From a virus: DNA of 26,822 nt. Shown one piece after another: positions 1 to 26,822 of the stretch (its first letter is position 1; every line of letters starts with the position of its first letter). The notes under the pieces were generated by a model that worked only from the letters and a program-made list of their open reading frames with translations, ran no database searches and was not told the origin of the DNA. The position numbers were made by a program, and so were the translations under genes. The stretch is from positions 1 to 26,822 of IMG/VR virus record IMGVR_UViG_3300045999_004732; one strand, given 5' to 3'.

Positions 1-20
1 AGGTTAATAAAACTTGAATA

Positions 21-425
21 ATGAAAGCAGTTATCTACAACATTTTTAAACTTGGTTACGATGGCATTGCCTATTCCATTTGCTGCGGAGTGCTATTCTC
101 GTTTTTCCTTCCCATAAAACATTTTTTAATTTTTACAATCTTTGTCGTTTTTGCAGACACAGTCACGGGAATCCTTGCGGCAAAGAAAAGGAATGAGCCT
201 ATAACGAGCAAAGGATTGTACAGGACATCGCAAAAGGTGGTAACTTATTTCTGCGGTATAATGATTTTTCACGGGGCAAGTATAACCTTCCAACTGCCAT
301 CGCAGATAACGTATTCTGTAAGCTTCATTATTGCAGCTACGGAATTGTTTAGTATTTCGGAAAATATAAAATCCATAACTGGAACAAATATTGGTACAAT
401 TATTCTTAGATTTTTCAGACGTTAA
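21..425 (+). CDS. Phage holin family protein
   Basis: This 134-residue protein is most likely a holin of the phage_holin_4 type, which permeabilises the inner membrane so that the endolysin can reach the cell wall. Hydrophobic segments lie at about residues 13-30, 34-52, 74-90 and 95-112. The short polar stretch DTVTGILAAKKR (about 46-57), followed by a GLYRTSQK motif, is characteristic of the family. An amidase lies two genes downstream on the same strand, as expected for a lysis cassette. The ATG at 21 is the first in the frame; the gene begins very near the window edge, so its promoter is not visible. Family assignment is from recognised motifs. Confidence 0.82.
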   Translation: MKAVIYNIFKLGYDGIAYSICCGVLFSFFLPIKHFLIFTIFVVFADTVTGILAAKKRNEPITSKGLYRTSQKVVTYFCGIMIFHGASITFQLPSQITYSVSFIIAATELFSISENIKSITGTNIGTIILRFFRR

Positions 426-436
426 AAACAAATAAT

Positions 437-730
437 ATGCAAACTAATTTAAAAGATGCCCTTAAAAATGCAGATGGAATAAAGTCACCAATGGGCGATG
501 TGGCTTGTTACTCAATGAACTTTGCGGAGTTAGCCTCGGAGATAAATGTTCATCTTGAAGGCAACAAGGTAAAATTCACATGGCGTGAATATATCCAGTT
601 GGCTCAAATCATTTGGGACAAGATTAAGGAGACAAGCCGCGAATGTGCTGGGAAGGAGATTTCGGTGAGTTTACCACCCAAATTTTCTATTATTTCAGCT
701 GCTTTTTCGCTCATCGGATTTAAATTATAG
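437..730 (+). CDS. Hypothetical protein between holin and amidase
   Basis: I do not recognise this 97-residue protein. It is mostly polar and predicted helical, with a hydrophobic C-terminal tail (about residues 84-97, rich in F, I, S and A) that could insert in or lie on a membrane. It starts 11 bases after the holin-like gene and is followed by a stem-loop and the amidase gene, so it is probably co-transcribed with the lysis cassette. A role as a small lysis accessory protein is conceivable from position and hydrophobic tail alone, but no motif supports it. Confidence 0.6.
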   Translation: MQTNLKDALKNADGIKSPMGDVACYSMNFAELASEINVHLEGNKVKFTWREYIQLAQIIWDKIKETSRECAGKEISVSLPPKFSIISAAFSLIGFKL

Positions 731-760
731 GCGCAGAGAATCGCTACCTTATGCGGCTTC

Positions 761-788
761 AGGGAGGTATATTGATTTATGCCTCCCT
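761..788 (+). terminator. Stem-loop upstream of the amidase gene
   Basis: A seven-base-pair GC-rich stem (AGGGAGG at 761-767 with CCTCCCT at 782-788) encloses a 14-base loop and is followed by TTTAAAA. It ends 15 bases before the amidase ATG. The T-tract is poor, so it could be a weak terminator or a structure affecting amidase expression rather than a strong stop. Confidence 0.4.
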
Positions 789-803
789 TTAAAATTGTAA
801 ATT

Positions 804-1463
804 ATGAAAGCAAATAAATTTTGTGTATTTCTTGACGCGGGTCATGGTGGAGTTGATGCAAAGAAAAAGTTACCTTTTAATTACACAACCTACCCGTCTA
901 AGTGCTTCCAGCACAACAACTCAATGTTCCACGGCTACGGCTGGTTCTTTGAAGGCGTTTTCAATAGGGAAGTGGCGGCAAAGATTGAGCAGTATTTAAA
1001 GGACTGGGGAATGTCTGTCATTAATGTTTATGACCCTGTTATCGATGTTAGCCTAACAAAGCGCGTAGCAAAGGCAAACATCAACGCCCAGAATTATGAA
1101 GCTTCGTTGTACCTTAGCATCCACGGCAACGCGGCAACACCAACGGCAAGGGGTTTCGAGGTGTTTACGTCAATAGGACAAACAAAGGCTGATATTTACG
1201 CCACCTTCCTATTCAATGAGGTAAAAGAGGCTTTCCCAAAATGGGTTTATAGAATGGATACGATTGATAATGACCCAGACAAGGAGGCTAATTTCTTTGT
1301 ACTGAGCCAAACAAATATGCCAGCCGTTCTGTCTGAAAACGGGTTCTTTACCAATTACAAGGATGCGTTAATGATGTTTGACCCATCCTTCCAGAATACG
1401 TTGGCACTTTGTCATGCACGGGCGGTGGTTGATTATGCGAAGACGCAAGGGGTTACGTTTTAA
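804..1463 (+). CDS. N-acetylmuramoyl-L-alanine amidase (Amidase_3), endolysin
   Basis: The protein cleaves the amide bond between N-acetylmuramic acid and L-alanine of peptidoglycan and is the likely phage endolysin. The zinc amidase_3 fold is recognisable by the DAGHGG motif (His14), a glutamate near residue 50 followed by NREVA, the SIHGNA motif (His107) and a late SENGFFTN motif with Glu178 in the catalytic position. At 219 residues it is essentially a bare catalytic domain with no obvious wall-binding domain or signal peptide, so export would depend on the holin-like protein encoded upstream. Its stop is followed by a strong hairpin, and the next genes run in the opposite direction. Confidence 0.93.
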   Translation: MKANKFCVFLDAGHGGVDAKKKLPFNYTTYPSKCFQHNNSMFHGYGWFFEGVFNREVAAKIEQYLKDWGMSVINVYDPVIDVSLTKRVAKANINAQNYEASLYLSIHGNAATPTARGFEVFTSIGQTKADIYATFLFNEVKEAFPKWVYRMDTIDNDPDKEANFFVLSQTNMPAVLSENGFFTNYKDALMMFDPSFQNTLALCHARAVVDYAKTQGVTF

Positions 1464-1471
1464 AATGGAAA

Positions 1472-1493
1472 GGGGCGACGCAAATGTCACCCC
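1472..1493. terminator. Probable bidirectional terminator between convergent units
   Basis: GGGGCGAC (1472-1479) pairs with GTCACCCC (1486-1493) around a six-base loop, with one C/A mismatch. On the plus strand ATTTT follows, and on the minus strand a pyrimidine- and T-rich tract follows. It sits between the amidase gene ending at 1463 (+) and the gene ending at 1546 (-), so it could stop transcription arriving from both sides. Confidence 0.6.
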
Positions 1494-1545
1494 CGATTTT
1501 CACCACTCCTAAACTAATTAACATAAAACAAACGTAATCAATTTC

Positions 1546-1833
1546 TTAGTTTATAATTTGATTTATAATTTTCAAAGATAAATTTGTGACCGTGTCACCG
1601 TCTGAGGATTTGTATAAACGATATGCAATCGTTAACATTCTACCTTTATCCATTGCCATCATTGGCGGGTCTAAGTTTGGGAGCAAAGGCTCAAGATAAA
1701 ACTTTAATAATGCTATTTTACTATTTACACCGTCTGAAAATCTAATCGGTTTCGGGTAAGTTTTAGCAATCATTTCAATTTCTTTCCATGTGCTGATTTC
1801 AATGCCGTCGATTAATTCATTATTTCTTTTCAT
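1546..1833 (-). CDS. Hypothetical protein, last gene of the leftward unit
   Basis: I do not recognise this roughly 95-residue protein. The frame is open from an ATG at 1863, but I prefer the ATG at 1833 (MKRNNELIDG), because it overlaps the end of the RuvC-like gene by only 14 bases and the extra ten residues add little. The sequence is mixed helical with central hydrophobic and proline-rich stretches. It is the most distal gene of the leftward unit and is followed by the convergent hairpin. A role in recombination with the upstream resolvase is possible from position only. Confidence 0.55.
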   Translation of the reverse strand: MKRNNELIDGIEISTWKEIEMIAKTYPKPIRFSDGVNSKIALLKFYLEPLLPNLDPPMMAMDKGRMLTIAYRLYKSSDGDTVTNLSLKIINQIIN

Positions 1834-2305
1834 GTTTTTGGTAATTTTTAGCTTGTAAAGCAAGGGTGAAGCAATCTATTTCATCCTGACTTATTTTGGC
1901 GGTTTTAAAATTTGGTTCAAATTTGTAACCTTCGCTTTGGAAGATTTTTAAAAATATTTCCTTTCCCCATTTCTTCCCTTTTTGCTCTGGGCTTATGTTG
2001 TAACCCTCGTATCCATTTTCCTTTATCCATTCATACGCTATACGACTTGCGCCTTGATTCATGCCTACATTACGAGACATCTTGGAAAGAATAGCGCGGT
2101 TAATAGAATTGTGAAAGGTTAAGTTTTGAAGGCTGGAATCTTCCACCAGTACAACAGGGTTTTCGTATTGCGTCCACTTTGGAACATCAAGGATAAAATC
2201 CACGAACCTTTTGTATTTCGTGAATTTTACCTCTTTGCCTTGAATGACGCAAGCCGCCATTCCGTTTATTCTAATCGCTGGGTCAACCCCGATGTATGTC
2301 CTCAA
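1820..2305 (-). CDS. RuvC-like Holliday junction resolvase / RNase H-fold nuclease
   Basis: This 161-residue protein has the acidic quartet expected of RuvC-type nucleases: Asp8 in YIGVDPA at the start of the first strand, Glu55 in VVLVEDSS, and Asp141 and Asp144 in SQDEIDCFTLAL near the end. RuvC-family enzymes cut branched DNA symmetrically; in phages they typically resolve recombination or replication intermediates before packaging. The length is close to that of cellular RuvC. The start overlaps the stop of the upstream membrane-protein gene by four bases (ATGA), which suggests coupled translation and supports the start at 2305. The exact subfamily is not assigned. Confidence 0.82.
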   Translation of the reverse strand: MRTYIGVDPAIRINGMAACVIQGKEVKFTKYKRFVDFILDVPKWTQYENPVVLVEDSSLQNLTFHNSINRAILSKMSRNVGMNQGASRIAYEWIKENGYEGYNISPEQKGKKWGKEIFLKIFQSEGYKFEPNFKTAKISQDEIDCFTLALQAKNYQKHEKK

Positions 2306-2838
2306 AGTGTTATCGTTTGGAACGAAGTTACATAACCCTTACTTTCTTTTGGTGTATCTTCCGTGACTTTTTTTACAACGACCCTTCTTTTGCGTCTTTT
2401 GATTACTTTTGACTCAACTAAACCATAAGCCTCAACCCCTTTGTTAACAAAGTTTATTTCTAAAAGGTATCCAAAACATACGATTGTTCCAACAAAAAAG
2501 AACATGGTAATAAATTCCGCTCCAGAATACTTTTCCATTAACCCGAAGAAAACTTCGATTAAGGCTATTACCGTTGCGCCTAATGCTATTTTAGGTGGGA
2601 AAGGGCTTCTACCTTTGGTAGGGTTAAGAAAGTCCATGAAAACGACTGCAAAGCGTCCAAGTTGTAAAATGGTTGAAGCGGTGATTGCAACCCAAAAGTT
2701 AATTGGTAAAAATATGGCGGTCAAATAAGCATTGATACCGTAGGTAAGAATGATTGTCAAAAGCATAATTGTAGGAATGTTGTCGCTGATGCTTTCAAAA
2801 GTCCATCGAAATTGAGTGTTGGTGAAATTCTTTTCCAT
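2302..2838 (-). CDS. Hypothetical multi-pass membrane protein
   Basis: This 178-residue protein has about four hydrophobic helices (around residues 23-42, 46-66, 85-103 and 108-128) and then a strongly basic tail with a KRRKRR cluster near residue 146, which is probably cytoplasmic. I do not recognise the family. It is translationally coupled to the RuvC-like gene downstream through an ATGA overlap. The start at 2838 follows an A-rich leader without a Shine-Dalgarno sequence, and a terminator hairpin sits just upstream, so its expression may depend on read-through. Confidence 0.68.
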   Translation of the reverse strand: MEKNFTNTQFRWTFESISDNIPTIMLLTIILTYGINAYLTAIFLPINFWVAITASTILQLGRFAVVFMDFLNPTKGRSPFPPKIALGATVIALIEVFFGLMEKYSGAEFITMFFFVGTIVCFGYLLEINFVNKGVEAYGLVESKVIKRRKRRVVVKKVTEDTPKESKGYVTSFQTITL

Positions 2839-2860
2839 TTGTTTTTTGTTTTTTAGTGGT

Positions 2861-2892
2861 TGAAAAAAGTAGGGCAGCTGGGGGACTGCCCT
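2861..2892 (-). terminator. Intrinsic terminator, leftward
   Basis: On the minus strand AGGGCAG (2892-2886) pairs with CTGCCCT (2877-2871) and is followed by AC and six T (2868-2863). It lies directly after the gene ending at 2901 and only about 25 bases before the ATG at 2838. Confidence 0.75.
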
Positions 2893-2900
2893 GTGAAATA

Positions 2901-3095
2901 TTATAAACTATTACATAATTCAATAAACTCAGATTCTGGTAAACGTTCCATCAATATATCTAAAACAATATCCTGAACCATGTTTGCAGCTGATGTAAAA
3001 TCATTCATTAATTTTTTTAATTCAACTATCAAATCGTTAGTTGGTAAAGCGCTTAATCTTAAAGTTGCGATTGTTGTAAATTCTGAAGTTGTCAT
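2901..3095 (-). CDS. Hypothetical small protein
   Basis: This 64-residue acidic, helical protein begins MTTSEFTTIATLRL; I do not recognise it. The frame is open to an ATG at 3206, but the first 37 residues of that version would be translated from the AT-rich promoter region, so I choose the ATG at 3095, which follows an A-rich leader of the kind seen before neighbouring genes. It is immediately downstream of one copy of the repeated promoter-like element and is followed by an intrinsic terminator, so it may be a short transcription unit with its own promoter. Confidence 0.6.
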   Translation of the reverse strand: MTTSEFTTIATLRLSALPTNDLIVELKKLMNDFTSAANMVQDIVLDILMERLPESEFIELCNSL

Positions 3096-3135
3096 TTTGT
3101 TGTTTTTTAAGTGGTAAAATATCGTTTTGTTTGTT

Positions 3136-3184
3136 TCGATATGTAAATATAAAAACAAATTATGAAACAAAAAAATATTTACAA
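3136..3184 (-). promoter_or_regulatory. Phage promoter-like element, copy 1
   Basis: On the minus strand TTGTAAAT begins at 3184, and TATATTTACATATCG begins exactly 33 bases later at 3151. The second part fits the Bacteroidota -7 box TAnnTTTG except at its last base, and a TTTG sits 16 bases upstream of it. The same two-part arrangement occurs before 4770, 9820 and 11954. Confidence 0.65.
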
Positions 3185-3202
3185 AAATAAATAAAAAATA
3201 AT

Positions 3203-4048
3203 TCAAAAAACATTGTATTCTTTCTTCAAAGGGAAGTTATCCCGTTTTATCTGCCAGTACTCAGCCATCAATGAGGCACGGAATTTGTAATCCCTGTCGG
3301 TATGGTAGCCCGATTTGTAAACGCATTTACAAATAGATTCGTACAACTTTATCCCTTTGATTTTGTAATTTGCCTTTTTACAGGCGGCGTATCTTCCAGA
3401 GTTAAGAACACCAGCCCAAAGGTTCATACCTTCTTCCGTTGTTTCCGCGCTCATAAATTTAGCCTTAATAAACTTGTTTCTTCCTCTGATAACTTCGCGT
3501 GTTTTGTAGGTCACAGTGCCATGACCTTTAAGAGCCTTAACTCCTCCAGCGTTCGCGTGTAATCTCCAAAGTTCTGTTTCGATTCCTTGACTGGTTGCCT
3601 CAATGATAAAAAAAGAATAAATCATTGATACAGGGAAATCTGTTAAAACATGTACATTCATTAACATACTTTCATAGCAATAAGCAAGGTATATACGACG
3701 AAGCTTAGACCTATCAACTCCTTTTAAATTCCTGAAACCTCTACCTTCCAATGTTTGCCTAAGTTGTTCGCCTGATAGCTTGCGCACCTCCCAGCCATAC
3801 GAGCGTGAACCGTAGGCGCTTTCATCAACTTCTTTTTTTTCCTCTTTACCCTGAATAGTAAGTGACGTAATTTTGTGAACGTAAACCGTGTCCCTTTGAA
3901 TTAAAGGAACAAAGGAAGTATAATTGTATTGGGTATTTATTGGGGAATAAATCAACCCAATAACAAAAGCAACACCTAAGCCAGTAGCTACCTGATAAGG
4001 CAGCCTTTTATTTTGTGGGACGTATGTCTCAATTATTGGCTCTTTCAT
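3203..4048 (-). CDS. Membrane-anchored glucosaminidase-like (GH73-type) muralytic protein
   Basis: This 281-residue protein has one N-terminal membrane segment (about residues 19-36, preceded by a basic stretch) and a C-terminal half resembling peptidoglycan glucosaminidases. Supporting signals are a helical SMIYSFFIIEATSQG segment, a putative catalytic Glu in FIIEAT near residue 149, a region with FIKAKFMSAETTEEGMNLW typical of the family's f.kY.s.eeg region, and a late GYHTDRDY motif matching the usual YATDPxY. It is probably anchored with the enzyme domain in the periplasm. It lies in the early strand, away from the amidase. Start at 4048 overlaps the upstream stop (TAATG). Family call is by motif pattern and is moderate. 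Confidence 0.65.
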   Translation of the reverse strand: MKEPIIETYVPQNKRLPYQVATGLGVAFVIGLIYSPINTQYNYTSFVPLIQRDTVYVHKITSLTIQGKEEKKEVDESAYGSRSYGWEVRKLSGEQLRQTLEGRGFRNLKGVDRSKLRRIYLAYCYESMLMNVHVLTDFPVSMIYSFFIIEATSQGIETELWRLHANAGGVKALKGHGTVTYKTREVIRGRNKFIKAKFMSAETTEEGMNLWAGVLNSGRYAACKKANYKIKGIKLYESICKCVYKSGYHTDRDYKFRASLMAEYWQIKRDNFPLKKEYNVF

Positions 4049-4314
4049 TATTCAACTATTTTTAGTTCTGCATAAAAATGACCTCCATCATACTCGATAG
4101 TTTCGTCGCTTGCATCTGCAATCACATTGCCGTCGCAATCCTTAACAAGCCCTCCCCATAGGAAGAAATCATCTGGGAAATAATCTTCGTTACGCATTTT
4201 GGCATAAACCTTTTCAACAGCGTGTCTTTTGCTATAAGCGGCTACTTCTTCGCATAAATCTTGATACCTTTTGGCATTGCCAAAATACATCACGGTGTAA
4301 ATGTTCTTTTCCAT
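4048..4314 (-). CDS. Hypothetical protein
   Basis: I do not recognise this 88-residue acidic protein. It has aromatic-rich segments and a central FFLWGGLVKDCDGN stretch, compatible with a small alpha/beta fold. It is placed between the RadC-like gene and the glucosaminidase-like gene, and its stop overlaps the next start (TAATG). Its ATG follows the leader AAAAAACAAACCAGA, almost identical to the leader of the RadC-like gene. Confidence 0.62.
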   Translation of the reverse strand: MEKNIYTVMYFGNAKRYQDLCEEVAAYSKRHAVEKVYAKMRNEDYFPDDFFLWGGLVKDCDGNVIADASDETIEYDGGHFYAELKIVE

Positions 4315-4338
4315 TCTGGTTTGTTTTTTAGTTGTTAA

Positions 4339-4770
4339 TTATAAAATACAGTTGTCTGCAAAAGAAAAATAAGATTCTTTTGTTAAAATAATATGGTCAA
4401 TAACTTGTATGTTAAAAAATAAAGCTGCATTCTTTATTTCTTTTGTTAGCTTAATATCAGCATCTGAAGGTTTTAAATTTCCTGATGGGTGATTATGGCA
4501 TAATAAAATTTTAGTTGCTAATGTCTTTAAAGCGGTTGACATTATTATTCTTATATCTGCCATTGCTGCTGATATTGTGCCGATTCCTATAATTTGATGG
4601 CACAAAATATTGTTAGCGGTATCAATATATACAGCGGCAAAAACCTCCTGATATTCCATCCTATTTTCAAATTCTGGAATACTTTTACAGTAATCAGCAG
4701 CAGTTTGACTATTTGATACTTTGCCAATTATTTTTTTTGAATACTGGACTTTTACTTCATTAACTTTCAT
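4339..4770 (-). CDS. radC: RadC-like JAB/MPN domain protein
   Basis: This 143-residue protein is the RadC-type JAB domain alone, without the usual N-terminal helix-hairpin-helix region. The metal-binding motif is intact: HNHPSG at residues 92-97 followed by PSDAD with Asp105, and a Glu near residue 42 at the expected upstream position. Such stand-alone RadC proteins are frequent on Bacteroidota mobile elements and phages. The JAMM fold is that of metalloproteases/isopeptidases, but the real role of bacterial RadC is unsettled. It is first gene after one copy of the promoter-like element, and appears more AT-rich than its neighbours. Confidence 0.88.
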   Translation of the reverse strand: MKVNEVKVQYSKKIIGKVSNSQTAADYCKSIPEFENRMEYQEVFAAVYIDTANNILCHQIIGIGTISAAMADIRIIMSTALKTLATKILLCHNHPSGNLKPSDADIKLTKEIKNAALFFNIQVIDHIILTKESYFSFADNCIL

Positions 4771-4789
4771 GCTGGTTTGTTTTTTATTT

Positions 4790-4838
4790 TCAATACGTAA
4801 ATTTATATATAAATATTTACAAATAATAATATTTACAA
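4790..4838 (-). promoter_or_regulatory. Phage promoter-like element, copy 2
   Basis: On the minus strand TTGTAAAT begins at 4838, and TAAATTTACGTATTGAAAA begins 33 bases later at 4805. An additional TTGTAAAT lies between them (4822-4815). It sits after the terminator at 4849-4879 and 28 bases before the RadC-like ATG. Confidence 0.65.
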
Positions 4839-4848
4839 AAATAAATGT

Positions 4849-4879
4849 AAAAAAAATCCCGTACCAATTAGATACGGGA
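4849..4879 (-). terminator. Intrinsic terminator, leftward
   Basis: On the minus strand TCCCGTA (4879-4873) pairs with TACGGGA (4863-4857) and is followed by eight T (4856-4849). It ends the long small-gene unit whose last gene stops at 4916. Confidence 0.85.
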
Positions 4880-4915
4880 CAAAAACAACACTTTTAACAA
4901 CTTACTACTTCACAT

Positions 4916-5062
4916 TTATTTCCTGTATTCGCCAAACTTTGCAATGCTTATCTCAAAGTTTTGCACATCTATTTTTAATTCCTTAAATTGTTCCAGCGCC
5001 TTTTCAGCATTTTCAGCCTCAATAATCATTCGCCTGTCATTGTATTTTATTTCAAATTTCAT
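4916..5062 (-). CDS. Hypothetical 48-residue protein
   Basis: A 48-residue frame starts MKFEIKYNDRRMIIEAENAE and continues with an EKALEQFKEL helix and a beta-rich end. The pattern of two short strands, a helix with AENAEKAL and a final strand is common in tiny phage proteins, but I assign no function. The ATG overlaps the preceding stop by one base (TAATG), and the gene ends just before a strong terminator, which supports it as a real distal gene. Confidence 0.6.
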   Translation of the reverse strand: MKFEIKYNDRRMIIEAENAEKALEQFKELKIDVQNFEISIAKFGEYRK

Positions 5063-5190
5063 TAGTACCATTTTTTTAGCGTGTCAACAATAAAGTAAAT
5101 GGCATAGGATAAAGTCACAATGCCTCCAGCAGCTACAATGATGAGCGCCAAATCCTTAATCAATTTTTGTTTTTCATTTTCTGTTAACAT
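5062..5190 (-). CDS. Tiny single-pass membrane protein
   Basis: A 42-residue frame starts MLTENEKQKLIKDL, followed by one hydrophobic helix (about residues 15-36) and a short charged end. It overlaps the upstream gene by seven bases and the downstream gene by one. Its N-terminal TENEKQKLI resembles the TEKQRDKL start of two tiny membrane proteins further upstream in the unit, suggesting a common origin or design. Function unknown. Confidence 0.58.
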   Translation of the reverse strand: MLTENEKQKLIKDLALIIVAAGGIVTLSYAIYFIVDTLKKWY

Positions 5191-5441
5191 GATTCTTTTT
5201 TTTCTTTTTGTTTTTTGCGATATTCGGCTTGATAAGCCTTTATTTTTTTAATGTTTTTGTAATAATAAGCCTTGAATTTATCGTAATTTTTATTCTTACA
5301 GCTTATTTTATTCTCCTCGTATCTCCTTTTTTTGTTCTCAAGGTTTTTTAACCGCCTTTTTTCCTTTTGATAATCGCTCATGTTTCGATAGTATTTTTTC
5401 ATATACTCCGATTTCCATGCTTTTTTTTCCTCTGGTGTCAT
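5184..5441 (-). CDS. Small basic Tyr/Lys-rich protein, paralogue of the 13468 gene
   Basis: This 85-residue, highly basic protein begins MTPEEKKAWKSEYMKKYYRN and contains a MSDYQKEK motif and repeated YYKN/YQAEYRK segments. It resembles the protein encoded at 13468-13689 (MTPEYQKQY, NMTDYQKKK), so the phage carries two copies on opposite strands. Similar short lysine/tyrosine repeats occur next to HNH domains in some phage proteins, but no nuclease motif is present here. The frame is open to an ATG at 5516; I choose 5441 because that start aligns with the paralogue and lies two bases after the preceding stop. Confidence 0.66.
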   Translation of the reverse strand: MTPEEKKAWKSEYMKKYYRNMSDYQKEKRRLKNLENKKRRYEENKISCKNKNYDKFKAYYYKNIKKIKAYQAEYRKKQKEKKESC

Positions 5442-5443
5442 GG

Positions 5444-5563
5444 CTATTTGTTTACTAAAAAATAAATCAAATCGGCAAATAAACCTAAACCCATAAATAC
5501 TGATACCATAAACCAAACATAAAAATTTAGTTCGTGCAATTTATCTCTTTGCTTTTCAGTCAT
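5444..5563 (-). CDS. Tiny single-pass membrane protein, tandem copy B
   Basis: A 39-residue frame starts MTEKQRDKLHELNFYVW, then has a hydrophobic helix (about 14-36) and ends VNK. The first 26 coding bases are nearly identical to those of the next upstream gene, so the two are a local duplication. Its ATG overlaps the preceding stop (ATGA), and its stop lies two bases before the ATG at 5441. Function unknown; one-helix early phage proteins often act at the membrane. Confidence 0.6.
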   Translation of the reverse strand: MTEKQRDKLHELNFYVWFMVSVFMGLGLFADLIYFLVNK

Positions 5564-5685
5564 ACATAATGTTTTAAATAATGAAAGATACATCTTAGCA
5601 AGAAATTAATTACATTAACCAATATTGTTATAAATAAAATAGTAAGATTAAACAAATATAATTTATCTCTTTGCTTTTCCGTCAT
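5560..5685 (-). CDS. Tiny single-pass membrane protein, tandem copy A
   Basis: A 41-residue frame starts MTEKQRDKLYLFNLTILF, then has a hydrophobic helix of about 20 residues and a short basic end (RCIFHYLKHY). Only the N-terminal segment is shared with its tandem neighbour, while the membrane helix differs. It begins two bases after the stop of the dCTP deaminase gene and overlaps the following gene by four bases. Function unknown. Confidence 0.58.
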   Translation of the reverse strand: MTEKQRDKLYLFNLTILFITILVNVINFLLRCIFHYLKHYV

Positions 5686-5687
5686 GG

Positions 5688-6221
5688 CTATTTGTTTAAA
5701 TAGTTTTTTGAGGCAACTGGATTACTTCCCTGATTTTTATACTTGGCATCGGCTTTTGATGCATAGTCGGTATAAGGCATTTCAGAAATATCATGGTAGC
5801 AGATTTGGGCTATTTTCATTCCTGGGTAAATTTTGACAGGCTGAATGCAAGCCAGTTCAAGCGTCCAATGTCCTTTAAAATTTACATCCCCAAATCCTGC
5901 CGTTATATGGACAAATAAACCAAGCCTGCCTAATGATGATTTGCCCTGAATAATTGGAACGTGGCGAAGTGTCTCCGTATATTCGACAGTTGAGGCAAGA
6001 TAAAGGATACCTGGCTTTAAAATTAATCCTTCATCGGGAATAATAATATCAACCGTTTGAGGCTTTTTCCTGACATCAAGAACATGGTCGGTATACATTA
6101 ACAAAGTGTTAGATAGAGTTAAGTCAACACTGTTTGTACCAATGTTTTCAAGAGTTAATGGTTCAATAACGATGTTTTTAGCTGCGATTTCGTCGATAAT
6201 TGTTTTGTCTGTTAAAATCAT
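5688..6221 (-). CDS. dcd: dCTP deaminase (Dcd-type)
   Basis: This 177-residue trimeric dUTPase-superfamily enzyme should convert dCTP to dUTP, possibly also hydrolysing dUTP to dUMP. The conserved block GKSSLGRLGL (about 93-102) is followed by HITAGFGD and FKGHWTLEL with the catalytic Glu122, then PVKIYPGMKIAQI and a C-terminal YKNQG. The TAGF spelling resembles the bifunctional archaeal dCTP deaminase/dUTPase more than the E. coli enzyme, but which activity applies cannot be decided by eye. It is encoded near a DUF5664-type hydrolase, so this part of the unit appears devoted to adjusting dNTP pools. Confidence 0.87.
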   Translation of the reverse strand: MILTDKTIIDEIAAKNIVIEPLTLENIGTNSVDLTLSNTLLMYTDHVLDVRKKPQTVDIIIPDEGLILKPGILYLASTVEYTETLRHVPIIQGKSSLGRLGLFVHITAGFGDVNFKGHWTLELACIQPVKIYPGMKIAQICYHDISEMPYTDYASKADAKYKNQGSNPVASKNYLNK

Positions 6222-6222
6222 T

Positions 6223-6423
6223 TTATTGGTTTTTGTAATTTTCGTTGTAATATTGTTCTGAATCTCCTTGATTTTCAGTTGTTGAATATCCTGCTAAATA
6301 AGCATCTATTATCATTTGTTTTTCCATTTTTAAAACTTCTTCTTGAAACTGTTTTGAAACTCGTATTCCAGCATTTACCCGTAATACCTCTATTAAATAT
6401 TGAACTACCGTTGGTTTGCTCAT
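6223..6423 (-). CDS. Hypothetical small phage protein
   Basis: This 66-residue protein has a helical centre with MEKQMIIDAYLAGY followed by a tail containing SEQYYNENYKN. Short proteins with this 'KQ-IIDAY-G... A/SEQYYNETY' pattern are familiar from Bacteroidota phages but have no known function. It overlaps the upstream gene by four bases and ends one base before the dCTP deaminase start. Confidence 0.68.
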   Translation of the reverse strand: MSKPTVVQYLIEVLRVNAGIRVSKQFQEEVLKMEKQMIIDAYLAGYSTTENQGDSEQYYNENYKNQ

Positions 6424-6725
6424 TTCTTTAAATCATTTAGTTCTGGATGAGTAAAATAAAACTCGGTTAACATAGCTGCATTTGCCATCAAGTGCGCGGA
6501 GTGCAAAAGCCCACTTTCTTCGTCTATCATTTCACCAAGTCGCATGGCTTCAAGGTGACGCATTGCGGAGGCAATGACAACGGAAAACGAAAACCCTTTC
6601 TCCCAATTTCTGGCAGGATATTTTTCAAGTCCTTTAGTCCAAACCTTTGCGTATTCCCTTTGCGCTATCGCTGGGCAAAGGTCGTAACGTATTTTATTTT
6701 CATTGTGTCGAATTGCTTCTTTCAT
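6420..6725 (-). CDS. DUF5664-type protein (dATP/dGTP diphosphohydrolase-like)
   Basis: This 101-residue protein matches the DUF5664 pattern, a MazG-like helical family annotated as dATP/dGTP diphosphohydrolase N-terminal domain. Diagnostic segments are RNWEKGFSF (about 39-47), SAMRHLEAMRLGE (about 53-65), DEESGLLHSAHLMANA (about 68-83) and a final LTEFY. Members of this family in certain cyanophages remove dATP/dGTP to favour modified purines, but no PurZ-like gene is present here, so such a role is not claimed. It overlaps both neighbours by about four or one bases. Confidence 0.78.
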   Translation of the reverse strand: MKEAIRHNENKIRYDLCPAIAQREYAKVWTKGLEKYPARNWEKGFSFSVVIASAMRHLEAMRLGEMIDEESGLLHSAHLMANAAMLTEFYFTHPELNDLKK

Positions 6726-7327
6726 TAGTATTTATTTATAAAACCTTTATAAACCTCGCTTATCTCTTTGCAAGTTTGCTCAATCAAAACAATGGCTTTT
6801 AAAAGTTCATCCATTTCAAAGGTATAATTTAATTCAAAACTTTCGCCTGTAAATTCTAATCCGTTTTTCATTCTCCTTGTTCCCAGCCAGTTGATTTGAC
6901 ACTCAGGGATCTGGTCACCATTTACAAACATAGCAAGGGAATAAACTTTCATTTGAAGGCTTGTTTTCAGCGTGTCGATTGTCCAAGGCTTTCCTGATGT
7001 TTTAAAATCAATTACCCTGTTATTATGAACGTCCCAGGCGTCAATGAAACCTTTGACTTGAATGTCGTTAATGCTCAGGCTGATTTCTTTCTCAGCCTCA
7101 AGCCCTTTCATGGGACGTATTTTCTCAATGTAAAAATCGGGGAAGGTATCCATGATTATTCCATCTTTGATATACGCCTCCGTGTCTTCGGCAAACTGTT
7201 TGCCAAAGTTCATGTAAATGGAAGGTTCTTCAGGAAGGTTTAAAAAGTATCGATTAATGTACTTTTGGCGGTCACTGTACCAAAGATTTATTTGGCTCAC
7301 TGATATGTATGGTTTTGGAAGTAGCAT
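6725..7327 (-). CDS. PD-(D/E)XK nuclease (RecB/Cas4-like)
   Basis: This 200-residue protein carries the PD-(D/E)XK nuclease core: VKGFIDAWD with Asp96, VIDFKTSG with Asp107 and Lys109, and a downstream Q-x3-Y motif (Gln125, Tyr129) in SLQMKVYSLAMF, as in RecB and Cas4-like exonucleases. An N-terminal segment with SVSQINLWYSD (about 9-19) is also typical of this group. It probably processes DNA ends in recombination or replication. No cysteine cluster for an iron-sulphur centre is seen. Its stop overlaps the start of the DUF5664 gene. Confidence 0.82.
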   Translation of the reverse strand: MLLPKPYISVSQINLWYSDRQKYINRYFLNLPEEPSIYMNFGKQFAEDTEAYIKDGIIMDTFPDFYIEKIRPMKGLEAEKEISLSINDIQVKGFIDAWDVHNNRVIDFKTSGKPWTIDTLKTSLQMKVYSLAMFVNGDQIPECQINWLGTRRMKNGLEFTGESFELNYTFEMDELLKAIVLIEQTCKEISEVYKGFINKY

Positions 7328-7329
7328 TG

Positions 7330-7548
7330 TTATTTATTTAACATGTTTATTAAATTTGCATGATCTGTATAACCTTTAGCATACCCTTCTTTAAAAGCTT
7401 CGCTTAATTCCTTTTGATGCTTTGCTTTTGCATTTATTGAAATTTGTTCTAATATTGATAAATCATAAGGGTATTTATCATTTAAAAAATCTTCAATAAT
7501 ATCTAAAAGATATTCAATTGATATTAATTTTTCTTCTTGGTCTGTCAT
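7330..7548 (-). CDS. Small coiled protein, tandem paralogue 3
   Basis: This 72-residue acidic protein begins MTDQEEKLISIEYLLDIIED and ends with SEAFKEGYAKGYTDHANLI. It is the third of three neighbouring genes with the same plan: a short acidic start, a helical/coiled middle and an F-x2-GY-x2-G motif near the end. No function is known. The AT-rich base composition of this trio is visibly stronger than that of the SSB-like or nuclease genes beside it. Confidence 0.62.
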   Translation of the reverse strand: MTDQEEKLISIEYLLDIIEDFLNDKYPYDLSILEQISINAKAKHQKELSEAFKEGYAKGYTDHANLINMLNK

Positions 7549-7559
7549 CTTAATTTATT

Positions 7560-7751
7560 TTATTCTTTTGTTTTAAAATGGGAATCTTTCTCGCTAATTA
7601 ATCCATCTTTTAGCCCAATTTTGTATCCTTTATCAAAAGCCAGTTTTATAGATTCTTCGCAATTTTGTATTTCAATCAAATCTTTTTCAAGTTGATTAAT
7701 TTTTTTTACAAGATACTCAATAGACATTTGTCTTTCTTCTTGCTCTGTCAT
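7560..7751 (-). CDS. Small coiled protein, tandem paralogue 2
   Basis: This 63-residue protein begins MTEQEERQMSIEYLVKKINQ and has a helical stretch and then LAFDKGYKIGLKDG. It matches the gene downstream (MTDQEE, SIEYL) at its N-terminus and the gene upstream (LEQDLIE/LEKDLIE, GHF/KFPF ends) in the middle and at the 3' DNA, so it is an intermediate copy of a tandem duplication. It is preceded by ACAAAAATCATG, the same leader as paralogue 1. Confidence 0.62.
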   Translation of the reverse strand: MTEQEERQMSIEYLVKKINQLEKDLIEIQNCEESIKLAFDKGYKIGLKDGLISEKDSHFKTKE

Positions 7752-7762
7752 GATTTTTGTTT

Positions 7763-7984
7763 TTAAAATGGGAATTTTTCATCGCTCATTATTAATTGAT
7801 TAATGTGTTTAACACCTTCATCGAACCCTTTTTCAAATTCTACTTTTAAAGACTGTTCGTGTTGCTTTTCTAATTCAATCAAATCTTGTTCAAGTTCTTC
7901 GATTTTTCTTACAAGAATAGAAATCGTGTCATTAACATTATATAACATATTGTCTGCCTGTCTATCTAAATTTTTGTCATTCAT
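7763..7984 (-). CDS. Small coiled protein, tandem paralogue 1
   Basis: This 73-residue acidic protein starts MNDKNLDRQADNMLYNV, then has a coiled-coil-like run (IEELEQDLIELEKQHEQSL) and the F-EKGFDEGV motif. The open frame extends to 8041, but the extra N-terminus would be encoded by the hairpin at 7999-8048. I choose 7984 because its leader ACAAAAATCATG is identical to that of paralogue 2. Confidence 0.62.
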   Translation of the reverse strand: MNDKNLDRQADNMLYNVNDTISILVRKIEELEQDLIELEKQHEQSLKVEFEKGFDEGVKHINQLIMSDEKFPF

Positions 7985-7998
7985 GATTTTTGTTTTTG

Positions 7999-8048
7999 TA
8001 TTGGTAAATCCCCAGCCATTTTTCAGGCTGGGGCAAAACATACCAATA
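7999..8048 (-). promoter_or_regulatory. Two-tier hairpin between the OB-like gene and the tandem trio
   Basis: A perfect inner stem (CCCCAGCC 8010-8017 with GGCTGGGG 8026-8033) is flanked by a second perfect complementary pair (TATTGGTA 7999-8006 with TACCAATA 8041-8048). No T-tract follows the inner stem on the minus strand, so it does not look like an ordinary intrinsic terminator. It may be an RNA stability or processing element, or a partial attenuator. Confidence 0.55.
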
Positions 8049-8053
8049 TGAGA

Positions 8054-8512
8054 TTAAAAGAATTTTCCAATTTGAATAAAGATAGTGGCTGCTGCTGGTT
8101 GCGCTTGCGCTGGTTCTAATCCTGAGGCTTGCAACTGGTGAAATATGTCGGCGTAAATACCAGTCATAAAGGTTGCCTTTTCGCTTATTTCTTCAGCCGT
8201 TAATTTCCCGTTCGTTTTAGGGGCTACATTTGCCGCCTGTTGCACGTTCGTTTGTTCCGTGGGTGTTTGTACCTTTTCGGGTATTTCGTTCGCCGTAACC
8301 ATGTCAAAAGCAACCTTGTAACTTTTGCCGTCGTGGATAATCGTAACGACATCGTCTTTCTTTAATGCCATTAACTTTGTATCGTCTGGTTTGCCGTAAA
8401 CACGGATGTCCGTACCGTTATCCAATGTAATGGCGGCGTTGATTGAGGGACCGTATTGCCCTTCAAAAACTTTGCCTGCCGTGTATTTAACCTTGCCTTT
8501 TAGAATATTCAT
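8054..8512 (-). CDS. Putative OB-fold (nucleic-acid-binding) protein
   Basis: This 152-residue protein has a beta-rich N-terminal part (about residues 1-75) that alternates short strands in the manner of an OB or small beta-barrel fold, a Gln/Thr/Ala-rich linker (about 80-105) and a helical C-terminus. The start MNILKGKVKYTAGKVFEGQ and the DGKSYKVAF strand resemble phage single-stranded-DNA-associated proteins, but I cannot assign a family. A separate bona fide SSB is encoded at 13085. It overlaps the upstream gene by 26 bases. Function is inferred only from fold appearance and the replication/recombination neighbourhood. Confidence 0.55.
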   Translation of the reverse strand: MNILKGKVKYTAGKVFEGQYGPSINAAITLDNGTDIRVYGKPDDTKLMALKKDDVVTIIHDGKSYKVAFDMVTANEIPEKVQTPTEQTNVQQAANVAPKTNGKLTAEEISEKATFMTGIYADIFHQLQASGLEPAQAQPAAATIFIQIGKFF

Positions 8513-8744
8513 TTCCCATTTGAATTTGAAAGTTTTGAGAATCGTACCATAAGGATTTTTTATGGTTACTTATTTTTTTCCAGTCTATCTCGTCATTGTA
8601 GTGAACGGCTTTTCCTGAGACAAACCATTTTTCAAGTTCACCGACCCCTTTTTGCCTCCACCATCTTTTCAAATGATCAGGCTCAACAATGTGGGAAGGG
8701 CAAACGGTGATTGAGGCGTTTAACGCAAAGTCTTGTATTTTCAT
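8487..8744 (-). CDS. Hypothetical protein
   Basis: I do not recognise this 85-residue protein, which is rich in tryptophan, lysine and histidine (HLKRWWRQKGVGELEKWF, then SLWYDSQNF). The ATG at 8744 is preferred to that at 8768, because it makes an ATGA overlap with the preceding stop, as elsewhere in this unit. It overlaps the start of the OB-like gene by 26 bases. Confidence 0.58.
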   Translation of the reverse strand: MKIQDFALNASITVCPSHIVEPDHLKRWWRQKGVGELEKWFVSGKAVHYNDEIDWKKISNHKKSLWYDSQNFQIQMGNEYSKRQG

Positions 8745-9091
8745 CTTGCTGCTGTGATTTGTTCGCATTTTGCAATTGCTTCATTGCATCTGGTGATAAC
8801 CTCAAGTCTTAATCGATTTATTGAGGTATCCTCAGCCTTTTCATTGTGCGATTCTAAATTTTTCAATATTGTTTTAAGCATATCAAGATAATATTCGTGT
8901 GGTGATTCCTTATGAAATATTACATAACTTTCAATCATTCTTTGCGCGTAAATCCAAAAGTCCAATGTAACCAGGTAATCAAATCTTGCTTCATTCTGCA
9001 AGCGTTCTTTTTCGCCTTCAAGGTATTTAATACGAAGTTCGTAATACCTGGTCAAAGCGTTGTCTGTAAGTGTGGTTGGTAAAGTGTCCAT
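8741..9091 (-). CDS. Hypothetical helical protein
   Basis: This 116-residue protein is predicted to be almost entirely helical, with a charged segment (YLEGEKERLQNEARFDYL, about 24-41) and a second long helix at the C-terminus. I do not recognise a family. The leader AAAAACAACCAATT before the ATG at 9091 belongs to a set of near-identical leaders at 9091, 9367, 9613 and 9820. Confidence 0.6.
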   Translation of the reverse strand: MDTLPTTLTDNALTRYYELRIKYLEGEKERLQNEARFDYLVTLDFWIYAQRMIESYVIFHKESPHEYYLDMLKTILKNLESHNEKAEDTSINRLRLEVITRCNEAIAKCEQITAAR

Positions 9092-9103
9092 AATTGGTTG
9101 TTT

Positions 9104-9367
9104 TTAAATTGATTGATTTATTAATATTTTCCAGTCCATTTCGTTTTCAGCGACAAGGGGCATGAGGTTAAAACGGTTAATTATTGGATATTTTTCTAAA
9201 TCAATATCCTCAGGCTCAAATATCCAGCTATAGATCTCAATGTTATCCTCAGGGGAATGTGTCGACGTTTGCCCGTACAAGCCAAAGCCGTGGGAAAAAA
9301 TAACATGGACAAAATGCCCAAGTTTTTTGTCAAGGGCACATTTGACGGTAAATTTTGTAATACTCAT
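9104..9367 (-). CDS. Hypothetical protein
   Basis: This 87-residue acidic protein has a KLGHFVHVIFSHGFGLYG stretch and a NEMDWKILI end. The C-terminal W-K-I motif recalls the DEIDWKKI of the protein encoded at 8487-8744, perhaps a short shared ending. No function can be assigned. The start at 9367 follows AAAACAACCAATC. Confidence 0.58.
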   Translation of the reverse strand: MSITKFTVKCALDKKLGHFVHVIFSHGFGLYGQTSTHSPEDNIEIYSWIFEPEDIDLEKYPIINRFNLMPLVAENEMDWKILINQSI

Positions 9368-9418
9368 GATTGGTTGTTTTAAAATGCAGTTGGCTCGGAT
9401 GCTGCACCCCGTTTATTA

Positions 9419-9613
9419 TTAATTATTTTCTTCTAATTTATTTAAATAATTCCATGCAAAAGTCATAAGGAAATATACTTTGTTTGATTCCCATTCTTCA
9501 GCGCTGCAACCATTTGTTTCTAAAGTTTCTGCAACTGATTTAATAAATTCTGGATTCATAACTAAATCCTGAACTTTGTCTAATCTGTTTTTAACGTCGG
9601 TCATTGTTGTCAT
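9419..9613 (-). CDS. Hypothetical small protein
   Basis: This 64-residue acidic helical protein starts MTTMTDVKNRLDKVQDLV and has a central ETNGCSAEEWESNK stretch. I do not recognise it. Of two near ATGs (9613 and 9604), 9613 is preferred because it directly follows the repeated leader AAAACAACCAATC. Confidence 0.58.
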   Translation of the reverse strand: MTTMTDVKNRLDKVQDLVMNPEFIKSVAETLETNGCSAEEWESNKVYFLMTFAWNYLNKLEENN

Positions 9614-9637
9614 GATTGGTTGTTTTAAAAGTAAAAA

Positions 9638-9820
9638 TTAGTTCCAGATAAGAAGGTGAGAACCTTCGTCAATAACATTGTAAGTTTTGTCTTGATTATC
9701 TATGGCATATAGAAAATCGCGGCTTTCTTTGTTTGTCATTTCATCCTCACCTATTACGGTGTATTTGTCTGTTTCAAACAATAATCTTCTAATTTCTCTA
9801 ACTGTCATTTGCTTTTTCAT
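9638..9820 (-). CDS. Hypothetical small protein, first gene of its unit
   Basis: This 60-residue protein starts MKKQMTVREIRRLLFETDKY and ends with SHLLIWN. A helix followed by several short strands is suggested, and the basic N-terminal helix could bind nucleic acid, but I recognise no family. It is the first gene after promoter-like copy 3 and therefore probably the promoter-proximal gene of the long unit that runs to the terminator at 4849. Confidence 0.58.
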   Translation of the reverse strand: MKKQMTVREIRRLLFETDKYTVIGEDEMTNKESRDFLYAIDNQDKTYNVIDEGSHLLIWN

Positions 9821-9841
9821 GATTGGTTGTTTTTGTTATTT

Positions 9842-9890
9842 TCAATATGTAAATTTAATTATAATTATTTATATAAAAAAATATTTACAA
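9842..9890 (-). promoter_or_regulatory. Phage promoter-like element, copy 3
   Basis: On the minus strand TTGTAAATATT begins at 9890, and TAAATTTACATATTGAAAA begins 33 bases later at 9857. It lies between the terminator at 9900-9930 and the first gene of the next unit at 9820. Confidence 0.68.
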
Positions 9891-9899
9891 CATTATTTT

Positions 9900-9930
9900 A
9901 AAAAAAAGTGGGGTACACAAAATACCCCAC
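9900..9930 (-). terminator. Strong intrinsic terminator, leftward
   Basis: On the minus strand GTGGGGTA (9930-9923) pairs perfectly with TACCCCAC (9915-9908) around a seven-base loop and is followed by eight T (9907-9900). It ends the replication block 25 bases after the stop at 9955. Confidence 0.9.
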
Positions 9931-9954
9931 CATGAAAACCAGATTGCATGAAAA

Positions 9955-10689
9955 TTATGCCTTATTTAAAACGATCCTCCAGACCGCCAACTTTTGCGCT
10001 ATGATAACAGCCCTCTTCTTGTTTTCCTCAGCCGCCCGATGCAACTGGGTTTTAAAATCAATGTAACTGTCTGCTTGTATCTTTTGTTTGTTTGCTATTT
10101 CCTGAGCCTCTTCCCAAATGGCGCGTTTTTCCCCTTCGGCGTAACCGATTAACCCAGCCTCCATTGCAGCATCATACCAATAGGCTGGCACATCTTCGTA
10201 GCTTTCACCCTTAAACCCTGAAAGCATTTCGGGAAATTCGGCGTAAAACTTGCGCTTTGCCTCAACCTGTCTTTGTTCTTCCTGTAACTTTGCCCGTTTC
10301 TTTTCATCTTCCATATCCACGGTAAAATAAACCTTTTGCCGCCAGTTGATATAAGCGGTAAGGATTCGCCCAATGGCAGCCAAGTCAACTTTGCCGTATA
10401 ACTTGTGGTCATCAATTTTCAATTCTTGCCTTGCAAATTTTTCAAAAGCAAGTTTTATTTCATCAACCGCTATCAATTTGTAAGTGGTAATGAACTGCGT
10501 CACCTCAACCAAGTGTTCTGGACTTGCATCAATGCCGTACAGGGGAAGGATTTGTTTTACGACTTGGTTAATTTTGGGCAGGCTTTCAACAATGCCTGTT
10601 TTAAATAATCTTTTTTCTCGATTGTCGATTACAAGTTGAATATCCTGTATCTTTTCTTCGATTGTCATTGCAATGGCTGGTAAATTCAT
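9955..10689 (-). CDS. Putative replication accessory protein
   Basis: This 244-residue, mostly helical protein follows the HTH initiator gene after a 12-base gap. The first half contains VDEIKLAFEKFARQEL and KLYGKVDLAAIGRILTAYINWR, a pattern seen in phage proteins encoded beside replication initiators. The second half is a long charged coiled-coil-like region (about 130-150, rich in K, E and R) and further helices. A helicase-loader or primosome-like role is plausible from position, but no Walker motif is visible, so this is not an AAA+ loader such as DnaC. I consider function unproven. Confidence 0.6.
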   Translation of the reverse strand: MNLPAIAMTIEEKIQDIQLVIDNREKRLFKTGIVESLPKINQVVKQILPLYGIDASPEHLVEVTQFITTYKLIAVDEIKLAFEKFARQELKIDDHKLYGKVDLAAIGRILTAYINWRQKVYFTVDMEDEKKRAKLQEEQRQVEAKRKFYAEFPEMLSGFKGESYEDVPAYWYDAAMEAGLIGYAEGEKRAIWEEAQEIANKQKIQADSYIDFKTQLHRAAEENKKRAVIIAQKLAVWRIVLNKA

Positions 10690-10701
10690 ATAGGTTGGTT
10701 T

Positions 10702-11676
10702 TTATTGTGTTTGATATTTCTTCATAGCCTCAGCCAATAGCCTGTCAACTTCATCGTCATACGCCTTTTTCTTTGCAGCTGGTGAAGACGTTTGGTAAGC
10801 CGTGTATATTTTCCCCGCCTGTCCGTATAAAATAGCTGGAGTAAAATTTGCTTTCAACCATTTGTCAGGCAGGCTCCAAGCGGCTTGTAAAAATACTTTT
10901 AATGCCTCATTCGTATCGTTATTTCTATCAACTTTTTCAATCCAACGCAAAAGGTAAACCATGCCTCCAGCATCTTTGGGGCTCATGATATAATTTCCCT
11001 TTTGGTCCGTGGGATACGCCGCCCCTGATAATTGCTCAAATGTTTGACAGAACACGGTAAAGGCTTCGTAAGTCGGGTTGGGCTTGCGCTCGGGTTTGGG
11101 CTCGGCGTCGGCTTTTCTTTCTTTTTGCGGCGCAACAATTTTTCTTTCTTTTTCACTTTGCAACTTAGCAACAATTGTAAACGGGTTTACTTTGGAACTT
11201 TGAGAATCATCAATAGTAATTTTTTCGAATGAAGTAAAATCTGAAAGATTTTCAAATACATCTTCTTCTAAGTTGATATTCTTTATAATTTGTTCTTCTT
11301 TAAAATTGTTCTTCTTAAGTGTAGGATTTTTCCGTGACGGAATTTCACCGTTGCGGGTTTTTTCCGATACGGTGAAATCTGGATTTGGTATAAAATCTAT
11401 TACATAATCATAACTATCAAACCTTCCTAATTCGCTTCGTCTTTGGGTTTTTTTCAAATATCCTGTCGAAACTAATTCATCAAGATATTTTCTTAAAGTA
11501 TCTTTAGAATACCCTAAATCTTTAGCCATTTTAGATTGATAAAATTGCCAGTCTTCAGACATTGAAGACATATAACAATACAAAAATCTTGCTCTATCTG
11601 ATATACTTGAATTTCTTATTAAGTCATTAGGTATTTGAGTAAAATACTTTTTTGTTTTATTTGTGCAAGTATTCAT
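10702..11676 (-). CDS. HTH replication initiator / replisome organizer-like protein
   Basis: This 324-residue protein starts with a winged-helix domain of the HTH_36 type: YFTQIPNDLIRNSSISDRARFL (about 11-32) and then KMAKDLGYSKDTLRKYLDELVSTGYLKK (about 49-76). Phage replisome organizers commonly have this domain. A long polar linker (about 105-205, rich in K, E and P) leads to a helical C-terminal domain (about 205-320) that may contact host helicase or primase. The start overlaps the preceding wHTH gene by four bases. It most likely binds the phage origin and starts replication; the origin itself is not obvious here. Confidence 0.75.
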   Translation of the reverse strand: MNTCTNKTKKYFTQIPNDLIRNSSISDRARFLYCYMSSMSEDWQFYQSKMAKDLGYSKDTLRKYLDELVSTGYLKKTQRRSELGRFDSYDYVIDFIPNPDFTVSEKTRNGEIPSRKNPTLKKNNFKEEQIIKNINLEEDVFENLSDFTSFEKITIDDSQSSKVNPFTIVAKLQSEKERKIVAPQKERKADAEPKPERKPNPTYEAFTVFCQTFEQLSGAAYPTDQKGNYIMSPKDAGGMVYLLRWIEKVDRNNDTNEALKVFLQAAWSLPDKWLKANFTPAILYGQAGKIYTAYQTSSPAAKKKAYDDEVDRLLAEAMKKYQTQ

Positions 11677-11954
11677 AATTTCTCAATGATTTTTGTATTG
11701 ATTAAATAGGTGTTTGATTTTTGACCTCCATACTTTTCATCATAGGAATAATTTATCTTTAGTAAATCTTTTTCCTTTAATTCGTTTTTTACCCTCAGTA
11801 GTTTTGATTCTCCGAAACCTGTAATTTTACTTAGGTCTGCATTGCTTACACTTGCTTCACGTTTGTGATTCATGTAATTTCCTAAGTGACATAGTAAATA
11901 GAACTGGTCAGCCGTTAAACCTTTTTCAAGTTCTAAATTTAATCTTAATTCCAT
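11673..11954 (-). CDS. Winged-helix DNA-binding protein
   Basis: This 93-residue protein is a single winged-helix domain: LTADQFYLLCHLGNY (about 11-25), recognition region NADLSKITGFGESKLLRVKNELKEKDLL (about 37-64) and a wing around YSYDEKYGGQKSN. It may regulate the replication block or bind DNA together with the larger HTH protein, whose gene overlaps its 3' end by four bases. The frame is open to 12026, but that extension would be read from the terminator hairpin, so the ATG at 11954 is chosen. It lies only 12 bases after the T-tract of that hairpin, which points to attenuation. Confidence 0.68.
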   Translation of the reverse strand: MELRLNLELEKGLTADQFYLLCHLGNYMNHKREASVSNADLSKITGFGESKLLRVKNELKEKDLLKINYSYDEKYGGQKSNTYLINTKIIEKL

Positions 11955-11965
11955 TTTAATATAAT

Positions 11966-11999
11966 AAAAAAAACCCGACAGCTGGACATCTATCGGGTT
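11966..11999 (-). terminator. Terminator or attenuator in the leader of the replication block
   Basis: On the minus strand AACCCGA (11999-11993) pairs with TCGGGTT (11978-11972) around a 14-base loop and is followed by eight T (11973-11966). It lies downstream of promoter-like copy 4 and just before the ATG at 11954. TGTCCAG in its loop (11988-11982) is complementary to CTGGACA earlier in the same leader (12048-12042). Confidence 0.8.
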
Positions 12000-12059
12000 A
12001 GTGAAACAATGCGGATATTGTCCCAAATATCTTTTGAATGTTGTCCAGACCGTTCAAAA

Positions 12060-12107
12060 GAATATGTAAATATACTAAATTTCCTTTACATTCTCACTTT
12101 TTTACAA
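12060..12107 (-). promoter_or_regulatory. Phage promoter-like element, copy 4
   Basis: On the minus strand TTGTAAAA begins at 12107, and TATATTTACATATTC begins 33 bases later at 12074. The first part overlaps the last codons of the methyltransferase gene. It would start transcription about 100 bases before the gene at 11954, upstream of the attenuator-like hairpin. Confidence 0.62.
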
Positions 12108-12669
12108 ATAATAATCCCCAGCTGGTCACTTCATACGCGTCCCTAAGGAACTCAAAACCAAACCGATTAAACAAGGCAATCCATTGTTCTTTTGTTTTTA
12201 AGTTTATATGTCCCCATTCAGCGTCCCATTCTGGCGTCGTTGCATGAGGCGTTGACGTGAAATAAAAATACTTGTTACAGGCTTCATATAACACAGGCAT
12301 AACCTTAGATATTTCTTCGTCGGTCATGTGTTCAAATACCTCAGTCGAATAAATGGCATCGTATTTATTAAAAAATAAACTAAAATCTTGATTGTTAGCT
12401 AATATGTAATTATTAAGATTAATACCTTTACTAATTGCAAAATCCCTTTCATACGGGTTAATGTCATAGCCCACATGATTATCCAATCCAACACGCTGGC
12501 ATGCTGAAAGAAAGAAGCCGAGTCCAGAACCAAATTCAAAAACAGATTCGCAGCCCAGATATTGCAAAACCCTTGCGCCGTTGGTATGCAAGTTTACAAG
12601 TGGCTCGTAGTCGCGGGTAGTGAAACCAAGTTCAACGGATTTTTCAAAAAAGAATTTGTTATCAATCAT
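12094..12669 (-). CDS. Class I SAM-dependent methyltransferase
   Basis: This 191-residue protein has a Rossmann-type methyltransferase fold: motif I EFGSGLG (45-51), an acidic strand-2 end GYDINPYE (Asp69), a motif IV-like YDAIYSTEVFEHM (about 104-116) and a late EWGHINLKTKEQW motif. The FEHM and H-N-L-x6-W features are typical of Methyltransf_23/11 enzymes acting on sugars, lipids or small molecules. There is no DPPY/NPPY motif of a DNA-adenine methylase. The substrate is unknown. It is the only protein gene between the divergent promoter region and promoter copy 4 and follows the tRNA-like cluster, so it is probably transcribed early. Confidence 0.83.
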   Translation of the reverse strand: MIDNKFFFEKSVELGFTTRDYEPLVNLHTNGARVLQYLGCESVFEFGSGLGFFLSACQRVGLDNHVGYDINPYERDFAISKGINLNNYILANNQDFSLFFNKYDAIYSTEVFEHMTDEEISKVMPVLYEACNKYFYFTSTPHATTPEWDAEWGHINLKTKEQWIALFNRFGFEFLRDAYEVTSWGLLFVKK

Positions 12670-12686
12670 TTCTTTGTTTTTAATTG

Positions 12687-12829
12687 TGCAAGGGCTGGAT
12701 TCGATACCAGCATAAACCTTTTTAGTTGGTGTGATTTATTTTATCTTCTTAAACAAGGTGTTCAGCCACTAACCAATATTGCCAAATCCTCACTTTTAAG
12801 TCGATGCGTCTACATTCCGCCACCTTGCT
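12687..12829 (-). tRNA. Leu-type tRNA-like sequence, aberrant (UAA anticodon loop)
   Basis: The 5' half is clearly tRNA-Leu-like: AGCAAGG, TG, a GCG/CGC D-stem and a CTTAAAA loop that would present anticodon UAA (12798-12796). The D-loop lacks the usual GG. Two 3' ends are possible: CCTTGTT (12758-12752), giving 78 bases with a degenerate T-arm, or CCTTGCA (12693-12687) after a GCTGG/CCAGC T-arm with loop TATCGAAT, giving 143 bases with an unexplained insertion. The anticodon stem pairs poorly. It is either a decayed tRNA or a tRNA interrupted by extra sequence. Confidence 0.38.
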
Positions 12830-12839
12830 AAATTTGAGG

Positions 12840-12911
12840 GAGAGAACCCCTCGGTGTCGTGAGCTTACTGTTCATCTCCGCAATCTTCCTTTCTCAAGGG
12901 AACAACATTTG
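12840..12911 (-). other. Structured stretch between two tRNA-like sequences
   Basis: On the minus strand this piece has a CCTT/AAGG hairpin with a GAGA (GNRA) loop and a GAGGG/CCCTC hairpin with loop GTTCTCT that looks like a tRNA T-arm. No acceptor stem could be found for it. It may be a remnant of a further tRNA or a spacer with its own structure. Confidence 0.3.
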
Positions 12912-13002
12912 TGGCAAGGGTGGGAATCGAACCCACAACTTTTCGGAAACCATTTTATAAGCAATTACGCTGTCCTTGCGTTTACCATTTCGCCACCTTG
13001 CA
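12912..13002 (-). tRNA. Class II (Leu-type) tRNA-like gene, anticodon unclear
   Basis: The 91-base sequence starts TGCAAGG and has a Leu-type D-arm (GCG, loop AAATGGTAAA, CGC), a long variable region and a perfect T-arm (GTGGG, TTCGATT, CCCAC), followed by CCTTGCC and A. Six acceptor pairs form, and pair 1-72 is T/C. I could not form a normal five-pair anticodon stem from the bases after the D-arm, so its identity is unknown. Outside the acceptor, TTTGTG upstream pairs with CACAAA downstream. A consensus promoter places the start of transcription at about its 5' end. Confidence 0.5.
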
Positions 13003-13005
13003 CCA

Positions 13006-13034
13006 CAAAGATAATAAATTTACTTAAAAACAAA
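13006..13034 (-). promoter_or_regulatory. Consensus Bacteroidota promoter, leftward
   Basis: On the minus strand TTTG (13034-13031) and TATCTTTG (13013-13006) are 17 bases apart, which fits the Bacteroidota housekeeping promoter (TTTG, 17-23 bases, TAnnTTTG). Transcription would start at about 13001, right at the tRNA-like sequence, and continue into the methyltransferase gene. This promoter differs from the four repeated elements and would suit early transcription by host polymerase. Confidence 0.7.
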
Positions 13035-13059
13035 TTTTATTTTATTAAAAAAATAAACT

Positions 13060-13067
13060 TATATTTG
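13060..13067 (+). promoter_or_regulatory. Bacteroidota -7 box for the rightward unit
   Basis: TATATTTG matches TAnnTTTG exactly and lies 17 bases before the SSB start codon. The expected upstream TTTG is not evident; the region is T- and A-rich. It is the best promoter candidate for the divergent rightward unit. Confidence 0.55.
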
Positions 13068-13084
13068 TGGAAAGAAAATAAGAT

Positions 13085-13465
13085 ATGATAAAATTAGTGA
13101 TAAGTGGTCGCGTTGGTCAAGACGCAGAAATAAAAAACGTAGGCGATAATACCGTTTGTTCTTTCTCCGTGGCTCATACGGAAAAGGTATATAGCCCAAC
13201 ACCATCGGAGAAAACAATCTGGGTTACTTGCTCAATTTGGGGTGAACGTGGTGTAAAGCTTGCGCCTCACATTGTCAAAGGTACATTTGTAGTCGTGGAA
13301 GGATCTGGCGGCGTGAATGCTTATATGAAAAACGGGGAAGCGGCGGCGGTTATTCGTTGCATGGTTAATTCACTTGAATTTGGAGGCAAGCCAACGGCTG
13401 GGGTTGAGAACCCAAAGGTATCGGAGGCAACGACTTTTAAACCTGAATCAGACTTTCCTTTTTAG
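13085..13465 (+). CDS. ssb: Single-stranded DNA-binding protein
   Basis: This 126-residue SSB has the usual OB-fold start (LVISGRVGQDAEIKN), a conserved WVTCSIWGERG segment (about 46-56) corresponding to the W-x-x-V-x-x-W/F-G-K/R-x-A-E region, and a short acidic C-terminal tip ESDFPF that normally binds partner proteins. It coats single-stranded DNA during phage replication and recombination. The linker between OB domain and tip is short compared with cellular SSBs. It is the first gene of the rightward unit, 17 bases after the -7 box. Confidence 0.93.
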   Translation: MIKLVISGRVGQDAEIKNVGDNTVCSFSVAHTEKVYSPTPSEKTIWVTCSIWGERGVKLAPHIVKGTFVVVEGSGGVNAYMKNGEAAAVIRCMVNSLEFGGKPTAGVENPKVSEATTFKPESDFPF

Positions 13466-13467
13466 CT

Positions 13468-13689
13468 ATGACACCTGAGTATCAAAAGCAATATCGGGAA
13501 AATATGACCGATTACCAGAAGAAAAAACAAAAGGAATATTTTAGGCTTTATCACAAAAATCAATCAGCTGAAAAGAAGGCTGAGAAAAGGATTAAAAACC
13601 AGGCATGGTATCAAGCAAACAAAGAGAGGGTAAATAAATACCAAATGGAACGTTATTACAAATTAAAAGAGCAAAAAAATGAATGCTAA
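13468..13689 (+). CDS. Small basic Tyr/Lys-rich protein, paralogue of the 5184-5441 gene
   Basis: This 73-residue basic protein begins MTPEYQKQYRENMTDYQKKK and continues with repeats of the type Y-Q-x-N-K-E-R and Y-Q-M-E-R-Y-Y-K. It shares its start and repeats with the protein at 5184-5441 on the other strand. It is probably an extended helical, nucleic-acid-binding protein; function is unknown. It follows SSB by two bases and overlaps the next gene by 11 bases. Confidence 0.66.
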   Translation: MTPEYQKQYRENMTDYQKKKQKEYFRLYHKNQSAEKKAEKRIKNQAWYQANKERVNKYQMERYYKLKEQKNEC

Positions 13690-13852
13690 TAAAGGGATAT
13701 CATCAGTTTTCAGCGTTTCGTATCGAGACGAAAAGATAAGGAACAAGTTACTTGATTTACAATTCAATCTCTGGAAGGAAACTAAAGTCCGTCACTCAAT
13801 GGAACAAGTCTTACATCTTCTTTTAGACACATACGAAAAACAAAAGAAATGA
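13679..13852 (+). CDS. Small protein, possibly ribbon-helix-helix-like
   Basis: A 57-residue frame begins MNANKGISSVFSVSYRDEKI. A short strand (SSVFSVSY) followed by two helices (RNKLLDLQFNLWKE and SMEQVLHLLLDTYEK) resembles a ribbon-helix-helix DNA-binding unit, although I cannot confirm this. It overlaps the previous gene by 11 bases and the glycosyltransferase gene by four (ATGA), which supports it as a real gene. Confidence 0.62.
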   Translation: MNANKGISSVFSVSYRDEKIRNKLLDLQFNLWKETKVRHSMEQVLHLLLDTYEKQKK

Positions 13853-14853
13853 GATTAGGCATAGTTGTAAACCTGAGTAGCCCAACGACCGACTATTACC
13901 GTTCGGTTAATCCATTCCAGCGGCTTCGCTCGCAAATGGCAAACTTAACGGTAAAATATCTTAATCCTGAAACGGTAAAATGGTACGATTTTATTGACGT
14001 CGATGTTTTACTTTTCCAACGTCCAAACGGTGACGGAATGTTATCGATGATAGCTGAGGCGCGGAAAATGGGTAAGAAGATTATTTTAGACCACGACGAC
14101 CTATTGCACGAAGTAAACCTTGCGAATCCAGCGTCGGAGCACTTCGGGAAAACAAAGGTAAAAGAATCAGTTGAAAAGGCTTTCATGTACGCCGATTACC
14201 TAATGGTATCAACCCCTTTCTTGAAGGAGTTTTACAAACAATTCTTTGATGAAAGTAAAATCATGGTTATTCCTAATGCTATTGATTTTCAAGTTACGCC
14301 GTTTGTTCCCGTTGGTAATAACAAATTACAAACAAAGCAAAAGAGGATCATCTGGCGAGGCTCAATGACACATATCGAGGATTTAAAGACCGTGGATACC
14401 TTTTGGAAGGCGATAAGCAAGCGCAAGGACACGGAGGTTGCATTCATTGGTATTCCTGAGTGGTTGGGCAAAACCTTGTATCCAAATATAAAAGTATTAC
14501 CATGGAACAATTCCCTTTTCCAGTATTTTGAACTTATAAAAAACAGTGCGCCACATTATGGCGTTTTCCCTTTAACCATTGACAATTTCAATCAGGCGAA
14601 GTCAAATAATTTTGCAATGGAGATGTTGGTAGCTGGTTGTATTTCATACGCGCCTGAGGAAATCAAGGAGTTTTGCATTCCATCGGTAAGGACTTACAAA
14701 GATGAACAGGATTTAAGCAACAAATTTACTAAGGCTTTGGACAAAGATGACACTTACTTTGCAGACTTGAAGGTTGGGCGCGAATGGTTGTATGAAGAAA
14801 GGGATTTGATAACGGTAAATGAATTAAGGATAAAAGTATTAAACTATTTATAA
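13849..14853 (+). CDS. Glycosyltransferase (GT4-like)
   Basis: This 334-residue protein has the two-domain layout of GT-B glycosyltransferases: an N-terminal half with LDHDDLLHE (about 80-88) and STPFLKEF, a hinge VIPNAID (140-146) and a C-terminal half starting with KRIIWRGSM and including a NNFAMEMLVAGC motif (about 257-268) in the position of the nucleotide-sugar-binding E-x7-E region. It should transfer a sugar from an activated donor. The acceptor may be phage DNA, a virion protein or host surface glycan; the sequence does not tell. It stands in a gene block between SSB and terminase, not near tail genes. Confidence 0.8.
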   Translation: MRLGIVVNLSSPTTDYYRSVNPFQRLRSQMANLTVKYLNPETVKWYDFIDVDVLLFQRPNGDGMLSMIAEARKMGKKIILDHDDLLHEVNLANPASEHFGKTKVKESVEKAFMYADYLMVSTPFLKEFYKQFFDESKIMVIPNAIDFQVTPFVPVGNNKLQTKQKRIIWRGSMTHIEDLKTVDTFWKAISKRKDTEVAFIGIPEWLGKTLYPNIKVLPWNNSLFQYFELIKNSAPHYGVFPLTIDNFNQAKSNNFAMEMLVAGCISYAPEEIKEFCIPSVRTYKDEQDLSNKFTKALDKDDTYFADLKVGREWLYEERDLITVNELRIKVLNYL

Positions 14854-14854
14854 A

Positions 14855-15172
14855 ATGGTAACAGGAGGAGACAATGTGATAGGTTCTGATTTTGATTATT
14901 CAACAGTAGAAATCAATGAAGAATCTTTGTACAGTTCTGAATGGATTCCAGGCGTTCCGTCATCGGCGCAAAGGATTCCTTATTTAAATATTCCCGTAAT
15001 TGAATATAAAACTGATGTTCCCCAACCCTCAGTCGATTATTTGGAAATAGAAGAACAATTAAAATATTACAAGGACGCTAATAATATTCTTTATAAGCAA
15101 AAGGAGGAATTGCAACTTGAAGTAAAGGTTTACAAAAAGATTATTAAAAACTTGCTTAAGAAAAAATCATGA
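14855..15172 (+). CDS. Hypothetical protein with C-terminal coiled coil
   Basis: This 105-residue acidic protein has a polar, probably disordered N-terminal half (with PGVPSSAQRIPYLNIP) and a coiled-coil C-terminal half (about 62-105, rich in E, L, K and Y). Its start lies one base after the glycosyltransferase stop, so the two are likely co-translated, and it might be a partner of that enzyme. No family recognised. Confidence 0.63.
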   Translation: MVTGGDNVIGSDFDYSTVEINEESLYSSEWIPGVPSSAQRIPYLNIPVIEYKTDVPQPSVDYLEIEEQLKYYKDANNILYKQKEELQLEVKVYKKIIKNLLKKKS

Positions 15173-15327
15173 ACATTGACATTGAATTAATGAACGAGTT
15201 TAGCGAATGGCTTGCAAATAATAAATTTTATTTAAATTACTTTAGTGGATTATGGCAAAAACAAGCAGATAAACAAAGAACATTAAATGAAGTTTTTCAA
15301 ATGTTTTTAAAAAGTAGGGAGGCATGA
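15169..15327 (+). CDS. Hypothetical 52-residue protein
   Basis: A 52-residue helical, aromatic-rich frame begins MNIDIELMNEFSEWLANNKF. Both ends form ATGA overlaps, with the previous stop and with the ParB-like start, which is good evidence of translation despite its size. No function assigned. Confidence 0.6.
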   Translation: MNIDIELMNEFSEWLANNKFYLNYFSGLWQKQADKQRTLNEVFQMFLKSREA

Positions 15328-15833
15328 TAATCGAGAAAAAGAAAATAGCTGACTTAATCCCCGCACCGTACAACCCACGGCAAAGCACGGCAAAGCAGGA
15401 AAAGCATTTGAAAGAAAGCCTTGAAAAGTTTGGATTGGTTGAACCGATTATTTTCAATAAACAAACGGGGTACATTGTCGGCGGTCATTTCCGTGTCCGT
15501 GAACTTAAGAAACTTGGCATCAAGGAAATTGAATGTGTTATCGTTGACTTGAACGAGGCAGATGAAAAGGAGTTGAACATACGTTTAAATGCAAACACGG
15601 GTTCATGGGACTGGGACACGTTGGCAAACGATTGGGAGGTTGTTGACTTGGAGGCATGGGGATTGGATATACCGCAGTTTGACACGGTGGAGGAATTAGA
15701 AATGGAAGATTTGTCTGATAAAATAAAGTCAATGTTTAAGATTGAAGTTATTTGTAAAGATGAACAAGAGCAAGAAAAAACGTATAATAAACTAATTGAA
15801 CAGAATTACGAATGCCGACTTTTGACATTATAA
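15324..15833 (+). CDS. ParB-like nuclease domain protein
   Basis: This 169-residue protein opens with a ParB/Srx domain: IADLIPAPYNPRQS (about 8-21), LKESLEKFGLVEPIIFN (about 29-45), the GGHFRVRELKKLG motif (about 53-65) and a V-I-V-D-L segment. Then comes a region with LNIRLNANTGSWDWDTLAN. Phage proteins of this type often precede terminase or accompany DNA methylases; the domain can bind nucleotides and sometimes cut DNA. There is no plasmid-type HTH, so partitioning is unlikely. It overlaps the ABC-ATPase gene by 22 bases. Confidence 0.85.
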   Translation: MIIEKKKIADLIPAPYNPRQSTAKQEKHLKESLEKFGLVEPIIFNKQTGYIVGGHFRVRELKKLGIKEIECVIVDLNEADEKELNIRLNANTGSWDWDTLANDWEVVDLEAWGLDIPQFDTVEELEMEDLSDKIKSMFKIEVICKDEQEQEKTYNKLIEQNYECRLLTL

Positions 15834-16501
15834 AAGAAATCAAGCCTAAAGAATCTTTTCGCATTGCAAGTGTAATAGGAAGATTTGATTTACAAAGTAA
15901 CCATATAACCGAAAGGTTTAAAGGTAGTATTGATATTGATGATGATTGGCAAATTGGTTTAATAGTTGGCAAAAGCGGTACAGGAAAAACAACGATTGCA
16001 AAACAGTTGTTTCCAGAAAGTTATATTACCAATTTTGATTATAAAAGCGAAAGCATATTGGACGATATGCCTAAAGATTGTTCCATTGAAGAAATTACAA
16101 ATACTTTTAGTAGCGTTGGATTCAGCAGCCCACCGAGTTGGCTGAAGCCATATCAAGTATTGAGTAATGGAGAAAAAATGAGGGTAGATTTAGCCAAAGC
16201 GATATTGCAAAAAAATGATTTATTTGTATTTGATGAATTTACGAGCGTTGTAGATAGACAGATTGCAAAGATTGGTTCTTTTGCTACGCAGAAGGCAATC
16301 AGGAAAACAGATAAAAAGTTTATCGCTGTTTCTTGTCATTTTGATATAGAGGAATGGTTGATGCCTGATTGGGTTTTTAACACCGACACAATGACTTTTA
16401 TAAAGCATTCTGATAAAAAAAAAGACCTGACATTAAATTTGAATTATTTCAAGCAACAGATAAATCAATATGGAAAATGTTTAGTAAGTATCACTATTTA
16501 A
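15812..16501 (+). CDS. ABC-type ATPase, part 1 of a probable ATPase-GNAT frameshift fusion
   Basis: This 229-residue frame contains a complete ABC ATPase core: Walker A GKSGTGKT (53-60), signature LSNGEKMRV (117-125), Walker B LFVFDEF (137-143) with catalytic Glu142, and an H-loop SCH (His176). There is no membrane part, so it is a soluble ATPase, like the COG2401 group of ATPases fused to an acetyltransferase domain. After Asp201 the frame runs through A9 and ends with about 25 residues that do not look conserved, while the -1 frame continues into a GNAT domain. I therefore see this as the N-terminal part of a fusion protein of about 361 residues. Confidence 0.85.
   Translation: MPTFDIIKEIKPKESFRIASVIGRFDLQSNHITERFKGSIDIDDDWQIGLIVGKSGTGKTTIAKQLFPESYITNFDYKSESILDDMPKDCSIEEITNTFSSVGFSSPPSWLKPYQVLSNGEKMRVDLAKAILQKNDLFVFDEFTSVVDRQIAKIGSFATQKAIRKTDKKFIAVSCHFDIEEWLMPDWVFNTDTMTFIKHSDKKKDLTLNLNYFKQQINQYGKCLVSITI
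16415..16424 (+). other. Candidate -1 frameshift site, A9
   Basis: Nine A (16415-16423) read as AAA AAA AAA in the ATPase frame contain the slippery heptamer A AAA AAA. A -1 slip gives AGA CCT GAC and continues KRPDIKFELFQATDKSIW in phase with the GNAT frame. Transcriptional slippage, or a missed base in a run of ten A, would have the same effect. Confidence 0.65.
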
Positions 16502-16896
16502 ATTCAAGTCATAATAATGCTGCAAATGTTTTTGTCTGCATGATTAATGACGAAATAGCTGGTTTTATTAGCGTTTTACATTTTCCTCATGCTAAAGTTA
16601 AGAATATGAAAAAGGTTCATAGACTTGTTGTTCTTCCTGATTATCAAGGTTTAGGAATTGGAGGTAGAATTTTAAATGAAATTGCAAAAATATATTTTAG
16701 TCAAAAAAATAGATTTAGTATTGTAACTTCTCAGCCTAATTTAATAAACAGTTTAAAAAAATCAAAAGAATGGATTTGTAAAAGTTTTGGAAGAAATAAA
16801 CCACATAAAGGAGATTTAAAAAGAAATGTTGGCAATATTTCATTTGGTTCAGAAAATAGGATTACAGTATCTTTTGAATACAAAACAACGAAATAA
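16477..16896 (+). CDS. GNAT acetyltransferase-like domain, part 2 of the fusion
   Basis: From the ATG at 16477 this frame encodes 139 residues with a GNAT core: VHRLVVLPDYQGLGIGGRIL (47-66), in which Q-G-L-G-I-G-G is the acetyl-CoA pyrophosphate loop. The N-terminal part of the domain lies upstream of this ATG in the same frame: SIWKMFSKYHYLN matches the W-x2-F-x2-H/Y-HYL motif expected at the start of the domain. Starting at 16477 would cut this motif, so expression by -1 frameshift from the ATPase frame (entering at 16423) is more likely than an independent start. The HYL motif faintly recalls the Mom DNA-modification enzyme of phage Mu, itself GNAT-like. Confidence 0.8.
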   Translation: MFSKYHYLNSSHNNAANVFVCMINDEIAGFISVLHFPHAKVKNMKKVHRLVVLPDYQGLGIGGRILNEIAKIYFSQKNRFSIVTSQPNLINSLKKSKEWICKSFGRNKPHKGDLKRNVGNISFGSENRITVSFEYKTTK

Positions 16897-16903
16897 CAAC
16901 GAT

Positions 16904-17218
16904 ATGGGAGGAAGAGGAAAGATTGAACCACGTTGGAAGAAAGGAGAAACGGGCAACCCCAACGGACGCCCTAAGAAACTTCCAGCCCTTGACCTTATAA
17001 TGGCAAATGTCATGGGACAGGAAAAGGACGGTATCACGGCAGCCGAAGCGATTATCATGAAGCTAAGGGAACAGGCGGCAAAGGGTGACATTAAGGCGGC
17101 TCAGTTGCTCCTTGATAGGGCATACGGGAAAAGCAAGCAGAACATTGACATAACGACGCAAGGGGAAAAGGTCACCGTGCCAACGATAATTTTTACAAAG
17201 GATAAGGCAAATGAATAA
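16904..17218 (+). CDS. DUF5681-type protein, probable small terminase subunit
   Basis: This 104-residue protein begins MGGRGKIEPRWKKGETGNPNGRP, the K-x-G-x-S/T-GNP-x-GRP motif that defines DUF5681. The rest is helical with an AAQLLLDRAYGKSKQ segment and a beta-like end. Proteins with this motif precede the large terminase in many phages and are taken as small-terminase-like DNA-recognition proteins. The open frame extends to 16826, but the ATG at 16904 begins right at the conserved motif and follows the GNAT stop by seven bases. Large terminase lies one gene downstream. Confidence 0.75.
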   Translation: MGGRGKIEPRWKKGETGNPNGRPKKLPALDLIMANVMGQEKDGITAAEAIIMKLREQAAKGDIKAAQLLLDRAYGKSKQNIDITTQGEKVTVPTIIFTKDKANE

Positions 17219-17540
17219 AATAATGATTAGCCAACCGATGAATGGCTTAACTGATAAACAGATTTTAGAAACAAGAAACAAGTTTTTGGAATTTGCAAAA
17301 AAAGAAAACTTTGAAGTTGTAAATACTTATTTCAAAGATGAATGGTTTGCAAAAATTAAATTAAATCATGTAGGCGTAATTCAAGTACCTGTTTATTATT
17401 TAGCAAAAGCACTTGAGAAAATGGCTCATTGTAATGTTGTTTATTTTGCAAAAGGCTGGGAAAATGCAAGAGGTTGTCAAATTGAACATCAAGTTGCCTT
17501 GCAATATGGCTTAGATATTTTATATGAGGAGCAAATCTAA
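17211..17540 (+). CDS. DUF4406 protein (nucleoside 2-deoxyribosyltransferase-like)
   Basis: This 109-residue protein has the DUF4406 hallmarks: an ISQPMNGLTD start (about 6-15), a middle hydrophobic region with PVYYLAKALEKMAHCNVVYF and the conserved KGWENARGCQIEHQVALQYG (about 81-100). DUF4406 belongs to the nucleoside deoxyribosyltransferase-like fold and may act on nucleotides or nucleosides; the exact reaction is unknown. It is inserted between the small- and large-terminase genes and is visibly more AT-rich than both, so it may be a later acquisition. It overlaps the upstream gene by eight bases. Confidence 0.78.
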   Translation: MNKIMISQPMNGLTDKQILETRNKFLEFAKKENFEVVNTYFKDEWFAKIKLNHVGVIQVPVYYLAKALEKMAHCNVVYFAKGWENARGCQIEHQVALQYGLDILYEEQI

Positions 17541-17553
17541 ATAATCCTTATAA

Positions 17554-18783
17554 ATGCAGATAAAGGTAAATGAAAAGTATGAAGCCCTTTGGCAACCTCG
17601 GACACGTTACTTCCTGATTACTGGGGGACGTGGTTCCGCAAAGTCATTTACCGTGGGGCTTTGGGCTTGTAACATGCTCCTTGCCAACAAGGGTTGGAAG
17701 GTTCTTTTTACACGTTACACCTTATCAAGTGCTAACATTTCCGTGATACCTGAGTTCAGGGAAAAGATAGACTTGTTAGGCGTCGGTGATGAATTTCAAA
17801 TGACCAACGCACAAATAAGCCACAAGGTCACAGGGAGCGAAATAATCTTTTCCGGTATCAAGACAAGTTCGGGAAACCAGACGGCAAAGTTAAAATCGAT
17901 ACCAAAGTTAAATGTGTTCATTGTTGATGAGGCTGAAGAATTTGTAAGCGAAAAGGACTTTGATACCATTGATGAAAGTATTCGTATGCCTGATACGCCT
18001 AATATTGTTATCCTTGTCATGAACCCTCAGGACGTGGAACATTGGATTTGGAAACGGTGGTTTGAAAAATCGCACCGCATGGATAACATTGACGGGCAAA
18101 TGATACCGATAAGCACGCACCCAGACATAACGCACATACATACAACGTACTTTGATAATTACCACAACCTAAGCATTGATTACATTGAAAAGGTAAGCAA
18201 GATAAAGGAGTTGAACATTGAGGCATACGCGCACAGATTCTTAGGTAAATGGCTGGATAAAAAACAAGGGGTTATATTTGACAACTGGGTTGAGGGGGAG
18301 TTCGATATTAGCCTTCCTTTTGGTTACGGCTTAGATTTCGGCTTCTACCCTGACCCGTTGGCACTTGTCAAGGTGGCAGTTGACAAGGGGGCAAAGAAAA
18401 TATACGTTGAGGAAATTATTTATAAACAATCCCTTTCATACGAGGCAGTCATTGAGCAAATGAACCATTTCGTTAGTCCCAACGCTATGGTTGTTGCGGA
18501 CACAAGTGAACCACGTTTGATTGAAGCTTTGCAGCAAAGAGGATTGAATGTACAAAAGGCAGAGAAAGGGGCTGGGTCAATCGTGGAAGGAATAAAAAAG
18601 ATGCTGGATTATCAAATCATTGTAACACCTGAGTCGTATAACTTGAAGCATGAGTTAAGGAATTACATTTGGAATGATAAGAAAAGTTCAACGCCCTTAG
18701 ATGCTGATAATCATGGGTGCGATTCCCTTAGGTATATATTTTCAAGACTGGCACAAGGCAGTGATTTATTGGCATTTAATTAA
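17554..18783 (+). CDS. terL: Terminase large subunit
   Basis: This 409-residue protein is the packaging motor and nuclease. The ATPase half shows Walker A GGRGSAKS (24-31) and Walker B NVFIVDEAEEF (about residue 120). The nuclease half has an RNase H-like acidic set: GYGLDFGFYPD (first Asp near 260), VVADTSE (Asp316) and DADNHGCDSLRYIF (Asp383 onward). This is the Terminase_3/PBSX-like arrangement. Length is normal. It cuts concatemeric DNA and drives it into procapsids. Unusually, no portal gene follows within the next several genes. Confidence 0.95.
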   Translation: MQIKVNEKYEALWQPRTRYFLITGGRGSAKSFTVGLWACNMLLANKGWKVLFTRYTLSSANISVIPEFREKIDLLGVGDEFQMTNAQISHKVTGSEIIFSGIKTSSGNQTAKLKSIPKLNVFIVDEAEEFVSEKDFDTIDESIRMPDTPNIVILVMNPQDVEHWIWKRWFEKSHRMDNIDGQMIPISTHPDITHIHTTYFDNYHNLSIDYIEKVSKIKELNIEAYAHRFLGKWLDKKQGVIFDNWVEGEFDISLPFGYGLDFGFYPDPLALVKVAVDKGAKKIYVEEIIYKQSLSYEAVIEQMNHFVSPNAMVVADTSEPRLIEALQQRGLNVQKAEKGAGSIVEGIKKMLDYQIIVTPESYNLKHELRNYIWNDKKSSTPLDADNHGCDSLRYIFSRLAQGSDLLAFN

Positions 18784-18790
18784 AAAGAAT

Positions 18791-19018
18791 ATGACACCAA
18801 AAGAAAAGGCAAACGAATTATTTAACCATTATCACAACTTGATTCAAGACATTGGCGGTGAACTTGGGCAAGAAATCCTTGTATCCATATTGGCAAAACA
18901 ATGTGCCTTGTTTGCGGCACGGGAAGTCTTGAAACAAAAGTGGAACATTGAGGTGGCAGGTAGCCAAGATGAATATTATTTTTGGGAAGAAGTTGAACAC
19001 GAAATAGAAAACTTATGA
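18791..19018 (+). CDS. Hypothetical small phage protein
   Basis: This 75-residue protein begins MTPKEKANELFNHYHNLIQD and contains AKQCALFAAREVL followed by YYFWEEVEHEIENL. Short proteins with this MTPKEKA...KQCAL...YWEEVKxEI pattern are common in Bacteroidota phages, with unknown function. The frame is open upstream to 18701 inside the terminase gene, but the start at 18791 matches the family pattern. Confidence 0.72.
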   Translation: MTPKEKANELFNHYHNLIQDIGGELGQEILVSILAKQCALFAAREVLKQKWNIEVAGSQDEYYFWEEVEHEIENL

Positions 19019-19311
19019 CAGATAAAGAAAAAGCGTTAATCATCATTGACTTAATCGAAAAGATTACTCAGGAAATCATTGATAAGCCAATGCAACGCAA
19101 AAGGTTATTGCAAATGCGTGGACACCTTGAAAAAGCCGTGAAGCTCACAGGGAACGGAATCAAAAGGGAATGGACACGACCGCCCAGCCTTCCGATTGTC
19201 AGTCATGCCAAAGCAGAGCCAGTACCTTTTAAACCAAGTACAACCGAAACCAATGGCGATTTATTGGCTGATAATATTCCCGTCGTAACCAAAAAAGCAA
19301 GGAGAAGATAA
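19015..19311 (+). CDS. Hypothetical protein
   Basis: This 98-residue protein has a helical first half (ALIIIDLIEKITQEIID, then KRLLQMRGHLEKAVKLTG) and a polar, proline-rich, probably disordered second half ending with KKARRR. It overlaps the preceding gene by four bases and shares its stop codon's last base with the next ATG. I recognise no family. Confidence 0.62.
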   Translation: MTDKEKALIIIDLIEKITQEIIDKPMQRKRLLQMRGHLEKAVKLTGNGIKREWTRPPSLPIVSHAKAEPVPFKPSTTETNGDLLADNIPVVTKKARRR

Positions 19312-20192
19312 TGGTAATATTTAACATAGGTAATAAGCAGATTAAGTATAATTATCCTGAGACGGCTTCGGATATTACATTGGAACAATATATCTACTTT
19401 GCAAAGTTCCTTTTGCCTGAGCATCCAAAGGTTGAATTGGAAGCCATTCAATACATGAATGAACGGGACGCGGTTTATCAAAAGATTTTACCGTATGCAA
19501 AGAAGTTGAAGGTTTATACAAAAAACGCTGAGCAAATAGACCTTGTTTACGACTTAGGCAAAATACTGCAAGAACAGGAAGTAAAGGATAATGTACGTCG
19601 TTTTCTTCCACCTTTGATTGAACAATGGAATGAACTTGATAAAGAACTTACAACACGGTTGGAAATCATGGACGAGGTCTGGGAGGCAAATGTCCGTTAT
19701 CCATACATGGCAAAGGTAGTTAACTATTTTACAGGCATTCCTTTAGATGCTTGCTTTGGCAAAGTGGCAGATAGCTTAGAATTAAAATACCTTGTTTACA
19801 TTTACGGTAAGATAATGAATGCCATTAACACGCCAACGGAAACAAAGTATAAACAACTGTACGATTTTAATGGTAAGGTTTACACCCTTCCAGAAAGGTT
19901 AATGGAAAAATCAACGCTCCTTGAATTTACAATGGCGGCTCAATATGACAAGGCAATGAACCAAGTGAAAAACGGTGAACCTGAGGGATTACTTAACATC
20001 ATGGCTGTTCTTCTTAAACCATTGAGCGAAGATTACAGCGACGAAATATTTGAGCAAAACAAAGTCGACTTTTTACAAATGTCCTTGCAAACATCATACG
20101 AGGTTGCTTTTTTTTTGACCAAGTTAAGCGAGAAATTTACCTTAGATTTGCAGACCTCTATGCTTCAAAGGGCGATGGAAAATCTCAATTAG
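19311..20192 (+). CDS. Tail assembly chaperone-like protein, zero-frame product
   Basis: This 293-residue, mostly helical protein precedes tail genes. Its end overlaps a second open frame (-1) that extends to 20389 and carries a LNEKYGWYLTIKKVAESG segment. That layout is the hallmark of tail assembly chaperones (lambda gpG/gpGT), in which a fraction of ribosomes shifts -1 to make a longer protein that recruits the tape measure protein. I recognise the arrangement, not the sequence family of the first half. It begins with a beta-rich segment (VIFNIGNKQIKYNYPE) and ends with SEKFTLDLQTSML. Slippery T9 lies 26 codons before the stop. Confidence 0.6.
   Translation: MVIFNIGNKQIKYNYPETASDITLEQYIYFAKFLLPEHPKVELEAIQYMNERDAVYQKILPYAKKLKVYTKNAEQIDLVYDLGKILQEQEVKDNVRRFLPPLIEQWNELDKELTTRLEIMDEVWEANVRYPYMAKVVNYFTGIPLDACFGKVADSLELKYLVYIYGKIMNAINTPTETKYKQLYDFNGKVYTLPERLMEKSTLLEFTMAAQYDKAMNQVKNGEPEGLLNIMAVLLKPLSEDYSDEIFEQNKVDFLQMSLQTSYEVAFFLTKLSEKFTLDLQTSMLQRAMENLN
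20108..20117 (+). other. Candidate -1 frameshift site, T9
   Basis: Nine T (20108-20116), read GCT TTT TTT TTG, contain the slippery heptamer T TTT TTT. After a -1 slip the frame continues GAC CAA GTT and stays open until TGA at 20387-20389. Confidence 0.6.
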
Positions 20193-20389
20193 CAAGTGAA
20201 AGGCTTAATGAAAAATACGGTTGGTACTTGACAATTAAGAAAGTGGCTGAGTCAGGATTGTTTAATTTAAGCGGTTATACACCGATGGAATCAGCAGAAA
20301 AAGCAAAATTGTATCAGGTCTTTCAATACCTTGCATCAAAGGCAGCAGAAGAAAAGGTCATCGATGATATATCTAAAAGCAAAAAATGA
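20114..20389 (+). CDS. Frame -1 extension of the chaperone-like protein
   Basis: The -1 frame from the T9 site encodes 91 residues, including LNEKYGWYLTIKKVAESG, TPMESAEKAKLYQVFQYL and a basic end. It has no ATG, GTG or TTG start before the KYGW segment, so a frameshift from the 19311 frame is the simplest way to express it. The fusion would be about 359 residues. The stop TGA overlaps the ATG of the next gene (20386) by four bases, the coupling used by most genes here, which indicates that ribosomes really reach this stop. The KYGW-x-L pattern resembles the T part of chaperone pairs in Bacteroidota phages. Confidence 0.6.
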   Translation, partial: FDQVKREIYLRFADLYASKGDGKSQLASERLNEKYGWYLTIKKVAESGLFNLSGYTPMESAEKAKLYQVFQYLASKAAEEKVIDDISKSKK

Positions 20390-20841
20390 GTTTAGTTCAA
20401 TTAGCAAATATATTCGAAGCAGCCACCGACGCCGTAAACGGGTTAAACGGCTTTTCCTTTGGCTGGGCATCAGACCGCGTCCGTTCTCAAATATATACGG
20501 AAGAAGGCGAAAATAATACAAACATATTTCCACGGGTATTCTTTGCCGTGCCAACCTTGACAAACAATCCAGTCACTCGAAGGGACACCTATCAAGTGAC
20601 TTTGTTTTTTGATGACCTTTTAGGCTACGATGAAAACGGGGACGTTGATACAACTTTACAGATAACCAAGTGGTCAAACTTGATTGCCTTTGCTGAGAGG
20701 TTTATTTTGGAATTAGGTACAACGAAAACAACCAACAGTATTCCAGACCAAGTAAATCTTGTTTTAGATTCCTTTACGTCAATACAAAGATTGATAACCG
20801 TGCAAGCTACTTTTAATATTTCAATCAAAAGCGAATGTTAG
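20386..20841 (+). CDS. Tail completion/terminator-like protein
   Basis: This 151-residue protein shows alternating strands and helices with a QVTLFFDDLLGYDENGDVD segment (about 64-82) and a final VQATFNISIKSEC strand. Size, position before the HK97-gp10-like protein and the alpha/beta pattern resemble minor tail or head-tail connector proteins. I do not recognise a defined family, and the call rests largely on context. It overlaps the next gene by seven bases. Confidence 0.6.
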   Translation: MSLVQLANIFEAATDAVNGLNGFSFGWASDRVRSQIYTEEGENNTNIFPRVFFAVPTLTNNPVTRRDTYQVTLFFDDLLGYDENGDVDTTLQITKWSNLIAFAERFILELGTTKTTNSIPDQVNLVLDSFTSIQRLITVQATFNISIKSEC

Positions 20842-21365
20842 AAGGGTTACAAAAGTTAGCGGATGACATTAGTATTTTAGCCATTACCGTGGTTGCCAAT
20901 GAATGGAGGGCACAAGGGCATGAGTTATCAGGGTCGGCGGTGAAACAAATGGAAACGGTAATAAGGGAGGAAATTGCAACCATTGTCATTGAAGGATATG
21001 TTCCTGATTACATGGCGATAAATAACTCAGGGGTAAAGTCTGACAGAATACCTTATTACCCAGGCAGCGGAAGAAAAACAAGTAAGTACATTGACGGCTT
21101 AATTGATTACGTTAAAAGGCGAATGGGGAAAAGTGACAAAGAGGCAAAGGGCATAGCTTTTGCTATTGCATCAAAGCATAAATTAGAAGGAATGCCAACA
21201 AAGAATAGTGTTATCAAGCATTCAAAGACGGGAAGAAGAACGGGTTTTATAGAAATAGCACTTGAAAAAAGTAGTCCAAAGTTTATTGAGTTAATTGAGA
21301 ATGCCATTACTTTTAGCGTTGAGGCAACTATTGAAAGTTATTACAAATCAATATTAAACAGATGA
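20835..21365 (+). CDS. Head-tail connector / HK97 gp10-like protein (putative)
   Basis: This 176-residue protein is basic, with long helices, a RIPYYPGSGRKTSKYIDGLIDYVKRR region (about 74-99) and a C-terminal ENAITFSVEATIESYY helix. Short phage proteins with a terminal strand-helix of this type and a basic loop occur as neck or tail-completion proteins. It overlaps genes on both sides by four to seven bases. The assignment is inferred from context and is not secure. Confidence 0.55.
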   Translation: MLEGLQKLADDISILAITVVANEWRAQGHELSGSAVKQMETVIREEIATIVIEGYVPDYMAINNSGVKSDRIPYYPGSGRKTSKYIDGLIDYVKRRMGKSDKEAKGIAFAIASKHKLEGMPTKNSVIKHSKTGRRTGFIEIALEKSSPKFIELIENAITFSVEATIESYYKSILNR

Positions 21366-22570
21366 GTTACACGATAAATCCAGACACATTATCAAGCCTT
21401 CTTTATCCTGTTTCTTATCGCAGCCTTGAGCCTTCGGCGGTTGTTCAGCAGCAAGTCGATGTTTACGTTGGTGGAAGCTTTGCGGGTTCTTTTCTTGCCG
21501 CTCAAACGGGAACAAGTGGAAGCAGTGCGGTCTTTGATACCAATATCCAAAGCTTTCTTTATTCCGACGTTGCACCATTGACAGGCAGCAAAACAAGTTT
21601 CTTTGGAACGCTTGATACTTATTCCTTAACAACGAATACAGATGTTATAAAGTCCGTGTTTTGCGTATCAAAGAACCAAACGGTATCAAGTGCGGGCTTT
21701 CTTGTTACATCAACCGCAAGTCAATTTAGTTCAACTGGCTTTGTTATTCCTTCCCAGTTTTACGGGGACGATAACGACTTTAATCTAAGCGACTTTTATC
21801 AACCGTCGGCAAATCCTTTTAGATTCCTTACCACGAATAACCAAGACAGGCGATGCAATGAGGACGGGAATATATTCCTTTCATTTGTTGGCAAAGGGGT
21901 AAATGCTGGAAGGTTTTTGTTTTACACCAAATCAGGCTCAAGCGCGGAAACGATTGTTGACTTTGTTGTTTCCTCAGCAAACAATGATTTATATTCATTG
22001 TCCGTTGGTGCAGCTAATATATTTGGAAGCAGTGCCATTTTTCACATGGGTAATTTCCCCGCGTCTCCAAGTGCTTATGATTATTATTCCGTGTCCGTTG
22101 GTTCATACGATGGAAATTATACGCAGCGTTCAGAAAGTATTGATATTTTTCTTGAGCCAAACTGCAACGATAACATTGATTTGCATTGGTTCGGAAAATA
22201 TGGCGGTGCGGAAAGTTACCAATTTCGCGGATTAATACAAGACTTGCAAAACGCCAATGCGGACATAATCAATATTTCGCAGCCGTGGAACGTGGCAGCA
22301 AGTCCAAAGGCAAACAGTTATGATAAAACAATCATTAAGACAAATCAAAGGGTAAACAAACGAAAGCAAGTTAAATGTAGTATTCCACATGAGGACGCTT
22401 TATATATTGCCTCAATGTTTTATTCCCCTGAGGTGTACATCATTGAGAATGGTAAGTATGTAAATGTTACTATTTCCAACGCGGAAACATTTACAGATAA
22501 CAACAGGGCAACAGATATCGAAGTATCTTTTGAAATTACATACCCAAATAAACCAACCGCCCAGTTATGA
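21362..22570 (+). CDS. Phage tail protein (beta-rich, 402 residues)
   Basis: This protein is strongly beta-rich and serine/threonine-rich in its first 300 residues. Its C-terminus contains DKTIIKTNQRVNKRKQVK, then DALYIASMFYSPEVYI and VTISNAETFTDNN, ending with VSFEITYPNKP. This C-terminal pattern occurs in Bacteroidota siphophage proteins encoded beside the tape measure gene. It is probably a component of the tail tube, distal tail or baseplate. No signal peptide or membrane segment is present. Overlaps: ATGA with the gene on each side. Confidence 0.66.
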   Translation: MSYTINPDTLSSLLYPVSYRSLEPSAVVQQQVDVYVGGSFAGSFLAAQTGTSGSSAVFDTNIQSFLYSDVAPLTGSKTSFFGTLDTYSLTTNTDVIKSVFCVSKNQTVSSAGFLVTSTASQFSSTGFVIPSQFYGDDNDFNLSDFYQPSANPFRFLTTNNQDRRCNEDGNIFLSFVGKGVNAGRFLFYTKSGSSAETIVDFVVSSANNDLYSLSVGAANIFGSSAIFHMGNFPASPSAYDYYSVSVGSYDGNYTQRSESIDIFLEPNCNDNIDLHWFGKYGGAESYQFRGLIQDLQNANADIINISQPWNVAASPKANSYDKTIIKTNQRVNKRKQVKCSIPHEDALYIASMFYSPEVYIIENGKYVNVTISNAETFTDNNRATDIEVSFEITYPNKPTAQL

Positions 22571-25002
22571 TAAAATTATTTATAGGCGGTCAAGAAGTAG
22601 ATTTAAACCAAAACGAGGTCAACGTAACCATTGATTATTCGATTGAAAACATTGAACTCGGAAACATATCGGGTGCTCATTCAAAAAGAAATGTAACTCT
22701 TCCAGCAACAAAGACAAACGTAAACATATTTCAAAATATAACCGACGCTGGGGCGATTGTAACCAATGCTTACAAGTTATTATCTGCAAGGCTCGAAGCC
22801 GACGGCGTTCCAATTCTCACAGGAAAAGCAAGGCTGGAGGGAGCAGATTTACTGGCAATCAATTCAGGTTTCGTTGCCTCAAATTTCAAGGTATCATTGA
22901 TTGGAAACAATGCAGATTGGTTTTCCGACGTGGGTAATATCCTTGTAAGGGATTTGGGTTGGAGTACAATTGAGGTAAGTGAAACAACGGTAAAGGCAAA
23001 TTACAATCCTGTTACGGCTGAGTATTGCTTCATCTTGATGAAGTGGAAGGCATGGGAAAACGAAACATACATTTTATACAATGAGTTAAGTCCAGCCATT
23101 TTCATTTGGCAAATATTGGAAAAGGCTTTTGCAAACAAGGGTTATCAATTAAATAGCATTTTTAAAACCGATCCTTTTAACCGTTTGATTATTCCAATGG
23201 GTTTAAACCTTGACGCGGATTACATTAAGGACTTTGTAAACCTCAGGGCTTCCAACCCAACGCCTTCAAGTTTTGTTTATTCGGCTGGTGATTACGGGAC
23301 GGTTGATATTACATTCACCGATGAAACAACGTCACCGAACTTTGACACAGGCGGCAATTACACAGGCGGCGTTTATACCGTTCCAATAAATGCCTTGTAT
23401 GACATTGCGGCTGAGTTAAATGTAACCTTAACGGCTTCCATTGGTGATATAAACCAATTTGCAGAGCTTATTTTGTTCTTTGAAGTCAATGGAAACAATG
23501 TTTCAACCTATGATTTAACCAATGAAACAAGCCTAAATGATTCAATTCTCCTTGAATTTCTTGGCGATTTAGTGGCAACCGATACCGTGAAACTTAGATT
23601 GAGATACGAAAATGTTACATTTAGTTTAAATATTGCGGGTTCTTTGTCGGTTGTCGCAGAAAAAGAGGGCTTGGAAACAGGCGAAACGGTGAACCTTCAA
23701 TACATTATACCTATTTCATGGTACGTTCGGGACATTATAGCAGATTTAACCACCGTTTTTAATCTTGCATGGGAGACAGACGTATTAAATAAGCAAGTGT
23801 ACGCATATCCCAAAGACGATTATACAATAAGGTATCGGGCAAATAGCACAGGAGCGGCAAGCCTTACAAGTTTTGACGGGTTCTTTAAAGGCTCAAACAA
23901 GTACGATTTAAATACGCGTGACATTGATGGCTCAGACTTTCAAGTTTTAGACGGCTACAAATCAAGTCAAGTGTTGGCATACGCCACAGATGACGATACG
24001 ACGAACAAGGAAGAAGAAAGAAGAGGGGTAAATATTTACTCAGGCGGTTACAACTTCCCTCAGGATAGATTTGAAAACGGTATTGAATTTATTTATACAA
24101 AGTTCTTCGCAAAAGCCATTCACATTAACGACGTCGAAATAACATCAGGAGGAACATACGGGGCACAAATGCCACTTGTCTTTGGTGACGATTATAACAC
24201 GGTCACCGATGCTGAACCAAATTATAACCTTGCGCCTCGTTTGCTTTATTACGCTGGAAGGCGTGCGGGGTTAGATGGCTATGTAAGATTATTTGATGAG
24301 ACAAGTTCAGCGGCTTCGGCTTTTGATTTTCCTGCCGCCTTCATGGTAAATTACAATGACCCGAGCGGTGCAGATTTTAATTTATCATTTAGCGACGAGG
24401 TTACAAATTACACAAACGTAATGCAAGGCGTTTTTAAAACCTTTCATCTCCAGACTTACAAGCGAATAGAACTTGGCAAAGTTTACACGACGTTTGCGAA
24501 ATGGAAACCAAAGGATATAACGCAGCTTTCATTCAGGCGCAAGGGAATCATTGGTTCATCTAACTTTATTATTCAAAGTTTGGAGTACAATCCAAAATCC
24601 AATAGCCCAGCCAAAACGGTTTTATTATACGACGAAAAGCCAAACGAAAACGATTTGACAAAAGTTGTCAACACAATTACACTTGCTGGGGCTTCGCCTC
24701 AATCAGGAACGGTAACAGGATCTGGCAGCGGCTTAGTAGGTGCAAATGGGGCAACGGTTAATATTCAATTATCTTACACGCCGTTCCTTAACTCAATGAC
24801 AAACGTATTGGTACTTGCGCCTAACTCGGGTATCACTCAGGTAAGTAACACAAATGCAAATGTACTTGTATTCATGAACGGGCAAAAGTTAATACCAACC
24901 GTTCAATATATCATTGGTGGTTCAACCATTGGAATAAATGCAAACACTCATTACGATGGGGCAAATTATGAAGTAGTTGTAAACGGTGTAACAAAAGGAT
25001 AA
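22567..25002 (+). CDS. Large phage tail / tail-tip protein (811 residues)
   Basis: The start MIKLFIGGQEVDLNQNEVNV and the segment SGAHSKRNVTLPATKTNVNIF (about 38-58) match a tail-protein family of Bacteroidota phages in which a short N-terminal region precedes a long beta-rich body. The C-terminal 100 residues are of a different kind: a serine/glycine-rich stretch (TVTGSGSGLVGANGATVN), then VFMNGQKLIPTVQYIIGG, the 'F-V-N-G-x-x-L...Y-x-I-x-G' motif frequent in tail-fibre and receptor-binding regions. It may therefore be a tail-tip protein that touches the host surface. It precedes rather than follows the tape measure gene. Confidence 0.7.
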   Translation: MIKLFIGGQEVDLNQNEVNVTIDYSIENIELGNISGAHSKRNVTLPATKTNVNIFQNITDAGAIVTNAYKLLSARLEADGVPILTGKARLEGADLLAINSGFVASNFKVSLIGNNADWFSDVGNILVRDLGWSTIEVSETTVKANYNPVTAEYCFILMKWKAWENETYILYNELSPAIFIWQILEKAFANKGYQLNSIFKTDPFNRLIIPMGLNLDADYIKDFVNLRASNPTPSSFVYSAGDYGTVDITFTDETTSPNFDTGGNYTGGVYTVPINALYDIAAELNVTLTASIGDINQFAELILFFEVNGNNVSTYDLTNETSLNDSILLEFLGDLVATDTVKLRLRYENVTFSLNIAGSLSVVAEKEGLETGETVNLQYIIPISWYVRDIIADLTTVFNLAWETDVLNKQVYAYPKDDYTIRYRANSTGAASLTSFDGFFKGSNKYDLNTRDIDGSDFQVLDGYKSSQVLAYATDDDTTNKEEERRGVNIYSGGYNFPQDRFENGIEFIYTKFFAKAIHINDVEITSGGTYGAQMPLVFGDDYNTVTDAEPNYNLAPRLLYYAGRRAGLDGYVRLFDETSSAASAFDFPAAFMVNYNDPSGADFNLSFSDEVTNYTNVMQGVFKTFHLQTYKRIELGKVYTTFAKWKPKDITQLSFRRKGIIGSSNFIIQSLEYNPKSNSPAKTVLLYDEKPNENDLTKVVNTITLAGASPQSGTVTGSGSGLVGANGATVNIQLSYTPFLNSMTNVLVLAPNSGITQVSNTNANVLVFMNGQKLIPTVQYIIGGSTIGINANTHYDGANYEVVVNGVTKG

Positions 25003-25217
25003 TGGAAGATAAAAAGGCATTAGGCAAAAAGATATTTCTTGAATTTTATTCTTCCTTCATTCTTGACGATGAAATTGAGGAAACAGGGCGCGTGTTTTAC
25101 CTTGCTCAAAAGGCTTCAATGATTCATTTAAATTTGATACGCGGTGTTTTGCAAAACGATGAATATATTATTAATATGGCATACCTCAAAGATGTCATTA
25201 ATAAAATAAAAATATAA
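25002..25217 (+). CDS. Small protein before the tape measure gene
   Basis: This 71-residue, helical acidic protein begins MEDKKALGKKIFLEFYSSF. It sits between the large tail protein and the tape measure gene and shares one base with each neighbour's start or stop. No family recognised; it may be an assembly helper, judging from position only. Confidence 0.62.
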   Translation: MEDKKALGKKIFLEFYSSFILDDEIEETGRVFYLAQKASMIHLNLIRGVLQNDEYIINMAYLKDVINKIKI

Positions 25218-26822
25218 TGGCTGAAAAGGTAATAGGTTTTAAAATCCAGATAGAAGGATTAGCGGGAACGATTGAAACGGCAACGCAATTAAAAAGGCAG
25301 ATTGCTGAGTTAAATTCCGAATTAAAAAAGACCTCGGACGTTGACGAAATCAAGAAACTTGAAAAAAAGTTAGTCGATTTAAAAGCCGCTCAGTCACTTG
25401 TTAACGATGTTACACGTGAACAAATAAAGCTAAGAAAGGAAGAAATCGCGGGCATTGATAAAAGCGAAGGGGCTTACCGCCGTTTATCAAAGGAATTAAA
25501 TGACCAGCGGAAAAGATACAAGGATTTAGCGGCCGCAGAACAGGAATCAAGTCAGGAGGCAAAAGATTTATTAGTATCAATCAATGCTTTAGATAAAAAA
25601 TTAAAGGGAATTGACGCAACCGTTGGACAATTTCAAAGGAATGTTGGAGGTTATACCGAGGCATTGGGGCAATTCTTCCCAAAGTTAGGCGGTACAGTTG
25701 GACAAGTATCTGGTTTAATTGGTGGTTTATCTCAGGGAATAACAGGGTTAAGCGCAACAACGGGAGCGTTTAATAAATCCTTAGGGGCGATTGGAATAGC
25801 TTTAACCGTTTTTAGTGGCATAAGTGAAATATTTCAAAGTATAAATGAATCTGTTGCTGAAACAAAAGAGTTATCTAATCAAGTAGGCGCATTTACTGGA
25901 GCAACTGGAAATGTATTAAGTGACTTTGTAAGCAAGTCAAAAGCAATATCAACGACATATAAAAAGGATGTCAATGAGATAACAATAGCAGCCAACAGCG
26001 CAAGTAAAGCATTAGGAATAAGTTTTAGCGAGGCTTTAGATGCAGTTGAAATAGGATTCAGAAAAGGCGCGGATTCAAACGGCGAATTTTTAGACAACCT
26101 TCGGGAATACCCTACGCAATTTGCAGCCGCTGGATTAAGTATAAAAGACTATTTAGCCATTGCAATTTCAGCAGCTAATCAAGGTATTTATTCAGATAAA
26201 GGTTTAGACGTTGTTAAGGAATTTGGATTAAGAATTAGAGAACAAACAAAGACTTCAAAGGATGCTTTGGTTGGTGCTTTTGGCGAAGAATTTACAGGAG
26301 AATTATTTGAGAATTTAAATAACGGTTCAATCACAACCGCAGAAGCTTTAGCGCGTGTTAGTGGTAAAATGGGCGATACCTCAGTTGCTGGGAATAAATT
26401 ACAAACCGTAATTGCAGATGTTTTTGGCGCGGCTGGTGAAGATGCTGGATTGGCTTACATTTTATCATTAGAAAAAATATTAAAAAATACAGACGAGGTC
26501 ACAAAGTCGACTAATAAATATCAGACGCAACAAGAAATATTATTCCAAACGAATTTAGAATTAGAACAAAGTCAGTCGGAACTAAACGAATCATTTACAA
26601 AATTTGGTGGAGAATTTACTATTATTTCATCTAAGGCTAAAATATTTTTTAACAATTTATTAGGTGGTTTAATTGATTTGGCAAATGAATTTCCAGCAAC
26701 CTTAAAAGCTATGGGGGCTGGTTTGACAACCTTTTTTACAACTGGAAGTATATCTCAGGCTTTAAAAGTTAATAGGGATGTATTTAGAGCCGAAAAACAA
26801 AAGATAGATAAAGAGGATAAAT
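25217..26822 (+). CDS. Tape measure protein, N-terminal part (cut by window end)
   Basis: An open frame starts MAEKVIGFKIQIEGLAGTIE and runs to the end of the window without a stop (535 codons seen). The first 150 residues are a charged coiled coil (IAELNSELKK, KKLEKKLVDL, QRKRYKDLAAAEQES), followed by KKLKGIDATVGQFQRNVGGY, a feature of Bacteroidota tape measure proteins. A glycine-rich hydrophobic zone (about 155-215, GGTVGQVSGLIGGLSQG) and a long helical part follow. It sets tail length and forms the tube's inner filament. The start shares one base with the preceding stop (TAATG). Confidence 0.9.
   Translation, partial: MAEKVIGFKIQIEGLAGTIETATQLKRQIAELNSELKKTSDVDEIKKLEKKLVDLKAAQSLVNDVTREQIKLRKEEIAGIDKSEGAYRRLSKELNDQRKRYKDLAAAEQESSQEAKDLLVSINALDKKLKGIDATVGQFQRNVGGYTEALGQFFPKLGGTVGQVSGLIGGLSQGITGLSATTGAFNKSLGAIGIALTVFSGISEIFQSINESVAETKELSNQVGAFTGATGNVLSDFVSKSKAISTTYKKDVNEITIAANSASKALGISFSEALDAVEIGFRKGADSNGEFLDNLREYPTQFAAAGLSIKDYLAIAISAANQGIYSDKGLDVVKEFGLRIREQTKTSKDALVGAFGEEFTGELFENLNNGSITTAEALARVSGKMGDTSVAGNKLQTVIADVFGAAGEDAGLAYILSLEKILKNTDEVTKSTNKYQTQQEILFQTNLELEQSQSELNESFTKFGGEFTIISSKAKIFFNNLLGGLIDLANEFPATLKAMGAGLTTFFTTGSISQALKVNRDVFRAEKQKIDKEDK

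Follow-up and report, generated by a model that had tools for sequence, protein, structure and literature searches.

An ABC ATPase–GNAT gene family of phages, bacteria and archaea that is probably expressed by programmed −1 frameshifting

Two reading frames meet at a run of nine adenines

How is a protein made when its two halves lie in different reading frames? This question is raised by a virus record of 26.8 kb (the window, here meaning the whole stretch of DNA analysed), in which the frame of a soluble ABC ATPase runs into that of a GNAT acetyltransferase domain at a run of nine adenines (A9; Table 1). The original prediction placed the two frames in −1 register at this run and proposed a fusion of about 361 residues together with a shorter, ATPase-only form. 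The sequence, coordinates and frames proved to be as described, and the proposed pair of products is supported by every sequence test that we ran. We put the probability that the two frames are one gene expressed by programmed −1 frameshifting at roughly 0.9, on the basis of a conserved phase, conserved shift sites, selection on the −1 frame in the window and Streptococcus clades, and stem covariation in one subgroup.

Table 1 Features of the ATPase–GNAT locus in the window
Feature	Position	Strand	Basis or remark
ParB-like (ParB_N) protein, 169 aa, partner gene of the module	15324..15833	+	PF02195 1.1e-7; phrog_498, phrog_620
Zero-frame ORF: soluble ABC ATPase with a 25-aa tail, predicted short product of 229 aa	15812..16501	+	ABC_tran 1.2e-9
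A9 shift site, with an A_AAA_AAA heptamer in the zero frame	16415..16423	+	Same A9 in L001–L006 and L008–L010; A10 in L007
−1 frame: GNAT acetyltransferase domain, 157 aa after the shift	16423..16896	+	Acetyltransf_1 2.3e-10
Sole ATG of the GNAT frame before the domain core, an unlikely start	16477..16479	+	Residue 223 of the fusion; selection on the frame upstream
TAA stop of the predicted ATPase-only product	16499..16501	+	By-product of the GNAT-frame Y-H-Y-L codons

At 16412–16426 the zero frame reads GAT AAA AAA AAA GAC, in which the three AAA codons specify residues 202–204; the A9 run is one of only two homopolymers of nine or more nucleotides in the window. A −1 step at these codons leads into AGA CCT GAC and 157 more residues (KKRPDIKFELFQATDKSIWKMFSKYHYLNSS..., up to the stop ending at 16896), so that the predicted product grows from 229 to 361 aa. 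The ATPase frame carries a Walker A motif (GKSGTGKTT), a signature motif (LSNGE), a Walker B motif (FVFDEFTSVVD) and an H-loop (CHFD), and its start is overlapped by the ParB-like gene over 22 nt (15812–15833). The same 22-nt overlap is present in Firmicutes phages of Lactococcus, Oenococcus and Streptococcus (L101, L102, L103, L104 and L111–L114).

Both frames encode parts of one protein

In a Pfam profile search, the upstream frame matched an ABC transporter-type ATPase profile and the downstream frame an acetyltransferase profile (Table 1). A single family in PHROGs, phrog_11143 (357 positions, function unknown), matched both, with ATPase residues 12–220 falling on profile positions 9–215 and GNAT residues 1–156 on positions 198–349. 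Because the two frames occupy adjacent parts of this profile, they represent two halves of one protein; the profile itself models the fused form and is mute on how the fusion is expressed.

A structure model of a naturally fused relative (L007; pLDDT 91.5) contains an ABC domain at residues 1–201 and a GNAT domain at about 206–352. Both folds were matched, and residues 1–201 of the model align with whole nucleotide-binding domains. These boundaries place the shift in the linker, so the predicted short product would retain the whole nucleotide-binding domain. When the fused model was used in a fold search, it brought up generic ABC domains and GNAT proteins (Z 14–15), none of which was an informative functional relative, and a PADLOC scan gave only weak matches for the ATPase.

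The −1 phase recurs across phages, bacteria and archaea

Scanning viral contigs with the ATPase yielded 80 loci. The exact A9 run and the same split were found in nine of them (L001–L006 and L008–L010), which come from nine metagenome records, and L007, the ATPase of which is 97% identical to that of the window, has A10 and a single ORF of 357 aa. Relatives at 70–92% identity are mostly single ORFs that contain CAA AAA AAA AAT, an in-frame A10. In-frame fused homologues are part of the support for the original prediction, which had proposed looking for a single-frame fusion and for conserved A runs at the junction. Run lengths among the relatives are A9 (−1 phase), A10 (in frame) and A11 (+1 phase).

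A tblastn search of isolate phages found the ATPase in 70 records and the GNAT domain in 42, and genome and viral contigs were scanned with an ATPase alignment, the phase being called by profile HMMs. Clustering of the family at 85% ATPase identity gave 121 clusters, among which the −1 phase occurs in 36, 83 are purely fused and none is purely +1. The halves are in −1 register in Lactococcus phage P335, Oenococcus phages, Streptococcus phages, Enterococcus phage 9184 and Thomasclavelia phage TR-TP1, in all of which they are annotated as separate genes. The contig scans added this arrangement in Clostridia, Alistipes, Gilliamella, Cloacimonadota, Alicyclobacillus, Chryseobacterium, Anaerolineaceae and Bathyarchaeota; many of these host labels derive from metagenome-assembled genomes and are only as reliable as the binning. 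The −1 arrangement therefore ranges over Bacteroidota-type and Firmicutes phages, bacteria and Bathyarchaeota, and simple fusions occur in Planctomycetota, Nonomuraea and others. In an out-of-sample set of newly fetched loci (26 ATPases with less than 92% identity to the earlier set), 20 were in −1 phase, none in +1 phase and 6 fused, 5 of these with A10.

Individual loci in +1 phase do exist (L223, L232 and L251, all with A11; L132 from Bathyarchaeota; and L111, Javan420). In the three A11 loci, A11 replaces A10, the GNAT domain is in +1 phase and a stop follows immediately after the run (KKK-stop). They are not joinable by a −1 ribosomal slip, which counts against a −1 frameshift account, and represent either assembly errors or natural variants that transcriptional slippage rescues. 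The Javan420 locus of a Streptococcus phage carries an extra indel inside the GNAT frame, and this copy looks broken beyond the programmed site. In Tenacibaculum phage pT24 (L115), an in-frame TGA lies within the GNAT domain at 3119–3121; the HMM match runs on without a change of frame as far as 3343, and two genes are annotated in the record, so the TGA could reflect readthrough, an error or decay.

Shift sites are conserved and the A run is constrained

A slippery heptamer of the form X_XXY_YYZ lies in frame within the overlap of 31 of the 36 −1 clusters versus 3.5 expected (Fisher p = 2e-23), the expectation being taken from each gene's own ATPase body (43 of 704 overlap codons; 38 of 6681 body codons). 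The less demanding single-codon slip, Y_YYY, is available in 36/36 clusters, with 18.8 expected. Out of sample, the heptamer was present in 15 of 20 −1 loci and the Y_YYY slip in all 20. Each lineage has motifs of its own: Bacteroidota-type phages have AAA AAA AAA GAC; Bathyarchaeota have CGA AAA AAA GAA or ATA AAA AAA AAG; Firmicutes-type phages have T_TTT_TTG, A_AAT_TTT and GTT TTT C; and Enterococcus phage 9184 has A_AAA_AAG. The C5 run (CCCCC) of Streptococcus phages was ruled out as a slip site; it forms the 5′ arm of the downstream stem, and the TTTT that precedes it is invariant.

The run is also maintained where no shift is needed to join the domains. Fused ORFs with an xKKN motif encode it as CAA AAA AAA AAT, an exact A10, in 99/99 distinct ORFs; elsewhere in the same ORFs, lysine is AAA in 84% and glutamine CAA in 89% of cases. 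Only 7 of 56 conserved two-fold codon columns are codon-invariant and 4 of those 7 are the adjacent A10 codons, a concentration for which kinship among the sequences weakens p-values, although other columns of the same alignment vary. That the A10 is exact even in in-frame fusions indicates that the run itself is constrained, and suggests that in-frame fused genes may also use it for making the short form.

Downstream stems accompany many of the shorter sites

Most T-rich sites of the Firmicutes type are followed, a few nucleotides downstream, by a stem that has roughly six pairs or more and in many cases a z of −2 to −5. Across five diverged sequences of this type, 6 of 14 stem pairs have changed on both sides, a value reached in 0/500 shuffles, and slid versions of the same stem gave at most two double-sided changes. 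In the P335/Streptococcus stem taken alone (four sequences), covariation did not go beyond that of the shuffles. A strong stem is also missing from some lineages of the T type (L102, L202, L246 and L095, together with several loci of the out-of-sample set). Several Bathyarchaeota sites place a GC-rich stem after A_AAA_AAA, with little covariation in a stem that barely varies.

Downstream folds are stronger at runs shorter than 8 than at longer ones (p = 0.004; 0.016 with a uniform procedure). Sites with A9–A10 mostly do without a stem-loop, and a search downstream of the window's A9 found none (z −0.45; 0.83). A Shine–Dalgarno-like stimulator occurs in only 5/36 −1 lineages. As a general expectation for programmed −1 frameshift genes, neither a stimulatory structure nor a Shine–Dalgarno-like element is required at long A runs.

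Selection acts on the GNAT frame before any start codon in the window clade

Over the 25-codon overlap in the window clade, pN/pS is 0.20 in the GNAT frame versus 3.2 in the zero frame, and it falls to 0.05 in the ATPase body. The Streptococcus phages behave similarly (0.15 versus 1.54). By these ratios, purifying selection already acts on the GNAT frame of the window clade ahead of any start codon. For the A7 group of Bathyarchaeota the two frames are about equally constrained (GNAT 0.41, zero frame 0.50), so the comparison does not set the GNAT frame apart from the zero frame, and two other groups of three sequences held too few changes to weigh.

The original prediction had described the zero-frame tail of 25 residues as unconserved, which needs qualifying on two counts. 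The tail is constrained in Bathyarchaeota, and the conservation of its stop is imposed by the Y-H-Y-L codons that the GNAT frame conserves; we therefore dropped stop conservation as a sign of selection. Similar constraint on zero-frame tail and GNAT frame was seen in L125, L127, L128, L130, L134, L135, L137 and L140, from Bathyarchaeota and one Anaerolineaceae bin, and hints at either true dual coding or a constraint from RNA structure.

Independent starts for the GNAT domain are scarce. Upstream of the domain core, its frame has no ATG in 29 of the 36 −1 lineages and no ATG, GTG or TTG in 22. In the window, the ATG at 16477 would, mapped on the L007 model, fall past the first GNAT strand (210–215) and within the first helix (218–225). 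The predicted loss of the first GNAT motif is borne out by the model, in which initiation at this codon would delete the first strand and part of the first helix.

Alternative readings of the two frames

Three explanations would remove the need for frameshifting during expression. The original prediction named as its main alternative a homopolymer error in sequencing or assembly, with a true gene that has A10 and is a simple fusion, as in L007 with its 97% identical ATPase. We regard this as extremely improbable and rejected it on the strength of the nine further contigs, all with A9 and from separate metagenome records; together with the window they comprise six distinct sequences with a synonymous divergence (pS) of 0.33, and isolate phage genomes show the −1 phase also where the site is not a long homopolymer. 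Almost as hard to sustain is the idea of two separate genes, with the GNAT domain started independently or by translational coupling at ATG 16477. Such an ATG is indeed in frame 22 nt upstream of the ATPase stop, and databases annotate two genes in P335-like phages, but we rejected an independent start on the damage to the GNAT fold, the constraint on the frame upstream of the ATG and the lineages without a usable start, in a family the rest of which consists mostly of single-ORF fusions. Fusion by reinitiation or coupling could conceivably operate in lineages whose ATG falls in the WxMF motif. Phase variation, in which DNA slippage of the A run toggles the GNAT domain between virions, accounts for the alternation of A9, A10 and A11 among related lineages and is slightly less improbable, yet still unlikely: A9 is fixed across diverged members of the window clade, other lineages hold the −1 phase at short sites, some with stems, that are not expected to phase-vary, and the GNAT frame remains under selection in what would be the 'off' state. 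Programmed frameshifting is thus the reading that we retain.

What slips is a different matter. At the window's A9, both a ribosomal −1 slip and transcriptional slippage fit, and we give even odds to the latter, in which RNA polymerase adds or drops an A so that A9, A10 and A11 mRNAs coexist and are read normally; the two products would be the same. Homologous dnaX genes reportedly use either mechanism, in work by Larsen et al. from 2000. Coexistence of the three run lengths among relatives favours slippage by the polymerase, as do the codon invariance of the run even in frame and the lack of a stem-loop at the window site, and A runs longer than 7 are listed for this mechanism in PMC3711429. 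Against this, A_AAA_AAA is also an efficient ribosomal shift site, and the A7 and T4–T7 sites of the family are too short for classical slippage and occur in −1 phase only, a pattern that favours ribosomal frameshifting at those short sites. In Mg-chelatase cassettes tested in E. coli, 7, 9 and 11 A gave 10, 40 and 63% frameshifting (PMC3711429).

Evolution and predicted function

In a quick ATPase tree of 115 representatives, which has two long branches (L105 and L106) and does not tell gain from loss, the −1 state needs 14 changes, at least 5 of them forced by well supported branches. Within the Bacteroidota-type clade, genes in −1 phase alternate with A10 fusions. Of the 115 tree representatives, 56 are simple fusions that lack such a site, a point against the frameshift account in that the short form is not needed everywhere. 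We lean slightly towards a scenario in which a mix of ATPase-only and ATPase–GNAT proteins is functionally needed in a large part of the family, and the same way of setting their ratio evolved several times by different means: poly-A slippage, with the run preserved whichever frame is the default, or a slippery site with a stem-loop in Firmicutes phages and Bathyarchaeota. The evidence points to a −1 frameshift of the ABC–GNAT family that is ancient and apparently unreported; to our knowledge, few programmed frameshifts are conserved in both bacteria and archaea.

A comparable arrangement is found in dnaX (tau/gamma of DNA polymerase III), a single gene that yields a long and a short ATPase subunit through −1 frameshifting and the homologues of which use ribosomal frameshifting or poly-A transcriptional slippage. 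The ABC–GNAT family would likewise have long and short ATPase forms made by a −1 frameshift; however, dnaX encodes an unrelated AAA+ clamp loader, whereas the part added in the ABC–GNAT family is a catalytic GNAT domain, and in some homologues the fusion is fixed. The frameshift family of Mg chelatase, in which efficiency rises with A-run length, shares the poly-A overlap, fused homologues elsewhere and an occurrence in bacteria and archaea (PMC3711429, PMC5009743), but is a different enzyme; the ABC–GNAT family has several distinct slippery motifs, to which many of its Firmicutes-type members add a stem-loop.

The frame immediately preceding the ATPase is ParB-like in 31 of 35 −1 clusters and in 72 of 80 fused ones, and terminase genes follow within a few genes in several phages. 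Iyer et al. (2013) predicted that the pairing of a GNAT with an ABC ATPase makes an uncharacterised acyl modification of a DNA base, according to the passage on this system in PMC7824862, which gives Tenacibaculum phage pT24 as an example. pT24 encodes a relative of the window protein, and on domain content and phage context the window group does match the family of Iyer et al., for which DNA modification is a prediction; the ParB-like gene is the usual neighbour in the present set. That passage of the 2021 text gives the domains only, with no mention of expression by frameshifting. The literature covered, with the supplement of PMC3711429 and the full text of Iyer et al. (2013) outside its scope, contained no report of a frameshift for the ABC–GNAT family and no mention of COG2401, the group named in the original prediction; the supplementary tables of PMC3711429 list 137 ABC-transporter clusters, classed there as translational coupling.

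We propose the following model. Unshifted reading of the window gene would give the 229-aa soluble ABC ATPase, and slippage at A9, by a ribosome stepping −1 at A_AAA_AAA or an extra A from RNA polymerase, would join it to the GNAT acyltransferase in the 361-aa fusion. Each lineage would reach this outcome through its own sites: Bacteroidota-type phages through long A runs that mostly lack a stem; Firmicutes-type phages through T_TTT, A_AAT_TTT or T_TTT_TTN, in many cases followed by a stem-loop; and Bathyarchaeota through A_AAA_AAA with a GC-rich stem. Both products may then assemble as mixed ABC dimers with zero, one or two GNAT domains and, with the ParB-like partner, modify a base of the phage DNA, the function predicted by Iyer et al. 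The enzyme could serve as an ATP-gated clamp or scanner, with the dose of GNAT set by frameshifting.

If a mixture of the two forms is indeed needed, the family would provide a dnaX-like case in a DNA-modification enzyme across phages, bacteria and archaea. Its members form a natural series of sites (A7, A9, A10, A11 and T4–T9, some with a stem and some without) built around one conserved outcome, so that mechanism and ratio are open to direct test. The family also puts right the annotation of P335-like and Streptococcus phages, in which the GNAT half appears as a truncated gene of its own and the split hides a predicted DNA-modification enzyme.

A second candidate site in the window

A T9 run (GCT TTT TTT TTG) lies at 20108–20116, near the end of a 293-aa ORF (19311–20192), and the −1 frame at this point is open to 20389 (FFFDQVKREIYLRFADLYASKGD...SKSKK-stop). 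A PHROGs search of this gene gave no match. The T9 run and the same −1 frame are kept in three relatives (L277, L278 and L279), and the gene, which sits where a tail assembly chaperone would be expected, probably contains a second, independent −1 frameshift site.
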